A stretch of DNA of 64,000 nt from assembly GCA_026387935.1 (NCBI GenBank), contig JAPLKU010000013.1, forward strand, positions 1-64,000. Reading direction: 5' to 3'. Source of the stretch: Gemmatimonadota bacterium (lineage in GTDB: Bacteria; Gemmatimonadota; Gemmatimonadetes; Gemmatimonadales; Gemmatimonadaceae). Positions 1 through 64,000 of the stretch are shown here, in pieces. The notes beneath the pieces were generated by a model. It ran no database searches, was not told the origin of the DNA, and worked only from the letters and a program-made list of their open reading frames with translations. Numbering within the stretch: the first letter of the stretch is position 1; every line of letters begins with the position of its first letter. Both the position numbers and the translations under genes were made by a program.

Positions 1-746
1 GCGACATGGAGCGGCACGCTCTTCCGGTGCTTCGTCACCGCCTCGGCGGGCTCGGTAATAATTTTCATGATGATCTGCTGCGCCACCGCGCCCGTAAACG
101 GCGGGTGACCCGTGAGCATCTCATACAGCACGGAGCCCACCGAATACACATCGCTCCGCGCCGTGATTTCCTTTTCTGCCGTCGCCTGCTCAGGGCTCAT
201 GTAGTGCGGCGTGCCCAGCGAGATCCCCGTCTCCGTCATACGCCCGCCGGCGGCGGCACTGACCGCGAGCGCAATCCCGAAGTCCGCGACCATCGGGCGA
301 CCGTCATTCATCAAAATGTTTTCGGGCTTGATATCGCGGTGAATCACGCCGTTCCGGTGCGCGTAGTCCAACGCATCGGCCACTTCCCGGGCAATACGGA
401 CCGCCTCTTCCACGCCCAGCTGCGTCTCGCGATTCAACTTGTCGCGGAGCGTCTCGCCCTTGATGAAGGGCATGACGTAGAACAGAAACCCGTCCGCGGC
501 ACCCGAGTCAAAGAGCGGCAGAATATGCGGATGCTGCAGCGCCGCCGTGGTCGTGATCTCCTGCACGAATCGCTCAGCGCCAAGCACCGCGGCGAGTTCC
601 GGCTTCAGCAGCTTGAGCGCGACGTGCCGCTTGTGCTTGACGTCCTCGCAGAGATAGACCGTGGCCATGCCGCCTTCGCCGAGCTCGCGCTCGATGCGGT
701 AGCGACCGGCGAGCGCAGTGTTGAGACGATCTACTTGGGAAGGCAT
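1..746 (-). CDS. Serine/threonine protein kinase, N-terminal part (runs off the window)
   Basis: The reverse strand from the ATG at 746 encodes a Hanks-type kinase domain. Visible in order are the Gly-rich loop (LGEGGMATVYL), the Lys strand (VALKLLK), the catalytic loop HRDIKPEN, the DFG metal-binding motif (ADFGIA), and the activation-segment end (MSPEQA). The domain starts within about 15 residues of the N-terminus, so a membrane or sensor part, if present, would lie downstream outside the window. The family phosphorylates Ser/Thr on cytoplasmic targets. A PP2C phosphatase that could oppose such kinases is encoded at 42969-43928. The start overlaps the end of a short upstream reading frame by about 15 bases. 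Confidence 0.93.
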   Translation of the reverse strand, partial: MPSQVDRLNTALAGRYRIERELGEGGMATVYLCEDVKHKRHVALKLLKPELAAVLGAERFVQEITTTAALQHPHILPLFDSGAADGFLFYVMPFIKGETLRDKLNRETQLGVEEAVRIAREVADALDYAHRNGVIHRDIKPENILMNDGRPMVADFGIALAVSAAAGGRMTETGISLGTPHYMSPEQATAEKEITARSDVYSVGSVLYEMLTGHPPFTGAVAQQIIMKIITEPAEAVTKHRKSVPLHV

Positions 747-985
747 AGCGCGTAGAATGCCCCCTCGGCTCCGTCTAGCGCTAGGCTCGTGGCCCGGGTG
801 CCCTTCGGTTGGATTGCTGTCAACGCTCGCAATGACGCGAGCAGCCGGGGCGTCGCCTTGTCGTCGGGATACTCACGCTCGATCTCGTCGGCGAGCGCGT
901 TGAGTGCCGGGACCGAGCGCGATCCCAGCGTCGGCGCGAACGGGGCGCTCGCTGTAAGCTGAACCGATTTTCGTGGACACCATCT
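731..985 (-). other. Open reading-frame fragment without a usable start, ending inside the kinase start
   Basis: On the minus strand an 84-codon frame is open from a TAA at 986-988 to a TAG at 731-733, which lies inside the first codons of the kinase. Its translation has ordinary protein-like composition (for example ALNALADEIEREYPDDKA), but no ATG or GTG lies near its beginning. It may be the 3' remnant of a gene that was once coupled to the kinase, or chance. I do not recognise a family. Confidence 0.3.
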
Positions 986-995
986 TTAGGTGTTC

Positions 996-1395
996 TTACG
1001 GAACAGAAGCTGCCACGTGGGTACGTGTTGGAAGTTCAGTCGTGAGTTCCATGGGGAAGCGGTCAATGTGGTGGGGGAGCGTGGCGTGCCCGGCACGGCG
1101 CAGGGCGTCGCGCAGAGTGCCGAGAAGGATCGGCTTGGCCACGAAGTCGTCCATTCCGGCGTCGTAGCACATCTGGCGGTCCTCCTGCATCGCGTTCGCA
1201 GTCATCGCGACGATCCGGGGCGCGTGCGATCCGGCGTGCGCGCGGATACGCCGCGTGGCCTCGAGTCCGTCCATATGGGGCATCTGGACGTCCATGAAGA
1301 TCATTTCATAGGTGAAGCGCGTGGTCATGTCGACCGCCTCCGCGCCATCGGCGGCGACATCCACGCGGCAGCCCAGTTTCTCGAGCATCTTGACG
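996..1395 (-). pseudogene. Receiver (REC) domain relic, 5' end lost into a tandem repeat
   Basis: The minus-strand frame ending at 996 encodes most of a response-regulator receiver domain of the type found at the end of hybrid histidine kinases. It contains the phospho-acceptor region (IFMDVQMPHMDGLEA), the switch Thr (AMTANAM) and the conserved Lys (DFVAKPI). The first beta strand with its acidic pair is missing. At VKMLEKLG the frame runs directly into a 9-bp tandem repeat read as Gly-Asp-Ala and Gly-His-Ala. The frame stays open through the repeat to an ATG at 1661 inside copZ, but that start is implausible. I read this as a decayed gene truncated at the repeat. Confidence 0.7.
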
Positions 1396-1539
1396 GCGTC
1401 GCCCGCGTCGCCCGCGTCGCCCGCGTCGCCCGCGTCACCCGCGTCGCCCGCGTCGCCCGCGTCACCCGCGTGGCCCGCGTCACCCGCGTGGCCCGCGTCA
1501 CCCGCGTGGCCCGCGTCACCCGCGTCACCCGCGTCGCCC
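1396..1539. repeat. Tandem repeat, 16 units of 9 bp
   Basis: There are sixteen contiguous units of GCGTCGCCC, with variants GCGTCACCC and GCGTGGCCC; the last two types alternate in the middle of the array. The unit length is a multiple of three and has no stop codon in any frame, so all six frames stay open across it. It lies between the receiver-domain relic and the copper promoter. Confidence 0.97.
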
Positions 1540-1556
1540 GCGGCCGGAATCCCCCA

Positions 1557-1592
1557 TTGCGGTATAGGGCAGGGGGGTATACAATCCGGACA
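1557..1592 (+). promoter_or_regulatory. copZ promoter with CsoR-like operator
   Basis: A candidate -35 TTGCGG (1557-1562) and -10 TACAAT (1580-1585) are 17 bp apart. The spacer and -10 are covered by a G-rich element, 1562-1582, bounded by the inverted ends GTATA and TATAC. This form, a G/C tract flanked by TATAC ends, is typical of copper-sensing CsoR operators. The predicted transcription start falls on or next to the copZ ATG at 1592, so the message may be leaderless. The csoR gene at 4156 would encode the repressor. The site is seen in sequence; its function is inferred. Confidence 0.6.
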
Positions 1593-1801
1593 TGGAAACT
1601 CGCACGATGCAGATTTCGGGCATGAGTTGCGGACACTGCGTGGGAGCGGTGTCGCGCGCACTCAAGGCCGTCGCCGGCGTCAATGATGCCGACGTGAAGA
1701 TCGGTGCGGCCACGGTGCGGTTTGACCCGATAACGGCGACGGTCGCCCAGCTCAGGCACGCCGTTGCGGACGCGGGATACCAGGTGACGGAAGCCGCATG
1801 A
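1592..1801 (+). CDS. copZ: CopZ-like copper chaperone (HMA domain)
   Basis: A 69-residue single heavy-metal-associated domain. The Cu(I)-binding motif MSCGHC lies near residue 10, followed by the usual beta-alpha-beta pattern and a C-terminal AGYQV. This family carries Cu(I) in the cytoplasm and hands it to the exporter. It is first in an operon with copA, whose start overlaps its stop (ATGA), and csoR. There is no Shine-Dalgarno sequence because the promoter abuts the ATG, which fits a leaderless message. Confidence 0.93.
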
Positions 1802-4125
1802 GCCGGGCCCTGCCGCTGGCCACGATGGCGCCCGAACCGGCCCTGCCGCCGCTTCCGCCGCGGACAACGGCACCGGGCGTCGTGTCGATTCGCATTCCCG
1901 TCACGGGAATGACCTGCGCGGCCTGTCAGTCGCGCGTGCAGCGCACACTCCAGCACGAACCCGGCGTGTCCGACGCGACCGTCCATCTCATGATGGCGAA
2001 CGCGACCGTGATCTACGATCCGATCACGGTGTCGCCTGAACGATTGGTCGAGGCAATCCGTGACACGGGCTACGGTGCGGAACTGGCGCCGCCGGAACGT
2101 TCCGCGTTCGCGGAGCAGGAAGCTCGCGATTCGGCGGTCGACGCGGAGTTCCGCGTGCTTCGGCGCAAAGCGATCGTGAGCGGCGTGGTTGGCGCATTCA
2201 CGATGGCGATTCCGATGGTGTTACCGCGGGCCATGATGGGCGCCGCCGCGTGGATCCTGATGCTCGTCACGCTCGCGGTGATGGTATGGGCCGGAGGCCA
2301 GTTCTACTTGCGCGCCTGGCAGGCGGCGCGCCACGGTGCCTCCGACATGAACACGCTCATTGCCGTTGGAACGGGCGCCGCGTTCCTCTACTCCGTGATC
2401 GCCACCGTGGTCCCCGAGTTGTTTGCCGCGGCCGGTATTGCGCCGGACCTGTATTACGAAGCGGTGATCATCATCATCGCGCTGATTCTCACGGGCAATG
2501 CGTTTGAAGCGCGTGCCAAGCGGAATACCGCGTCGGCCCTGCGCGCACTCGTACACCTCCAGCCGAAGATAGCCCGCGTGGAGCGGAACGGCGCCGAACT
2601 GGACGTGCCGGTGGAGGCGCTGCTAGCGGGAGACGTCGTCATCGTGCGGCCGGGCGAACGGGTGGCCGTCGACGGCGTCGTGGAGTCAGGAACGAGCGCG
2701 GTGGACGAAAGTATGCTCACGGGCGAGTCATTGCCGGTGACGAAAAGCGCCGGCGACCGCGTGATTGGTGGTACGATCAATGGGACGGGCGCCTTCCGTG
2801 CCCGTGCGACCACGTTGGGTGAGGACAGCGTGCTCGCGCACATCGTGCGGCTGATGCACGACGCGCAAGGCACGCGCGCACCCATTCAGCATCTGGCCGA
2901 CCGGATCTCGTCGGTGTTCGTGCCAACGGTGATGGTGATTGCGTTGGTGACGTTCGTCACCTGGTATGTCGTGGCCGATACCGCGCCGATGGTTCGCGCG
3001 TTCGCCGCAGCGGTCTCAGTGCTGATCATTGCGTGTCCATGCGCGATGGGGCTCGCCGTGCCGACCGCCGTAATGGTTGCGACGGGCAAAGGCGCCGAGC
3101 TCGGCGTGCTGATCAAGGGAGGTGAGGCGCTGCAACGCGCCGGCGACGTCACCGTGGTCGTGCTGGACAAGACGGGCACCCTGACCGAGGGACGCCCGGC
3201 GGTCACGCACCTGATGCCCGCCTCCGGCTCGCCTTTTGACTCCGATGCTGGCCGACTCGAATTGTTATCGCTCACCGCCGCGGTGGAGCGGTTGAGCGAG
3301 CATCCCCTCGCAGGTGCCATCGTGCGGTACGCCGCCGCGCGCGACGCGGTCACTCGCACGGTGGAATCATTCGCGTCACACACGGGCCGCGGAGCAACCG
3401 GTGTGGTTGGTGGCGCCGCCGTGGCGGTCGGGAACGAAGCATTCATGCGTGAATGGGCGATTGACGTGGCGCCGCTGCGTGCGCGTGCTGATGGTCTCTC
3501 CGGGAAGGGCAAGACGCCGCTCTTCGTTGCCGTGAATGGCGCGCTCGGCGGGCTCATTGCCGTAGCCGATCCGATCAAGGAAACGTCGCGCGCGGCGATC
3601 GCCGAGTTGCGGGCCATGGGGCTGGAGATTGTGATGGTGACTGGCGACCACGAGAAAACAGCGCGCACGATCGCCGCCGATGCCGGCATCGATCGCGTCG
3701 TCGCCGGAGTCCTGCCCGAGGGTAAGGTCGCGGAGATTCGCCGGCTGCAGGCCAGTGGCGCCGTGGTCGCCATGGTTGGTGACGGGATCAACGATGCGCC
3801 GGCGCTCGCCCAGGCCGATGTGGGCATGGCCATCGGCACCGGCACGGACATCGCCGTGGACGCGGGGGACATCGTACTGATGCGCGGCGATCTGCGCAGC
3901 GCATCGCAGGCGATTCTGCTTTCCCGCCGCACGATGCGCACGATAAAGCAGAATCTCTTCTGGGCCTTCATCTACAACGTGATCGGCATCCCGATCGCGG
4001 CCGGCGTACTCTATCCGGCGTTCGGGTTCATGCTCAGCCCGGTGATTGCCAGCGCCGCAATGGCGTTCAGCTCGGTGAGCGTCGTGACCAACAGCCTTCG
4101 GCTGCGGCGCGCGCGCGTCGGGTAG
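1798..4125 (+). CDS. copA: Copper-exporting P1B-type ATPase CopA
   Basis: A 775-residue inner-membrane P-type ATPase that pumps Cu(I) to the periplasm. There is one N-terminal HMA domain (GMTCAAC, Cys40/Cys43), the actuator motif TGES, the transmembrane metal site CPC at about residues 413-415, the phosphorylated DKTGT (about residue 457), the nucleotide-binding His-Pro (SEHPLAGA) and the hinge [13 protein letters not shown] together with the C-terminal pattern points to Cu(I)/Ag(I). It is translationally coupled to copZ. The length is normal for a one-HMA CopA. Confidence 0.97.
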
Positions 4126-4155
4126 GCATTGTTCGCAATCTCAACTTGGCTCTCC

Positions 4156-4473
4156 ATGGCAACCACCCGAAAACCGCGCACGCACGTACACGCCACGGCT
4201 GATGATCCCGACATCAAGACCCGGAACCTCAAGCGGCTCCGGCGCATTGAAGGCCAGGTGCGCGGGCTGCAGAAGATGGTCGAGGAAGACCGCTACTGTG
4301 CCGACATCCTGGCGCAAATCGCCTCGGTACACGAAGCGCTACGGGGCGTCGGCCGCGAACTCATGCGCAATCACCTCAAGCATTGTGCGACGTCGGCCAT
4401 CCGGACTGGGCAAGGGGAGGCCGAGGCGATGTACGATGAGCTGGTCGACATGATGTACACCCACAGCCGCTAG
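4156..4473 (+). CDS. csoR: CsoR-family copper-sensing repressor
   Basis: A 105-residue all-helical DUF156/CsoR protein. The Cys-His-Cys copper ligand set is complete: Cys48 (EDRYCADI), His73 and Cys77 (RNHLKHC). This distinguishes it from the nickel/cobalt sensor RcnR and the formaldehyde sensor FrmR. The ATG at 4156 is preferred; an upstream TTG at 4129 would add nine unlike residues. It follows copA by 30 bp. Apo-CsoR should bind the G-rich site at 1562-1582 and release it on Cu(I) binding, so the operon is probably autoregulated. The target site is inferred. Confidence 0.92.
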   Translation: MATTRKPRTHVHATADDPDIKTRNLKRLRRIEGQVRGLQKMVEEDRYCADILAQIASVHEALRGVGRELMRNHLKHCATSAIRTGQGEAEAMYDELVDMMYTHSR

Positions 4474-4686
4474 GCCGAAAGCCGTCGTCCGCTGGGCATT
4501 ACCGTGGTTGGCGGCCTGCTCTTTTCGCAGTTCATTACCCTTTATGTGACGCCAGTGATTTACACTTACTTCGATCAGTGGACTCGCCGGTTGCGGTGCA
4601 CTGTCGATGCACCGGTCCCAGCGAACAATCCGGGCATGCTGCCCACTCCAGCCGGTGCAACACTCTCAACGAGAATGGCTAACTGA
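4474..4686 (+). pseudogene. C-terminal relic of an RND (HAE1-type) efflux pump
   Basis: Directly after the csoR stop, and in the same frame, the sequence reads [20 protein letters not shown] and then [11 protein letters not shown]. This is the signature of the last transmembrane helices of AcrB/MdtB-type RND pumps. Nothing else of the roughly 1000-residue pump is present and there is no plausible start. The frame runs on through a non-conserved tail to a TGA at 4684-4686, which overlaps the next gene's ATG. It looks like the scar of a deletion that fused the csoR region to the end of a pump gene. Confidence 0.75.
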
Positions 4687-5234
4687 TGACAGCGTACGGT
4701 GGCCGCGAACTCGCGGCGGCATTTCGAACGGTTCGGGGCAACACGGTCAAGACGGTTGAGGACATTCCCGAAGGACGGCTGGGCGTTTCGGCAGGAGCCG
4801 GTACGCGAACGATCGCCCAGATGATTGCCCATATCGCGTACAACTCGCGCGTGGCCGAAGACATGCACCGCGTGAAGAAGATCACGGGTTTTGATGGCTA
4901 CAACTTCCCGGCGCTCATCGCCGTGATCTCGGCAGACGAAGCCAAGCTGAGCGGCAAGGACCAGCTGATTGCGGCGTTGAAGAGCGAGGGCGAGCACTTT
5001 GCCTCATGGCTTGAGTCGCTGTCGGACGAGTTCCTTGCCGAGCGCGTCGAGAACTTCGACAAGAGCGGCTCGCGATCGCGCCTGGAGATGCTGCTCTCGC
5101 CGAAGGAACATGAAATGCATCACCGCGCGCAGCTGATGGTGCTGCAGCGCATCGTTGGTGTGGTGCCGCACCTGACGCGCGAGCGGCTGGCGCGCACGGC
5201 GGCGGCGCAGGCGGCCGCGCAACCCAAGGCATGA
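4686..5234 (+). CDS. DinB-superfamily protein
   Basis: A 182-residue four-helix-bundle protein of the DinB/YfiT-like superfamily. The metal-ligand histidines of this fold are visible as AHIAYNSR (about residue 57) and EHEMHHRAQLM (about residue 140). Members are divalent-metal hydrolases or thiol transferases of mostly unknown substrate; this is not DNA polymerase IV despite the name. The ATG overlaps the stop of the RND relic (TGATG), suggesting past coupling. Its own stop overlaps the start of the next gene (ATGA). Confidence 0.85.
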   Translation: MTAYGGRELAAAFRTVRGNTVKTVEDIPEGRLGVSAGAGTRTIAQMIAHIAYNSRVAEDMHRVKKITGFDGYNFPALIAVISADEAKLSGKDQLIAALKSEGEHFASWLESLSDEFLAERVENFDKSGSRSRLEMLLSPKEHEMHHRAQLMVLQRIVGVVPHLTRERLARTAAAQAAAQPKA

Positions 5235-5944
5235 TGCGCCGCGTTGTTGGTGGTGCTGCCCTCGTGTTCGCTCTTCCACTTGGCGCCCAGACGATCAAGG
5301 GCGCGGTGCTCGCGAAGAACGAGCCGCACCATCATCTGGTGTTCGACGATGCGGAACTGCGTGTGCTTCGCGTGAGCGTTGGCGCCAAGGACACGACGCT
5401 GCTGCATGAACATGGTCCCGACTATTTCTGGATTGCCCTCGGCGCGAGCGAAGTCGTCAATGTGCGGCTTGGACAGCCGGATGCGGCGATCACGTCGAAC
5501 GACCTCAGCATTCACTACACGCTGGGGAAGTTCGCGCATGTGGCGCGCAACCCGGGCACGGGTGCGTTCAACAACATCACCGTCGAGTTGCTGAAGCCGC
5601 AGTCGAACGTGAAGAATCGGTGTGAAGAGGCCGTGGCCAAGGGCGCGATGGACTGCCCGAAGCCTGCGGTGGCCGGATCACACCCGGCGTTTGACACCGA
5701 CCAGCTGCAGGTTGAGCTGGTAACGGTCGCACCAAACGCGATTGCCAAGGGGAGGGTCAGCGGTGCGCGCGGATCGTGGCTCATCATGCTGGACACCGCC
5801 TACACCAAGGATCTCGTGCATGTTGTGGAGCCGGCCACGCAGAAGTGGGTGGGCGGCACCCTCCGTACCACGGGCACGACGCCGTGGCAGGTGCACAACG
5901 CAGCCAAGGTGCCGGTGCTGTTCCTCGCTGTAACGGCCAAGTAG
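5231..5944 (+). CDS. Secreted cupin-like protein, function unknown
   Basis: A 237-residue protein with a short signal peptide (MMRRVVGGAALVFALPLGAQ). Two similar beta-rich halves each resemble a cupin fold: the first has NEPHHHLVFDDAELRVLRV and LHEHGPDYFWIAL, the second TDQLQVELVTVAPN and ends WQVHNAAKVPVLFLAV. The His pairs in the first half could bind metal. It is coupled to the DinB-like gene by ATGA. The exact family and substrate are not recognised. Confidence 0.7.
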   Translation: MMRRVVGGAALVFALPLGAQTIKGAVLAKNEPHHHLVFDDAELRVLRVSVGAKDTTLLHEHGPDYFWIALGASEVVNVRLGQPDAAITSNDLSIHYTLGKFAHVARNPGTGAFNNITVELLKPQSNVKNRCEEAVAKGAMDCPKPAVAGSHPAFDTDQLQVELVTVAPNAIAKGRVSGARGSWLIMLDTAYTKDLVHVVEPATQKWVGGTLRTTGTTPWQVHNAAKVPVLFLAVTAK

Positions 5945-6019
5945 GACGATTTCGGACTGATTTGACGCTGCCTTTGCGCCCGGATTAGGAGTAGATTTCG
6001 GGTTCGTTTACCGGCAGTA

Positions 6020-6093
6020 CGGGACGTGGCTCAGCCCGGTAGAGCACTCCCTTGGGGTGGGAGGGGTCGCGGGTTCGAATCCCGCCGTCCCGA
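6020..6093 (+). tRNA. tRNA-Pro (anticodon GGG)
   Basis: A 74-base cloverleaf. The acceptor arm CGGGACG pairs with CGTCCCG, followed by discriminator A. The anticodon stem CTCCC/GGGAG encloses loop TTGGGGT with anticodon GGG, and the T arm contains GGTTCGAATCC. CCA is not encoded. It reads the Pro codon CCC. Confidence 0.96.
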
Positions 6094-6118
6094 TTGATCA
6101 GGACCTCGTGCGATTGCC

Positions 6119-6147
6119 AAAGGCACCTCCATAGTGGAGGTGCCTTT
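6119..6147 (+). terminator. Hairpin terminator after tRNA-Pro
   Basis: A perfect stem AAAGGCACCTCC / GGAGGTGCCTTT with a short loop lies 25 bases after the tRNA. The T run is partly inside the stem. It probably ends the tRNA transcript and separates it from the peptidase gene. Confidence 0.75.
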
Positions 6148-6221
6148 GTCGGTTCAGGTGGAACAGAGCCGATCGGCGCCGTAGATTCTTGCACAGACCA
6201 CCCGCTCTGGAGCTCCATCAG

Positions 6222-7655
6222 ATGCTCGCTCGTACTCGCGTCGTCGCCTTGACCAGCTTCGTCGCCCTCGCGGCGTTCGCCCCCTGCCTGTCCGCCCAGC
6301 AGGCGCCCCTGACGCCCGCGCAGCAGTACGCGCGTGAGGTCTACAAGGAGATTATCGAGTACAACAGCGTCAATATCGGTGGCGGGACAACCGACATTGC
6401 CAATGCGGTCGCCAAACGCTTCCGCGACGCCGGGTTTCCCGAGAGTGACATTTTTCTCGGCGGCGTGCAAGCCAACAAGCACAACGTGGTCGTGCGGTAT
6501 CATGGCAGCGGCGGCCCGAACGGTCCGAAGCCACTGCTGCTCCTCGCGCATCTCGACGTCGTTGAGGCGCTGAAGGCCGATTGGTCGGCCGGCATGGACC
6601 CGTTCAAGTTTCTCGAGAAGGACGGCTATTTCTACGGCCGCGGGATCATCGACGACAAGGCGCAAGTCGCGATCTTCTCCTCCATCGTGATTCAGATGAA
6701 GAAGGACGGCTACGTGCCCGACCGTGACATCGTCGTCGCGTTCACCGCCGACGAGGAAGGGGGCTGCTGCAACGGCGCGCGCTGGCTGTTCAGCAACCAT
6801 CGCGACCTGGTCGATGCTTCCGTCGTACTCAATGAAGGCGCCATGGGCTTTATCCGGAACGGCAGGCCCGTGGCGAACACCATCGAGGCGACACAGAAAG
6901 TGGTCGGTGGGTTCACCGTCACCGCGAAGAATCGCGGCGGGCACTCGTCACTGCCGCGCCCCGACAACGCGATCTACCAGCTCTCCGCGGGCCTGATGAA
7001 ACTGGCCGACTACAAGTTTCCCGTGATATTCAACGACATCTCGCGGGCGTATTTCGAGAACACGGCGAAGATCGAAACGCCGGAGATCGCCGGCGCGATT
7101 CGCGCGCTCCTCAAGAATCCGAACGACGCGAAGGCGGACGCCATCCTCGCGCGGGATCCGCTCTACAACTCCATGCTGCGCACCACCTGCGTCGCGACAA
7201 TGCTGAAGGGCGGGCATGCATCCAATGCGCTGCCACAGACGGCGGAAGCCGGGATCAACTGCCGCATGCTTCCCGAGGCGCGCACGTCCGACGTCCGCGC
7301 GGCGATCGTCAAAGCGCTCGGCGATACCGCGCTCGAAGTCTCCACTCCGGCGGAGCGCGAGCCGCGCGCGTCGGCGGCAGTCGTGCCAGAAGTGCTGCGC
7401 GCTGTGGAGGGAATTACGAAGGAGATGTGGGGCAACATCCCGGTGATCCAGATCATGCAGGGCGGCGGCACCGATGCCCTTTCATGGCGCAATGCCGGGA
7501 TTCCCGCCTATGGTGTGTCCGGCCTCATGGTCGACCCCGATGACCTGCGCTTGCACGGCCGCGACGAACGGATCCCGGTGAAAAGCTTCTACGACGGGCT
7601 CGAGTTCACGAAGCGGCTCGCCAAGACGCTGACCACGGTCAAGACGGTGCCCTAA
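6222..7655 (+). CDS. Exported M20-family metallopeptidase
   Basis: A 477-residue zinc peptidase of the M20 (ArgE/DapE/carboxypeptidase G2) family. The N-terminus is a signal peptide ending near CLSAQQ. Metal and catalytic motifs are LLLLAHLDVV (His/Asp), GRGIIDDKAQVA, FTADEEGG (catalytic and metal Glu) and the C-terminal His in RLHGRDERI. The inserted dimerisation domain is present, giving normal length. The family removes C-terminal residues or splits dipeptides in the periplasm. The ATG at 6222 starts the signal peptide. Its stop overlaps the convergent dehydrogenase stop by four bases (CTAA). Confidence 0.92.
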   Translation: MLARTRVVALTSFVALAAFAPCLSAQQAPLTPAQQYAREVYKEIIEYNSVNIGGGTTDIANAVAKRFRDAGFPESDIFLGGVQANKHNVVVRYHGSGGPNGPKPLLLLAHLDVVEALKADWSAGMDPFKFLEKDGYFYGRGIIDDKAQVAIFSSIVIQMKKDGYVPDRDIVVAFTADEEGGCCNGARWLFSNHRDLVDASVVLNEGAMGFIRNGRPVANTIEATQKVVGGFTVTAKNRGGHSSLPRPDNAIYQLSAGLMKLADYKFPVIFNDISRAYFENTAKIETPEIAGAIRALLKNPNDAKADAILARDPLYNSMLRTTCVATMLKGGHASNALPQTAEAGINCRMLPEARTSDVRAAIVKALGDTALEVSTPAEREPRASAAVVPEVLRAVEGITKEMWGNIPVIQIMQGGGTDALSWRNAGIPAYGVSGLMVDPDDLRLHGRDERIPVKSFYDGLEFTKRLAKTLTTVKTVP

Positions 7656-8803
7656 ACCGGAAAGGTCCCCGGCAGCAGGATGGTTTTGTCCACCTGCGAG
7701 ATCTGTGTCTTGCCGCTGAAGGCCATCGTGAGGTCGAGTTCGCGATGGATCAGCTCCAGCGCCTTGGTCACGCCGGTCTGTCCCATCGCGCCGAGCCCGT
7801 AGAGAAAGGCGCGGCCGATGTAGACGCCCTTTGCACCGAGCGCGGTCGCCTTGAGCACATCCTGGCCGGAGCGCACGCCGCCGTCCATGTGCACTTCGAT
7901 ACGCGACCCCACCGCGTCCACGATGCGCGGCAGTGCCCGGATGCTCGACTCGGCACCATCGAGCTGGCGCCCACCATGATTGCTGACGATCAGCGCGTCT
8001 GCGCCTGAATCTGCCGCAAGCTTCGCATCTTCGACGTCCTGAATGCCCTTCAGGATGAGTTTGCCGCCCCAGCGCTTCTTGATCCATTCGACGTCGCCCC
8101 AATTGAGCGACGGGTCGAGCTGCGAGTTGGACCAATGAGCGAGTTCGCCCATGGTATCGACGCCCTTAGCGTGGCCGACGATGTTGCCGAAGAACCGCCG
8201 CTTGGTGCCGAGCATGCCCATGCACCAGCGCGGTTTGGTCATCATGTTCGCGATGTTGCCGAGGGTCAACTTCGGTGGCGCGGAGAGGCCGTTCTTCAGG
8301 TCCTTGTGCCGCTGGCCGAGGATTTGCAGATCGAGTGTCAGCATGAGGGCGCTGCAGCGGGCCGCCTTCGCGCGGTCAATCAGACGGCCGACGAACTCGC
8401 GGTCGCGCATCACGTAGAGCTGAAACCAGAAGGGCGCCGTGGTGTTCGCCGCAACGTCTTCCAGTGAGCAGATGCTCATGGTGCTGAGCGTGAACGGGAT
8501 GCCGAACGCTTCGGCCGCTTTCGCCGCGAGAATCTCACCGTCGGCATGCTGCATTCCGGTCATGCCGGTGGGCGCGATCGCGACGGGCATCGCGACATCC
8601 ACGCCGATCATCTTTGTGCGCGTGCTCCGGTTCTCGAGATTGACGGCAACACGCTGACGGAGTTTGATGTCTTGAAAGTCACTCTCGTTGGCGCGGTAGG
8701 TGCTCTCGGTCCAGCTCCCCGCGTCGGCGTAGTCGTAGAACATCCGCGGCACCCGTTTCTGGGCGAGGCGGCGCAAGTCTTCAATATTCGTGATGACGGT
8801 CAT
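7652..8803 (-). CDS. FMN-dependent alpha-hydroxy-acid dehydrogenase/oxidase (LldD-like)
   Basis: A 383-residue TIM-barrel flavoenzyme that oxidises L-2-hydroxy acids, probably L-lactate, to 2-oxo acids. The N-terminal FYDYADAGS, the flavin-site PVAIAPTGM, and the catalytic-base segment IVSNHGGRQLD are all present, as are the FMN phosphate-binding stretches MDGGVRSGQD and YIGRAFLYG. The length matches LldD. Substrate choice between lactate, glycolate and mandelate cannot be settled by eye. It is transcribed alone, convergent with the M20 peptidase gene. Confidence 0.92.
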   Translation of the reverse strand: MTVITNIEDLRRLAQKRVPRMFYDYADAGSWTESTYRANESDFQDIKLRQRVAVNLENRSTRTKMIGVDVAMPVAIAPTGMTGMQHADGEILAAKAAEAFGIPFTLSTMSICSLEDVAANTTAPFWFQLYVMRDREFVGRLIDRAKAARCSALMLTLDLQILGQRHKDLKNGLSAPPKLTLGNIANMMTKPRWCMGMLGTKRRFFGNIVGHAKGVDTMGELAHWSNSQLDPSLNWGDVEWIKKRWGGKLILKGIQDVEDAKLAADSGADALIVSNHGGRQLDGAESSIRALPRIVDAVGSRIEVHMDGGVRSGQDVLKATALGAKGVYIGRAFLYGLGAMGQTGVTKALELIHRELDLTMAFSGKTQISQVDKTILLPGTFPV

Positions 8804-9001
8804 GAGGGATCAGTTTCCCGGTGCGCGAGGCAGATGTCAATCGTTTGCCGTCGGATGGGACCGTCGCTCGCCGAGCTGGATCCGCAAATCCTTCGGCGCG
8901 CGCTGAGGGTCGATTCCGACCTTCGCGGCGGTCCCCACCGCGTTGCGACGATCGGAATTCGGCGATATCGGGGCAAGACGGGACGCGACGAACGGCGTGA
9001 C

Positions 9002-9919
9002 CTACTTCACGATTCGTCCAAGCGCCGAACTCTTGCCCACGCGATCGAAATAACTCCACGCGGCGCGGGAGATGCGGGCGATGGCCATCTCCTGCTCACG
9101 GTGGTCGCGGCCGAAGGTGGTCATGACGGCAATCGCGAATGGCCGATTGGGCACAAACACGATGCCCGCGTCATTACGCACGGCATCGAGGTCGCCCGGT
9201 TTGTTCGCGGTGCGAACGCCATCGGGCAGCAGGCGGGGGATGAAACTCATTTTTCCAGTGCCGAGCATCTTGAAAAACTCGTCCGTCCCGGGCTTACCGA
9301 GCACATCACCCTTGTGCAATCCGTCGAGCAGGGTCACGAGCTCGTGCGGTGTCGCCGTATTCTCGCGGCCCGCCTGCGCGGCCTTCACGTCCATCATGTG
9401 TCGGCGCAGCCGCGTCTCCTTGAGCCCGAGTCCGCCGAGCCAGCTGTTCACCTTGTCCATGCCGACACGGTCGATCAGCACGTTGGTCGCCGAGTTGTCG
9501 CTGACCGCGATCATCATGGTGGCGAGGTCGCGGTTCGTGAGCTTCGAGATGCCAGGGGTCAGTCCGCCCATGATGTCGCTTCCACCGACGACATCCTTGA
9601 CATCCATCGCATAGACGTCGCCAAGCTTCGCGCCCGTACCGGCATTCTGGCGGTAGAGCTCCGCGAGCACCGCAATCTTGATGGTGCTCGCAGTGGGATA
9701 GGTGGATTCGGCGTTGAGGTAGAACGCACGATGGTCGGTGAGGTCGAGGATCGCGACACCCACTACGGCATCGGTGTTCTTCGCGATCAAGCGGATCGAG
9801 TCCTGCATCTGCGCCCAGAGGACATCCTGCTTGGCCTTGGCGGATTCGGGAGAGTCCTGGGCGCTGAGCGTCGAAGTGGCGACGGCGATGACGAGCGCGG
9901 CTGATCGGAGAATGGGCAT
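9002..9919 (-). CDS. Exported class A beta-lactamase-fold serine hydrolase lacking Glu166
   Basis: A 305-residue protein with signal peptide MPILRSAALVIAVATSTLSA. It has the class A nucleophile motif STIK, the SDN loop (VSDNSATNV) and a KPG version of the KTG strand motif (TANKPGDLD). The omega-loop ExxLN of true class A beta-lactamases is not visible: after the conserved TRL the sequence reads RRHMMDVKAAQAG, with Met where Glu166 is expected. It therefore may be a penicillin-recognising or other serine hydrolase rather than a drug-resistance enzyme. The ATG at 9919 is chosen over an upstream TTG at 9934. Confidence 0.85.
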   Translation of the reverse strand: MPILRSAALVIAVATSTLSAQDSPESAKAKQDVLWAQMQDSIRLIAKNTDAVVGVAILDLTDHRAFYLNAESTYPTASTIKIAVLAELYRQNAGTGAKLGDVYAMDVKDVVGGSDIMGGLTPGISKLTNRDLATMMIAVSDNSATNVLIDRVGMDKVNSWLGGLGLKETRLRRHMMDVKAAQAGRENTATPHELVTLLDGLHKGDVLGKPGTDEFFKMLGTGKMSFIPRLLPDGVRTANKPGDLDAVRNDAGIVFVPNRPFAIAVMTTFGRDHREQEMAIARISRAAWSYFDRVGKSSALGRIVK

Positions 9920-10045
9920 GGCATGATGGTACAAGGTCTTGGCCCTTTGCGCACGGGGCGCTCTGGAAGCGGCTCCCGGCGCACTCGGCTTAACATTGCT
10001 CGGTCCGCCGTGGTCATACGGGAAACCACTCCCGGACGACCCGCA

Positions 10046-10831
10046 ATGCGAAACACTCGGCTGTTGCTCACGACTCTGGTTTCCATCGCCTCGTGCCAGG
10101 CCTCGTCGCCAACGGCGACCACCGGAACAACCACTGGCGGAACGACCGGAACGAACACTGGAACGACCCCCACCGGCGGATCCGTCGATGCCTCGGCCAT
10201 ATATGCGGCGTTCGGCGGCTCAGGTGTCGTCACGCGCAACGGGGCGACCGTCGTGGTCACCTCCACGAACATTCCCGACCACAAAAGCCCGTACTTCCAG
10301 CCGACCGACGCGCGGTACGAGGCGTACAACGGCACCAACACGCGGTTCGTGCTCAATCCCAATCGCATCGCCGATCAATTGCTGGTCTATCGCATCACAT
10401 CCACGCCGGCAGTCGCCGCGTCTGTCAGTGCGACACCGCTCGGACCCATCGGCGTGACGGTGAATGGCGTGGCGATCTTCAACCAGTACGCCGGCCCCAA
10501 TCAGCCGCTCACCAACGAAATCGATTCGTTCGACCAGTACGGCGGCCATCCGCAGCAAACCGGGCAGTACCACTATCACGTCGAGCCGCTCTGGATCACG
10601 GCTAAGGTCGGGAAGGGCGGGCTCATTGGCGTCCTGCTCGATGGCTTCCCGGTGTACGGCCCACTTGAGAATGGCAAAACGCTGGTGTCCAGCGATCTCG
10701 ACGCGCTCCATGGCCACACGTCGGCCACGGCGCAGTTCCCAAACGGGATCTATCACTATCACGTGACGGCGGACTCGCCCTACATCAACGGCACCGGATT
10801 CAAAGGGACGCCGGGCACGGTGGGCCGCTAG
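10046..10831 (+). CDS. YHYH-domain lipoprotein
   Basis: A 261-residue putative lipoprotein (lipobox IASC at about residue 17) with a Thr/Gly-rich linker, then a YHYH domain. The name-giving motif occurs twice, as GQYHYHVEPLW and GIYHYHVTAD. GVAIFNQYAG and GVLLDGFPVYGPLENG are also typical. The domain's biochemical role is not established; it is often found beside SCO/copper and cytochrome oxidase genes, as here. It is first of three tightly packed genes: the next ATG follows its stop directly. Confidence 0.88.
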   Translation: MRNTRLLLTTLVSIASCQASSPTATTGTTTGGTTGTNTGTTPTGGSVDASAIYAAFGGSGVVTRNGATVVVTSTNIPDHKSPYFQPTDARYEAYNGTNTRFVLNPNRIADQLLVYRITSTPAVAASVSATPLGPIGVTVNGVAIFNQYAGPNQPLTNEIDSFDQYGGHPQQTGQYHYHVEPLWITAKVGKGGLIGVLLDGFPVYGPLENGKTLVSSDLDALHGHTSATAQFPNGIYHYHVTADSPYINGTGFKGTPGTVGR

Positions 10832-11233
10832 ATGCTGATCACATGTCGTGCGACGCTGATGCTCGTCGCAATCCTTGCGAGCCACGGCTCGTCAACGCCG
10901 CCGTCCGACCGCGTGGTGCATGCGCGTTACCCCAACGGCCGCACAATGTGGATTCGCGAGTATCGCGCCGGAAAAGAATCCGGCGCGCATCAGGGCTGGT
11001 GGCCCGATGGCAGCAAAAAGTTCCTCTACGCGTATGAAAACGGTGTGCTCGAAGGTGAAACGCAGGAGTGGTACGCGAGCGGTCAGATCTACCGCGTCGC
11101 GAACTATCGGCGCGGTCAGGAAGAAGGTCCCCAAAAAATGTGGGATGCGGACGGCACACTCCGTGCGAGCTACGAAGTTCGTGACGGGCGCCGGTATGGA
11201 ACTATCGGCGCTCTGGGATGCACTCCAAAATGA
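10832..11233 (+). CDS. MORN-repeat exported protein
   Basis: A 133-residue protein with an N-terminal hydrophobic signal and three or more MORN_2-type repeats (HQGWWPDGSKKFLYAYENGV, LEGETQEWYASGQIYRVANY, QEEGPQKMWDADGTLRASYE). Such repeats occur in YwqK-like proteins of unknown binding role. It sits between the YHYH protein and SCO1, with its end overlapping the SCO1 start by 16 bases, so all three are probably one operon. Confidence 0.82.
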   Translation: MLITCRATLMLVAILASHGSSTPPSDRVVHARYPNGRTMWIREYRAGKESGAHQGWWPDGSKKFLYAYENGVLEGETQEWYASGQIYRVANYRRGQEEGPQKMWDADGTLRASYEVRDGRRYGTIGALGCTPK

Positions 11234-11898
11234 AAGTCGCCCGCCTCCTCTGGCAGGTCCCCGTCGTCGTGCTCCTTGCGCTGGCCATCGCCGCCGGCGC
11301 GCGCAGCCATCGTCTGCGCGAGCTGCCCTACTACTCCGACGCCACGTTTACTCCGCAGTGGATTCCCATCTCGAAGAAGGCGCTCGCTCGAGTCCCACGC
11401 GTCGGAGAGTTTGCACTCACCGACCAGACCGGCGCACGCATCACACACGCGAACATCGCTGGCCGCGTGGCCATCGTGAACTTCTTCTACACCCGCTGCG
11501 GTGACATCTGCCCCATCACCCGCGACCGGCTGCGCTCAGTCGCTTCGCGCTACGTCAACGACGACCGTGTCGTGCTCCTCTCGCACACGGTCACCCCCGG
11601 CGCCGACTCCACGGGGCGGCTCGCCGAGTACGCCGCCGAGCACACGATCGACGGTCATCGCTGGCATCTCCTCACTGGGCCCGATACGACGCTTCGGCGC
11701 CTGGCAAGCGATTCATATCACCTGCTCCCGGCCTCCGCGGCGTCCTGGGGTGTGAAAACCATTGAGCACACCGAGCGGGTGCTGCTCATCGACCAGCAGG
11801 GGCGAATCCGCGGCGTCTACAACGGCACGCTTGCCCTGGAGATGGAGAACCTCCGCAGCGACCTCGACCTGCTGCTGGCGCAGCCGACGGTCCACTAG
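11218..11898 (+). CDS. SCO1/SenC-family copper metallochaperone
   Basis: A 226-residue membrane-anchored thioredoxin-fold protein. After one N-terminal transmembrane helix (about residues 10-28) come the copper-binding CxxxC (Cys94-Gly-Asp-Ile-Cys98) and the conserved His184 in IEHTERVLLID. SCO proteins deliver copper to or reduce the CuA site of cytochrome oxidase in the periplasm. A second start at codon 5 (11230) is equally possible. It ends the YHYH-MORN-SCO operon. Confidence 0.93.
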   Translation: MHSKMKVARLLWQVPVVVLLALAIAAGARSHRLRELPYYSDATFTPQWIPISKKALARVPRVGEFALTDQTGARITHANIAGRVAIVNFFYTRCGDICPITRDRLRSVASRYVNDDRVVLLSHTVTPGADSTGRLAEYAAEHTIDGHRWHLLTGPDTTLRRLASDSYHLLPASAASWGVKTIEHTERVLLIDQQGRIRGVYNGTLALEMENLRSDLDLLLAQPTVH

Positions 11899-12078
11899 GT
11901 CGCCTCACCGACCCCGCGCGGCCAGATGCTGTTAATCGCCGCGAAAGGTTGGATCGCAGCGCCTTACCAACCGCGGGCGCATACCGTAGAATCGTACGGG
12001 GACAACTGTATGGTGCGCGGCCAGTTTGCCCGCGCCTTGTCGGCGTGTCCCGGCTGACGAACAGGAGATCGCCCCATC

Positions 12079-12735
12079 ATGAAATCAAATCGCTGGTCTG
12101 CCATTCACCCGGCGGTGTTGGCCTGCGCGATCGGCCTGCTCTCGGCGTGCTCCGCGGGCACCCGCATGGCGACTGGTTCTGGAGTTGCGCCAGCGAGCGG
12201 CGGGCCCTCCGCACCGACGCGGACGATCAGCGACGCCGACGTCGAGTTCATGTCCGGAATGATTCCGCATCATGCGCAGGCGGTACTCATCGCGGGATGG
12301 GCGCAGTCGCACGGCGCCCGCCAGGACGTGCTCGTGCTGTGCCAGCGCATTGTGGTCGGTCAGCGCGATGAAATCGGCCTCATGCAGCATTGGCTGCGCG
12401 AGCGCGGCCTCGAAGTCCCCGCGGCCGATGCCACGACCCACAAAATGAAAATGGCCGGCATGGTGCACGAGACGATCATGCCCGGCATGCTCAACGCGGA
12501 ACAGCTCGCCGCGCTCGATGCGGCACGCGGAAGTGATTTCGATCGCCTTTTCCTTCAGGCGATGATCGGACACCACGCGGGTGCCATCACGATGGTTGAT
12601 GCGCTGCTCGCGTCACCCGGCTCAAACAACGACGACGTCGTCTATCGCTTCTCCGCCGACGTCTACGCAGATCAGACCACTGAAATCGATCGCATGCAGA
12701 AGATGCTCGTCACCGTTCCGGCTGGGCGTCCCTAA
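12079..12735 (+). CDS. DUF305 lipoprotein
   Basis: A 218-residue lipoprotein (lipobox LLSAC) with the two signature helices of DUF305: VEFMSGMIPHHAQAV and LFLQAMIGHHAGAITM. The family is a ferritin-like His/Met-rich helical bundle often linked to copper or heavy-metal handling; its biochemical role is unproven. A good ribosome-binding site (AGGAGA, 12062-12067) precedes the ATG. It is followed 73 bp later by the LVIVD-repeat gene. Confidence 0.92.
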   Translation: MKSNRWSAIHPAVLACAIGLLSACSAGTRMATGSGVAPASGGPSAPTRTISDADVEFMSGMIPHHAQAVLIAGWAQSHGARQDVLVLCQRIVVGQRDEIGLMQHWLRERGLEVPAADATTHKMKMAGMVHETIMPGMLNAEQLAALDAARGSDFDRLFLQAMIGHHAGAITMVDALLASPGSNNDDVVYRFSADVYADQTTEIDRMQKMLVTVPAGRP

Positions 12736-12808
12736 CGACGCGCAGCGGGTTCGCCGTTGTCGTACGACCGTTGCAGAATCAAAAACTTCCCCCACACCGG
12801 TACCAGAT

Positions 12809-14755
12809 ATGGCATCCGTTTCAACCACGCGGCGTCTCACCGCTGCACTCCTCACCGCATCGCTGGCTGGCGTGACGTTGTACGCCTCGGCGTGCGCGTC
12901 GTCCGGTTCATCGGGTGGCTCGACCGCCGCTGCGCCGTCGGGCAGTGGCCGCATTACGATGTCGCCAGAGAAGCCGAGTCCTGATCCGCGCATTGGTCTT
13001 CGCGCAGGCACGACGCAGAAGTACGCGAAGGACACGACGAAGCGTCAGGTCCTGACGCGCGCGGCCGAAACCGAGTGGAACATGCACCTGGTCAAGTCGA
13101 TGGAGCCGAATGGCCCGTTCGTCGGCGTCACGCATTCCGATCTCGCGTTTCGTGGCAACTACATCGTGCAGGGCAACTACGATGGTTACGAAGTGTGGGA
13201 CATCAGCAATCCGCGCAGCCCCTCGCTTTACCACGAAGTGGTGTGCCGCGGCTCGCAGAGCGACGTGTCCGTCTACAAGAACCTGATCTTCGTCTCGGGC
13301 GAAGCCACGAGCGGCCGTCTGGATTGCGGCCTCAGCGGCATTCCGGACTCGGTCAGCAAGGACCGTTTCCGCGGCATCCGCATTTTCGATGCCACGGACC
13401 TGAAGAACCCGAAGTACATCTACAGCGTGCAGACCTGCCGTGGCTCGCACACGCACACGGTCGTTGAAGATCCGAACGACAAGAACAACGTCTACATCTA
13501 CGTGTCGGGTTCGTCGGCTGTCCGCTCGCCGACCGAACTCGCCGGGTGCTCGGACCTCGATCCGTCGCTCGATCCGAACAGCGAACTCTTCAAGATTGAA
13601 GTCATTCAGGTACCGTTGGCGAACCCGATGAACTCGAAGGTGGTGACCAAGGCTCCGATTCTCGCCGAGCTCAACCGCGCACCGACGAACGCGGGTCGCA
13701 CCGCCTCGGACTCGATTGACCGCGTGGCTACGGCCGCCGCAGCTGGTCGTGGTGGCCGTGCGGGTGGTGGCGGCCGCGGTGGTCCGCCGCCGGGCGGACG
13801 CGGTGCGGTGCCCGCCAACCGTGGTCCCGTGCAGTGCCATGACATCACCGTGTACCCTGCGGTTGGCATGGCCGGCGGTGCCTGTGGCGGTTACGGCGTG
13901 CTCCTCGACATCAGCAAGCCGGCAGCGCCGGTTCGTGCATATGCGGCTGCGGACTCGAACATGTCGTTCTGGCATTCGGCCACGTTCAACAACGACGGCA
14001 CGAAAATGCTCTTTAGCGACGAGTGGGGCGGTGGTTCCGCCCCGCGCTGCCGCGCGAGCGATCACTACGAGTGGGGCGCCGATGCGCTCTTCACGATTGC
14101 CGCCGACAAGAAGTCGACGTCGTTCAAGAGCTATTACAAGATGCCCGCCGCGCAGACGCAGTTTGAAAACTGTGTGGCGCACAACGGCTCGCTGATTCCG
14201 ATTCCGGGCCGCGACATCATGGTGCAGGCCTGGTACCAGGGCGGCGTGTCGATCTTCGATTGGAGCGACGTCGCGCACCCCAAGGAAATCGCGTTCCACG
14301 ATCGTGGACCCTACGATGTGACGGGCGCTGGTGCCAATGCTGGCTCGTGGTCGGTGTATTGGTACAACGGCTACATGTACAGCTCGGAAATCGGCCGCGG
14401 TCTCGACGTGTTCGAGCTCCAGCCGAGCGCGTTCCTCTCACAGAACGAGATTGACGCGGCCAAGACGTCGCACTTCGACTACCTGAACGTGCAGGGCCAG
14501 CAGAAGATGACCTGGCCGCCGTCGTTCTCGTTGTCGCGCGCCTACCTCGACCAGCTCGAGCGGTCGGCTGGCTACACGGCCGCGAAGCTGGCGAGCATTC
14601 GTGCTGAACTCGCGGCCGCCGAGAAGCTCTCGGGCCAGCCCCGCAAGGATGCCCTGACGAAGATGGCCACGGCACTCCACACGGACGCTCGCGGTTCGTC
14701 GGACGCCACAACGGCGCACAAGCTCGCGTTCTCGGTTGGCGATCTAGGCAAGTAG
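12809..14755 (+). CDS. LVIVD-repeat exported protein with Gly-rich insert
   Basis: A 648-residue protein with a signal sequence and a Ser/Gly-rich stretch, probably a lipoprotein (Cys near residue 31, weak lipobox). Beta-propeller-like LVIVD repeats are visible as IVQGNYDGYEVWDISNPRSP, GIRIFDATDLKNPKYIYS, YGVLLDISKPAAPVRAY and VSIFDWSDVAHPKEIAF. A low-complexity Gly/Arg/Pro insert lies at about residues 309-332. The start at 12809 is chosen because it begins the signal peptide; the frame is open further upstream. LVIVD proteins are cell-surface proteins of unknown function. Confidence 0.85.
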   Translation: MASVSTTRRLTAALLTASLAGVTLYASACASSGSSGGSTAAAPSGSGRITMSPEKPSPDPRIGLRAGTTQKYAKDTTKRQVLTRAAETEWNMHLVKSMEPNGPFVGVTHSDLAFRGNYIVQGNYDGYEVWDISNPRSPSLYHEVVCRGSQSDVSVYKNLIFVSGEATSGRLDCGLSGIPDSVSKDRFRGIRIFDATDLKNPKYIYSVQTCRGSHTHTVVEDPNDKNNVYIYVSGSSAVRSPTELAGCSDLDPSLDPNSELFKIEVIQVPLANPMNSKVVTKAPILAELNRAPTNAGRTASDSIDRVATAAAAGRGGRAGGGGRGGPPPGGRGAVPANRGPVQCHDITVYPAVGMAGGACGGYGVLLDISKPAAPVRAYAAADSNMSFWHSATFNNDGTKMLFSDEWGGGSAPRCRASDHYEWGADALFTIAADKKSTSFKSYYKMPAAQTQFENCVAHNGSLIPIPGRDIMVQAWYQGGVSIFDWSDVAHPKEIAFHDRGPYDVTGAGANAGSWSVYWYNGYMYSSEIGRGLDVFELQPSAFLSQNEIDAAKTSHFDYLNVQGQQKMTWPPSFSLSRAYLDQLERSAGYTAAKLASIRAELAAAEKLSGQPRKDALTKMATALHTDARGSSDATTAHKLAFSVGDLGK

Positions 14756-14805
14756 GGAACAAGACAAGGCCGGATCGGGCTAAGCGATCTGGCAGATTCG
14801 TGAAC

Positions 14806-14848
14806 AACCGCCCCAGGAGCACTGTGCTCGTGGGGCGGTTTGTTTTAT
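14806..14848 (+). terminator. Rho-independent terminator after the LVIVD gene
   Basis: The stem AACCGCCCC / GGGGCGGTT has a GC-rich loop and is followed by TGTTTTATT. It sits 50 bases downstream of the LVIVD stop. Confidence 0.88.
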
Positions 14849-14870
14849 TCGTTCCCATGACCGGCCTTGT

Positions 14871-14890
14871 GCCCCCGGGGTGGGGTATAC
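14871..14890 (+). promoter_or_regulatory. Possible CsoR-like half-operator upstream of copC
   Basis: GCCCCCGGGGTGGGGTATAC shares the end GGGGTATAC with the copZ operator, but lacks the matching GTATA on its left side. It lies 44 bases before copC. This may put copC under the same copper control; the resemblance is short and could be chance. Confidence 0.35.
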
Positions 14891-14933
14891 AGTATCATAG
14901 AATCGATCCCAATCACCTGACAGGAACCACACT

Positions 14934-15332
14934 ATGCTCGTCAACTTTGTTCGCACGCGTTTGATTGCCACCCTCGGCGTTGTTGCTGGCGCCGGAATTC
15001 TTGGCGCCGCGACGACGACCCTGTACCACGCTGATCTGAAAAACGCGTGGCCGGCCAAGAACGACTCGCTTGCCAAGGCGCCGGATTCACTCAAGCTCTG
15101 GTACTCGGAGAAGGTCGAGCTTCCGCTGACGAAGATTGCGTTGACCTCTGCAGGCAAGGCGCAGGCGTTGAGCGCCCCGGCATACCTCGGCGAGGCCAAG
15201 GACGCGCCGATCGTCCTCGCGGTCAAGGACAAGCTTGCGCCGGGCACGTACACGGTGGACTGGACCGTGGCCGGAAAGGACGGACATGCCTCGAAGGGCA
15301 AGTACGATTTCGTGGTGAAGGCCGCGAAGTAG
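14934..15332 (+). CDS. CopC-domain copper-resistance protein
   Basis: A 132-residue exported protein of the CopC/PcoC/YobA family. It has an N-terminal signal sequence, then the beta-barrel signatures PDSLKLWYSEKVELPLTKI and LAPGTYTVDWTVAGKDGHAS, ending KGKYDFVV. CopC binds copper in the periplasm. The usual Met-rich Cu(I) loop is not obvious, and the mature N-terminal His (YHADL) could be a Cu(II) ligand. A ribosome-binding site CAGGAAC precedes the ATG. The next frame starts 4 bases after its stop. Confidence 0.85.
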   Translation: MLVNFVRTRLIATLGVVAGAGILGAATTTLYHADLKNAWPAKNDSLAKAPDSLKLWYSEKVELPLTKIALTSAGKAQALSAPAYLGEAKDAPIVLAVKDKLAPGTYTVDWTVAGKDGHASKGKYDFVVKAAK

Positions 15333-15336
15333 CCAG

Positions 15337-16134
15337 ATGCAACGCTCCGCCCCTGCGCGGGAGTCCGCGCCACTCCGGAGCGACATTCCGTTTGTTGCAT
15401 CACTCGTGCCGGCGAGCCCTGATGAAAAAACAGAGGGGGTCGCCGGCCGAGCGCTTAAGGGATTTGCCAGCTGGCTGAAGGGTGCCGTGGTCGTGCTGGG
15501 CGTGATGTACATCGTGGCCTAGTTTGTGCTGCCGTATGGTGTGTCGGTGGTCAGTCGAGTGGCTTGGGGGCCGTCGAACACGGTCCAGCGTTCGATCGCG
15601 GCGGACCAGACGCTCTTCAACGGATTCAACCGGAGCAGTTGGGATGGGCCGAACAACACGACGATTCTCGCACAGGTCAAAAAGGGGTTCAGCCCAAAGG
15701 AAAAGGAACTGCTGCGCGTGATCGCCACGGCGCCGGCGTGGAAGAAGTACGATCTGTTCGCGCGCGCGACATCGGCCGACCTGGTTGGTGGCCGGTTCGA
15801 CCTTCCGTTGAGCCCGGACGCCACGATGTGGGCGATGCCAGTGCCAAAGTTTGGTGCGACCAAGGAGTTCGCCTACGCCTCCGTGTCACGGGCCGCCCGG
15901 CATCTCTCGGAAGGCCGGAAGGATTCGGCGGAGCTTGCGCTGCGCTCGACGATATCGTTTGGCCGCGTGATGGCCGCGAACTCGTCGACGCCCATCGAGC
16001 AGCTCGTCGGGACTGTCATCACCGGAATCGGAAGCGCTGGGCTCCACGAGCTCTACACGATTACCAAAGATTCGCGGCTCGGCGTGTGTGCGTTGATGGG
16101 CGTAGACGCCCCGATTGTCAACGCGCTGAAATGA
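15337..16134 (+). pseudogene. Membrane-anchored protein of unknown function split by an in-frame TAG
   Basis: Frame 15337-15522 (61 codons) and frame 15526-16134 are in the same phase, separated only by the TAG at 15520-15522. The amber codon falls in the middle of one predicted transmembrane helix: GAVVVLGVMYIVA before it and FVLPYGVSVV after it. Read through, the product is 265 codons with one helix and a soluble C-terminal domain. The downstream part ends in an ATGA overlap with the patatin gene. Most simply it is a nonsense mutation. A restart at GTG 15526, a suppressed stop or a sequencing error are alternatives. No family is recognised. Confidence 0.65.
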
Positions 16135-17321
16135 CGTCACCACCGCCGGCACGCATTTCCAAATCGCTCCCTCCGGTCCAGGAAGACCAAGGCGCACTCG
16201 GCTTGGTCCTCGGCGGCGGCGGGGCACGCGGAGCCTATCAAGCCGGAGTGATTCGCGGGCTCGCACGGCGCTGCCCCAAACTCAAGATCCCGATTCAGGT
16301 TGGCATATCGGCAGGCGCGGTTAATACGATTCACCTCGCGTCGAACACCGGCACGCTGACCGAGGCCGCCGATCAGCTCGCGGACCTCTGGCTGCGCCTC
16401 ACCCCCGATCAGGTGTTTGACGTTCGCGCCGCGCCACTGCTCTGGAATGCCTTTCGGTGGGGCGCACGCCTCGCGTCCGGCGGCGTGGGCACCGGCGCCG
16501 AACCCATGAAGGGCATGATGGACACGCAGCCGCTGCGGCAGTTCCTCCTCAATAGTCTTCGGCCTCTTGAGGACGGTACGATAGAGGGCATCGCCCAGAA
16601 CATCGAGCGGGGATCGCTGAAAGCGGTCTCGCTCTCGGCCACGAGCTACACCACCGGACAGTCGGTGTCGTGGGTGCAGGGCCGCGACGTCTCGCTCTGG
16701 CAGCGGCCGCAGCGCCGAAGCGCGTTTGCGAACCTCACCGTTGAGCATGTGATGGCATCGAGCGCGCTGCCCATGATCTTTCCCGCCGTGTCGGTCGGTC
16801 AGGAGTGGTACGGTGATGGCGGCGTGCGGCTCACCGCGCCCCTCTCGCCGGCGCTGCACCTCGGCGCCGATCGGATTCTCACCATCTCCACGCGCTACCA
16901 GCGTTCGCACGCTGAAGCCGCCGCACCCGCGATTGTCGGCTATCCTCCGCCGGCACAAGTGCTCGGCGTACTCTACAACTCGATTTTCCTTGATCTGATT
17001 GACGAGGACATTGCGCGGCTCCAGAAGGTGAACCATCTCCTGGAGCGACTGCCATATGGCGGTCGCGATGGAATGCGAATCGCCGAAATCATGGTGATTC
17101 GGCCATCACGAGATCTGGGCCGCCTGGCCAGCGAGTTTGAATCGCGCCTGCCTGCACTCGTCAAGTACATCACGCGCGGACTCGGCACGAAAGACACGTC
17201 GAGCCCGGACTTCCTGAGCCTGATTCTCTTTCAGCGCGACTACATCGCGAAGCTCATCGAAATCGGCGAAGCGGACGCTGAGGGACAGGCCGAAGCCCTC
17301 GAGCAGTTCGTCAACAGGTAA
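16131..17321 (+). CDS. Patatin-like phospholipase
   Basis: A 396-residue patatin-family serine lipase. The oxyanion loop GGGGARGAYQAG, nucleophile elbow GISAGA (GxSxG) and the DGG of the Ser-Asp dyad (YGDGGVRL) are all intact. A C-terminal extension of about 120 residues follows the catalytic domain. It would hydrolyse membrane phospholipids or other acyl esters. There is no signal peptide, so it is probably cytoplasmic or peripheral to the membrane. The ATG overlaps the preceding stop (ATGA). Confidence 0.92.
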   Translation: MTSPPPARISKSLPPVQEDQGALGLVLGGGGARGAYQAGVIRGLARRCPKLKIPIQVGISAGAVNTIHLASNTGTLTEAADQLADLWLRLTPDQVFDVRAAPLLWNAFRWGARLASGGVGTGAEPMKGMMDTQPLRQFLLNSLRPLEDGTIEGIAQNIERGSLKAVSLSATSYTTGQSVSWVQGRDVSLWQRPQRRSAFANLTVEHVMASSALPMIFPAVSVGQEWYGDGGVRLTAPLSPALHLGADRILTISTRYQRSHAEAAAPAIVGYPPPAQVLGVLYNSIFLDLIDEDIARLQKVNHLLERLPYGGRDGMRIAEIMVIRPSRDLGRLASEFESRLPALVKYITRGLGTKDTSSPDFLSLILFQRDYIAKLIEIGEADAEGQAEALEQFVNR

Positions 17322-17394
17322 GCCGGTGCAGCAGGGAGAATGCCCGACAATGCGGATGATCGGACGCGCGCCCGGCACACGCGGCGTGGGTTAG

Positions 17395-17469
17395 CTGCAG
17401 AAGCCGTACTCGCTCACCAAACTTGTGGCGGAATTGCGTCGGGTGATTGCGGAGATGCAGGCCTGGGCG
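17395..17469 (+). pseudogene. Relic of a receiver-domain C-terminus
   Basis: Immediately after a TAG, the plus strand reads LQKPYSLTKLVAELRRVIAE, the conserved Lys-Pro segment and last helix of a response-regulator receiver domain. The rest of the domain is absent and the frame then runs antisense into the FabH-like gene. I read it as a gene scar. Confidence 0.5.
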
Positions 17470-17488
17470 ACGCCAGCAGCCGTCAGTT

Positions 17489-18607
17489 TCAAGCCTCGGC
17501 GAACACAGGCGACATCAGCCCCGGTTGCGAGCGGCCATGCGGGTCCTGCTCACCGCGAATGCCGTTCACGATCTCGAGTGCCGTTTGTGTACAGGGCGGT
17601 AGCGCGCGGTCGGACGTTCCGAGCGGCGTCACGCGGTTGCCCCATCGAACGAGCAGGGAACCCCAGGTGAGTCCGCCACCGAACCCGGGCATCAAGAGCA
17701 ATGCGCCGGGCTTCACGCGTCCTTCGTCGAGTGCCTCGACCAGGGCGACGGGCACGGTGGCCGCGCTCATGTTGCCGTATTTCTGCACCGTGAGCATCAC
17801 GCGCTCCATTGGCACACCGGCGTACTTCGCGACGGACTCGATGATGCGCAGGTTGGCTTGGTGCGGCACGACGAGATCAATCTGATCGGCAGTGACGCCA
17901 TTCTCCTGCATCACCCGCGCGGACGCTTCCGCCATCGCCTTCACGGCGCGCTTGAAGATGGCGGGCCCATCGAAATCCCAGAGGGTATCGCCGAGCGAAA
18001 CGCCGCGGCCGGCGTAGCCGCAGCCGATTCCGCGCACCCGCAGCGTGGGACGCGCTTCGGCGTCGCAGCCGAGCACCGTGCCGATAACTCCGGATTCTGT
18101 GTCAGAGGCCTGAAGCACAACCGCAGCAGCGCCATCGCCAAAGAGTACGGCGACGTTGCGATTGGACCAGTCCATGTAGCGCGTGATTAACTCGACGCCG
18201 ATCACGACGGCGTTCTTGACCACGCCGGTGCGAATCATCGAGGTGGCGGTCGCGAGTCCGTAAATGAAGCTCGTGCAGGCCGTGTTGATGTCCATGCTCG
18301 CGGCGCCGGTGGCGCCGAGCCCGACTTGCACGCCGGAAGCGCAATTCGGAACGGCCTCTTCGTTGCTGCAACTGCCGTAGATGATCAGCTCACAGTCGGC
18401 GGCGTCGAGTCCGGCGCAGGCGAGCGCTCGGGCGGCAGCAAGGGTGGAGAGCTCAATCGCCGAGACGTGCGACACGCGGCGTTCTTTCATCCCGGTGCGT
18501 GACACGATCCACTCGTCCGATGTCTCGAGAAAGGTCGAGAGATCGGCGTTAGTCAGGACGGCCGGGGGCATGCAGGCCCCCCAGCCGGTGATGGCGGCGT
18601 AGGTCAA
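17489..18607 (-). CDS. 3-oxoacyl-ACP synthase III (FabH-like)
   Basis: A 372-residue thiolase-fold condensing enzyme. The KAS III triad is present: Cys111 (NTACTSF), His249 (VPHQANLR) and Asn279 (KYGNMSAAT). The C-terminal GFGGGLTWGS is typical. About 40 residues follow the usual end, making it longer than E. coli FabH. It may start fatty acid synthesis or condense a special acyl group; the second is possible because the gene follows a lipoprotein hydrolase by 5 bases. The start is TTG, and no better in-frame start precedes it. Confidence 0.88.
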   Translation of the reverse strand: MTYAAITGWGACMPPAVLTNADLSTFLETSDEWIVSRTGMKERRVSHVSAIELSTLAAARALACAGLDAADCELIIYGSCSNEEAVPNCASGVQVGLGATGAASMDINTACTSFIYGLATATSMIRTGVVKNAVVIGVELITRYMDWSNRNVAVLFGDGAAAVVLQASDTESGVIGTVLGCDAEARPTLRVRGIGCGYAGRGVSLGDTLWDFDGPAIFKRAVKAMAEASARVMQENGVTADQIDLVVPHQANLRIIESVAKYAGVPMERVMLTVQKYGNMSAATVPVALVEALDEGRVKPGALLLMPGFGGGLTWGSLLVRWGNRVTPLGTSDRALPPCTQTALEIVNGIRGEQDPHGRSQPGLMSPVFAEA

Positions 18608-18612
18608 ATTGG

Positions 18613-20604
18613 TCAGGGTTTGATGGGCGCGGCCAGGTAGATGGCGTCCATCGCCGGCGTGATGCCCACGTCGTCGAGGATGATCGTTCCGGCAAAGTTC
18701 CGATCGAAACGGAGCCGGATGGACTTCAACTTGTCGGCCTTGAAATCCGGAGATGCTGCCGAGAAGTCTGCGATCGGCAGGACAAAGGTCTGCGGCACGA
18801 TTTCAAAGATGCTCTTGAATCGTTGTTCGTCGCGGCCGGCGCGCCGGTAGAGGTGCACCTCGAGCGGGCGGCGTACGGCGCCGTAGCGCGAGAGGGGCAT
18901 CCGGGCGACGTGACCATCGGAGTCCACGAACTCAACGGTCAGGTCAATCGGAAGCGTGTCGGCCTCGGGATTTGGCTTCGGCGGCTTTGGCAATTTCTTG
19001 ATCGAGTCGGCAGTCGCCTTTGCACGAGCTGCGACTGCGGCCTTGGACGTGTCGCGTTTGGTGGTGTCACGCGGTCCGGCGCGCGGACCGGGTTTGTCCT
19101 TGAGCGGCGCGATGGAGAGATAGACGGCGCCCTTGTCGGTGATCGCCCAGGCCTTCATGAGCGAATCCGAGAGCGTGAGCGTGTAGCTGGCCGGGCGGCC
19201 CATCTTGGTGGTGTCCGGCCCCGCAATGCGATTGTTCCAGCCAATCCATACGGCGTTATTGCGCTGGTCGTCGGTGCCCTGGCCGCGGAACGGGATCACA
19301 TTCTCGCGCCAGGTGCCAAGACTGTCGCTGTCAATCGTGACGCCACGCGCGCCAGTCGTGAGGTCCACATCGCCCTCATACTCGGCCACCGCGTGATAGC
19401 CACTCTCCTGAAACCGCGTGGTATAGAGCGTCTTGGGAAACCAGTGACCGGCAGTGCGATGGTCGCGGAACATCGGCAGGTATTCACTCTTTCCATGGAG
19501 CGTGGCTTCAAGGAAGGCCGAAATCACGAGCTTGCCTTCTGTGCGCTGATCTTCAATGGGCACCAGTGTGCGCAGGTCGAGCGAGCGGCCGCTGCGCGGC
19601 CCGTTGTCCTTGTTCTGCCACACGGTATTCCACTGGCCATGGTTGGCGCGGTACATGAACACCATCGCCTTGAAGTGCGTCTGGTTGTCCGTGAACTTCA
19701 GCCGCTCGTACTGGCGCATGCCCACCGCGGTGGACACGTCGCCGTCGTGCGAGCCATGGAGCAGGAGATAGTTCACGTTTTCCAGCGGCGTGTACTGCGA
19801 CGCCGGCATGTACTGGGCGTCCACCGGCGCAATCGCGACGACGCTCTTGATCGCGAAGTTGAAGTTGAACTTCTGTTTCGCGTCGTCCGGGTAGTACTTG
19901 AGCTTGTTGAACGCCGCCGCAACTGCGGCCGCTTCACCGCCGCGCGAGTGGCCCATGACGGCGATCTTCGTCATGTCTACCTTCTTCGACATGGGGCCGG
20001 CACTGGAATCGTTCCACTTCTTCCACGATTCCAGGTGCTTCAGCATCATCCATGCGCGGCCATCGTTTTCGCCGCGCAGCGCACCGTTGATCCAGTTTTC
20101 ATCGAGCGACGCGAGAATGAATCCGCGCGAGGCGAGCAATTCGCCGAGGTAGTCGTAGCCCGGGTCGGAGTAGTCTTCGGCCGTGTGGTTGCCATGCACG
20201 ACGAGCACGAGCGGGAAGGGGCCCGGGCCTTCGGGATACCAGACGCGGCCGTTGACCGGGGCGGCCTTGAGGTCGAAGCCCCAGAAGTCCTTCCGGTCCG
20301 CGGCCTGCGCGGGCGCGATGCTCGCGTACGGCGACACGTCAACGGATCGCGTCTTGTAGGCGACCGAGTCCTTGAACTCCGAACGGTTCTTGTCCGTGCC
20401 GGACCCGTAGTACATCCGAAGGACCTTGAAGCTTCCCGGCTCCGACGGATTCGGGGCCGTGATCGTCTGATAGGCGAGGACGGCTGCTGAATCGTCCTTG
20501 GAGAACTTGAGTTTCTGCGAGCAGGCGCTGGCCACGAGCAGCACGGCCGCGATGGTCGCGCGTTCGGCGTGGCGGCTCATGCGGAGATCCGAAGAGCGTT
20601 TCAT
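18613..20604 (-). CDS. Alpha/beta-hydrolase lipoprotein
   Basis: A 663-residue lipoprotein (lipobox VASAC near residue 27). The alpha/beta-hydrolase core has the oxyanion strand PLVLVVHGNHT and the nucleophile elbow GHSRGGEAA, with an Asp/His segment near YLLLHGSHDGD. A second, beta-rich C-terminal half of about 300 residues resembles a carbohydrate- or surface-binding region. The substrate is unknown. The ATG at 20604 overlaps the upstream stop (TAATG), which supports that start and coupling to the outer-membrane protein gene. Confidence 0.8.
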   Translation of the reverse strand: MKRSSDLRMSRHAERATIAAVLLVASACSQKLKFSKDDSAAVLAYQTITAPNPSEPGSFKVLRMYYGSGTDKNRSEFKDSVAYKTRSVDVSPYASIAPAQAADRKDFWGFDLKAAPVNGRVWYPEGPGPFPLVLVVHGNHTAEDYSDPGYDYLGELLASRGFILASLDENWINGALRGENDGRAWMMLKHLESWKKWNDSSAGPMSKKVDMTKIAVMGHSRGGEAAAVAAAFNKLKYYPDDAKQKFNFNFAIKSVVAIAPVDAQYMPASQYTPLENVNYLLLHGSHDGDVSTAVGMRQYERLKFTDNQTHFKAMVFMYRANHGQWNTVWQNKDNGPRSGRSLDLRTLVPIEDQRTEGKLVISAFLEATLHGKSEYLPMFRDHRTAGHWFPKTLYTTRFQESGYHAVAEYEGDVDLTTGARGVTIDSDSLGTWRENVIPFRGQGTDDQRNNAVWIGWNNRIAGPDTTKMGRPASYTLTLSDSLMKAWAITDKGAVYLSIAPLKDKPGPRAGPRDTTKRDTSKAAVAARAKATADSIKKLPKPPKPNPEADTLPIDLTVEFVDSDGHVARMPLSRYGAVRRPLEVHLYRRAGRDEQRFKSIFEIVPQTFVLPIADFSAASPDFKADKLKSIRLRFDRNFAGTIILDDVGITPAMDAIYLAAPIKP

Positions 20605-21536
20605 TAGCGCCACCGCACAGTCAGTCGGTGGGCCATTTCATTCCCAGTGTAGAACGCGGCGCCGTAGTCGAGCGTGAGCCGGTCGGCAGTAAAGGAGAAT
20701 CCCGCGCCGACGGGTTTTTCGTCCGCCGTTTCGGTGCGCCGGGCACCGGCACGGGCCTCCACGCGGTAGCCGTCAATCCAGCTCCAGCTCATTTCCACTC
20801 CGCCTCCGGGAGCAACCCAGCCATCACGCCGCCCGGTGACCTGCGTGGCGAAGCCGAAGTCGAGCGGACCCCAGCTCTTCTGCGCGGTCCATCCGAGCGC
20901 GAGCTGCGTTGGCACGCTGTAGCGCTTGCCGCGCATCATGTAGGGATGGCCGATGTTCTGTAGCGAGAGGCCGGCCACGCCGGTCCAGAGTGGATGCGAT
21001 GTTCCGAGGTCCGCGAGAAACGCCGAGCCGCGAGACGGTAGCACGAGGAGCGACGAGGTGAATGCTTCGCGCGGCACGATGTCCTCGGCGTACTTGCCGG
21101 AGGCTCCGATGCGAAAGCCTTTCCACACCATTTCGCCGGCGACGAGCGCCACCATGCTGAACTGATCGGCCTCGCCGCTGCCGACGACCGTTGCGGGCGC
21201 GAGCGGGTACTTGATTGCCGCGCGGGGCGCGCTGAAGTCCACGAGCTGGACACCCCAGCCGTAGGTCATCGGTCCCATTGTCGCAGCTGATGCGGCGGAG
21301 AATCCGCGACCATCGTCGCCGAAGGTCGCGATGCTGACGCCGAATCCATTGGTCGCGCTGATCTGCGCCGGGTTCGAAAAGATCGCGTACTCGTCGCGGC
21401 CGGCGACCCAGGCGTTACCGAGGGCTGCGGAGCGGGCGGATGCGGGGAGGAGGAGGGCGAGTGGCCCAGCCGTTTGCCCCCGCGCGGAACTGGGCACGGC
21501 GAGCGCGAGAATGCCAAAAGCTCGTATCAGACGCAT
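20604..21536 (-). CDS. PorV/UPF0164-like outer-membrane protein
   Basis: A 310-residue protein with a signal peptide and the N-terminal signature of PorV/UPF0164 barrel proteins (LLLPASARSAALGNAWVAG, then IFSNPAQISA). Alternating aromatic strands run to a C-terminal LTVRWR. These are FadL-like outer-membrane beta barrels. It is first in a three-gene minus-strand set with the hydrolase lipoprotein and the FabH-like synthase, which suggests surface lipid or ester metabolism. That role is inferred. Confidence 0.75.
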   Translation of the reverse strand: MRLIRAFGILALAVPSSARGQTAGPLALLLPASARSAALGNAWVAGRDEYAIFSNPAQISATNGFGVSIATFGDDGRGFSAASAATMGPMTYGWGVQLVDFSAPRAAIKYPLAPATVVGSGEADQFSMVALVAGEMVWKGFRIGASGKYAEDIVPREAFTSSLLVLPSRGSAFLADLGTSHPLWTGVAGLSLQNIGHPYMMRGKRYSVPTQLALGWTAQKSWGPLDFGFATQVTGRRDGWVAPGGGVEMSWSWIDGYRVEARAGARRTETADEKPVGAGFSFTADRLTLDYGAAFYTGNEMAHRLTVRWR

Positions 21537-21658
21537 CCTTCGAAGTTATGGCCTGAGGGATGGTGCGGAAGGGCGCGTCATCATTCGACACCCGTTGCGC
21601 CGCTCCTCGCGCGACGGGCCCCGACCCGCTGTGCGGACAGCTGTGCACGGACCCGCGC

Positions 21659-22687
21659 CTACTTCGGCTTTGCTGCCCCCGTCGGCCGCGTTTCCCCAAT
21701 CACAAACCCACGCACGCCGTGTGGCTCATACGGAGCTTCGAGTGCAGCGCATTCTTCGGCGGTGAGCTTAAGATCAACCGCCTTGATTGCCGCATCGAGC
21801 TGGTCGAGCTTCGAGGCGCCAACGATCGGCGCCGCGACACCCGGCCGCGAGAGCAGCCACGCCATGGAGACTTCCGCCATCGAAACGCCACGTGCATTTG
21901 CGACCTTCTCCACGGCCTCAACGACGTTCCAGTCCGCCTCGGAATCGTAGAGCGCTTCCGAGTACGCATCCAGCTTCGAACGATCGGTACCGGCGCTCGT
22001 CACTTTGCGGTCTGCCGTGCGTGGACGGGCGAGCATGCCGCGTGCCAGCGGGCTCCAGGGCACCAATCCCACCCCCTCGTGATTGCAGAGCGGAATCATT
22101 TCCCGCTCTTCCTCGCGATAGATGAGGTTGTAGTGGTTCTGCATTGCCATGAAGCGCGCCCAGCCATTGCGCTCACTTGTGGAGAGGGCCTGCGCCATCA
22201 TCCACGCGGGCCCGGAACTCGCGCCGATGTGCAGCACCTTGCCCGACTTCACGAGGTCGTGCAGCGCCTCGAGCGTTTCGTCAATCGGCGTTTCGGGGTC
22301 CCAGCGATGGATGTAGTACACATCTAGGCGGTCCATGCCGAGGCGCTTGAGGCTCGCTTCACAGCCCTGGATGATGTGCTTGCGGCCGAGTCCCTTCATG
22401 TTGGGGCCGGCGCCCATTTCGTAGTAGACCTTGCTGGCCACGACGATCTCGTCGCGCTTGGCAAACTCCTTCAGGGCGCGGCCGGTGACTTCCTCGCTGA
22501 CGCCGATGGAGTAGAAGTCGGCCGTATCGAAAAAGTTGATGCCGGCCTCGACGGCCCGCTTGTAAAAGGGCTTGGCCTTGTCCTCGTCGAGCACCCACGA
22601 GCGCCACTTGGACGAGCCGTAGGTCATGCAACCGAGGGCGATACGCGAGACCATCAAGCCGGAGGTGCCGAGGCGGGTGTATTCCAT
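21659..22687 (-). CDS. Aldo/keto reductase
   Basis: A 342-residue TIM-barrel NAD(P)H oxidoreductase. The catalytic tetrad is visible: Asp in FFDTADFYS, Tyr in the same segment, Lys in VVASKVYY and His in YYIHRWD. The cofactor site AAPIVGASKLDQL is near the end. It is closest to the YajO/YhdN-type reductases; the natural substrate is unknown. It is divergent from the DUF456 gene, with a 56-bp shared promoter region. Confidence 0.93.
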   Translation of the reverse strand: MEYTRLGTSGLMVSRIALGCMTYGSSKWRSWVLDEDKAKPFYKRAVEAGINFFDTADFYSIGVSEEVTGRALKEFAKRDEIVVASKVYYEMGAGPNMKGLGRKHIIQGCEASLKRLGMDRLDVYYIHRWDPETPIDETLEALHDLVKSGKVLHIGASSGPAWMMAQALSTSERNGWARFMAMQNHYNLIYREEEREMIPLCNHEGVGLVPWSPLARGMLARPRTADRKVTSAGTDRSKLDAYSEALYDSEADWNVVEAVEKVANARGVSMAEVSMAWLLSRPGVAAPIVGASKLDQLDAAIKAVDLKLTAEECAALEAPYEPHGVRGFVIGETRPTGAAKPK

Positions 22688-22743
22688 AGAAGAAGGAAAC
22701 TACCTCCATCCGCCACTCGTAGTGTGAACAACCCCCTTCAGGC

Positions 22744-23241
22744 GTGGGATTCGTGATCGCACTCTTCGGCCTCGTACTGCTCCTCGCGCTGCTCTCCATC
22801 CCCTTCGGAGTACCGGGGATCTGGATCATGATTGCGGCCGCACTCGGCATGGTCTGGCTGTCGCCGGTTGGGCACGCGGGGTGGCTGGTGATTGGTGGGT
22901 GCGTGGCCATCGCGTTGGCGTCCGAGATCCTCGATTTCGTGTTCGCCTCGCGCTACACCAAGAAATACGGCGGATCCAACCGCGCGGCGTGGGGTGCGAT
23001 CATCGGCGGCATTGTCGGCGCGGTAGTCGGCGTGCCGATCCCGATCATTGGGCCCATCGTTGGCGCGATTGGCGGCAGCTTCCTCGGCGCGCTCGCCTTT
23101 GAGCTGACGACCGGCGCGCCGGCTGAAGGCGCCGCTCGCGCGGCGACCGGTGCAGCGATTGGCCGGACGCTCGCGACGGCCACCAAAGTAGGAGCTGGTG
23201 TGGTAATCGCCGTGATCCTCCTCGCGGCCGTGGTGTTCTAG
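22744..23241 (+). CDS. DUF456 membrane protein
   Basis: A 165-residue, very hydrophobic protein of the DUF456 family. Three to four transmembrane segments are visible, with the Gly-rich GAIIGGIVGAVVGVPIPIIG typical of the family. The motif EILDFVFASRYTKKYGGSN before it is also characteristic. The start is GTG. The function is unknown. The stop codon lies within the first unit of a 19-bp tandem repeat. Confidence 0.88.
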   Translation: MGFVIALFGLVLLLALLSIPFGVPGIWIMIAAALGMVWLSPVGHAGWLVIGGCVAIALASEILDFVFASRYTKKYGGSNRAAWGAIIGGIVGAVVGVPIPIIGPIVGAIGGSFLGALAFELTTGAPAEGAARAATGAAIGRTLATATKVGAGVVIAVILLAAVVF

Positions 23242-23282
23242 CCGTCTAATGGGGTTCTAGCCGTCTAGTGGTGTTCTAGCCG
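23231..23282. repeat. 19-bp tandem repeat, 2.7 units, covering a stop codon
   Basis: The unit TGGTGTTCTAGCCGTCTAA occurs at 23231, again with two changes at 23250, and partly at 23269. The first unit contains the stop of the DUF456 gene, so the end of that gene has been duplicated. Confidence 0.85.
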
Positions 23283-23304
23283 CGCGCGCGGGCATATTGC
23301 CCAC

Positions 23305-24129
23305 GTGATCACGGTCCATCGCGGTGACAATCTTGACGTGCTCGCGCGACTTCGCGCGGGCACGTTCGATTTTATCTATATCGACCCGCCGTTCAATACC
23401 GGGAAGGAGCAGCGGCGCGCTCGTCTGCTCACGTCACGCGACGACACCGGGAATCGCACCGGCTTTGGCGGAAAGCGCTATTCGACGAAACAGGTCGGGT
23501 CGTCAGGCTACGCCGACAAGTTCGATAACTACCTGGCGTTTCTGGAACCGCGGCTGCTCGAAGCGCGGCGCGTACTGCGCGCGCGGGGCGGTCTCATGGT
23601 GCACCTCGACTATCGCGAAGTGCACTACGTGAAGGTCATGCTCGACGAAATCTTCGGCCGCGAGTCCTTCAAGAACGAAATTATCTGGGCGTATGACTAC
23701 GGCGCACGCACCACCAAGAAGTGGAGCGCCAAGCACGACACGATTCTCTGGTACACGAAGGATCCCGAGCGCTTTACGTACCGTGCCGACGAATCCGACC
23801 GGCTGCCGTACATGGCGCCAGGGCTGGTTACGCCAGAGAAGCGCGCCCGCGGCAAGATGCCGACCGACACCTGGTGGCATACCATCGTGAGCCCAACGGG
23901 GAAGGAGAAGACTGGCTACCCGACGCAGAAGCCGCTGGGGATTCTCGAACGCATCGTGAAAGTGCACACGAAGCCCGGCGACAAGCTGCTCGACTTCTTT
24001 GCCGGGAGCGGCAGCTTCGGTGACGCGGCAGACAAGCATGGCCGCGACGTCGTGCTGGTGGACTCGAATGCCGAAGCGATTCGCGTGATGAAGGCCCGAT
24101 TCAAGGGGCGCGAGGCCCGCTTCGTCTAG
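23305..24129 (+). CDS. Site-specific DNA methyltransferase (orphan, beta-class order)
   Basis: A 274-residue amino-methyltransferase. The catalytic motif DPPF (residues 27-30) comes first and the SAM-binding motif DFFAGSGSFG near residue 231 comes last, the beta-class order for N6-adenine or N4-cytosine enzymes. The middle, including YPTQKPLGILERIV, is typical of Type II/III Mod proteins. No restriction enzyme lies beside it, so it is probably an orphan regulator of gene expression or a leftover of a restriction system. The start is GTG. The target sequence is unknown. Confidence 0.9.
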   Translation: MITVHRGDNLDVLARLRAGTFDFIYIDPPFNTGKEQRRARLLTSRDDTGNRTGFGGKRYSTKQVGSSGYADKFDNYLAFLEPRLLEARRVLRARGGLMVHLDYREVHYVKVMLDEIFGRESFKNEIIWAYDYGARTTKKWSAKHDTILWYTKDPERFTYRADESDRLPYMAPGLVTPEKRARGKMPTDTWWHTIVSPTGKEKTGYPTQKPLGILERIVKVHTKPGDKLLDFFAGSGSFGDAADKHGRDVVLVDSNAEAIRVMKARFKGREARFV

Positions 24130-24171
24130 CGGGCGGTCATCCCGGCTCCGCAGTTCGCGGAGTGAGGCCGT

Positions 24172-25233
24172 CTACTGATACTGAATGTAGATCGGCCGCG
24201 GCCAGAGACGGAGAATCTCGGCGATCGTCGTGCGCGGATTGTCGTTGCGCGGCTTGAAGAACTGCTTCCATCCCACGAACTGCACCGGCTCTGACTTGAT
24301 GTAGTTGTGGAACGTGCCCTTCTTCAGCTCCGGCGGCCCGAATCCGTCCATGTCGATGACCACCTGCACGCGCGGATCCAGCTTGATGTTCTTGTAGTTG
24401 GTGAGCCCGGCTTTCGTGAACCGGTGGATCACGAGAATCTTGGGCGGCACCTTGTTCTTCGTCACGAGATCGGCGAGGAACTCGGTTGCGAAGTTGATGT
24501 CCGCGGCGTCGTACGTGCCAATCTTCTTTCCCGGCAGGCCACCGTTCTTCATGGAGAACTCGGGATCCACGCCGAGGTGAAAGTTCGGGCGCGACAGAAA
24601 TCCGGCGAGGCGCGGCAGCTCTTCACGCAGAGTCGAGAGCCCCACCTGCAGGTCGAGGAACACGAGTGCGTCGCGGCGCTTCGCGAGCGCAGCCACCTTC
24701 TCGATCGTCGCCGAATCCATGCGCGCGCGATACTTGCCGTCCTTGCCGGCACTGGCCTGTGCCACCACCGCAATGAAATGCAGCGCGGGCTGTACCGGCG
24801 TACCCGGGTCGGCTTTCTGCCACGCCGAAACCTCTTCGTCGAGGCGGCGCAGCATTTCGTCTGGCTGGTACTCGCCGAGCACGCCCATGCGCGTGTTGAG
24901 AATGTTGCCGTAGAAGGCAATCACCCGTTTCGCAGGGAGAATCGCGCCGGGCAGCGCGTCCGGGCCCTTCACGGGCCACATCGCGTCGAGAATCGAATCT
25001 CGAAGCGCCTGGCCGGTCAGTCCTTTGGGCGGTGCAGGCGCCTTCTTCGTCGTGTCGCGCGGTGCTTTGTTTCGCGCGGCTTTGGTCGACTTTGTCTGGG
25101 TTGCAGCCGCGCGCACCGTTGAATCGAGCGCGGCTTTCTTTTTCGGCGCGGTGTCGGTCTGGGCGAAGACTGACGTGCTGGCCGCGCCGATGAGCGCGGC
25201 GGCAAGGAATGTGCGGGCAGTGTTGGGGATCAT
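24172..25233 (-). CDS. Exported protein of unknown function, possible TIM-barrel
   Basis: A 353-residue protein with signal peptide MIPNTARTFLAAALIGAAST and a Lys/Ala/Thr-rich linker. A folded domain then has regular alternating strands and helices (RVIAFYGNILNTRMGVLG, ALHFIAVVAQAS, LVFLDLQVG, KILVIHRFTKAG, VQVVIDMDGFG). The pattern, with acidic residues after strands, suggests a TIM-barrel hydrolase-like fold, but no named family is recognised. The ATG at 25233 is chosen for the signal peptide; an upstream in-frame start is unlikely. Confidence 0.7.
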   Translation of the reverse strand: MIPNTARTFLAAALIGAASTSVFAQTDTAPKKKAALDSTVRAAATQTKSTKAARNKAPRDTTKKAPAPPKGLTGQALRDSILDAMWPVKGPDALPGAILPAKRVIAFYGNILNTRMGVLGEYQPDEMLRRLDEEVSAWQKADPGTPVQPALHFIAVVAQASAGKDGKYRARMDSATIEKVAALAKRRDALVFLDLQVGLSTLREELPRLAGFLSRPNFHLGVDPEFSMKNGGLPGKKIGTYDAADINFATEFLADLVTKNKVPPKILVIHRFTKAGLTNYKNIKLDPRVQVVIDMDGFGPPELKKGTFHNYIKSEPVQFVGWKQFFKPRNDNPRTTIAEILRLWPRPIYIQYQ

Positions 25234-25267
25234 CTCGCGGCGAAAACTAGTCGCCTGCGCGGCTGTT

Positions 25268-25343
25268 GTTGCAGTTCCCACCTATTTGCTGTCGCACTCT
25301 CCGCGCCTCTCCGCTGCGGTTGTCAGCGGAGAGTCCCGGTTTC
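25268..25343 (-). repeat. Half copy of the structured dispersed repeat
   Basis: Read on the plus strand this begins GTTGCAGTTCCCA and contains TATTTGCTG, CTCTCCGCG and TGTCAGCGGA in the same order and spacing as the reverse complement of 49287-49363. It includes a perfect 9-bp hairpin, CTCTCCGCT (25307-25315) with AGCGGAGAG (25325-25333). It lies between two minus-strand genes. The other half of the element is absent. Confidence 0.75.
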
Positions 25344-25347
25344 ACCC

Positions 25348-27141
25348 CTAGGGTCCGATGATCTCGATCCGGTGATCCGTGCGGATCACGTACTGGCCGG
25401 CCACGCTCACCTCGAGCTGCACGATGTACGAGCCCTTTGGCAGGGTTGAAATGTCGAGCTCAATCGCGCGCGCCGAGGTCCGCTTGCCGATCGCCGACAG
25501 GTCCTGCACGCTGACGCTCACCGGCGTCACCTCGCGGCTAAGTCCGATCGACCGCCTCAGGAAGCTGCTGCGCTGCTCGCCGACCTCGCGCACCACGGTC
25601 AACGAAATGCCCATCTTCTCGCCTTCGGGATCGGTGTTGTAGGCTTCCCAGAACACGCCGAGCTTCTCGTGGGCCAATACGCGCTCAGTTGGCAGCGCGT
25701 GCGGAATCGCTTCCTCAGCCGTGGTCGGGAAACTCCCGTACGGCTTGTAGAAGAGTAGGTCCGACAGGCTCATGCGCGTGCCTACCGCATAGGGCGGGCT
25801 CACGCCGTACCGCGCTCGCGCGACGGCGTTTTTGGCCGGCGCGGCAACCTCCGCGCTCATGATCAGCGGGCCCCACGGAGCCTTCACCGTGAGAATGCCG
25901 TTCGTGGCGCCACCAGAGCGGCGCGCCTGGTACTCACGCGGATTGTCGCCGGGTGAAACGGTCAAGGCAGCCTCAACCTGCGTGTTCTGCAGGTCCGTCA
26001 ACGACCGCGCGTCGTACGACACCATCACCAGCGCGGTGTCGCCGCGACGGAACATCGCCTTCTGGTGCTCCAGCGGCTTGAAAATCTTGGCATAGGGCGG
26101 CGCGTATCGGCCCATCACGGGCGGGAGCTGCAGCCGCCAGTCGGCTGAATCCGAAATCGCCGGGTTGTTGAGGACAAACCCGGCCGGGATGTAGCGGTAC
26201 GCGGGCCAGGGCTCGTGGCCGATCACGTTGAAGGGTGGGGCCTCGCGGCTCTGTTGCCCACGCGCCGCGTCGCGACTCCACGCCGTCTCCCAACCGAAGC
26301 GCAACATCAGCTCACGCTGGTCGTCGCTGAACGGCTCGAAGTGGCCCGTGGCGGCATTTTCCAGCATCATGGCCATCGTCATGCGCGCATAGTGCTCAGT
26401 GCGCGAGTCGTTGCCATGCATGAGGTACAGCGTACGAGCGTACCACCAGGCGCGCATCTCGTACGCCTTTCGCGCCGGGTCGCCGCACTGCAACCGTTTG
26501 TACGACTGGTTGGCATCTGGATCGAGCAGCATCGAAATGTCGTTCCATTTACACTGGTCACGCGGAAGCATCTTCGCTACGGCCGCCGTGTAGACGCTAT
26601 CCGCCGCCTCGTATTCACCCTGTTCGTGCAACGCGAACCCGAGCAGGACGCCGCACACCCAGTTGTCGCCGTCGCACTCCTTGGCCGCGACCAACGCGTC
26701 GGCGGGCCGTCCTTCCTCGACGAGATAGCGGATCCGCTGGCCGAGGATCCAGCCGTCTTCCGGCGCGCGCTTGCCGAGCGTGTCGAGCAGCTTGGTGAGT
26801 TGGGCGCGGCGGCCCGTAACGACCGGTGGCTCAACGACGTGCGGCGCCTCTTCGTCATACCAGTAGCAGAACGGGCCGACGGGCTCATCGCAACGATTGG
26901 ATCCGCCCCGTGTGCCACGATACTGCGGCAGATTCATTCGACGGAATCGCTCGAACGCCGCTTGCGCCATTCGCGCGCGGTCCAGCGGAGAGAGCAGCGT
27001 ATCGGCGGTATTCGCCGGCGCGCCCGCAGTTGGCGGTGGCGGAGCGCCGCGGATGATCTGGGCATGCCCGCGAACGGGCGCAACGAGGGTCGCCAGGGCG
27101 AGCAGCGCCCACGGAGCAACAGGCCGTAACAGGTGTGTCAT
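25348..27141 (-). CDS. Large exported protein of unknown function with helical-repeat region
   Basis: A 597-residue protein with signal peptide (PWALLALATLVAPVRGHAQ). An N-terminal helical region of about 230 residues resembles TPR/SEL1-like repeats (GKRAPEDGWILGQRIRYLVE, GFALHEQGEYEAADSVY). The C-terminal half is beta-rich and ends in an immunoglobulin-like stretch (YIVQLEVSVAGQYVIRTDH). Several Cys in the helical part may form disulfides. I do not recognise a family. The ATG at 27141 is preferred to one nine codons upstream because it begins the signal peptide. Confidence 0.7.
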   Translation of the reverse strand: MTHLLRPVAPWALLALATLVAPVRGHAQIIRGAPPPPTAGAPANTADTLLSPLDRARMAQAAFERFRRMNLPQYRGTRGGSNRCDEPVGPFCYWYDEEAPHVVEPPVVTGRRAQLTKLLDTLGKRAPEDGWILGQRIRYLVEEGRPADALVAAKECDGDNWVCGVLLGFALHEQGEYEAADSVYTAAVAKMLPRDQCKWNDISMLLDPDANQSYKRLQCGDPARKAYEMRAWWYARTLYLMHGNDSRTEHYARMTMAMMLENAATGHFEPFSDDQRELMLRFGWETAWSRDAARGQQSREAPPFNVIGHEPWPAYRYIPAGFVLNNPAISDSADWRLQLPPVMGRYAPPYAKIFKPLEHQKAMFRRGDTALVMVSYDARSLTDLQNTQVEAALTVSPGDNPREYQARRSGGATNGILTVKAPWGPLIMSAEVAAPAKNAVARARYGVSPPYAVGTRMSLSDLLFYKPYGSFPTTAEEAIPHALPTERVLAHEKLGVFWEAYNTDPEGEKMGISLTVVREVGEQRSSFLRRSIGLSREVTPVSVSVQDLSAIGKRTSARAIELDISTLPKGSYIVQLEVSVAGQYVIRTDHRIEIIGP

Positions 27142-27221
27142 TCTGAGAGTTTTACCCGGCACATCCATAAATGGTCACGGGGGACTGGCGCGGGCAATAG
27201 GGCACGAGGCGATCTTACAGC

Positions 27222-27746
27222 GTGATCATCTTCGAACCGCTTCACCCAGACACCCCCGTGCCGCATCGCGGCACCTCGGCGAGCGCCGGCTACGACCTCT
27301 CGGCGTACCTCACCGGTCGCACGGCTCGCGTCTTTACGGACGGCATCGCCTCTGATCGGGCGGCTGTCATGCGGGGCGAGACGTTCGTGCTCGAACTCGC
27401 CCCCGGCGAAAAGGCGCTTGTGCCGCTCGGCTTCAAGGCGCAGCTGCCGCCCGGAGTGGAGGCGCAGGTACGGCCTCGCTCGGGAACGAGCGTCAAGACG
27501 GACTTGGTGATCGTCAATGCGCCGGGTACGATTGACCCGGACTACGCCGACGAATGGTGCGTCCCTGTCAAGAATGGCGGCACCCGCACCCTGACGATCA
27601 CTCACGGCGAGCGCATCGCGCAGGCAATTTTCGCCAAATTTGAAGCGCACGATTTTTCGACGGGCAGTGTCAAACGCACGACAGAGCGCGACGGCGGATT
27701 TGGGTCCACGGGGACCGGACCTGCGACCGCTCACCGGACCAGCTGA
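27222..27746 (+). CDS. dut: dUTP diphosphatase
   Basis: A 174-residue trimeric dUTPase. The five motifs are present: SAGYDLSAYL, PRSGTSVKT, the uracil-binding hairpin NAPGTIDPDYADEW, GERIAQAIF and the C-terminal lid RDGGFGSTG. It hydrolyses dUTP to dUMP and keeps uracil out of DNA. The start is GTG at 27222. A roughly 20-residue insert after motif 1 makes it slightly longer than E. coli Dut. It is followed 37 bp later by the M16 peptidase pair. Confidence 0.96.
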   Translation: MIIFEPLHPDTPVPHRGTSASAGYDLSAYLTGRTARVFTDGIASDRAAVMRGETFVLELAPGEKALVPLGFKAQLPPGVEAQVRPRSGTSVKTDLVIVNAPGTIDPDYADEWCVPVKNGGTRTLTITHGERIAQAIFAKFEAHDFSTGSVKRTTERDGGFGSTGTGPATAHRTS

Positions 27747-27783
27747 GGCCACCCAGGACCACTTAGGCCGAGGAGTTTTCCTG

Positions 27784-29244
27784 ATGTCCCGAACGTTTCA
27801 TCGCCTCCTGAACATTGCCCTGCTGGGCGCCTCAGCGGCCGCACTGCAAGCGCAGGGCGGCGCGGCGCCGATCCAGGCGCCGACCCAGGCGTCGTCCAAG
27901 GTGGCATCGAAGGCTGCACCCGCCGCACAAGCAATTCCGGCCGCGTCGAAGAGCGGGAAGATCGCCATCGACAAGTCCACGCTGCCGAATGGGCTCCGAC
28001 TGCAGCTGGTCGAGGATCATTCGTCGCAGGTGGTGTCGGTGTCGCTCTGGTTCGACGTCGGCGCGCGAGATGAGCTCAAGGGGAAGACGGGATTTGCGCA
28101 CCTCTTTGAGCACATGATGTTTCAGGGGTCAGCCAACGTAAAGAAGGCCGAGCATGGGCAGCTGATCGAGCGAGCCGGCGGCCAGACGAACGCCAATACC
28201 CAGTACGACATCACGCGGTACTACGAAACGGTGCCGTCAAATCGCGTGAACCTCGCGCTCTGGCTCGAAGCCGAACGCCTGCGCTCGCTTACGGTCAATG
28301 CCGAGAACCTGAAAAATCAGATCGAAGCCGTGAAGGAGGAGCGACGGCTTCGCGTGGACAACCAGCCCTACGGCAAGGCGATCTGGGAAGCCCCGCTCCC
28401 GTTGTTCGATGCGGGCTCGTGCTTCGCATATGCACACTCGCTCATCGGTTCGATGGATGACCTGAATGCCTCGTCGGTGGACGATGTCAAGGCGTTCTTC
28501 ACCCAGTACTACGCGCCGAACAACGCGGTCCTAACGATTGCCGGCGACATCAAGCCGTCCGAAGTAAAGAAGATGGTGGCCGAGTACTTCGGCTCGATTC
28601 CGCGCCAGCCAGACCAGCCCAAGCCGAAGTGCGACCAGAAGTTCAACGTCGGCGCCAAGCGGGCCAGCGTGAGCGACGACAAAGCCACGCTCCCGGCCGT
28701 GATGACGATCTACCGCGTGCCGGCCACGTCGCATGCCGACTATCCCGCACTCGACCTGCTCACTGCGATTCTCGGCACGGGAGAGAGTTCGCGCTTCAAC
28801 AAGGTGCTCGCGCGCGAAAAGAAGCTCGCGCTTGGCCAGCAGCTCTATCTCAATCCCTTTGGTCCGCGCCGCGGCCCCGGGATGTGGCTCGCGCTTGCCA
28901 TCGCCAATCAGGGGGTGTTGGTTGACTCGCTCGAAGCGGGGATGACGGCAGAGATTGCGCGCGTCGCCCGCGACGGTGTGACAGAAGCGGAACTGTCGAA
29001 GGCCAAGAGCCAGTACCGCGCTGGCAAGGTGAACGAACGGCAGACCGCGTTCGAGATGACTGAGGCGATTCAGGCTGCGACCATCTACCTCGGCTCTGCC
29101 GAGGCCATCAACACCGACCTTGATCGCTACGCCAATGTGACGGTTGCCGACATCAAGCGGGTTGCTGCGACGTACCTCGTGCCGGCGAACTCGCTCGTCG
29201 TGACGATCAATCCAGACGCGAAGAAGGGAGGGCCGGTCCCGTGA
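27784..29244 (+). CDS. M16-family zinc peptidase, catalytic subunit
   Basis: A 486-residue exported peptidase of the pitrilysin/insulinase family. After signal peptide and an Ala/Lys-rich linker, the inverted zinc motif HxxEH is intact (His106-Leu-Phe-Glu109-His110), with the distal Glu in a KEERR-type helix. Two M16 domains are present. A ribosome-binding site GAGGAG at about 27769 precedes the ATG. The following gene encodes an M16 protein without the zinc motif; the two probably form the usual active/inactive periplasmic heterodimer. Confidence 0.93.
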   Translation: MSRTFHRLLNIALLGASAAALQAQGGAAPIQAPTQASSKVASKAAPAAQAIPAASKSGKIAIDKSTLPNGLRLQLVEDHSSQVVSVSLWFDVGARDELKGKTGFAHLFEHMMFQGSANVKKAEHGQLIERAGGQTNANTQYDITRYYETVPSNRVNLALWLEAERLRSLTVNAENLKNQIEAVKEERRLRVDNQPYGKAIWEAPLPLFDAGSCFAYAHSLIGSMDDLNASSVDDVKAFFTQYYAPNNAVLTIAGDIKPSEVKKMVAEYFGSIPRQPDQPKPKCDQKFNVGAKRASVSDDKATLPAVMTIYRVPATSHADYPALDLLTAILGTGESSRFNKVLAREKKLALGQQLYLNPFGPRRGPGMWLALAIANQGVLVDSLEAGMTAEIARVARDGVTEAELSKAKSQYRAGKVNERQTAFEMTEAIQAATIYLGSAEAINTDLDRYANVTVADIKRVAATYLVPANSLVVTINPDAKKGGPVP

Positions 29245-31355
29245 ACCATTCCTCTGCGGACTCAATGAGGCAACGATCGTTCACGATTGGTCGCGGGGTT
29301 GGCGCCGCCCTGGTGTTTGCAACTGCCACTGCGGCGGCGCAAACCTTTCCCACGCGCCCGCCGGCAGCTCTGCCGATCACGACCGCGCAGTTTCCGCCCT
29401 TCCAGCAAGCGACGCTCGTCAACGGGCTCAAGCTGCTCGTCGTGTCGAACCCGCGTCTGCCCGTGCTTTCCATTTCGCTTTCGTTTCCGGCCGGCACTCA
29501 GTACGACCCGACTGGCAAATCCGGCATGGCGGAAATGGTCGCAGGTGTCCTCACGAAAGGCGCTGGCAAGCGCGACGCCGACGGGATCTCCGCCGCAATC
29601 GAAGGTGTTGGTGGCACGCTCTCTGCCGGTGCAGGGAGCGACTTCCTCGCGATCGACGTGAATCTCCTCTCGGAGAACGCGGCTCTCGGCTTCGAGCTGA
29701 TGGCCGACGTTGTCATGCACCCCACGTTTCCAGAAAAAGAAGTGGAGCTGTACCGTACGCAAACGCTCTCGGGACTGCAGCTCGCGCAATCGTCGCCGGC
29801 CGCCATTGCGGCGCGCGTCTTTGCACGCGAGTTGTATGGCAAGCATCCGTACGGGCGCAGCGCCGACCCGGCCAGCGTAAAAGCCATCACGCGCGATGAT
29901 CTCATCGCGTTTCAGCAGTCGCGGCTCGCGCCGCGCGGTGCGCTGCTCGTGCTGGCCGGCGACATCACGTTGGAAAAGGCTACGGAGCTTGCTAACGCGG
30001 CGTTCAAGGGCTGGAATGGGATGAAGGCGCCCGCTGGTGCGTTGCTCGGTATCGAGAATGCCCGCACGACGTCGGCGATTGTGCTCGTGCACCGTCCGGG
30101 CTCGGTGCAGTCGAATATCGTACTTGGCAACTTGACCTGGTCGCCGTCCGACCCGCGGAGCTATGCGGCGACGCTCGCGAATAAGGTGCTCGGTGGTGGC
30201 GGGGACTCGCGCCTCTTCATGATCCTTCGTGAGCAGAAGGGCTGGACATACGGCGCGTACTCGTCACTCACGCGGCACCTCGGCACGGGCTACTTCACGG
30301 CCTCGGCCGAAGTGCGCACCGAAGTAACCGATTCGTCCGTGAAGGAGTTGCTCTCGCAAATCAACAAGATTCGCACGGAAGAAATTCCGGCGAAGGAGTT
30401 CGAAGACGCCAAGTCGGCGCTCGTGGGCCGATTCCCGCTGCAAGTGGAAACGGCGGCGCAGGTCGCAGCGCAGGTGTCCACCGCGCAGTTGCTTGGGCTC
30501 GCGCCGGATTACGTGCGCACCTACCGCCAGAAGCTCGCGGCGGTGACCCCAGCCACGGCGCAGGCTGCGGCCAAGGTGGCGATGCGCTCCGATGCCGTGC
30601 TCGCAGTCGTGGTCGGCGACGGTTCCAAGTTGTACGACAAGCTCAAGGCCATCGCGCCGGTGCGGATCGTATCGCCTGATGGCGCGACGCTTTCACCTGA
30701 TGATCTCGTGCTGAAGGCCGGCGCGCTTGATCTCGCAATGGACCGTCTCGTGGCACGGTCAGATTCGTTCGTGGTGTTCCTGCAGGGCAACCCGTTCGGC
30801 TATCAGCGGAACAAGTTGGAAAAGACGGCCACGGGCTGGAAATACACGGAAGACACGAACATCGGGCCCGTGATTCAGCAGCATACGGAAGTCACCTTCA
30901 GCAATGACCTGGTCATGGGCGCCGTGACACAGCGCGGAAAACAGCAGGGTCAGGAGATGAAAATTGACGTCTCCTATGCCGGTGGTCGCGCCAAGGGCTC
31001 GGCGGTAACTCCGCAGCAGAAGGGAATGAAGACGGTGCAGGTGGATGCAGAGATGCCGCTGGGCGCGGTGGACGACAACGCGGTGGTCCCGCTGCTGCCC
31101 GCATTCAAATGGGCCGCTGGCGCGAAGTTCACCGTGCTTGTGTTTCAGTCGGGCAAAGGATCGCTCGCGCCAATCACGTTCACGGTGGCCGGCGAAGAGA
31201 CCGTTGACGTCCCGGCCGGAAAGATTGCGGCCTGGCGAGTGGAGATGACCGGCGGCGACGGCGCGGTGTCGTTCTGGATTGAGAAGGCCACGCCGAATCG
31301 ACTGGTCAAGATCGGCGTTGTGGGCACGCCGCTGGAGATGCGACTGGCCAAGTAG
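29241..31355 (+). CDS. M16-family inactive partner with extra C-terminal domain
   Basis: A 704-residue exported protein. The M16 domains are clear (LVNGLKLLVVSNPRLPVLSI; ELYGKHPYGR; GWTYGAYSSL), but the position of HxxEH reads GMAEM, so zinc binding is lost. A further domain of about 210 residues (about 490-704) follows; it is beta-rich and ends in a lipocalin/DUF3108-like stretch (VPAGKIAAWRVEMTGGDGAV). That fusion is unusual for M16 partners. The GTG start overlaps the previous stop (GTGA), indicating coupled synthesis of the two subunits. Confidence 0.88.
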   Translation: MNHSSADSMRQRSFTIGRGVGAALVFATATAAAQTFPTRPPAALPITTAQFPPFQQATLVNGLKLLVVSNPRLPVLSISLSFPAGTQYDPTGKSGMAEMVAGVLTKGAGKRDADGISAAIEGVGGTLSAGAGSDFLAIDVNLLSENAALGFELMADVVMHPTFPEKEVELYRTQTLSGLQLAQSSPAAIAARVFARELYGKHPYGRSADPASVKAITRDDLIAFQQSRLAPRGALLVLAGDITLEKATELANAAFKGWNGMKAPAGALLGIENARTTSAIVLVHRPGSVQSNIVLGNLTWSPSDPRSYAATLANKVLGGGGDSRLFMILREQKGWTYGAYSSLTRHLGTGYFTASAEVRTEVTDSSVKELLSQINKIRTEEIPAKEFEDAKSALVGRFPLQVETAAQVAAQVSTAQLLGLAPDYVRTYRQKLAAVTPATAQAAAKVAMRSDAVLAVVVGDGSKLYDKLKAIAPVRIVSPDGATLSPDDLVLKAGALDLAMDRLVARSDSFVVFLQGNPFGYQRNKLEKTATGWKYTEDTNIGPVIQQHTEVTFSNDLVMGAVTQRGKQQGQEMKIDVSYAGGRAKGSAVTPQQKGMKTVQVDAEMPLGAVDDNAVVPLLPAFKWAAGAKFTVLVFQSGKGSLAPITFTVAGEETVDVPAGKIAAWRVEMTGGDGAVSFWIEKATPNRLVKIGVVGTPLEMRLAK

Positions 31356-31369
31356 GTCGGCGCGTTCCG

Positions 31370-32950
31370 CTACGGCACCACGCCAGTCCACGCCGGTCCG
31401 AGCTTGGTCATCAGGCCGGCGAACAGCTCGATGCCGTCCCACAGATTCTGCAGCCGGATGTTCTCGTCCTTGGCATGCTGCGCATTGTCGTGGTTCACGA
31501 TGGGCATCGTGATGAGCGGCACCTGAAGCACTTCGAAGAAGTCATGTAGCCCCACGCTGCCGCCGAGCGTGGGGAGTGCTATCACGTCGCGGCCGATCGT
31601 ACCCGACACCACCTGGCGCACGGCCTTGCTGACGGGCTGGTCCATCGAGGTGCGGTACGACGCATAACCGCCTTCCCAGTCGAGCCGAACGACGCGCGCG
31701 TGCGAGAGGCGCTCCGCCGGCGTTGCTGCGGCCTGGACGACGTACCATCCGCGCGCCGTGAGATGCGCCTCGACGAGGGCACGAATCTTCTCAGGCGACT
31801 GGTTCGGCACGAGCCGGAAATCGAACGACGCTTCGGCTTCGATTGGCACGGCGTTGTTCGCGAGCGCGCCGACCTGACCGACCTTGATGCCGCGCAGGTT
31901 CAGCGCGGGGAGCATGATGCGTTCGATCAGTGGCGCATTCTTCGCTTCGCTCGCGCCAAGCAGCAGGGAGCGTCGCAGTTCTTCGTCCACCTTCGGCGCC
32001 GCGCGGGCTGCCACCAGTTCCGACGGCGTTGGCGGGACGATGTCGTCATAGAACCGGTCGATCAGAATCTTGCCGTCGGCGTCGCGCATGGACGCGATCA
32101 TCTCGGTGATGAGCATGCCCGGGTTTGGCGCCCAGTTACCGTAGTGCCCACTGTGCAGCGCGCGCGAGGGGCCGTACACCGTCGCGTTGAGCCCCATCAC
32201 GCCGCGCACGCCGAAGAGCAGCTGTGCCTGGCGGCTCTGGTGTACAGGCCCGTCGCAGATGAACCAGGCGTCGGCCGCGAGCAGCGCCTTGTGTTTCTGA
32301 AGAATGGGCGTGAGATGCGCGGATCCCGCTTCCTCTTCGCCTTCGAGGAAGAACTTCAGGTTTACCGTCGCCTTCTGGCCGGCAGCGCGCATCGCATCAA
32401 TCGCCGCGAGCATGGCGATGATCGGCGCTTTGTCATCTGACGCGCCGCGGGCGTAGATGCGGTCTTCTGGATCGAAGCGACCGTTCACCGCGCCCGATTT
32501 GATCACGCCAAGCGATCCGTTCGCAGCCGGCGTCGCGCGCTGCGTCGGCTGCCAGGGCGGCGTGGCCCAGTCGGTCGGGACGACAGGTTGTCCGTCGTAG
32601 TGCGCGTAGAACACAACCGTTCGCGTCGCGCCGGGCGTACGCAGCTCGGCGAACACCGCCGGCGGGTACTGGCCGTTCTCGAGCAGCTGTGCCGCGAGGC
32701 CGCGCTTCTCGAACAGCTGTTTGAGCAGTGTCGCATTGCGCCGAATGTTCGCCGAATCCGATGCGTTGTTCGGAATGGCGAGCAGCGTCGTCAGCTCGCG
32801 GACGATCGCCTCTTCGTTCTGTTCTCTCCAGCGACGGACAGCGCTGGCCTGTGCGTCGGGGCGGGGGACGGCAGACTGCGCGATGGCGGGCGCCGGGGCA
32901 AACACACCGAGAAACACGAGCGCCGGACAGAGAAGGCGACTACGGATCAA
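31370..32950 (-). CDS. Exported M20-family dipeptidase
   Basis: A 526-residue M20 metallopeptidase with signal peptide ending APAIAQS. Motifs are VVFYAHYDGQPV (His/Asp), YARGASDDKAPI, FFLEGEEEAGS (catalytic Glu pair), the dimerisation-domain ALHSGHYGNWAPNP, and the C-terminal IVNHDNAQHAKDENI. The GHYGN element is typical of the CNDP/dipeptidase branch. The start is TTG at 32950, overlapping the end of the DUF192 gene by 11 bases. It is a second M20 enzyme beside the one at 6222, from a different branch. Confidence 0.92.
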   Translation of the reverse strand: MIRSRLLCPALVFLGVFAPAPAIAQSAVPRPDAQASAVRRWREQNEEAIVRELTTLLAIPNNASDSANIRRNATLLKQLFEKRGLAAQLLENGQYPPAVFAELRTPGATRTVVFYAHYDGQPVVPTDWATPPWQPTQRATPAANGSLGVIKSGAVNGRFDPEDRIYARGASDDKAPIIAMLAAIDAMRAAGQKATVNLKFFLEGEEEAGSAHLTPILQKHKALLAADAWFICDGPVHQSRQAQLLFGVRGVMGLNATVYGPSRALHSGHYGNWAPNPGMLITEMIASMRDADGKILIDRFYDDIVPPTPSELVAARAAPKVDEELRRSLLLGASEAKNAPLIERIMLPALNLRGIKVGQVGALANNAVPIEAEASFDFRLVPNQSPEKIRALVEAHLTARGWYVVQAAATPAERLSHARVVRLDWEGGYASYRTSMDQPVSKAVRQVVSGTIGRDVIALPTLGGSVGLHDFFEVLQVPLITMPIVNHDNAQHAKDENIRLQNLWDGIELFAGLMTKLGPAWTGVVP

Positions 32951-33431
32951 TGATCACTCCTGCGGGAATCGTGAATGTGGCGGTGGCTCCAGGAACGACG
33001 CCATGTGAAGCGAACCAGCCTTTGCGCGCCTCGATGGCGTAGCGGTACGGTGCCGTGGAGAAATGAATCGTCAGCGTTTCCGCCGTCATATCCTCGATGT
33101 TGATCACGCGTTGTTGCGAGTCGAGAAACGCGACGGAGAGATCGAAGTGTGTATTCCGCATGAAGAACCCTTCGAGCTGTGGGTTCCGGTCCGCGGCCCA
33201 GATAAAAATCATCCCGCTGTCGGCGGCGATCGTCGTGCGATTCATCAGGCCAGTACCGCGCGCAGCGTTCTGCGCCGCCATTTCGGCGGAGAGGGGGCCG
33301 CCGGCGAATGAAACAACAATCGCCTTGGGAATGACAGGGTCGCTGCCGCCGGGAGGCGCCGTGGTGTCCTGGGTGCCGCCGCAGGCGGCAGCGCCGAGCA
33401 ATGCAAGAGCGAGGACAGCGTAACGCGTCAT
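32940..33431 (-). CDS. DUF192 lipoprotein
   Basis: A 163-residue lipoprotein (lipobox GAAAC at residue 17) with the DUF192 signature: ARGTGLMNRTTIAADSGMIF, FFMRNTHFDLSVAFLD and YAIEARKGWFASHGVVPG. Members are small beta proteins of unknown role. It is coupled to the downstream M20 dipeptidase by an overlap, so the two are probably co-expressed. Confidence 0.92.
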   Translation of the reverse strand: MTRYAVLALALLGAAACGGTQDTTAPPGGSDPVIPKAIVVSFAGGPLSAEMAAQNAARGTGLMNRTTIAADSGMIFIWAADRNPQLEGFFMRNTHFDLSVAFLDSQQRVINIEDMTAETLTIHFSTAPYRYAIEARKGWFASHGVVPGATATFTIPAGVIIDP

Positions 33432-33489
33432 GATGCGAAAGGTATCGAAGAGAGTTCCACGGCGTCGCAGCGCAGCAGGACCAGAACGC

Positions 33490-34779
33490 CTATCGCGGTT
33501 TCTTCGCGCCCTTCTCGCCGATCAGCCGCCGACGCGGCTTGCCGGACCGAATCGCGTCGTCGCCGAAGCGCTCGCGCACACGATCTACCGCACGCGAGAG
33601 ATCTCGGTCACGTGTCTCCTCGACGGCACGGACACCCTCGGATTCGGACCGCGTTCCGCGACTAGCCGTCGCCGGCGCCTCGAACGCCATCCCGAGCTGC
33701 TCAGCGTCGCGACTCGCGCGAAAGTTGGAGAGTGACACACCGACCAGCCGCGCCGGCTGTTTGTGCGTGGCGCGAAGCTGCCCGAGCAAGGCGAGCGCCG
33801 TGTCCACCACCGCACGATCCGATTCGACCGGTTCCGTGAGCGTCTTGCCCGCCGTATGCGACACGAAGTCGTTGCCCTTCAGCTTCACGGTGACGGTGCG
33901 CGCCGAGAGTCCATCGCCGCGCATATCCGCTGCTGCGCGGCGGGCGAGATGGCGGAGTTCATCTTCAATCTCGGTCTGCTTGACCAAGTCGCGATCAAAC
34001 GTCTCTTCGCGGCTCATCTGGCGGGCCGGGGTGCGCGGTGCGACGGCGGAACGCGCTTCGCCGCGCGCGCGCGCATAGAGCCACTCCGCGGTGCACCCAC
34101 CCAGCCAGCGCGTCAGCGTTTGCACATCGTGCGGGAGCACGTCGGACACCTGCACGAGTCCGAGCTTGGCGAGATTCTCCTGCGCCTTGGGGCCGATTCC
34201 TGGAATATCGGCGAGGGCAAGCGTGGCCATGAAGGTGCGCTCGGTGCCCGGGGCGACGATATGCACGCCGCCGGCGTTCGGGGCCTTGGACGGTTTCGCG
34301 CGCTCGGCCGCGAGCTTGGCGATCATCCGATTGGTGCCGCCGCCAATTGAGAGCGCGTAGCCGGTCTGCTCGAGCACCGCGGTGCGAATCACGCGCGCGG
34401 TGTGTTCGAACGGCATCTGCTTGTACAGCGCCTCTGTGCCCGTGAGATCGAGATACCATTCGTCGATGCTCGCCCCTTCAACCACCGGCGTGAACTGCTG
34501 CAGCACGGTGCGAATCGCGCGGCTCGCGTTCGCGCACTCGTTGCGTGGAACGGGCACACACATGGCGTTGGGGCAGAGACGGAGCGCGCGCGAGATCGGC
34601 ATCGCGCTCCGCACTCCGAAGGCGCGCGTTTCGTAGGAGGCGGAGCAGACGACGCCGCGCGACCCGGGCCGGCCGCCGACAATCAACAGTGTAGCGCGGC
34701 CGGCACCGTCCGGATCCACACGCCGCGCGACGGCCACAAAAAAGGCGTCAGCGTCGGCGAGGAGGATGCGGTGCACCAT
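33490..34779 (-). CDS. dinB: Y-family DNA polymerase (DNA polymerase IV-like)
   Basis: A 429-residue translesion polymerase. Palm-domain carboxylates are present in LLADADAFFVAVARR and in SIDEWYLDL. The helix-hairpin-helix ADIPGIGPKAQENLAKLG and the little-finger domain follow. The C-terminus is long, Arg/Glu-rich and without an obvious clamp-binding QLxLF motif, though EQLGMAF at about residue 370 could serve. The ATG at 34779 is preferred over a TTG one codon upstream. It makes error-prone bypass synthesis after damage. It could equally be annotated as DinB-like of unspecified subfamily. Confidence 0.9.
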   Translation of the reverse strand: MVHRILLADADAFFVAVARRVDPDGAGRATLLIVGGRPGSRGVVCSASYETRAFGVRSAMPISRALRLCPNAMCVPVPRNECANASRAIRTVLQQFTPVVEGASIDEWYLDLTGTEALYKQMPFEHTARVIRTAVLEQTGYALSIGGGTNRMIAKLAAERAKPSKAPNAGGVHIVAPGTERTFMATLALADIPGIGPKAQENLAKLGLVQVSDVLPHDVQTLTRWLGGCTAEWLYARARGEARSAVAPRTPARQMSREETFDRDLVKQTEIEDELRHLARRAAADMRGDGLSARTVTVKLKGNDFVSHTAGKTLTEPVESDRAVVDTALALLGQLRATHKQPARLVGVSLSNFRASRDAEQLGMAFEAPATASRGTRSESEGVRAVEETRDRDLSRAVDRVRERFGDDAIRSGKPRRRLIGEKGAKKPR

Positions 34780-34806
34780 CAACGAAAGATGGCGACTTCG
34801 GGAAAC

Positions 34807-34842
34807 AAAACGGGGGCCGGACTCTCGTCCGGCCCCCGTTTT
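34807..34842 (-). terminator. Rho-independent terminator after the OmpA gene
   Basis: A perfect 16-bp stem, AAAACGGGGGCCGGAC with GTCCGGCCCCCGTTTT, around the loop TCTC. It has T runs on both strands. It lies 17 bases past the OmpA-like stop on the minus strand and may insulate the polymerase gene. Confidence 0.92.
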
Positions 34843-34858
34843 GCCAACTGCCTGCTGC

Positions 34859-35935
34859 CTACCGCACTTCCACCACCACTGCGCGACGGTTCTTGGTCCG
34901 TCCCGCTTCGGTCGCGTTGGACTCGGCCGGATCGGCCTCGCCCTTCGTGCCAGTCATGATGCGGCTCGCCGTAATCCCCTTCAATACGAGATAGTCCTTC
35001 ACCACGGTCGCGCGACGTGCACCGAGGCGTGCGTTGTAGTCATCATTGCCGCGGTCATCGGTGTATCCAGTGGCTTCGACTTTAGCGTTTGCGTTGGTGT
35101 TCATGTAGCGCACGACACCGTCGAGCGTGTCCTTCGCGGCCTTGGTGAGCGCCGTCTCGTTGAATGCGAAATAGACGGGGCTGAAGCTCATCAACGGCTT
35201 CGGCTCGGGGGCCTGTGCAGCCGCGGCCGGAGTGGGCGTTGGTACTGGACGCGCCGGTGCGGGCTGCGGAGCCGGCTCCGGCGGTGGAGCCGGCGCGGCG
35301 GCCGGTTGCGGCGGAGCTGCTGCCGGTGCGGTACGAGCCGGTGGCGGCGGCGGGGGGAGCGGAGCGGACATCGCGTTCACACACGGACCCTTCGCGCGAT
35401 TCTTGCCGAACGCGCGCGCGAGACCAATTCGGGCCACCCAAGTCGTCGTCTTATTGAACGCCGGCGTCTGGTCCGCCGGATCCTTGTAGTCACCGATCAC
35501 CTGGCCGGTCCACGACCAATCGTCGCCCACGCAGTAACGAAGGCCGAGCAGGGCGTTGGGCCCGGAGTCATACTCATTCGTCGTCTTGTCGCCGCTGAAG
35601 TCCGTTCCAGTCCAGCCGGCGCCGAGCATCAGGCGCCACTGATTGTTGAGCGGGAGATTGTAGATCAGGTCGGCGCGATTGTTGATCACACTGAGGCTGT
35701 TGCCCGAGCGCGCGCTCTTGTTCGAAGCCCAATCGCCCGATAGATCGATCGAAAGGCGCGGGAGCAGGTAGGTCCCGAGATTCAGGCCAATACCGAGCCC
35801 GTTGTCGAGCTTGGTGATTGCCTCGAACTTGGTAAAGTTGGCGTTGGCGCCGATTTCGTACGAAAACGGACTTTGCGCGTTGGCCGGGGCCGCCCAGATG
35901 GCTGCTGCGAAGAAGATGATCGCTGTTCTGTTCAT
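34859..35935 (-). CDS. OmpA-family outer-membrane protein
   Basis: A 358-residue protein in three parts: signal peptide (IIFFAAAIWAAPANAQ), an N-terminal eight-strand barrel domain of about 165 residues, and a Pro/Ala-rich linker of about 60 residues. The C-terminal OmpA domain follows, with VEATGYTDDRGNDDYNARLG and NRRAVVVEV. The C-terminal domain binds peptidoglycan and tethers the outer membrane. Two Cys (RYCVGDD; GPCVNAM) may pair. Confidence 0.93.
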   Translation of the reverse strand: MNRTAIIFFAAAIWAAPANAQSPFSYEIGANANFTKFEAITKLDNGLGIGLNLGTYLLPRLSIDLSGDWASNKSARSGNSLSVINNRADLIYNLPLNNQWRLMLGAGWTGTDFSGDKTTNEYDSGPNALLGLRYCVGDDWSWTGQVIGDYKDPADQTPAFNKTTTWVARIGLARAFGKNRAKGPCVNAMSAPLPPPPPPARTAPAAAPPQPAAAPAPPPEPAPQPAPARPVPTPTPAAAAQAPEPKPLMSFSPVYFAFNETALTKAAKDTLDGVVRYMNTNANAKVEATGYTDDRGNDDYNARLGARRATVVKDYLVLKGITASRIMTGTKGEADPAESNATEAGRTKNRRAVVVEVR

Positions 35936-36021
35936 GGTCAGTGCATGGGATGTGGACAGTCAAACATAATGATTCGTGGAGCAGGGTTTATGTGCCTTTC
36001 GTCACAAGTGTCAGGGGAGAT

Positions 36022-38106
36022 ATGACGCGTAGCAGCAGCGACTTACCACTCTGGACGCCGCGCGCCGACGCCTTGCAAACAACGGCCATGGGGCGGTTCT
36101 TCGCGGGTTTAGGGACCCCTCGCGGCGACGGAACGACGCCCTTTCAGGTGCGGCCGAAGCCGAGTTCGTACGCAGGGTGGCACGCCTGGTCCTGCGATCG
36201 GCCCGATGAGTTCTGGGACGAAATGTGGCGATTCGGTGACGTCATCGGCGAATCGACAAGCGTTCCGCGCGGCGTCGACCTGAGTCCCAAGTGGGACGTG
36301 CTGGTAAATGGCGAGCGTATGCAGCCCCCCGGCCCTGACGGACCGATCTGGTTTCCTCAGGCGCGGCTCAACTTCGCCGAAAATCTTCTCCGCCGAACCG
36401 ACGCTGCGCCCGCGATTATCGCACGTGACGAACGGGGCGCGCGCCGGGAAGTCAGTTTCGGCGAGCTGAAGGTTCAGGCTGGAACGGCCGCTGCGGCATT
36501 GTTGCGCGAAGGCATCAGTGTTGACGATCGAATCGCGGGCTTTCTGCCCAACATTCCCGAGGCCGTCGTCGCGATGCTCGGCACCGCCACGCTCGGGGCC
36601 ACGTGGACTTCGTGCTCACCCGACTTTGGCGCGAAAGGCGTGCTCGACCGGTTCGGTCAGGTGAAGCCACGCGTGCTCATCTGCGCCGACGGCTATCGCT
36701 ACGCCGGAAAGGAGATCGACTGCCTCGCGCGTATCCGCGAGATCGTGGCGGCGATTCCATCTATCGAACGCGTGGTGATCGTGCCGTTCCTCCGAGACAC
36801 ACTGACCGCGGACGAGGTGGCCGGCATTCGCGGTGCCGTGGCCTGGGGTGCGTGGATGTCCGCTACGCCGGCTGGTCCCGGTGCCCTCGCTCACCCCGCA
36901 CCAGTCCGCCTCCCGTTCAACCACCCGCTCTACATCATGTATTCGTCGGGCACGACCGGCCTTCCCAAGTGCATGGTGCACTGCGTTGGCGGTGTCCTGC
37001 TCCAGCACCTCAAGGAGCATCAGCTCCACTGCGATATCGGCGCTGGCGATCGCGTGTTCTACTTCACCACCTGCGGGTGGATGATGTGGAACTGGCTCGT
37101 CACCGCACTCGCGTCAGGCGCGACCATCGTGCTGTACGACGGTTCTCCACTGCCGCCGGCCGAGCCGGATCTGCTGTGGCGTATGGCCGCGGAGGAGCGC
37201 GTGACGGTGTTCGGCACGAGTGCCAAGTTCATCGCGGCGTGCGAAAAGGCGGAGATGCAGCCGAGTCGCGATCACGACCTGTCCGCGGTGCAGCTGATCC
37301 TCTCCACGGGGAGTCCGCTGGCGGAGCACGGGTTTGACTACGTGATGCGCGATGTGAAACCCGGTGTGCATCTCGCGAGCATCTCCGGAGGCACCGACCT
37401 TGTCGCGTCCTTCATGATTGGCAATCCGCTCCTCCCCGTCTGGCGCGGCGAGTTGCAGTGCGCGGCGCTCGGCATGGCTACCGATGTGTTCGACGAGAAG
37501 GGGCAGCCGCTGCGGGGTGAACCCGGCGAACTCGTATGCGCGAAACCCTTTCCGTCGATGCCCGTTGCTTTCTGGAATGATCCCGACGGATCGAAGTACC
37601 GCGACGCGTATTTCACATTCTTTTCTGGCGTCTGGCGCCACGGCGACTGGGTGGAGCGGACGGCGCACGATGGATTCATCGTCTACGGGCGCAGCGACGC
37701 CACGCTGAATCCCGGTGGCGTGCGCATCGGCACGGCGGAGATCTATCGGCAAGTAGAGCAAGTGCCGGGCGTGCTCGAGAGTATCGTGGTGGGCCAGGAC
37801 GTGCCCGATGGGCAGGGCGGCACCGACGTTCGCGTTGTGCTCTTCGTGCGCCTGGCGGAGGGCGTGGCGCTGGATGATGAGCTCCGCGCGCGGATCTGCA
37901 CGCGACTGCGCGAACAGGCGAGCCCGCATCATGTGCCGAAGGTGATCGCGCTGGTTACCGATATTCCGCGTACGATCAGCGGGAAGATCACAGAGCTCGC
38001 CGTGCGCGACACGATTCACGGGCGCGCCGTGCGGAACATGGACGCGATGGCGAACCCGGGGGCACTGGACGAGTACCGGAACCGGCCGGAACTGCGACTA
38101 CGGTAG
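36022..38106 (+). CDS. aacS: Acetoacetyl-CoA synthetase
   Basis: A 694-residue adenylate-forming enzyme. The AMP-binding P-loop YSSGTTGLPK, the acetoacetyl-CoA synthetase-type N-terminus (DRPDEFWDEMWRFGDVI) and the C-terminal catalytic Lys segment TISGKITELAV are present. It activates acetoacetate to acetoacetyl-CoA. Homogentisate breakdown, encoded 3.4 kb away, yields acetoacetate, so this gene could salvage that product. A ribosome-binding site AGGGGAG precedes the ATG at 36022. Confidence 0.93.
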   Translation: MTRSSSDLPLWTPRADALQTTAMGRFFAGLGTPRGDGTTPFQVRPKPSSYAGWHAWSCDRPDEFWDEMWRFGDVIGESTSVPRGVDLSPKWDVLVNGERMQPPGPDGPIWFPQARLNFAENLLRRTDAAPAIIARDERGARREVSFGELKVQAGTAAAALLREGISVDDRIAGFLPNIPEAVVAMLGTATLGATWTSCSPDFGAKGVLDRFGQVKPRVLICADGYRYAGKEIDCLARIREIVAAIPSIERVVIVPFLRDTLTADEVAGIRGAVAWGAWMSATPAGPGALAHPAPVRLPFNHPLYIMYSSGTTGLPKCMVHCVGGVLLQHLKEHQLHCDIGAGDRVFYFTTCGWMMWNWLVTALASGATIVLYDGSPLPPAEPDLLWRMAAEERVTVFGTSAKFIAACEKAEMQPSRDHDLSAVQLILSTGSPLAEHGFDYVMRDVKPGVHLASISGGTDLVASFMIGNPLLPVWRGELQCAALGMATDVFDEKGQPLRGEPGELVCAKPFPSMPVAFWNDPDGSKYRDAYFTFFSGVWRHGDWVERTAHDGFIVYGRSDATLNPGGVRIGTAEIYRQVEQVPGVLESIVVGQDVPDGQGGTDVRVVLFVRLAEGVALDDELRARICTRLREQASPHHVPKVIALVTDIPRTISGKITELAVRDTIHGRAVRNMDAMANPGALDEYRNRPELRLR

Positions 38107-38131
38107 CCCGTCGTGAGTAAAAACCACCGCT

Positions 38132-38224
38132 GTAGACGGTGTACCGTGTACGGTTTACTGTAGCCGTACCACAACGCTTGCCGGACGGCCGTGTGTAGTT
38201 CAACGGCTACCGTCCACCGTCTAC
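38132..38224. repeat. Inverted repeat between aacS and threonine dehydratase
   Basis: GTAGACGGTG (38132-38141) pairs with CACCGTCTAC (38215-38224), and GTAGCCGT (38160-38167) with ACGGCTAC (38203-38210). Between them the words ACCGT and ACGGT recur. It could be a transcription terminator or a small extragenic repeat. The rest of the 174-bp gap, up to 38280, is the pyrimidine-rich string TCCTACTGCCTACCCCCTAC. Confidence 0.65.
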
Positions 38225-38280
38225 GTTGCACCGTCAACGATTCGTGTTGTCACCTCCTACTGCCTACCCCCTACGCCTGT

Positions 38281-39237
38281 ATGACGCTTGTCTCGCACAG
38301 CGACGTAAAGAAGGCCCGTCAGGTCATTGATGGCAGGGTCTACCGCACGCCCATGGTGCGCTCGGCGCACCTCTCCAAGCGCCTCGGCCTCGACATCTAC
38401 TTGAAGCTCGAACAGATGCAGAAGACCGGATCGTTCAAGGTGCGGGGGGCGATCAATCGCATTGCCGCACTCACCGATGCCGAAAAGAAGCGCGGGGTAG
38501 TGACGTTCTCGGCTGGGAACCATGCGCAGGGCGTGGCGTTTGCAGCCACGAGCGCCGGAGTGAAATCGACGGTCGTCATGCCTGCGCACGCCGTGCGTGG
38601 GAAGGTGGACGCGACGCGGGCCTACGGCGCCGAGGTCATACAGGTGGAGAGCGATTTTCACGGTGCGATGCAGCAGCTCCAGGAGAAGCACGGCTACGTG
38701 TTGGTGCATCCCTTCGATGACCCGCTGGTAATCGCTGGAGCTGGGACCGTCACTGACGAGATCTGCGACGATCTGCCCGATCCCGATGCGATCGTATTCG
38801 GCATCGGTGGCGGCGGGCTCGCATCGGGCGCGGCCGTCGTAACCCGCGCGCGCCGGCCTGGCGCGCGTCTGATAGGCATCGAACCCGAAGGCGCGAACGC
38901 CATGCGCCAGAGTCTCGACAAGGGCGAGCCGGTCACCCTCGCCTCGCTGTCGAAAACCGTAGCCGACGGACTCGGAGCGCCGTACGCCGGGCGGGTCACC
39001 TTCTCCCATGTTCGTGAACTCGGGGTGGAAGTGTTCGTGCTGCCCGACGCGCCGATTGTCGAAGCCATGTGGATGCTTATGGAGCGCGCCAAGGTGTTTG
39101 CCGAGCCGGCGGCGGCCGCGGGCCTCGCGGCGCTGATGCAAAAAGTGATCAAGCCCGCGCTGCCTGAGGGATCGAAAGTCGTGCTGATCGTTTCGGGCGG
39201 AAACGTGGATCGGGAGAGACTCAAGGCGCTCTCGTAG
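38281..39237 (+). CDS. Threonine/serine dehydratase (single-domain, catabolic type)
   Basis: A 318-residue fold-type II PLP enzyme. The Schiff-base Lys is in GSFKVRGAINR, the substrate loop is FSAGNHAQGVA, and the phosphate-binding GIGGGGLASG is intact. It lacks the ACT-like regulatory domain of IlvA, so length and layout match TdcB-type enzymes. It would deaminate threonine to 2-oxobutyrate or serine to pyruvate. The genes thrB and thrC for making threonine lie 7 kb away on the opposite strand. Confidence 0.92.
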   Translation: MTLVSHSDVKKARQVIDGRVYRTPMVRSAHLSKRLGLDIYLKLEQMQKTGSFKVRGAINRIAALTDAEKKRGVVTFSAGNHAQGVAFAATSAGVKSTVVMPAHAVRGKVDATRAYGAEVIQVESDFHGAMQQLQEKHGYVLVHPFDDPLVIAGAGTVTDEICDDLPDPDAIVFGIGGGGLASGAAVVTRARRPGARLIGIEPEGANAMRQSLDKGEPVTLASLSKTVADGLGAPYAGRVTFSHVRELGVEVFVLPDAPIVEAMWMLMERAKVFAEPAAAAGLAALMQKVIKPALPEGSKVVLIVSGGNVDRERLKALS

Positions 39238-39320
39238 TCGGCGAGGGCGAACCCCGGAGCGACTCCTGAGAGTGAGAGTCCACGTATATTCAGTCGTCGG
39301 CCCACAGTCCGAGGAGTGCC

Positions 39321-39404
39321 ATGACAGCGACGACGGTGTGGAGACGAGTGAGTGCGTGGGGGCGCTGGTGGACCAGCGCGCGTACGGGAGCGCGTGGAGC
39401 CTGA
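39321..39404 (+). CDS. Possible 27-residue Trp/Arg-rich small ORF before hppD
   Basis: ATG at 39321 follows a clear ribosome-binding site GAGGAG (39311-39316) and a possible -10 TATATT (39285-39290). The product, MTATTVWRRVSAWGRWWTSA and seven more residues, has four Trp and five Arg. It ends 57 bases before hppD. It could be a leader peptide or a small cationic protein; it has no Tyr or Phe codons, so classical Tyr attenuation is unlikely. Coding status is unproven. Confidence 0.35.
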   Translation: MTATTVWRRVSAWGRWWTSARTGARGA

Positions 39405-39461
39405 TTGAGCTGATGTGCTGGAGTTCGTAGCACACGACCCTCAACACCTCAGGAGATCCCG

Positions 39462-40595
39462 ATGGCTACCGCGACGACACCGACGACCCCGGCCGCCGAG
39501 CCGGTGCTCGACACATTCCCGATCAACGGAACCGACTACATCGAGTTCTGGGTGGGCAACGCCAAACAGTCCGCGATGTACTACCGCGCGGCATTTGGCT
39601 TTCAGCTCGCCGCCTACCGCGGCCCCGAAACCGGCGTGCGCGACCGCGCGAGCTACCTGCTCACGCAGGACAAGCTCCGCTTCGTCCTCACGAGCGCGAT
39701 CAACTCCGACCATGAAATCGCCCGCCATGTGAATACGCATGGCGACGGCGTGCGCGACATCGCGTTCTGGGTGGACGATGCCCGCGACGCGTACTCGAAG
39801 GCGATCGAGAGGGGAGCCGAGTCGGCACAAGTGCCGACCGTTTTCACGGACGAGCATGGCGAAGTCATCATCGCCGGCATCCGCACCTACGGCGAAACCG
39901 TCCACTCGATTGTCGAGCGCAGGAACTACAAGGGACTCTTCCTCCCCGGGTTTCGTGCCTCAACGTCGCCCTACCAGGCGGTCACGACCGGCCTCAAGTA
40001 CGTGGACCACTGCGTCGGCAACGTCGAACTCGGCAAGATGAACGACTGGGTCGAGTTCTACTCGCGCGTGCTCGGCTTCCACAACATCCTCACCTTCGAC
40101 GACAAGGACATCTCCACCGAATACTCGGCGCTGATGTCGAAGGTCATGTCCAACGGCAATGGCCGCATCAAATTTCCGATCAACGAGCCCGCTTCCGGCA
40201 AGAAGAAGTCGCAGATCGATGAGTATCTCGATTTCTACAAGGGCCCGGGCGTGCAGCACATCGCCATCGCCACGGACGACATCATCGCCTCGGTGAAGGC
40301 GCTCAAGTTGCGCGGCGTGGAGTTCCTGATGACGCCGTCATCGTACTACGACGAACTCTTTGACCGGGTCGGCAAGATCGACGAGCCGGTGGACGCGCTG
40401 AAAGAACTCGGTATTCTCGTCGACCGCGACGACGAGGGCTATCTGCTCCAACTCTTTTCGAAGCCAGTGCAAGACCGACCGACGCTCTTCTACGAAATCA
40501 TCCAGCGCAAGGGCGCGAAGAGTTTCGGTAAGGGCAACTTCAAGGCGTTGTTCGAAGCCATCGAGCGCGAGCAGGAACTGCGAGGAAACCTGTAG
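39462..40595 (+). CDS. hppD: 4-hydroxyphenylpyruvate dioxygenase
   Basis: A 377-residue non-haem Fe(II) oxygenase of the vicinal-oxygen-chelate fold. The iron ligands are visible as His in YVDHCVGNV, His in VQHIAIAT and Glu in FYEIIQRKG. It turns 4-hydroxyphenylpyruvate into homogentisate, the second step of tyrosine breakdown. A ribosome-binding site AGGAG lies just before the ATG. It overlaps the homogentisate dioxygenase start (TAGTG), so the two are coupled. Confidence 0.97.
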   Translation: MATATTPTTPAAEPVLDTFPINGTDYIEFWVGNAKQSAMYYRAAFGFQLAAYRGPETGVRDRASYLLTQDKLRFVLTSAINSDHEIARHVNTHGDGVRDIAFWVDDARDAYSKAIERGAESAQVPTVFTDEHGEVIIAGIRTYGETVHSIVERRNYKGLFLPGFRASTSPYQAVTTGLKYVDHCVGNVELGKMNDWVEFYSRVLGFHNILTFDDKDISTEYSALMSKVMSNGNGRIKFPINEPASGKKKSQIDEYLDFYKGPGVQHIAIATDDIIASVKALKLRGVEFLMTPSSYYDELFDRVGKIDEPVDALKELGILVDRDDEGYLLQLFSKPVQDRPTLFYEIIQRKGAKSFGKGNFKALFEAIEREQELRGNL

Positions 40596-41779
40596 TGCCT
40601 TTCTATCACACGCTGGGCCAGATGCCGCGCAAGCGCCACACGGTGTTCCGGAAACCGGACGGCGGCTTGTATCACGAGCACCTCGTTGGCAACGAGGGGT
40701 TTACCGGGCCGTCGTCGCTACTCTATCACATCCATCCGCCCACAACGGTCAAGTCAGTGCGCCGCCTGAAGGAACTCAAGTACGAAGGCGAGCCGCATCG
40801 GATGCTGAAGCACCGGCATTTCAGGACGGCAGGCTTTCCGCGCGGCGGCAGCCCGACGCTTGATCGCAAGCTGATTATGTACAACGACGACGTGGCCATG
40901 CAGTTCGCCGCGCCTGACAAACAGGACGAGCACTTCTATCGTAACGCGCAGGGCGACGAAGTGGTCTACGTCGTCGAGGGCGAGGGGACGCTCGAGACGA
41001 TGTTCGGCGATCTGCCGATCATTCCTGGCGACTATCTCGTCATCCATCGCGGCATCACGCACCGTTACAAGTTCACGAAGCCGGCGCGTCTCCTGATTTT
41101 CGAGAGCCGCGGCTACGTGCGCCCGCCGAGCCGGTACCTGAACGACTATGGGCAGATTGTGGAAGGCGCGCCGTACTCCGAGCGCGACATTCGCGTGCCC
41201 CGTGTGCTCAAGACGCATGACGAAAAGGGCGATTTCCCGGTAGTCGTGAAGCAGTACAATGGCCTCCAGGAGTTCGTGCTCGACCATCACCCGCTCGATG
41301 TGGTCGGCTGGGACGGCATGTTTTATCCCTGGGCCTTCAACATTCACGACTTCGAACCGATTGTCGGAAAGGTGCACCAGCCACCGCCGGTGCATCAGAC
41401 GTTCCAGGGCGATGGGTTCGTGATCTGCTCGTTCTGCCCGCGGCCGTATGACTTCGGGCCAAACGCCGTGCCCGCGCCGTATAATCACTCGAACGTGGAC
41501 TCCGACGAGGTGCTCTTCTACGCCTCGAGCGAGTTCATGAGCCGCAAGGGCATCGAGTACGGCTCCATTACACTGCATCCGGACGGGCTGCCGCATGGTC
41601 CGCACCCGGGTCGCACTGAGGCATCTATTGGCGCGAAGTTCACGAATGAGCTCGCCGTCATGATGGATTCGTTCCGGCCCATGAAGGTGGCGCGCGAATT
41701 CGTGGCGTTCGAAGACGACAAGTATCAGTTCTCGTGGCTCGATACCGGTGGGGAAGGGTTCGCGCCGCCGACCAGCTGA
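40595..41779 (+). CDS. hmgA: Homogentisate 1,2-dioxygenase
   Basis: A 394-residue double-cupin iron dioxygenase that opens the homogentisate ring to maleylacetoacetate. Family segments are YHEHLVGNEGFTGPSSLLYH, GDEVVYVVEGEGTLE, HRGITHRYKF, FYPWAFNIHDFEP and HPDGLPHGPHPGRTEASIG, which carry the His/Glu iron ligands. It is of the shorter bacterial type rather than the 440-residue type. The GTG start overlaps the hppD stop. Maleylacetoacetate isomerase and fumarylacetoacetase genes are not in the window. Confidence 0.95.
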   Translation: MPFYHTLGQMPRKRHTVFRKPDGGLYHEHLVGNEGFTGPSSLLYHIHPPTTVKSVRRLKELKYEGEPHRMLKHRHFRTAGFPRGGSPTLDRKLIMYNDDVAMQFAAPDKQDEHFYRNAQGDEVVYVVEGEGTLETMFGDLPIIPGDYLVIHRGITHRYKFTKPARLLIFESRGYVRPPSRYLNDYGQIVEGAPYSERDIRVPRVLKTHDEKGDFPVVVKQYNGLQEFVLDHHPLDVVGWDGMFYPWAFNIHDFEPIVGKVHQPPPVHQTFQGDGFVICSFCPRPYDFGPNAVPAPYNHSNVDSDEVLFYASSEFMSRKGIEYGSITLHPDGLPHGPHPGRTEASIGAKFTNELAVMMDSFRPMKVAREFVAFEDDKYQFSWLDTGGEGFAPPTS

Positions 41780-41814
41780 CCGCCGAAAACTTCGCCCTGA
41801 AATTCTGATCGCCG

Positions 41815-42993
41815 ATGCCCAAGCCCGCCGCGCGTCTCGCCCAACTCCCGCCATACCCGCTCGCGCACATCCCGCAAAAGAAACGGGAGCTGATCGCACG
41901 CGGAGTGGATGTCATTGACCTCGGCGCCGGCGACGCGGACCTCGCACCGCCGCCCGCCGCGGTGGAAGCGCTTGCCGCCGCAGCCCGCGAGCCGGCCATG
42001 AGCCGTTATGGCTTCGGGCTCGGCTATCCGCCGTTCCGCGAATCGGTGGCCACGTTCATGAAGCGGCGTTTTGGCCAGAGCTTTGATCCGCTCACGGAAA
42101 CCATTCCGCTCATTGGCTCGAAGGAAGGGCTCTCGCATCTCGCGCTTGCGTTCGTTGGCCCGGGCGAGACGACCATAATTCCCGATCCCGGCTACAACGC
42201 CTATCGTGGCGGCACGCAGCTCGCCGGCGGCGATCCGTACATGTACGCCATCACGCCGCGCACGGACTTCCTCATTGATCTCGACGAGGTGCCGGCCGAT
42301 GTCCTGAAGCGCGCGAAGATTCTCTACCTGAACTATCCGAACAATCCCACGGCGGCCATTGCACCGACGGATTACCTCGAGCGGATGGTCCGCCGCTGCC
42401 GTGAACTCGACATCGTCCTCGTGTACGACAATGCGTATTCGGAGATGACGTTCGATGGGTACGTGGCACCGAGCATTTTTGAGATCGACGGCGCGCGTGA
42501 TGTGGCTATCGAGTTCCATTCGTTCTCGAAGACGTTCAACATGACGGGCTGGCGCTGCGCCTTCGCCGTTGGCAATCCACAATTGGTTGGCGCGCTGGCG
42601 AAGGTGAAGTCATTCACCGATACCGGCCAATTCATGCCCGTGCAACGCGCGGCGGTCGCGGCGCTCGAGACGTCGGCGGCGTGGCTCCCCGGCAACCTCG
42701 CCGTGTTCAAGGAACGGCGCGATGCCGCGGTAAAGTCGTTTGCGGAGGCCGGCTTCAAAACGAAAACGCCGCGCGCGACGATGTACCTCTGGATGCCGCT
42801 TCCCGAGGGTGTCCCAAGCGCCGTCTTTGCGGATGCGCTCATGGAGCAGGGCGTGGTCGTGTTGCCCGGGTCCGGGCTTGGCGCTGGCGGTGAAGGGTTC
42901 TTCCGCGTGTCGTTCATTACGAGCCCAGCGCGCATCGCCGAGGCGGCGCAGCGGGCTGGTCGTGTGCTTCAGGAGATGGCGGCCAAGGTCTGA
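41815..42993 (+). CDS. Class I/II PLP aminotransferase, probable tyrosine/aromatic aminotransferase
   Basis: A 392-residue fold-type I aminotransferase. The PLP Lys is in SFSKTFNMTGWR, with NYPNNPTAAIAP and VYDNAYSEMTFDG for cofactor binding, and the C-terminal substrate Arg in GEGFFRVSF. Sequence style is that of the LL-diaminopimelate/AlaA group, so sequence alone does not fix the substrate. Its place 35 bp after hmgA suggests it supplies 4-hydroxyphenylpyruvate from tyrosine. Its 3' end overlaps the convergent PP2C gene by 25 bases. Confidence 0.88.
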   Translation: MPKPAARLAQLPPYPLAHIPQKKRELIARGVDVIDLGAGDADLAPPPAAVEALAAAAREPAMSRYGFGLGYPPFRESVATFMKRRFGQSFDPLTETIPLIGSKEGLSHLALAFVGPGETTIIPDPGYNAYRGGTQLAGGDPYMYAITPRTDFLIDLDEVPADVLKRAKILYLNYPNNPTAAIAPTDYLERMVRRCRELDIVLVYDNAYSEMTFDGYVAPSIFEIDGARDVAIEFHSFSKTFNMTGWRCAFAVGNPQLVGALAKVKSFTDTGQFMPVQRAAVAALETSAAWLPGNLAVFKERRDAAVKSFAEAGFKTKTPRATMYLWMPLPEGVPSAVFADALMEQGVVVLPGSGLGAGGEGFFRVSFITSPARIAEAAQRAGRVLQEMAAKV

Positions 42994-43928
42994 GCGTCCG
43001 CGATCTGCAACATCACCACGGTGACGTTGTCCGTCCCACCGCGCTCGAGCACGAGGTTCACCAGCCCGCGCACGATCGCTTCCGACGACTCGTCCTTCAT
43101 CATGTGTTCCTTGATCTCGTCGTCGGTCACATGCTTGGTTAATCCGTCCGTGCAGAGCAGGTGACGATCGGGGCGCACTATATCGATCACGCGGACGTCG
43201 GGCCGGAGCTCTTCGTTGCCTACGGCGCTCCAGAGCACGTGCTTGAGGCGTGACGCTTCCGCCTTTTCGCGCGACAACGCTCCCGACTCCACCATGACCT
43301 CGGCCATCGTCTGGTCCACGGTGAATCGCTCCAGCCGGCCGTTGCGCACCCGGTAATAGCGGCTATCGCCAGCGTTCACGATAAAGCAGCGTGGCCAAAA
43401 TCCTGCGAACATCGTCAACGTCGTGGCCGGCTTGCGGCCCTCGGCCGCACCCTTCGCGACAACTGTCTCATGTGCGTCCATCACGGCGGCCCGCAGTTGC
43501 TCCACCGCGTCGTTTTCGTTGAGCAGCACGAGTGACGATGTGAACTCAGTCTCATGCAGCAGGTGCTGGACCATCGACTTCACGGCTTCGGCGCTGCCTT
43601 CACCTGCTGTCGGGAGGCCGCCGACACCATCGGCGACCATCATCATGAAGCCGCGATTTTGCGTCTCCGTGGGGCCGACGTCGCCGGTGAGACTGGTATT
43701 GTGCACATGGAGGGTGCGGTGAAAACTGGCGATCAGAAAATGATCCGCATTCACCTTGCGGACTTTGCCGGTGTTCGTCAGGCCGAAGACGTCAATTTCG
43801 CTTAACTCGGGACGCGGGTTGTTCGCGAGCATCTCAGCGGTGTTCGGTGCCAACGTGACCCTCCGGTTGACTGACGTGGAGACGGTACCGCTTGCCGACG
43901 CCGTCGGCAAGCCCATGCCGTCTGTCAT
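42969..43928 (-). CDS. PP2C-family serine/threonine phosphatase
   Basis: A 319-residue metal-dependent phosphatase. The PP2C motifs are TGKVRKVNADHFLI (N-terminal Asp region), MMMVADGVGGLP, VNAGDSRYYRVRNG, LLCTDGLTKHV and GGTDNVTVVML. There are no transmembrane helices. It would reverse the action of Hanks-type kinases such as the one at the left edge. The ATG overlaps the MFS transporter stop (ATGA), making it last in the thrB-thrC-MFS set. Confidence 0.94.
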   Translation of the reverse strand: MTDGMGLPTASASGTVSTSVNRRVTLAPNTAEMLANNPRPELSEIDVFGLTNTGKVRKVNADHFLIASFHRTLHVHNTSLTGDVGPTETQNRGFMMMVADGVGGLPTAGEGSAEAVKSMVQHLLHETEFTSSLVLLNENDAVEQLRAAVMDAHETVVAKGAAEGRKPATTLTMFAGFWPRCFIVNAGDSRYYRVRNGRLERFTVDQTMAEVMVESGALSREKAEASRLKHVLWSAVGNEELRPDVRVIDIVRPDRHLLCTDGLTKHVTDDEIKEHMMKDESSEAIVRGLVNLVLERGGTDNVTVVMLQIADAQTLAAIS

Positions 43929-45202
43929 GACGCGAGGGGCGCGTGGCTGGTGTCCGGAATCGCGTAAATCAGGGCGGCGGCGGCCACGAAGAACACTGAC
44001 GTTAGCCCGAGTGCCGCCACAATGCCGACACTCGGAATCGTCGCGAGCACGCCCATCACATACGGGGCGGCGGCGCCTGCCAAGCGACCCGAGTTGTAGC
44101 CGAGTCCCTGTCCCGAGGCACGCACCGCCGTGGGGAAGAGTTCCGAGAGGAGCGGGCCGAGCATGGACCAGTAGCCATGGCCGACGAAACCAAGCACCGG
44201 CCCGAGAATGAAGAGCAGCGACGGGGTGCTCATCAGTCGCAAATACACCGGAACGACAAGTGCGGCGGTGATCGTGAAGGCCGCGAAGGTACGGCGCCGG
44301 CCGAACTTGTCCGCGAGCGGACCGAACGAGAGGTAGCCCGCGAACGCGCCGAGCTGCATGGGGACGATGAACGCGACGCTCTTTACGATCGTCATGCCCG
44401 CGCCGCCCTTTTCGATTGGCGAGGCAAGGAGGTTCGGCAGCCAGGTAAAGAGTCCCCAGTAGGCGAACAGGAGCAGCGACGAGAGCGTGCAGGCCAGCAG
44501 CGTGCGTTTCCGCAGTTCAGGTCCGAACAGCACCTTGTACGGGTTACCCTTGAGTTTCCCGGCGTCGCGGTTGGCTTTCCAGAGTTCGGGTTCCTCCACG
44601 CGCCGCTGCAACCAGAGCACCAGCAGCGAGGGCAGCGCGCCCACCGCGAACAGCCAGCGCCACGCTTCGTTGCCGAGCGGCAACACGTCGAAGAAGAGTC
44701 CCGCGAGTCCTGCGGCGAGAATCGCGCCAATCGCCCACGCCGACTGCACGATGCTCGTCGCCTTGTTGCGGAGCGCGGCCGGCCAGGTCTCGCTGACGAG
44801 CACGCCGCCCGCGGCCCACTCACCGCCCATGCCGAAGCCGAGCAGTGCCCGCCAAACGGCGAGCTGTACAATGCTTTGCGATGTGGCCGCGCCAATCGAA
44901 CAGACCGAATAGACGATGATCGTCAGGCTGAGCGCGCGGACGCGCCCGATCTTGTCCGCGATCACGCCGAAGGCGAGCCCGCCCGCCGCGGCGGTCAACA
45001 GGGTGATCGTCGCCAGCAGGCCTGCCGTCGCCGAATCGAAGCCGAAGTACTGCTGGAGCCGACCGATGGCCATCACATAGATGAGAAAATCCATCGAGTC
45101 GAACATCCAGCCTGCTGCGGCGGCAATGAGCGTACGCCATTGGGCGGGCGTGACATCGCGAAAGGTGATGGCAGGCGCGCTGGGCGCGGCGGGGGCGGTC
45201 AT
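43925..45202 (-). CDS. MFS transporter
   Basis: A 425-residue permease with 12 predicted transmembrane helices. The MFS loop motifs are ADKIGRVRAL (between helices 2 and 3) and ADKFGRRRTF (between helices 8 and 9). GWMFDSMDFLIYVMAIGRL and FGMGGEWAAGGVLVSE are typical of the sugar-acid/carboxylate (SHS/AAHS) branch. The substrate is probably an organic anion. It is coupled at both ends (ATGA) to a small membrane protein and to the PP2C gene. Confidence 0.92.
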   Translation of the reverse strand: MTAPAAPSAPAITFRDVTPAQWRTLIAAAAGWMFDSMDFLIYVMAIGRLQQYFGFDSATAGLLATITLLTAAAGGLAFGVIADKIGRVRALSLTIIVYSVCSIGAATSQSIVQLAVWRALLGFGMGGEWAAGGVLVSETWPAALRNKATSIVQSAWAIGAILAAGLAGLFFDVLPLGNEAWRWLFAVGALPSLLVLWLQRRVEEPELWKANRDAGKLKGNPYKVLFGPELRKRTLLACTLSSLLLFAYWGLFTWLPNLLASPIEKGGAGMTIVKSVAFIVPMQLGAFAGYLSFGPLADKFGRRRTFAAFTITAALVVPVYLRLMSTPSLLFILGPVLGFVGHGYWSMLGPLLSELFPTAVRASGQGLGYNSGRLAGAAAPYVMGVLATIPSVGIVAALGLTSVFFVAAAALIYAIPDTSHAPLAS

Positions 45203-45339
45203 TGGTTTTGTCCTACGTCAGCTGGAGACAGCCGGACGTGCCAGCCGACCATCATGCAGATGATCGAGCTCGTGATGAACACGAACACGAACACGGCCGA
45301 GAGTACGATCGGCATCCAGTGTGCGGAAAGCCCAATCAT
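45199..45339 (-). CDS. 46-residue single-helix membrane protein coupled to the MFS gene
   Basis: ATG at 45339 is preceded by GAGG with five bases of spacing, and its stop overlaps the MFS start (ATGA). The product has one helix, MPIVLSAVFVFVFITSSIIC, followed by MMVGWH. The segment resembles the N-terminus of a longer membrane-protein family (LSAVxVFxxSSIIHMxLxWH), so it may be a shortened relative. It may assist the transporter; function is unknown. Confidence 0.65.
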   Translation of the reverse strand: MIGLSAHWMPIVLSAVFVFVFITSSIICMMVGWHVRLSPADVGQNQ

Positions 45340-45429
45340 GTCAACCTCGAGCAAAAGGGGGAGCTGGTACAGCTGCCATTCCAATCGTCGTCGGCGCGTT
45401 GAGGGGAAAATCGTGCAGGATGTCGGGCA

Positions 45430-46704
45430 TCAGCGAAGAGTTTTCAGGATCCGTTCAACTTCGCTGACCTTCGGCTCGATCGCCACCGGTGCGTTGGCAA
45501 GCCTGTTCTGGCCGGTATGAAAGGTGTGCGTGGCGTCTGGATCTTTGAGCAGATGGCCAGTGAGAATGCACGCCACCCGATCATCCGCGCCAATCATGCC
45601 CCGCGCGCGCAGCACTTTCACGCCGGCCACGCTTGCGGCGCTCGCCGGTTCACACCCCACGCCGCTCGCGTCAATGACGGCCTTTGCTTCCATGATCTCG
45701 GCGTCGGTCACGCTGACCACCACACCATGCGTTTCGCGAATCGCGCGCACGGCGCGATCCCAGCTCGCCGGGTCGCCAATGCGAATGGCGGTCGCGACGG
45801 TTTCCGCATGTACCTTCACGCGTTCCGCGAATCCATTCTCAAAGCCCTGCGCGAATGGTGCGGCACCGGACGCCTGCACGGCGAGAATGCGCGGTACCTG
45901 ATCAATGAGCCCGAGCGCCTTCGCCTCGCGCAGCGCCTTTCCAAACGCTGAAGTGTTGCCGACTGCGCCGGCCGGCAGCGCAATCCAATCGGGTGCCGTC
46001 CAGCCCACCTCGGCCATCAGCTCCCAGACGATGGTCTTCTGCCCTTCGAGGCGCCAGGGATTCACGGAGTTCGCGAGGTAGACGCCCAACTCGCTCCCCA
46101 CTTCGCGCGCGAGCGCAAGACAGGCATCGAAATCGCCATCCACGATGAGCGTGCGTGCGCCATACGCCATTGCCTGCGCAAGCTTGCCCGTGGCGACCTT
46201 GCCTTTCGGCACGAATACGAGGGCAGGGAGTCCCGCCTGCGACGCATAGGCCGCGAGCGAGGCCGATGTGTTCCCCGTACTCGCGCACGCCACGGCGGTC
46301 GCACCGGCACGCACGGCGTGCGTGACCGCGACGGTCATGCCCCGGTCCTTGAAACTGCCGGTGGGATTCATGCCCTCGTGCTTTAGCACAAGGTTGTTCA
46401 CGCCGGCGTACGCGCTCACGGCCGCTCGTGTGATAGCGGGCGTGTTACCCTCGGGCCAGCTCACGACCTTGTCATTCGCCGGCATGACCAGCGTCGAGAA
46501 TCGCCACACGCCGCTCGTGCGATCCGTCGTGTCGAGTAACTGCCGCAGCGCTTGACCCATTTCCGCTGGGGCACCATGCACCACCGCGAGCAGACCGCCG
46601 CAATCGGGGCACGTAGTTGCGGTCGAGAGCTCCGGCCAGGTAGCGTCGCAGGCGTCGCACCGCTGCAGCGACGCCGCACCGGTTGCCAGAAAGAGGTTGC
46701 TCAA
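45430..46704 (-). CDS. thrC: Threonine synthase
   Basis: A 424-residue PLP enzyme that makes threonine from O-phosphohomoserine. An N-terminal zinc ribbon (RCDACDATW and CPDCGGLL) precedes the catalytic domain. The PLP Lys is in NPTGSFKDRGM, with ASTGNTSASLAAYA and the phosphate site PAGAVGNTSAFG. The start is TTG, overlapping the thrB stop (TTGA). Confidence 0.95.
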   Translation of the reverse strand: MSNLFLATGAASLQRCDACDATWPELSTATTCPDCGGLLAVVHGAPAEMGQALRQLLDTTDRTSGVWRFSTLVMPANDKVVSWPEGNTPAITRAAVSAYAGVNNLVLKHEGMNPTGSFKDRGMTVAVTHAVRAGATAVACASTGNTSASLAAYASQAGLPALVFVPKGKVATGKLAQAMAYGARTLIVDGDFDACLALAREVGSELGVYLANSVNPWRLEGQKTIVWELMAEVGWTAPDWIALPAGAVGNTSAFGKALREAKALGLIDQVPRILAVQASGAAPFAQGFENGFAERVKVHAETVATAIRIGDPASWDRAVRAIRETHGVVVSVTDAEIMEAKAVIDASGVGCEPASAASVAGVKVLRARGMIGADDRVACILTGHLLKDPDATHTFHTGQNRLANAPVAIEPKVSEVERILKTLR

Positions 46705-47687
46705 GCCGCCGTGGAGTCTTCGGGGAGGTCGAGCGATCCCAGCTGCGCAATCCGCGTCGCACGGGCGTTACATCCGATGCCGAGTGCGGTGTAGCTCGCG
46801 CGCACTGCGTCCACGATGCGGCGCGCTGTCACGTCGTCGCCGGCGAGCCAGAAGCTCGTCGGTCCCGCGCCGGAAATGGAGCCACCGAGCGAACCTGCCG
46901 TCATCGCGGCTTCGCGCGCTTGCGTGAAGCCAGGGAGCAGTACGGCGCGCGCAGGTTCCGCAATCTGGTCGTCCATGGCGCGTCCGAGAAGCTGAAGATC
47001 GTCCGACTCGAGTGCCGCGACGATCGCGGCGACGTTCCCAAGTTGCTTGACGACCGTCGCGCGGGCAATGAACTGTGGAAGGACCGAACGCGCTTCAGCG
47101 GTGCGGAGCTTCTGGTCGGGATGGGCGAGCACAATGCGCAGCTCAGACGGCGATGCAAGCTGTACGACATCGAGCGGGTCGAGGGAGCGTACCAGCACCA
47201 CACCGCCGAACAACTGTGGCGCAACGTTGTCGGCGTGCCGACCGCTCACGATCGCTTCGGCCTCCACTGCGCATTCGAGCAACGCCGCAGGATCCAGCGG
47301 TTCGCCGATCAGGCGATTGACGGCCACGGCAGCGGCCACGGCAGACGCGGCACTGCCGCCTTGGCCGCCACAGAGCGGAAGTCCCTTGATGATCGAGACC
47401 CGTACACCGACATCGATGCCAGCCCGGAGCAACACGGCACGCGCGGCAATGCCGGCGGTGTTGGCCGCCGCATCGCGGGGAAGGTCGGGATGGCCGGGCT
47501 CGTCGATGGTGACGCTGCCATCCTCGACGCGCGTGACGGTTACACGGTCGCAGGCGCCCGAGACGGCCACGCCCAGTACATCGAGGCCGGGGCCGAAGTT
47601 TCCGATGCACGCTGGCGCGATCGCCGAGGCAGTCTGCCGTGGCGATCCGAGCGAAAGCCTCGACGACGGGGGGCGATCTCGGAGCAT
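46701..47687 (-). CDS. thrB: Homoserine kinase
   Basis: A 328-residue GHMP kinase. The N-terminal APACIGNFGPGLDVLGVAV, the ATP loop PLCGGQGGSAASA and the C-terminal GGSISGAGPTSF are all clear. The usual PxGxGLGSS is altered here to PLCGGQGGSA. It phosphorylates homoserine for the threonine synthase encoded directly downstream. Confidence 0.93.
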   Translation of the reverse strand: MLRDRPPSSRLSLGSPRQTASAIAPACIGNFGPGLDVLGVAVSGACDRVTVTRVEDGSVTIDEPGHPDLPRDAAANTAGIAARAVLLRAGIDVGVRVSIIKGLPLCGGQGGSAASAVAAAVAVNRLIGEPLDPAALLECAVEAEAIVSGRHADNVAPQLFGGVVLVRSLDPLDVVQLASPSELRIVLAHPDQKLRTAEARSVLPQFIARATVVKQLGNVAAIVAALESDDLQLLGRAMDDQIAEPARAVLLPGFTQAREAAMTAGSLGGSISGAGPTSFWLAGDDVTARRIVDAVRASYTALGIGCNARATRIAQLGSLDLPEDSTAA

Positions 47688-47749
47688 GGGTGCAAGATTA
47701 TCGCCGGGGCTCGGGAGCGCTACCTGACATCTCAGGCGGGGCCGTGGTT

Positions 47750-47934
47750 CTTACGCGTGGCCGCGGAGATCCACGGAGAAAAGCGCTGAGTGTCGCGGGT
47801 AGGTGAACCGCACATGCTTGGGAACTGCAACGGCGCGTAGTGGTAGTTGTAGTTGTCGTTTCCCATCAGTTGCAGTTGCAGTCTCCGTGGATCTCGGGTT
47901 ACTTCTTGGCGATTCTCCGCGGCCACGCCCTAAG
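47750..47934. repeat. Structured dispersed repeat, full copy 1
   Basis: The outer arms are CTTACGCGTGGCCGCGGAGA (47750-47769) and its near-complement at 47914-47934. The inner arms are GAGATCCACGGAGA, starting at 47766, with TCTCCGTGGATCTC (47882-47895), and ACTGCAAC (47824-47831) with GTTGCAGT (47869-47876). It fills most of the gap between thrB and the divergent APC permease. It matches copy 2 at 49287-49460 in layout and orientation, and differs at arm positions in a compensatory way. Confidence 0.85.
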
Positions 47935-47951
47935 ATCATGATTGCACTCGA

Positions 47952-49307
47952 ATGCTGAAGCGCACACTTGGCACGATCGCCCTCATGGCGGTCATGTTTT
48001 TCAACGTCAGTGGCGGACCGTTCTCGATCGAGGGCCTCGTCGCAGCGCTCGGCCCCGTGCTCGCGATTGCGATGCTCGGGATCCTGCCGTTCATCTGGGC
48101 GCTCCCCGAGACGCTCATTGTCGCCGAGCTCGCGAGCATGCTCCCCGAAGAGGGCGGCTACTACACGTGGGTGCGGCGCGCGTTCGGTCCGTTCTGGGCG
48201 TTTCAGAACGGCTGGATCACCTGGTTGTACTCGTGTGTGGACATGGCGCTCTATCCGGTCCTGTTCAACACGTACCTCGCCTGGTTTGTGCCGGGAATGC
48301 CCGACGGCGCACGATGGGTGATCGCACTCGCCGTGATCTGGGGTGCGACGGCCATCAACCTCCGCGGCGCGCTGAACGTCGGTCGGGTGAGCATGGTTGC
48401 CGGGGTGTTTGTCATCACCGCGTTCGCGGCGATGGTGGCTTTCGCGGTGCCGCACATGACGCACCTGCCGTGGGCCAACGCGTCGCTCTTGGGCGGCGGC
48501 GAATCCGGAGGGGAATCGAGCGGTAGCGAAAAGAGCGTCACCTCGCTCCTTGCCGTCGGTCTCTCGACGGCGCTCTGGAACTACATCGGCTGGGACAATG
48601 CGAGCACCGTCAGTGGCGAGGTGAAGGACCCGTCGCGCAGCTACCCCCGCGCGTTGTTCACGGTGCTGCCACTCATTGTATTCGTGTACTTCGCGACCAT
48701 GCTGCCGGCGCTCGCCGCGACGAACTGGAGTACTTGGAAGGAAGGGAGTTGGCCGGCCATTGCCGCCGCCGCGACTGGGCGGGCGGGTCCGTTCATCGCC
48801 GCGTGGGTCGCCATCGCTGGAATGGTGAGCGCGCTCGCGCTGTTCAACGCCCTGCTGCTCTCGTATTCGCGCATTCCGCTGGTGATGGCCGCCGACGGGC
48901 TGCTCCCCAAGCCGTTGGCGGTCATGGACGCGCGCGGCACGCCACGCAATGCCGTGCTCGCGAGCGCCGTCTGTTACTCCGTGTTTGTGCTGCTGCCGTT
49001 TGCCAAGCTGGTCGTCGCGGACGTCGTGCTCTATGCGGTTGCGCTCCTGATGGAACTGGCATCGCTCATCGCGCTGCGGCGCAAGGAACCGGAGTTGCGC
49101 GGTGTTTTTCGCCTGCCGTTCGGCGCTCGCGGCGTGACGGCACTCGCCGCGCTGCCGGCAATCGTACTGATCGCGCTCGTCTGGCTTTCGCTCGCCGACG
49201 GGGACTCGGCGTTGCCGGCCGTGATCGGCTCCATCGTGGCGATAGTGCTCGGCGTGCCGCTCTACCGGTGGCGTGCTTCTGTGCCTGGAACCGCGGAGAT
49301 CCGCTGA
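47952..49307 (+). CDS. APC-family amino acid permease
   Basis: A 451-residue inner-membrane transporter with about 12 helices. Helix 1 carries the unwound substrate-binding motif NVSGGPFSIEG. EGGYYTWVRRAFGPFWAFQNGW and a helix-6 motif NYIGWDNASTVSGEVKDPSR are typical of the APC (amino acid/polyamine) superfamily. A Gly/Ser-rich loop lies near residue 180. The last few codons and the stop are contributed by the second repeat copy, so the C-terminus may have been reshaped. The substrate is unknown. Confidence 0.92.
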   Translation: MLKRTLGTIALMAVMFFNVSGGPFSIEGLVAALGPVLAIAMLGILPFIWALPETLIVAELASMLPEEGGYYTWVRRAFGPFWAFQNGWITWLYSCVDMALYPVLFNTYLAWFVPGMPDGARWVIALAVIWGATAINLRGALNVGRVSMVAGVFVITAFAAMVAFAVPHMTHLPWANASLLGGGESGGESSGSEKSVTSLLAVGLSTALWNYIGWDNASTVSGEVKDPSRSYPRALFTVLPLIVFVYFATMLPALAATNWSTWKEGSWPAIAAAATGRAGPFIAAWVAIAGMVSALALFNALLLSYSRIPLVMAADGLLPKPLAVMDARGTPRNAVLASAVCYSVFVLLPFAKLVVADVVLYAVALLMELASLIALRRKEPELRGVFRLPFGARGVTALAALPAIVLIALVWLSLADGDSALPAVIGSIVAIVLGVPLYRWRASVPGTAEIR

Positions 49308-49460
49308 CACCGGCAGCGAAGATCCGCGGAGACGACGGCAGTAAATATTTTGGGAACTACAACGACACTCGGTTGTCGAAGCCGTCGCCGTTACCCCATC
49401 GGTTGTAGTTGCGGTCTCCGCGGTTGCTCAGCCCTTTTTTCTGCGGATCTCCGCGGTTCC
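49287..49460. repeat. Structured dispersed repeat, full copy 2
   Basis: Perfect 18-bp terminal inverted repeats: GGAACCGCGGAGATCCGC (49287-49304) and its complement (49443-49460). The inner arms are GATCCGCGGAGAC (49321-49333) with GTCTCCGCGG, and ACTACAAC (49356-49363) with GTTGTAGT (49402-49409). It has the same orientation as copy 1. It overlaps the APC gene end and stops 25 bases before the response-regulator ATG. Confidence 0.88.
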
Positions 49461-49485
49461 GCCTTTGACGCTAGATTATGCCACC

Positions 49486-50160
49486 ATGCGAATAGCCTTC
49501 GTCGAAGACGATCGTCAGCTGCGCGCCTCCGTGAGCCGTGGGCTCCGCGAGGCTGGCTATCAGGTTGACCAGGCCGGCACCGGCGCACAGGCCATCGCGC
49601 TTGTCGATGCGCACCACTACGACGCGATCATTCTCGACATCCTGATTCCCGCGCCCGATGGCCGAGAGGTCTGTCGGTCTATTCGCTCGAGCGGCAATCG
49701 CGCGCCTATTCTCATGCTTACGGCGCTCGACGCCGTGGACGAGCGCATTGCCGGGCTCGACGCCGGCGCCGACGACTATCTCACGAAGCCCTTCGATTTC
49801 GGTGAGCTCCTCGCTCGTCTGCGTGCGCTCACGCGTCGCAATTCAGAACCCGCTTCGCCGCGACTGGCGATCAATGACCTCGTGATTGACACCGCCCGGC
49901 ACGAAGTAAAGCGTGGTGGCCGCGCCATCTCTCTCACCGCCCGAGAGTATGCGTTTCTGGTGTACATGGTCAAGAACGCGAACCGTGTCGTGAACCGCGC
50001 CGAGCTGATGAAGGAAGTGTGGGATGATTCGAGCAACACCTACTCGAACATCATCGACGTCTACGCCAGCCGGTTGCGCCGGAAGATTGACGGCGACGAG
50101 AGCGAAGCGTTGTTCACCACTGTGCGCGGCGCCGGATTCATGCTCTCGGGACGTGACTGA
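49486..50160 (+). CDS. OmpR/PhoB-family response regulator
   Basis: A 224-residue regulator. The receiver domain has the acidic pair VEDD, phospho-acceptor Asp in AIILDILIP, Thr in LMLTALD and Lys in DYLTKPFDFGE. A winged-helix DNA-binding domain follows (LTAREYAFLVYMVKNANRVV; IIDVYASRLRRKI; RGAGFML). It pairs with the histidine kinase that overlaps its end by 8 bases. The signal is unknown. The ATG at 49486 begins the canonical first strand MRIAFVEDD. Confidence 0.95.
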   Translation: MRIAFVEDDRQLRASVSRGLREAGYQVDQAGTGAQAIALVDAHHYDAIILDILIPAPDGREVCRSIRSSGNRAPILMLTALDAVDERIAGLDAGADDYLTKPFDFGELLARLRALTRRNSEPASPRLAINDLVIDTARHEVKRGGRAISLTAREYAFLVYMVKNANRVVNRAELMKEVWDDSSNTYSNIIDVYASRLRRKIDGDESEALFTTVRGAGFMLSGRD

Positions 50161-51604
50161 GCTGGCGTCCCGTTGGCCGTCGTCGCTCCGCGCGCGGCTG
50201 ACGCTGTGGTACACGATCGTGCTGGGGCTGCCGCTCGTCCTCTTCGCGATTGTCTCGTATTTCGTTTTCGCGCAGGCGCTGCGCGAACGCACCGATCACT
50301 TCATTACTGATGCGCTGACCGTCTTCGCGCGCGAAGTGGGCGCTGAGCGGCGCCACCGCGCGTCGGCCATCGAAGCGATCACCATGACGGCCAACGAACT
50401 CCGTTTCCGCGATGTGCGGATCATCGTGCAGAACCGAGCGGGTGCGGTCGTGGCGATGGCCGCCGAACGTGATGTGAACGATCAGGCCGCCGGGGTCCGT
50501 GTCTCCGACGGTGACCGAGTGCTGGTCGCGCTCGCGGCGAACTCCGCGGATTCGGTCGATACCATTGTGCCCGGCGCCCGCGGCGGCAATCGCGTGATGG
50601 TCCGCACAGTGGAACTCGATGGCGAACGGTTCCGCCTCAGCGGTGCGTACCCGATGCGGGACGTGGTGGATATTCTCGCAAGGCTGCGGGTGATGTTTGT
50701 TGTCGCGATTCCCGTCCTGCTTGGTGCCGCCGCGATCGGTGCGTACTTCCTTGCGCAACGGAGTCTTGCCCCGGTCGCATCGATGGCAGTTCGCGCCGGC
50801 GAAATCACTGCGACAAATATTCATGAGCGCCTGCCCGTGGCCGGCGCGGCCGAACTCGCGCGTCTCGCGCGCGTGTTCAACGAGTTGCTCGACCGCCTCG
50901 ACACCGCCTTCTCGCAGCAGCGCCGCTTCATGGCCGACGCGTCGCATGAGCTGCGCACGCCGACGGCGGTGCTCAGGGCTGAGGCCGAGGTGACGCTTGC
51001 ACGTGAGCATCGCACCGAAGACGAGTACCGCGAGTCGATGGGTGTGATGCTGCGGTCGTCGCAGCGCCTCACGCGCATCGTGGATGATCTCTTTCTCCTC
51101 GCACGCTCCGATGCTGGTCACCTGGTCGCGCGCGACGAACCGCTCTATCTGGAAGAAGTGGTGCACGACGCCACGCGCGCCATGGTGCAGGTGGGCGAAG
51201 GCCGCGGCGTGCACGTCGAGTTGAAGCAGATGACCCAGGCGCCGTTCCGCGGCGATCCTGATCTCCTGGGCCGCCTGCTGCTCAACCTCCTCGACAATGC
51301 GATCAAGTACTCGCCGTCGGGCGCGACGGTCGAGGTGATGATGACCGACGAGCCGGGGAAGCACATCATCTCTGTGGTTGACCAGGGACCTGGTATCGCG
51401 CCGGACGCGGTCGAGAGCATCTTCGAGCGATTCTACCGCGGCGACGCCGCTCGTGTTCGCGCAGAGGGGTCAGTGACCGACGGCGCCGGACTCGGTTTGG
51501 CGATCGCTCGCCGGATCGCCGTGGCGCATGGAGGCACGCTGGTGGTCGTGAGTTCGCGGCCGGGGCGGACGGAGTTTCGGACTACGCTTCCGGCGCTGGG
51601 CTAG
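50153..51604 (+). CDS. Membrane sensor histidine kinase
   Basis: A 483-residue kinase. Two transmembrane helices (about residues 18-40 and 180-205) flank a periplasmic sensor domain of about 140 residues, then HAMP, the H-box ADASHELRTPTAVLRAEAEV, N-box LLLNLLDNAIKYSP, G1 VVDQGPGIAPD and G2 GAGLGLAIARR. It autophosphorylates and passes phosphate to the adjacent OmpR-type regulator. The GTG at 50153 is the likely start because it sits in the overlap and just before helix 1. Confidence 0.93.
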   Translation: MTELASRWPSSLRARLTLWYTIVLGLPLVLFAIVSYFVFAQALRERTDHFITDALTVFAREVGAERRHRASAIEAITMTANELRFRDVRIIVQNRAGAVVAMAAERDVNDQAAGVRVSDGDRVLVALAANSADSVDTIVPGARGGNRVMVRTVELDGERFRLSGAYPMRDVVDILARLRVMFVVAIPVLLGAAAIGAYFLAQRSLAPVASMAVRAGEITATNIHERLPVAGAAELARLARVFNELLDRLDTAFSQQRRFMADASHELRTPTAVLRAEAEVTLAREHRTEDEYRESMGVMLRSSQRLTRIVDDLFLLARSDAGHLVARDEPLYLEEVVHDATRAMVQVGEGRGVHVELKQMTQAPFRGDPDLLGRLLLNLLDNAIKYSPSGATVEVMMTDEPGKHIISVVDQGPGIAPDAVESIFERFYRGDAARVRAEGSVTDGAGLGLAIARRIAVAHGGTLVVVSSRPGRTEFRTTLPALG

Positions 51605-51612
51605 CTCTTACT

Positions 51613-51635
51613 GCGTGGCTCTCCGCGGCCACGCC
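51613..51635. repeat. Terminal fragment of the structured dispersed repeat
   Basis: GCGTGGCTCTCCGCGGCCACGCC matches the right end of copy 1 (47914-47930) and is itself a 7-bp inverted repeat, GCGTGGC with GCCACGC. It fills the short gap between the convergent kinase and DUF167 genes and abuts the DUF167 stop. Confidence 0.65.
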
Positions 51636-51944
51636 TTAGGACTTTCCAAGCTGCGTTGCCGCTCGCTCGGCCGAGACTCCTCGAACCAGCACCACTTTGT
51701 GCCGCGACGTCTCGCCGCGAAGGATCTCGATGGCGCCCCGCGGGCACCCCAACAGCTCCGCGAACAGCCGCACCACCGCCTCATTCGCCGCGGAATCCAC
51801 CGGCGGGGCCGTGACCTTCACTCTCAGCTCCCCGCCATGTATCCCCGCGAGGCCGTTGGACGACGCGCGGGGCTGCACTTTGATCGCGAGCGTCACGCCC
51901 TCGGCGTGCGTAGTAATGAAGGGCGGCAGGGGGCTGGTTTCCAT
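51636..51944 (-). CDS. yggU: DUF167/YggU-family protein
   Basis: A 102-residue small protein. The family signature is clear: AIKVQPRASSNGLAG, LRVKVTAPPVDSAANEAVV and GETSRHKVVLVRGV. Function is unknown. The frame is open for over 900 bases further upstream, but only the part after the ATG at 51944 looks like protein; the rest is antisense to moxR. Confidence 0.9.
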   Translation of the reverse strand: METSPLPPFITTHAEGVTLAIKVQPRASSNGLAGIHGGELRVKVTAPPVDSAANEAVVRLFAELLGCPRGAIEILRGETSRHKVVLVRGVSAERAATQLGKS

Positions 51945-52019
51945 GGTTGCCCAACAGTGTAATACCACCACCCGGGCGCGCCGCTGGCTGGCCCTCTCCC
52001 CGGGGACTAAAATCCCTCT

Positions 52020-53027
52020 GTGACGACTACCGCCGCCGCGCCCCAAACCGCCGCCCGCACGACCTTCGAGTCCGCCTTCGCGCTCGCGAAACGGCTGGAC
52101 GCCGAGGTCGGCCGTGTGATCATCGGCCAACCGCAGGTGCGCCGCGAAATCATGACCTGCCTGCTGGCCGGCGGACACTGTCTGCTGCGCGGCGTGCCCG
52201 GCCTTGCCAAGACGTTGCTCATCAAGACCCTCGCTGAGAGCGTCAGCCTCAAGTTCTCGCGCATTCAGTTCACGCCCGACCTGATGCCGTCCGATATTCT
52301 CGGGACGGAAGTCATCGAGGACGACGCGGCGGGCAAGCGCCATGTGCGCTTCATTCCGGGGCCGGTGTTCGCGAACATCATCCTCGCCGATGAAATCAAT
52401 CGCACCCCGCCGCGCACGCAGGCCGCGCTGCTCGAGGCAATGCAGGAGTATCAGGTGACGGTTGGTGGCGTGCGGCACGAGCTCCATCGGCCGCTCTTTG
52501 TGCTCGCGACGGAAAACCCCATCGAGCAGGAAGGGACGTACCCGCTCCCTGAAGCGCAGCTCGACCGTTTCATGTTCAATGTCGTCATTGACTACCCCGA
52601 CGCCGAAGACGAGCGTCGGATTCTGTCGGAGACAACGTCGGGTGCCGCGCATATCGCCGAGCCCGTCGCGACCGGCGCCGAACTTGAAGCCGCGCGCATG
52701 CTCGTGCGCGAGTTGCCGGCTGCGTCGAACGTTGTTGACTATGCACTCCGTCTCACGCGTGCGACACGCCCTGCTGAAGCCACCGCGCCGCAGGCCGTAC
52801 GCGACTGGGTTCGTTGGGGCGCCGGTCCGCGCGCAGGCCAGGCGCTGTTGCTCGGCGCAAAAGCTGCTGCGTTGCTCGATGGGCGCACCGTTCCCGAGCC
52901 GGCGGACGTCACGCGCGTCGCGTTGCCCGTGCTGCGCCATCGCATCCTCGTGAACTTTCAGGCCGAGGCCGATGGCGTGACGCCCGATGCGGTAATCGGC
53001 AAGTTGCTCGAAGCCGTTCGGCCGTAG
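52020..53027 (+). CDS. MoxR-family AAA+ ATPase
   Basis: A 335-residue ATPase. Walker A is GVPGLAKT, Walker B ILADEINR, sensor 1 ATENPIEQEGTYPLPEAQLDRF. The C-terminal lid helical domain is present. MoxR ATPases act as chaperones for vWA-domain proteins, and here the next genes encode a DUF58 vWA protein and a BatA-type membrane protein. The start is GTG. It is separated from the DUF58 gene by a 200-bp gap holding a large palindrome. Confidence 0.95.
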   Translation: MTTTAAAPQTAARTTFESAFALAKRLDAEVGRVIIGQPQVRREIMTCLLAGGHCLLRGVPGLAKTLLIKTLAESVSLKFSRIQFTPDLMPSDILGTEVIEDDAAGKRHVRFIPGPVFANIILADEINRTPPRTQAALLEAMQEYQVTVGGVRHELHRPLFVLATENPIEQEGTYPLPEAQLDRFMFNVVIDYPDAEDERRILSETTSGAAHIAEPVATGAELEAARMLVRELPAASNVVDYALRLTRATRPAEATAPQAVRDWVRWGAGPRAGQALLLGAKAAALLDGRTVPEPADVTRVALPVLRHRILVNFQAEADGVTPDAVIGKLLEAVRP

Positions 53028-53061
53028 CCGTGGTGCTCGAGTACCTCACGCCATCGACCAG

Positions 53062-53189
53062 GGTCTCGGCGCTAGCGCGTGAGCGGAACACTGCCGGACT
53101 GAATCGGACGTGTCGTTTCCCAGTTCTGGGCGCAAAGGGATCCGGCAGTACTTCCGGCGCTTGTCCGCCCACGCGCTAGCGCCGAGACC
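53062..53189. repeat. Large imperfect palindrome between moxR and DUF58
   Basis: Perfect 20-bp outer arms: GGTCTCGGCGCTAGCGCGTG (53062-53081) and its exact complement (53170-53189). Inner arms ACTGCCGGA (53090-53098) and TCCGGCAGT (53141-53149), and a central hairpin CCCAGTTCTGGG (53119-53130). The whole could form a cruciform or long RNA hairpin inside the operon. It is unlike the 47750/49287 repeat. Confidence 0.85.
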
Positions 53190-53227
53190 TCTCACATGGG
53201 CGTGCACGCAAGCGTTAGGCATTACCG

Positions 53228-54145
53228 GTGACGGAATCGGCGCTTTCACCGACCGTCGTTGCCGCAATCGAGGACTTGGAGCTTTCCGCGCGCCTGGTTG
53301 TCGAAGGCATGCGTACCGGTGGAAACAAGAGTCCGTTCCACGGCTACAGCACCGAGTTCCGTCAGCACCGACCGTACCGCGCGGGCGACGATCTCAAATA
53401 TCTCGACTGGAAACTCTTCGCGCGCAGCGACCGCCTCTACACGCGGCAGTTTCGCGATACGACGAATGTGCCGGTGATGATCGTGCTCGACTCCAGCGCG
53501 AGCATGGAGTTCGGCGAGCCGGTCACAAAGCACAGATACGCGTCCATCCTCGCTGCCGCGGTTGCCTATGTCGCGAGCGATCAGGGCAACGCGGTTGGAC
53601 TCATCTCCATGTCGGGTGGCGGACTCCAGTACCTGCCCGCGCGGGGAGGGCATCAGCACCTGCGCACGCTCATCGCCATGATTGATCGCCTCGCGCCGTC
53701 TGGCCGATGGGACTCGGCGCAGACGATTGACCGCGCGGCTCAGCTCATGCGACGGAAGGGAATCGTCATCGTCATCAGCGATCTCTATGACGATGAGGAG
53801 CAGACCTCGCGCGCGTTGCGTCGGCTCACGAGGCATGGGCACGATGTGTCCGTGCTCCAAGTGCTCGCGCCAGACGAACGTGAACTCACCGCGCGCGGGC
53901 AAATCGAGTTTATAGACGCGGAGACCGGCGAAAAGCGTCTCACCGATGCGGCGTCAGTTGCGCCGACGTATAACGCGGCCGTTGGCGCGTTCATCGAACG
54001 TTGTCGAGTCGAGGCGACGCACTCGGGTATCGACCACACGCTCATCACGACGAGCCAGGCACCGGAGCGCGCGCTGCGCGACTATCTCCAGCGCCGCGGC
54101 GGTAAGCATGTTGGCGGGCACGCCCACCGGCCCATGGCTCGATGA
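53228..54145 (+). CDS. DUF58 (vWA-fold) protein
   Basis: A 305-residue cytoplasmic protein. The DUF58 core FRQHRPYRAGDDLKYLDWKLFARSDRL is followed by a vWA-like domain with the metal-site motif VLDSSASMEFG. It is a probable client of the MoxR ATPase. The GTG start follows the palindrome. The stop overlaps the BatA-like ATG (ATGA). Confidence 0.93.
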   Translation: MTESALSPTVVAAIEDLELSARLVVEGMRTGGNKSPFHGYSTEFRQHRPYRAGDDLKYLDWKLFARSDRLYTRQFRDTTNVPVMIVLDSSASMEFGEPVTKHRYASILAAAVAYVASDQGNAVGLISMSGGGLQYLPARGGHQHLRTLIAMIDRLAPSGRWDSAQTIDRAAQLMRRKGIVIVISDLYDDEEQTSRALRRLTRHGHDVSVLQVLAPDERELTARGQIEFIDAETGEKRLTDAASVAPTYNAAVGAFIERCRVEATHSGIDHTLITTSQAPERALRDYLQRRGGKHVGGHAHRPMAR

Positions 54146-55458
54146 GCTGGGTTGCCCCGTTCGCGCTGATCGGTGCGCTCTTGGTCGCGCTCCCGATCCT
54201 GATTCATATGATGGGCCGCGGGCGTACGACCGTCATGCGTTTTCCCACGCTGCGCTTCCTCGAATCATCGCGGTTGATGCCGGTGCGGCGCACCCGGTTG
54301 CAGGACATTCCGCTGTTGGTGCTGCGCGCGTTGGCGATCGTTGCCGCGGCGATGGCGCTCGCACAGCCGCTGTTCCGCGACGCAACGCCGCCTGCAACCG
54401 CTGATTCGCGCGTGGCTCGCGTGATAGTGATTGATACCAGTGCGAGCATGCAGCGCGTGGCTGTTGATCTGCCAACCCTTGCAGACTCAGCGGGTGCTAA
54501 AGGTGCTGCTCGCAGCGTCACGCTTCGCGCGGCCGATCTCCCCGCTGCGCTGCAGGGCGCGGCCTCATGGGCGGCCACGCAATCAGGCCGCGTGGAACTC
54601 GTCATCATCTCTGATTTTCAGCGCGGCGCTCTTACCGACGAGGCCGTCGCTGCCGTTCCGGGCGAAGTGGGCATTCAACTCCGTCGCATGCCCGTCTCGC
54701 GTGGCGAGGAGGGTCTGTTCAGCCGCGCCCGCCAGGGTGGCGCTGATGTCCTGGCCCACATCGCCTTCGTTGGCGATCGCACCGACGTCGAATGGACGCT
54801 CCGGCCAAGCACAGGCTTGCCTTCAGCGGTGCAGCTGCGCATAGGGTCGGCCGCGGCAAATCTCGTGGATGCCACACGGCAGGGCGCTGCCGCAGTCGGT
54901 ATTCCGTTCTGGACTGACTCCGCACAACGCGTCGGTGCGGTCAAGACGGCAATCGCCATCGCATTCCCTGGCGATCAATCGCGTGCAGCCATTCGCACCG
55001 GCGCGCATCCACTGACTAGTCGACGGCAAGCAGGCATCATCGCGCGCCTGCTGAGCGATCCGCTGATCGCTGCCTTGGGCGACGAATCACCATTCGATCG
55101 GGCGGTGTCAAGCGTCGAAGCAGGGACACCGCTCCTCACAATTGTTTCGCGCGGGGCCGTCGGCACTGCCGAATCTGCAGCGCTAGTTGCGGCGGTTGAG
55201 CGCGCTGCATCCACAGTGCCGCCGCCGAGTGAACTCGACGCCGAGCTCATCCCTGACGCCACGCTTGCCAAGTGGGAGCGTGCACCGAGTGCGCGGCCCG
55301 AACTCCAGTCGGAGCATGTGGGCGACGCGCCTGCATTCGACGGGCGCTGGTTCTGGATTATTGCGCTGCTTCTGCTCGGCGCGGAGACGCTGCTGCGCCG
55401 CGCGCCGCAGTACGCAAAGGGTGCTGCAGCACTGGATGGTGCCAACGATGTCGCCTGA
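54142..55458 (+). CDS. BatA-domain / vWA membrane protein
   Basis: A 438-residue protein. The N-terminus is the BatA double-helix domain (FALIGALLVALPILIHMMGR, then LLVLRALAIVAAAMALAQPL). A vWA-like domain follows with the metal-site DTSASMQRV and VELVIISDFQRG. A C-terminal transmembrane helix is at about residues 410-425. It is the membrane partner of the MoxR/DUF58 system. Its end overlaps the next gene by 11 bases. Confidence 0.88.
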   Translation: MSWVAPFALIGALLVALPILIHMMGRGRTTVMRFPTLRFLESSRLMPVRRTRLQDIPLLVLRALAIVAAAMALAQPLFRDATPPATADSRVARVIVIDTSASMQRVAVDLPTLADSAGAKGAARSVTLRAADLPAALQGAASWAATQSGRVELVIISDFQRGALTDEAVAAVPGEVGIQLRRMPVSRGEEGLFSRARQGGADVLAHIAFVGDRTDVEWTLRPSTGLPSAVQLRIGSAAANLVDATRQGAAAVGIPFWTDSAQRVGAVKTAIAIAFPGDQSRAAIRTGAHPLTSRRQAGIIARLLSDPLIAALGDESPFDRAVSSVEAGTPLLTIVSRGAVGTAESAALVAAVERAASTVPPPSELDAELIPDATLAKWERAPSARPELQSEHVGDAPAFDGRWFWIIALLLLGAETLLRRAPQYAKGAAALDGANDVA

Positions 55459-57637
55459 TACGTCGGCGCTTCGCAGACTCTTTGCGGTCACCGCTCGTCG
55501 CCTGCGCTGGGCCGACCTCGCGCTTGGCGCCGGAATTGGGCTTCTCATTTCTGCTGGGCTCAACGCCATCGGCTGGCCCGGACGCAGCGGACCGCTTCCT
55601 CCGTTTTACGCCGGTCTGCTCGGGACGGTCGAGACAGCGGTGTTTGTTGCCGCGATTCTCACGCGCTGGCGTCTCGCTCCTGCCGTCGCCGTCGAGCGTG
55701 CCACGCCTGAGTCGCGAAACCTCCTCTTCACCGCTGGTGAGCTGATCGGCGTCGGTGGCCGTGCGGCTGGGCACAAGCCGTTCCCGCTTCTGCGCGCACT
55801 CTATCGCGTCATTGCGCGAATTGTCGCGCCGTCATCATCGGCGGCGCTCGCCACTGCGGGCACCGGCCCGTCCGCCGCGCTCCGCGCAGAGGCCCCGTCG
55901 GCGCAACTCGTGCTCGATGCGGCCGCCACACTCGCATCGCGCGTCGATCCGCGGCAAATCGTTCCGCTCGCGTGGCACCTCGCATTTATGGCGTCGAGCG
56001 CAGCCATCTGGCTCGCGTCTGTTGCCTATGTCACAGAGGGTACGCTCGTCAGCCGCGCGGTGTCAGCTACACCGATGATCGACGAAATAGCCTTTACCGT
56101 TACGCCACCGGCGTACACGCTTCGCGCAGCCCAGCAGGTGAAGAATCCGTCGCGGCTCTCCGTGCTCGAAGGCAGTCGCATTGGGATCAACGTCAGTGCG
56201 AATGCTGCAGCCGTTCAGCTCGTGACGCTCGATTCGTCGCGCGCTCTCGCCAACGCCCGCAAGGGATGGTTTACCGGTACGATGACGGCCATGGTGGACG
56301 GCTTCATCGCGGTCGAACCTCGCAGCAGCGCAGGGCAGGCGGGCGAGCGGCGCCTCGTCGGCGTCACGGTCATTCCTGATTCGGCGCCGCGCACGCGCAT
56401 CGTGGCGCCCGGGCGCGACATGATCGTGCCTGATGGCAAACGCGCAATCGATATCGCCGCCGAAGCCACGGACGACATTGGCCTTACCTCTCTCCGTCTC
56501 CGTTACACCGTAGTCTCCGGCTCTGGTGAGCGCTTCGAGTTCAAGGAAGGCACCGTTCCGCTCACGGTCGATTCGTCGCGTGGCACGAAGTGGACGGCGC
56601 GCGTGAAGTGGGATCTCAACGCACTCGGCCTCGAGTCGGGCGACATGGTCGTCTATCGCACCGTCGCCGGCGACGCCCGCCCGGGCCCCATGCCTACCGC
56701 TGTTGAGTCTGACGCCTACATCATCGAGGTCGCAGCGCCGGGCGGAGTGGCCGCCGCGGGATTCGCCGTTGACCCGGAGCAGGAGCGCTACGCCGTCAGC
56801 CAGCAGATGGTGATTCTCAAGACGGAGCGGCTCCTCAAGAAGAAGGCGACGGCGGAGAAAGAAGCGTACGCGAACGAGGCGGCCGAAATCGGTGGCGAGC
56901 AGCGCCGCGTGCGCGCAGAGTTCCTCTTCATGCTTGGCGGCGAGATGGGCGCTGATCCTGCCGCTGACACGAGCATGACGAACATCAACGAAACGCAGGA
57001 AGTGGAACAGGAGGCCGATCTCGCCGCCGGCCGCGAGGCGATGGGCGGGCGCATCGCCGTACTCTCGGCGATTCGGTCCATGAGTCGCGCGGGGCGCTCG
57101 CTCAACGATACTGATGTAGAAACGGCTCTCCCGCATGAGCGCGCCGCGCTCAAGCAGCTTGAACTCGCCTTCTCGCGCACGCGCATCATTCTGCGCGCGC
57201 TTTCCGAACGCGAGCGGCTCGATTCCGCCCGGCGCCTCACGGGCGAGTTCTCTGATGCGGTGAATGCGCGTCGGGCCGCGGCCACACCGAGTACCGATAT
57301 GCGCGCGGCGGAACTGCGCGCCGTGTTGAGCGGAATCATGGGGCTCGCGATAGGTGGCGGAACGTCCTCGACCGCGGCCGCCCTCGCCGAACGCGTGTTG
57401 CGCGTCGGGCCTGCAGACAAGGAGCTACAGGCAGTGTCGAGCGCGCTCTCTGGCGCGGCAGCGTCAATCGCGGCCTCGCGCACCGAGCAAGCACGCACAC
57501 AGTTGCAGCAGGCCGCGGCGGCAGTGACCACACAACTCAGGCGAGTGCTCCCGGCGTCGCCGGGAAACTACGGATCGCTCGATGCGGCCCGCGCGCGCGG
57601 CGCTACTGTTGAATCGTTGCGGCGGCTGAAGCCATGA
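55448..57637 (+). CDS. Large membrane protein, DUF4175-like
   Basis: A 729-residue protein. Two N-terminal transmembrane helices and a third near residue 180 precede a beta-rich periplasmic region. A long Glu/Lys/Arg/Ala-rich helical C-terminus follows (ERLLKKKATAEKEAYANEAA), probably coiled coil. The layout resembles DUF4175 proteins of MoxR operons. The ATG at 55448 lies in the overlap with the BatA gene; an ATG four codons upstream is also possible. Its precise role is unknown; the position suggests a structural part of a MoxR-controlled envelope complex. Confidence 0.75.
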   Translation: MSPDTSALRRLFAVTARRLRWADLALGAGIGLLISAGLNAIGWPGRSGPLPPFYAGLLGTVETAVFVAAILTRWRLAPAVAVERATPESRNLLFTAGELIGVGGRAAGHKPFPLLRALYRVIARIVAPSSSAALATAGTGPSAALRAEAPSAQLVLDAAATLASRVDPRQIVPLAWHLAFMASSAAIWLASVAYVTEGTLVSRAVSATPMIDEIAFTVTPPAYTLRAAQQVKNPSRLSVLEGSRIGINVSANAAAVQLVTLDSSRALANARKGWFTGTMTAMVDGFIAVEPRSSAGQAGERRLVGVTVIPDSAPRTRIVAPGRDMIVPDGKRAIDIAAEATDDIGLTSLRLRYTVVSGSGERFEFKEGTVPLTVDSSRGTKWTARVKWDLNALGLESGDMVVYRTVAGDARPGPMPTAVESDAYIIEVAAPGGVAAAGFAVDPEQERYAVSQQMVILKTERLLKKKATAEKEAYANEAAEIGGEQRRVRAEFLFMLGGEMGADPAADTSMTNINETQEVEQEADLAAGREAMGGRIAVLSAIRSMSRAGRSLNDTDVETALPHERAALKQLELAFSRTRIILRALSERERLDSARRLTGEFSDAVNARRAAATPSTDMRAAELRAVLSGIMGLAIGGGTSSTAAALAERVLRVGPADKELQAVSSALSGAAASIAASRTEQARTQLQQAAAAVTTQLRRVLPASPGNYGSLDAARARGATVESLRRLKP

Positions 57638-59466
57638 TGCGGCCCGCGGTGGGCAGGACCATGCGTGGGATGGCGATTGCCATCGCAATACTTGCGGCGA
57701 TTGATCCGGTGTTCACCATTGCGCGCGGTGGGCGTCCGCTGGTCGCCGTGGTCGCGGCCGACGTACCGCGCGATTCAGCGGCTACGGCGCGTGCGATCGC
57801 CTCGCTCCGGTCCGAGGCGACGGTCGTCGCCGGCGCATTTGGCGGCGCAGACGCAACGGTGATTGTTGGCGAGTCGCTCCCACTGAGCGCGATGGAATCC
57901 GCGGCGCCGGTCTTTGCCGTCGTGCCCGAGGCTGCGCGCTTGGTGATCGCGACCGCGACCGCTCCTCGCGCGACGACGCTCGACGCGGTGATCCCCGTCA
58001 ATGTCAGCGTCGCGAATGTTTCTGGCGTGTCAGTAGAAGTGGCGCTGCTTTCCGGTGGTATCGAAGTCGATCGCACAACGGTCGCGGCAAGCGCGGACAC
58101 GCATCGTGCCACGCTTGAACTCCACGCCGCGGCTTCTGACACGGGTGTGCAAACTCTCCGTGTGGTGGCCGCACCCGGCACTCCAAACGCCGTGGCCGCG
58201 GATATCGCGGTGAATGTCGGTGCGCGCCGCTGGAACGTGTTGTTCTACGATGCACGCCCATCATGGTCGTCACGTTTTGTCCGCATGGCCGTGGAGCGCG
58301 ATCCGCGATTCGCTGTGGCGGGCCGCACCGTGACGTCGCGTGCGTACGTGTCCGACGCCGGAAGTCCGCCGAGTTCGGTGGAAGACGATGCGCGTCTCCG
58401 CGACTACGACGCGGTTGTCGTCGGCGGCTCAGGTTCGCTGAGCGACAAGGCGGTGCAGGGGCTCGAGCGCTACATGCGGTTGCGCGGCGGATCGGTTGTG
58501 CTGTTGATGGATGACCTGCCAGCAGCCGGCGCGTCGCCGATTGGGTCACCGATCGTGCGCCTCACCGGTGCGGCCGGCTGGAGCGTGCGCGAGGCTGCCG
58601 AGCCAACGCAGATCACGGCAGTGGAATGGCACGGCCGAAAGCTGCGTGCGACGCAGGTCGCCTCGCCCGATCGTTCGCCCGCTGGGATGACCGTCATCGC
58701 GCAGTCGCGCTTGGAGAAGCCGGTCGAACCGAAGTCCGTCGCGGGCAAATCGGCCCCCGCGCGCGACACGATGCCCCGCGCAGCGCTCTGGGCGACGAGT
58801 ATTGGCGCTGGTCGCCTCGTGGTGAGCGGCGCCCTCGACGCGTGGCGCTACCGCGATTCCACCTGGTCCAACTTCGACCGTGTTTGGCAGGATGTCGTGG
58901 CCGATGCCGCCGCGCGCGCGCCGGAGCCGGTAACTGTCAGCGTTCCACCAGCGCTGCACCCAAACGATCCTGCAACTGTTCGCGTTTCACTGCGCGATGT
59001 TGGCCTTCGCGCGGGCGATGTCTCGTCGGGCCTAGTGGCAACCCGCGGCAGCGTTTCGGCCGCAATCGTTTCGGCCGCCGGCTCGCGTACGCCGCTGCGC
59101 CTTTGGCCCGCGGGCTCTATCGGTGACTTCGAGGCCGCTCTTCATGCCCCCGCTGAGTCCGGAGCGTACCATATCGAAGCAACCTCGGGCGCCGATCGCG
59201 CCAGCGCGTCGTTTGTCGTGAGTCGGTCAGCCGTCCTGCCGGCCGGTGCCGGCCGCGCTGCCCTGACCGCATGGACCGAAGGCACCGGCGGCAAGGTGAT
59301 CACCGCCACGCAACTCGGCGGGCTCGCCGACGCCATCCGCGGGGCCATCCGCTTCGCGCCGCGTGCGGAACCCTGGCATCCCATGCGTTCGCCCTGGTGG
59401 ATTCTGCCGTTCGCTCTCCTGCTATCTGCCGAGTGGTACCTCAGGAGAAGACGCGGCCTCGCCTGA
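57634..59466 (+). CDS. Membrane protein with glutamine-amidotransferase-like region, end of MoxR operon
   Basis: A 610-residue protein anchored by helices at both ends (about residues 10-28 and 585-603). The centre has an amidotransferase/ThuA-like pattern (WNVLFYDARPSWSSRFVRMA; DYDAVVVGGSGSLSDKA; GGSVVLLMDD) without an evident catalytic Cys-His. Similar proteins, often labelled BatA-like or vWA-like, close MoxR-DUF58 operons. The ATG overlaps the previous stop (ATGA). Function is unknown. Confidence 0.7.
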   Translation: MMRPAVGRTMRGMAIAIAILAAIDPVFTIARGGRPLVAVVAADVPRDSAATARAIASLRSEATVVAGAFGGADATVIVGESLPLSAMESAAPVFAVVPEAARLVIATATAPRATTLDAVIPVNVSVANVSGVSVEVALLSGGIEVDRTTVAASADTHRATLELHAAASDTGVQTLRVVAAPGTPNAVAADIAVNVGARRWNVLFYDARPSWSSRFVRMAVERDPRFAVAGRTVTSRAYVSDAGSPPSSVEDDARLRDYDAVVVGGSGSLSDKAVQGLERYMRLRGGSVVLLMDDLPAAGASPIGSPIVRLTGAAGWSVREAAEPTQITAVEWHGRKLRATQVASPDRSPAGMTVIAQSRLEKPVEPKSVAGKSAPARDTMPRAALWATSIGAGRLVVSGALDAWRYRDSTWSNFDRVWQDVVADAAARAPEPVTVSVPPALHPNDPATVRVSLRDVGLRAGDVSSGLVATRGSVSAAIVSAAGSRTPLRLWPAGSIGDFEAALHAPAESGAYHIEATSGADRASASFVVSRSAVLPAGAGRAALTAWTEGTGGKVITATQLGGLADAIRGAIRFAPRAEPWHPMRSPWWILPFALLLSAEWYLRRRRGLA

Positions 59467-59540
59467 GAGTGGAGAAAATGAGGAAAAGAAAAAAGGAAGA
59501 AGGAAAGAGGTAGGCGGAAGGAGGTAGAGGGTAGTGGGTA
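59465..59540 (+). other. Polypurine tract after the MoxR operon
   Basis: The 76 bases after the operon's last stop are almost all A and G, with only about eight pyrimidines. The tract ends in GGTAGAGGGTAGTGGGTA. No hairpin terminator is visible. The remaining sequence to 59654 shows no gene. Confidence 0.7.
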
Positions 59541-59654
59541 TCCGCGCGGATGGCCCGTGTTTCCGTCAAATCGTAGTTCAAAGTCGGTGATGCCCGGGTA
59601 GCGGCACCGCGCCCCGAATGGCTAACGTTTCCCCGTCACTTTACTCGATAAACA

Positions 59655-61169
59655 ATGATCACACGCGAAGAAGCCAAAGCTGTCGTCGACAAGGTTCTCA
59701 ACATGGCAGGGGCCTCTAAGGCAGGTGCCGTTGAGATCAACCTCACCGCCGGGGAGCGCAGCGGCACCCGATGGGCCAACTCATCCATCACGACGAATCT
59801 CGTTCAGTATGACCGTCAGTGCATCGTCACGGTCCGAGTCGGCGCGAAAGTCGGCACCGCCAGCACGCGTGACTGGTCGGACGCCGGGCTTCAGAAGATG
59901 TGCGACGAGGCCGTTACCAACGCCGGCACCGCCAACGAGAATCCCAACCTCCCCGAGCTGATCGGCGCTCAGGAATACATCGCCGTGGATGGCGCCAGTC
60001 AGGAGGCCATCAAGTATGGCCCCCTCGAGCGAGCGCGCCTTGTGCGTGACAGCATCGATCTCGCCCAGAAAAAAGGCGTGCTCGGCGCGGGCTTTATCCC
60101 GAAGAACGACATCGCCACCTGCAACGCGAATTCGAAGGGACTCTTCGCATACTATAGAACTGCCGACATCGGGTTCATCCTCACCTGCCGCATGGCCGAC
60201 GGCACCGGCTCCGGCTGGTCCGGCACGATGGGGATCAAGGATCCGAAGATGATCGACGCGAAGTTCCTCACCGAAATCGCGGCCAACAAGGCGCTCAAGA
60301 GCCGCAAGGCCAAGGCCATCGAGCCCGGCCGTTACACCGTCATTCTCGAGCCGCGCGCCAACGCGCGATTCCTCTCGCTGATGACCGGCATCTTCAATCC
60401 CAATGGCGGCGGTGGCGGCTTCGGTGGCGGCGGTGGATTCCCCGGCGGCCCGCCTCCAAATCCTGACGCGCCAACGGGTGGCGGCGGTGGTGGTGCCGCG
60501 GCTGGTGCGGCTGGTGCGGCGGGCGCGGCGGGCGCGGCGGGTGCTGCAGCAGCTGCTGCAGGCGCGGGCGGCGGCGGTGGTGGCCCCGGTGGATTCGGCG
60601 GCGGCATCGGTGGGCCCGCGGAATACATGGTCGGCAAGAAGGTCGGCGACAAACTCTTCAGCGATCGCTTCACGCTCAAGAGTGACATCGGCAATGCGAT
60701 GCTGCGCCAGTCGCCCATCGGTCCCGACAACAAGCCTGCGAAGCCCGTCACCTGGGTGGACAAGGGCGTGCTGACGGCGATGGGGCCCAATCAGGGCGCC
60801 GGCACCAATCAGAGTTTGAGCCAGGAAGGCACGAATCTTTCCATTGAAGACATGATCAAGCAGACGCGTCGCGGCCTGCTCGTCAGTTCGTTCTGGTATA
60901 TCCGCGGTGTGCCATCGCAGCAGCAGCCGCTGCTCAATACCGGCATGACGCGCGACGGATTGTTCTTGATCGAGAACGGTGAGCTCGCCGGCCCCGTGCA
61001 GAACTTCCGCTGGAACATGAGCCCCATTGTCGGCTACGCGAATCTCTCGCTCGTCGGCAAGCCCGTCCCGATGGAAACTGGCGAAGCGTTCGGCAGTGGC
61101 AACGCGGCGCTCGTGCCGCCGGTGCGCATCGAAGAGTTCTACATGACCTCCGTCTCACCTGCGGTCTAA
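59655..61169 (+). CDS. TldE/PmbA-family peptidase subunit with Gly/Ala-rich insert
   Basis: A 504-residue member of the TldD/PmbA family. The N-terminal VEINLTAGERSGTRWANSSI, and the C-terminal TRRGLLVSSFWYIRGVP and GELAGPVQNFRWNMS are characteristic. No HExxxH motif is present, as expected for TldE. A low-complexity Gly/Ala/Pro stretch occupies about residues 248-322, accounting for its extra length over E. coli PmbA. TldE pairs with TldD in a heterodimeric peptidase that degrades unfolded peptides and matures some peptide products. No signal peptide is seen. tldD follows 5 bases later. Confidence 0.9.
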   Translation: MITREEAKAVVDKVLNMAGASKAGAVEINLTAGERSGTRWANSSITTNLVQYDRQCIVTVRVGAKVGTASTRDWSDAGLQKMCDEAVTNAGTANENPNLPELIGAQEYIAVDGASQEAIKYGPLERARLVRDSIDLAQKKGVLGAGFIPKNDIATCNANSKGLFAYYRTADIGFILTCRMADGTGSGWSGTMGIKDPKMIDAKFLTEIAANKALKSRKAKAIEPGRYTVILEPRANARFLSLMTGIFNPNGGGGGFGGGGGFPGGPPPNPDAPTGGGGGGAAAGAAGAAGAAGAAGAAAAAAGAGGGGGGPGGFGGGIGGPAEYMVGKKVGDKLFSDRFTLKSDIGNAMLRQSPIGPDNKPAKPVTWVDKGVLTAMGPNQGAGTNQSLSQEGTNLSIEDMIKQTRRGLLVSSFWYIRGVPSQQQPLLNTGMTRDGLFLIENGELAGPVQNFRWNMSPIVGYANLSLVGKPVPMETGEAFGSGNAALVPPVRIEEFYMTSVSPAV

Positions 61170-61174
61170 ATCAC

Positions 61175-62923
61175 ATGTCTACTTCTCGCAGAGATTTCCT
61201 GAAGGGCACCGCCGGCGCCGCGGCGATTTCGTTCTGGTCGAACGACATTGTCGAGAACATCATGGGCGATACGCCGCCGGGCCGCGTGCTCGAAACTCGC
61301 TTCAAGGGGATGGCCGACATCGCGTTGATGGAAGCCAAGCTCGCTGGTTGCAGCTACTGCGACATCCGCATGACGCTTACCGCTGCGCCTCCGGGCGCGA
61401 TGATCAACTGGCGTGCTGACGCGCCCGATGCCGGCCCCGGTGGGGCGGCTGGTCGCGGCGGACGTGGCGCTGGCGGCGGAGCTGGCGGCGCAGGTGGTGG
61501 TCGCGGCGGCGCGGGTGGTGGCCGCGGCGGTGGCGGCGGCGGTGGCGGCGGCGGTGGCGGTGGCGGCCGAGGTGGGGCAGCCCTCCGCGAGATTCCCACG
61601 GATGCCAATCGTGCGCCCGCCGGATTCGGCGTGCGCGTGATTCATGGCGGCGTGTGGGGGTTTGCCTCGAGTCCCATCGTCACCGACGACGAGATTCGTC
61701 GCATCACGCGTATGGCCACTGAAGTGGCGCGCGCGAGTGCCATCGCCAAGAAGGCCGATCTCAAGCTCGCCCCCGTGCCCAAGTACGTGGAGAATTTCAT
61801 CACGCCGATGGTGAAGCACCCCACGTCCGTGTCCGTCGCCGACAAGACGGCGTGGGCGCAGGCCATCGTGGACAAGGCCAAGACCATCAAGGGTGTCACG
61901 GTCATCAACGTGTCGGCGGCGCATTCATATGAATGGCGCTACTTCGCGTCGAGCGAGGGGTCCTACATCGAGCAGGAGATGTTCGTCACGACGCCGACGA
62001 TGAGTGTGACGGCGAAGGTTGGCGACATCACGCGCACGCGTCAGTATCCCGGCGAAGCACGGAGCGGCGGCTGGGAAGTCGCCGAGCGTACGGATTTCCT
62101 GGCGAAGGCCGAGCAGATCGCGACGGACGCGGTGGAGATGTGCACGGCCAAGCCACTCGGCGCGAGCGGGCTGCGCGATTTGATTCTCAGCCCGAGCCAC
62201 CAGATGCTGACCATTCATGAGATCGTGGCGCACGCGACCGAGGTCGATCGCATCGTGGGCTACGAGGCCAACTATGCCGGCACGAGCTTTGTGAAGCTCA
62301 GCGACATCGGCAAGCTCAAGTACGGCAGCAAGCACATGAATATCACGGCCGACAAGACTGATGATGGCATCGGCTCGGTGGGTTACGATGACGACGGTGT
62401 GAAGGCGATGAAGTGGCCTCTCGTGCGCGAAGGCGTGCTCGTGGGGTTGCAGACCAATCGCGAAACGGCGCACTACGTCGGCGAGAACTTCAGCCGTGGC
62501 TGCACCTTCGGGAACAGCTGGAGGGACTATCCGTTCCTCCGCATGCCCAACGTGCACCTCGAGCCTGGCCCGGCCAACTCACCCAAGCTCGCCGAGTTGA
62601 TTGGCGACGTGAAGGACGGTGTGATGATTGATGGGCGTGGGAGTTATTCGATCGACCAGCAGCGGTTCAACGGTCAGTTTGGCGGCCACATTTTCTGGGA
62701 GATCAAGAACGGCAAGATCACCCGTCAGTGCACCGACGTGACGTACAATGCGATCACGACAGATTTCTGGGGCAACCTTGACGGCATCACCGGCCCGGAC
62801 GAGTACCAGAAGCACGGGACCGGCGGCGACGCGAAGGGTCAGCCCACGCAGACCAACTCGATTTCGCATGGAAGTCCGTATACGCTGATCCGGAAGGTGA
62901 TGGTAGGGGCGGCGTTTGACTGA
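61175..62923 (+). CDS. TldD-family metallopeptidase with Tat signal and poly-Gly insert
   Basis: A 582-residue TldD. The zinc motif HExxxH is intact (IHEIVAHATEVD), and the C-terminal GRGSYSIDQQRFNGQFGG and GKITRQCTDVTYN are typical. The N-terminus SRRDFLKGTAGAAAISF is a twin-arginine export signal, not found on E. coli TldD. A Gly/Arg/Ala-rich insert lies at about residues 86-135. It pairs with the TldE encoded 5 bases upstream, which has no visible signal of its own. The complex may be exported as a folded pair; that is inferred. Confidence 0.9.
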   Translation: MSTSRRDFLKGTAGAAAISFWSNDIVENIMGDTPPGRVLETRFKGMADIALMEAKLAGCSYCDIRMTLTAAPPGAMINWRADAPDAGPGGAAGRGGRGAGGGAGGAGGGRGGAGGGRGGGGGGGGGGGGGGRGGAALREIPTDANRAPAGFGVRVIHGGVWGFASSPIVTDDEIRRITRMATEVARASAIAKKADLKLAPVPKYVENFITPMVKHPTSVSVADKTAWAQAIVDKAKTIKGVTVINVSAAHSYEWRYFASSEGSYIEQEMFVTTPTMSVTAKVGDITRTRQYPGEARSGGWEVAERTDFLAKAEQIATDAVEMCTAKPLGASGLRDLILSPSHQMLTIHEIVAHATEVDRIVGYEANYAGTSFVKLSDIGKLKYGSKHMNITADKTDDGIGSVGYDDDGVKAMKWPLVREGVLVGLQTNRETAHYVGENFSRGCTFGNSWRDYPFLRMPNVHLEPGPANSPKLAELIGDVKDGVMIDGRGSYSIDQQRFNGQFGGHIFWEIKNGKITRQCTDVTYNAITTDFWGNLDGITGPDEYQKHGTGGDAKGQPTQTNSISHGSPYTLIRKVMVGAAFD

Positions 62924-63055
62924 GCCGATGCGGTCGCGCGATGGCGTGCGCGATGATGTGTTGACGAACTCTGGCGCGGCGGCGGTCATGCGCCGCACGG
63001 AATCTGTCGGACGCGGAAATATGTGGGCGGAGTCCTGGGGAGTTGCTTCTGCGTC

Positions 63056-63754
63056 ATGGAATCTGTGACGACCAAACCCATCCACTCCTGGAACGTCCGT
63101 ATCTGCCATTGGATCAATGTGGTCGCGTGCGGTTATCTGCTCGTGAGCGGGATCCACATCTTCCTCGACTTTCCCGAGCTGTACTGGGGGAACACCGGAT
63201 TTCGCGGTCACCCAGCGGTCTTCAAGCTTGAGCAGCTGGGAATGTCGTGGGAAATGGCCGGCTCACTCGGCGACAGGCGGTGGGGCCGGAACTACCACTT
63301 CACATTTGTCTGGGTCTTCCTGCTCAACGGCCTGATATACGTTGGCTGGAACCTGTACACCCGGCACTTCAAGAACCGGATGGTGCCGCGCCCTGACGAG
63401 CTGACTAAGGCGCACCTCGCCGTGGAGTTGCGCGAGCAGCTTCGCTGGAATTGGCATCGTGTCACGGAACCTGGTTCATATGCGACCCTGCAGAAGGTCT
63501 CATATCTCCTTCTGATTTTCGTCTATGTGCCGTTCATGATCCTGAGTGGCGTGGCGCAGTCACCGGGATTCACCACCGCGATGCCGTGGCTCCTCGACAT
63601 CTTCGGCGGCCGCCAGTCGGCGCGCACGCTGCACACCGTCGGTACGGTGTTCTTCGTCGTCTTCGTCGGCGTTCACCTGTTCGAGATCGCCGCCACGGGA
63701 TTCATCAAGCAAGTCGGCGCCATGGTCACCGGGGGAGGGAAGAAGCATGGATAG
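63056..63754 (+). CDS. Cytochrome b561/thiosulfate-reductase-type membrane subunit
   Basis: A 232-residue, four-helix membrane cytochrome b. Haem-ligand His candidates lie in NVRICHWINVV, GRNYHFTFVWVFLL, the middle helix and FVVFVGVHLFEIAA. It is the quinone-linked electron partner for an exported oxidoreductase, whose gene overlaps its end. The ATG at 63056 is chosen as the start closest to the conserved first helix. Confidence 0.88.
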   Translation: MESVTTKPIHSWNVRICHWINVVACGYLLVSGIHIFLDFPELYWGNTGFRGHPAVFKLEQLGMSWEMAGSLGDRRWGRNYHFTFVWVFLLNGLIYVGWNLYTRHFKNRMVPRPDELTKAHLAVELREQLRWNWHRVTEPGSYATLQKVSYLLLIFVYVPFMILSGVAQSPGFTTAMPWLLDIFGGRQSARTLHTVGTVFFVVFVGVHLFEIAATGFIKQVGAMVTGGGKKHG

Positions 63755-64000
63755 TCCGCAAGTCACGCCCGACCGGCGGATGTCGCGCCGCCAGTGGCTC
63801 GCGTCCGCACCGGCGCTCGGTGGCCTGTTGCTCACCGCCTGCTCGCGCGATCAGTTCATGCCGCCCGTCGTTCGCGGGGGCCTGATCGGCGCCGCTGATG
63901 TGCTCACGATGAGCACGAACCGACTGCTCCTCTCGAGCCAGCAGCTGGCGCGCGAGTACACGCGCGCTGACATCTCCGATCCCTTCCCAGTCTGGAACCA
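63747..64000 (+). CDS. Tat-exported oxidoreductase, N-terminal part, probably molybdopterin-type (runs off the window)
   Basis: From the ATG at 63747 the first 84 codons encode a twin-arginine signal (MSRRQWLASAPALGGLLLTA) with a possible lipobox-like Cys (TACSRD). STNRLLLSSQQLAREYTRAD follows, as found before the cofactor domain of sulfite-oxidase/YedY-like proteins. Only the start is visible, so the cofactor domain is inferred from this N-terminus and the neighbouring cytochrome b. Its start overlaps the cytochrome b stop by 8 bases. Confidence 0.7.
   Translation, partial: MDSPQVTPDRRMSRRQWLASAPALGGLLLTACSRDQFMPPVVRGGLIGAADVLTMSTNRLLLSSQQLAREYTRADISDPFPVWN

Follow-up and report, generated by a model that had tools for sequence, protein, structure and literature searches.

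The window analysed here, a 64,000-nucleotide stretch of DNA from a Gemmatimonadaceae genome, contains two nested palindromes of about 175 bp each, at 47755-47929 and 49287-49460. The question raised by this locus is what kind of element they are and whether their inverted repeats are maintained as a folded structure or belong to something that moves, both of which had been proposed.

Structure and position of the two copies

Copy 1 is a hairpin element without an ORF, of arm type I with GCGTGGCCGCGG termini, and is flanked by divergently oriented genes (47687 minus, 47952 plus). Its left outer arm at 47755-47780 includes the unit pair CGCGGA-GATC-CACGGA (47762), its right outer arm is found at 47903-47928 and its core, GGAACTGCAACG..CGTTTCCC, is diverged and occupies 47821-47865. 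Copy 2 also lacks an ORF and has the termini GGAACC/GGTTCC. The outer and middle units of its left arm lie at 49287-49333, the core (TGGGAACTACAACGAC..GTCGCCGTTACCCCA) at 49350-49400 and the right arm at 49414-49460, with CGCGGA-GATC-CGCAGA on the reverse strand (49455). Copy 2 starts inside the 3' end of the upstream ORF (47952-49307), which from its translation appears to encode an APC-type permease, and the last codons and the stop of this ORF come from the element; the other end of the copy just precedes a response-regulator ORF. A covariance model, for which 15 copies were aligned and whose E-values are rough, recovers both copies and in addition a weak and probably decayed third copy at 25178-25343 (27 bits, E 1.8e-5). 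The elements and their parts are given without strand.

The folding energies of copies 1 and 2 are 5.4 and 6.3 SD under those of dinucleotide shuffles, none of 200 shuffles being equally stable, and folding with DNA parameters gave a z of -6.4. A sequence-only reading had described a dispersed repeat with one nested inverted-repeat layout in both copies. This was confirmed: the two are present where that reading placed them, have long nested inverted repeats and are members of a dispersed family.

The same reading had taken paired changes between the two copies to suggest that selection acts on a folded RNA or single-stranded DNA, which the larger set of copies does not bear out. One of the proposed changes, ATCCACGGAGA (47769) against ATCCGCGGAGA (49322), sets two different, non-homologous arm units side by side, located in columns 22-32 and 46-56 of the 15-copy alignment. 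The other, ACTG/ACTA (columns 89/121), is a G-C pair in 5 copies, A-U in 2, G-U in 2 and unpaired in 6 of the 15. In a 52-pair, three-stem structure 85.7% of the cells pair over the 15 copies, compared with 85.5% in shuffles. Double changes in this structure are at the level of shuffles, with 10 such pairs against 9.5 +/- 2.0, and 249 of 500 shuffles were as high. Only one double change is clean: the outermost AA/TT becomes GG/CC in 3 of 15 copies, which represents two terminal variants. Unpaired changes in additional copies thus contradict the compensatory claim and leave the repeat itself standing: the palindrome is real, with no covariation to indicate that an RNA fold is selected. Because shuffling makes a weak control when copies have spread recently, this null result is absence of evidence and not proof against a structured role.

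A structured non-coding RNA, as judged by covariation, was rejected, double changes being no commoner than in shuffles. The Rfam scan gave no family for the repeats, and its sole match at the gathering threshold was a tRNA.

Distribution in the genome and the genus

The genome (2.8 Mb in 28 contigs, about 95% complete) was searched with DNA and with the covariance model. About 16 strong copies with common outer arms (GGAACCGCGGAGATCCGCGGAGA or GCGTGGCCGCGG..) were found genome-wide, and about 30 places, the strong copies included, at E<=1e-3. The weaker places have the core in common (CTTGGGGGAACTGCNACGAC .. GTCGTNGCAGTTCCCCCAAG) and differ in the arms, for example GGGGTCTCGGCGCTATCGCG or GCATCACCGACTTTG, and some of the weaker hairpins are mosaics of two arm types. 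The mosaic hairpins at L008/L108 and L098, with left and right arms from different families, suggest recombination between element families. Copies in the family measure about 160-185 bp as nested hairpins, and those in this genome fill the space between genes, for the most part 4-33 nt away from the stop codon of a neighbour.

Within the genus the covariance model has matches in 14 of 18 genomes, and in the loci read the core is common and the arms differ. The window copies are absent from the orthologous permease loci of congeners. A different palindromic element, GTTAACG..CGACGGGACAGGT..ACCTGTCCCGTCG, is present beside the permease in two congeners (L112, L114), which have it at one common locus.

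An empty site was found for the copy at C11:16542-16711. This copy is absent in three relatives (G173, G207 and G200): there the two genes that flank it, which we read as nuoD/nuoE, abut within 0-45 bp; the flanks of empty sites in the nearest relatives are too diverged for exact junctions or a target-site duplication to be read. Another element site is occupied in two species, and copies sharing a site in this way could be old and vertically inherited.

The GxxExxY ORF in the loop

A copy on contig C15 carries a GxxExxY ORF in its loop (C15:76-414), followed directly by the right arm of the family; the start of the contig lies within the left arm. The ORF matches TIGR04256 with 131.8 bits (cut-off 35) and PF13366 (PDDEXK_3) with 129.6 bits (cut-off 22), and this copy has arm and core in common with the ORF-less copies of the same genome. 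The orthologous element in a congener (G173) is complete, with left arm, an ATG within the core, a 135-aa ORF and right arm, the arms being GGAACCGCGG..CCGCGGTTCC. The layout of a complete element is accordingly a left arm of iterated 9-10-nt units (here CCGCGGAGAT), a core (GGGGGAACTGC..), a GxxExxY ORF of about 125-140 aa that starts and ends in the arms, an inverted core and a right arm. The two other GxxExxY ORFs of the genome are also found between inverted repeats, of other sequence.

Comparison of the two orthologous ORFs gave a dN/dS of about 0.05 (dS saturated), which indicates purifying selection on the ORF. The congener's protein (L234) has lost two catalytic Glu (GFLE to GFLK, VECK to VGCK) with the remaining protein conserved, and this loss despite apparent conservation makes a poor fit to a simple autonomous transposon.

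The PD-(D/E)XK residues E, D, E-x-K and Q are invariant in GxxExxY. The AlphaFold2 model has a pLDDT of 96.5, and the nearest solved folds among the fold families listed are Cas4 SSO0001 4ic1 (Z 9.9), then MGME1, LHK-Exo and lambda exonuclease. In this list, Z values below 8 are common background, and the homing endonuclease domain 3r3p is among the weak matches. On this confident model GxxExxY is predicted to be a Cas4/RecB-type nuclease with a Cas4-like fold. A PDB sequence search with the protein found no relative, and the open-licence PMC papers searched held no functional account of it.

GxxExxY loci in other bacteria

GxxExxY is present in 61 of 200 Gemmatimonadota genomes, and a scan of a wider collection gave 80 loci from many phyla. 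The scan was seeded by a two-sequence alignment, so the sample leans to proteins near those two, and the choice of motif was blind to the flanks; the statistics below come from this one scan and from loci related by descent. With 250 bp taken on each side, inverted repeats score at least 18 at 58 of the 78 loci with enough flank; when the windows were shifted along these loci, 3 of 397 reached that score. Flanks from other loci were dropped as a control because arms common between genomes inflate it. About a quarter of the 78 loci are without a detectable inverted repeat, and within Gemmatimonadota only 15 of 33 loci score at least 18, a subset in which the 90th percentile of the shifted windows is already 18.9.

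The arms follow a common grammar. Their unit is C-R-C-R-R-A-N3-4, 9-10 nt long and iterated, and it is common to the window copies. A unit pair was found forward upstream at 60 of 77 loci and reversed downstream at 55 of 77, with 9 of 402 per strand in controls, figures that are descriptive since the pattern was derived from the same loci. In the window family, which lay outside this derivation, 13 of 15 copies have the unit pair, both window copies included. The best arm period is 9 or 10 in 101 of 105 GxxExxY arms. Arms are dispersed in 10 of the 12 ORF-bearing genomes tested, with up to 53 matches and none for the reversed-pattern control in all 12; one genome (G214) has eleven short hairpins against one pair at ORF spacing.

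With neighbouring genes assigned by longest ORF rather than annotation, 52 of 61 loci have a codirectional upstream ORF (p = 0.005 if the background is taken as 70%), and the first unit of the left arm begins a median of 10 nt past the stop of a codirectional upstream ORF (n=39 loci). Two different betaproteobacteria (L184 and L192) have GxxExxY elements at what, by our own reading, is apparently the same sdhA/sdhB junction.

In one genome (G016, L237-L243) near-identical copies with a truncated GxxExxY ORF lie inside the ends GTAGTGGGTCAGTTT..AAACTGACCCACTAC. By resemblance these ends may be of IS21 type, the element apparently hitch-hiking in a MITE, and at least once, here, another vehicle has evidently spread the truncated copies. 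A plasmid or phage as the vehicle was rejected: GxxExxY is rare among plasmid sequences, occurring in 7 of 72,556 records, and gave no match in the phages searched.

A parallel family with TIGR02436 ORFs

Free-standing ORFs of TIGR02436 (S23p, a four-helix bundle) were found in 82 of 150 Gemmatimonadota genomes. Such loci are flanked by inverted repeats in 22 of 26 cases, compared with 2 of 156 shifted windows, and the arms have a 7-nt period in most cases (34 of 38 at 7 or 14). Free-standing ORFs between inverted repeats of 7-nt units are seen for instance at L129 and L325-L354. These loci look as if they were a second class of hairpin element. The periods of 9-10 nt with GxxExxY and 7 nt with TIGR02436 imply that different proteins go with different arm periods. 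TIGR02436/S23p ORFs are known from rRNA intervening sequences (IVS). The IVS of Coxiella is a stem-loop with an S23p ORF that is cut by RNase III; its origin is unclear and it is regarded as selfish (PMC4990558). It is the nearest described relative in layout.

Interpretation

The window repeats are probably ORF-less, MITE-like, non-autonomous copies of a hairpin mobile element that in its complete form contains the PD-(D/E)XK GxxExxY ORF. This reading draws on an association of GxxExxY with the arms that recurs across many phyla, on ORF-less derivatives in the same genomes, on the stop-proximal position and on at least one insertion event. That the copies have their ends in common with a coding element of their own genome, and that empty sites exist, is as expected of a MITE. 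Of the earlier suggestion of a mobile or REP-like element, the non-autonomous mobile part holds, given the dispersed intergenic family, the empty sites and the ORF-carrying relative, and the classical REP part does not, given the size of about 175 bp and the lack of a Y1 transposase.

The element would move as one unit. The GxxExxY protein may recognise the units of the arms in the form of extruded or single-stranded hairpin DNA, and could cut or trim DNA so that copying into a new site starts; ORF-less copies would be mobilised in trans, and the loop ORF might be expressed by read-through from the upstream host gene. More tentatively, and with the balance somewhat against it, these elements could form a pan-bacterial mobile class without a known transposase, having C-R-C-R-R-A hairpins, a loop-encoded Cas4/RecB-like nuclease, insertion after stops and ORF-less copies mobilised in trans, with S23p/IVS as a parallel 7-nt class.

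A rival account places the effect at the RNA level. The hairpin would then act in the transcript like an IVS, with RNase III cutting the long stem so that the insert is separated or tolerated, and be kept for processing, for protection of the mRNA 3' end or for termination, GxxExxY being a passenger. The copies do lie a few nt past stop codons, within operons too, their RNA folds are very stable, and S23p/TIGR02436 ORFs have the same layout (22/26 against 2/156), that of the Coxiella stem-loop cut by RNase III (PMC4990558). The covariation, however, is not above that of shuffles, the proteins closest to GxxExxY in fold are for the most part DNA nucleases and one window copy lies between divergent genes, and since dispersal and empty sites are also left unexplained we regard this account as unlikely.

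Two further explanations keep the DNA level and change the part played by the ORF. Repeats of REP/BIME type that the host maintains, or that an unseen transposase moves, might carry GxxExxY as occasional cargo; the copies are indeed intergenic, palindromic and 3' of genes, and those within IS21-like ends in G016 agree with it. This is improbable, as the association recurs in many phyla under one unit grammar, the TIGR02436 period differs in the way expected if arms match their protein, the genome has no Y1 transposase, and the ORF is rare on plasmids and was not found in phages. In a homing-type element the nuclease would cut the empty site and recombination with flanking homology would then copy the element into it, with dispersed copies as rare ectopic events. 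The PD-(D/E)XK fold, the weak match to 3r3p and the two betaproteobacterial loci at the sdhA/sdhB junction point in this direction, but there are many unrelated insertion sites per genome and no common target sequence was seen beyond the nearby stop codon, which makes homing very improbable.

ORFs of both GxxExxY and S23p are widespread among bacteria. With each tied to a repeat grammar of its own, a protein family that was anonymous and repeats that were merely dispersed become one testable element, and the data suggest transposase-free spread by a Cas4-like nuclease. If the parallel 7-nt class is real it would explain the source of rRNA intervening sequences, for which it is a candidate origin. 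The arms are relevant to operon expression as well, because copies are found between sdhA/sdhB, sufD/sufS, atpD/atpC and nuoD/nuoE, as we read these genes.

Comparison with known systems

No description of the association between GxxExxY and hairpin arms was found in the open-licence PMC papers searched, and elements of this build seem to be undescribed so far. In the parts of the literature consulted, REP/REPIN sequences with RAYT are similar in being dispersed intergenic palindromes in which each protein-coding partner goes with many copies that lack an ORF (PMC2817692, PMC3116915). They differ in that the partner is a Y1 transposase, whereas here a PD-(D/E)XK nuclease is encoded in the loop of the element, and in that the REP/REPIN palindrome is short (20-40 bp), compared with nested hairpins of about 160-185 bp with iterated 9-10-nt units. 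A classical REP/REPIN-RAYT system was rejected on the absence of any match to the Y1 (RAYT) transposase, PF01797, in the genome of about 95% completeness and on the copy length of about 175 bp.

The IVS of 23S rRNA are likewise hairpins with a short ORF in the loop (PMC4990558). The present elements do not belong to them: they are intergenic, behind protein genes and not in rRNA helices, their ORF is TIGR04256 and not S23p, and their arm units are of 9-10 nt instead of 7 nt. Bacterial MITEs such as QMITE1/2 of Coxiella are, in the portion of the source available, about 150-400 bp long, located in 3' UTRs and intergenic regions and present in about 50 copies (PMC5896051), which is close to the pattern seen here. 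The same portion describes the QMITEs with direct repeats (PMC5896051), whereas for the present elements no target duplication is demonstrable, and their ORF-bearing relative encodes a predicted Cas4-like nuclease.
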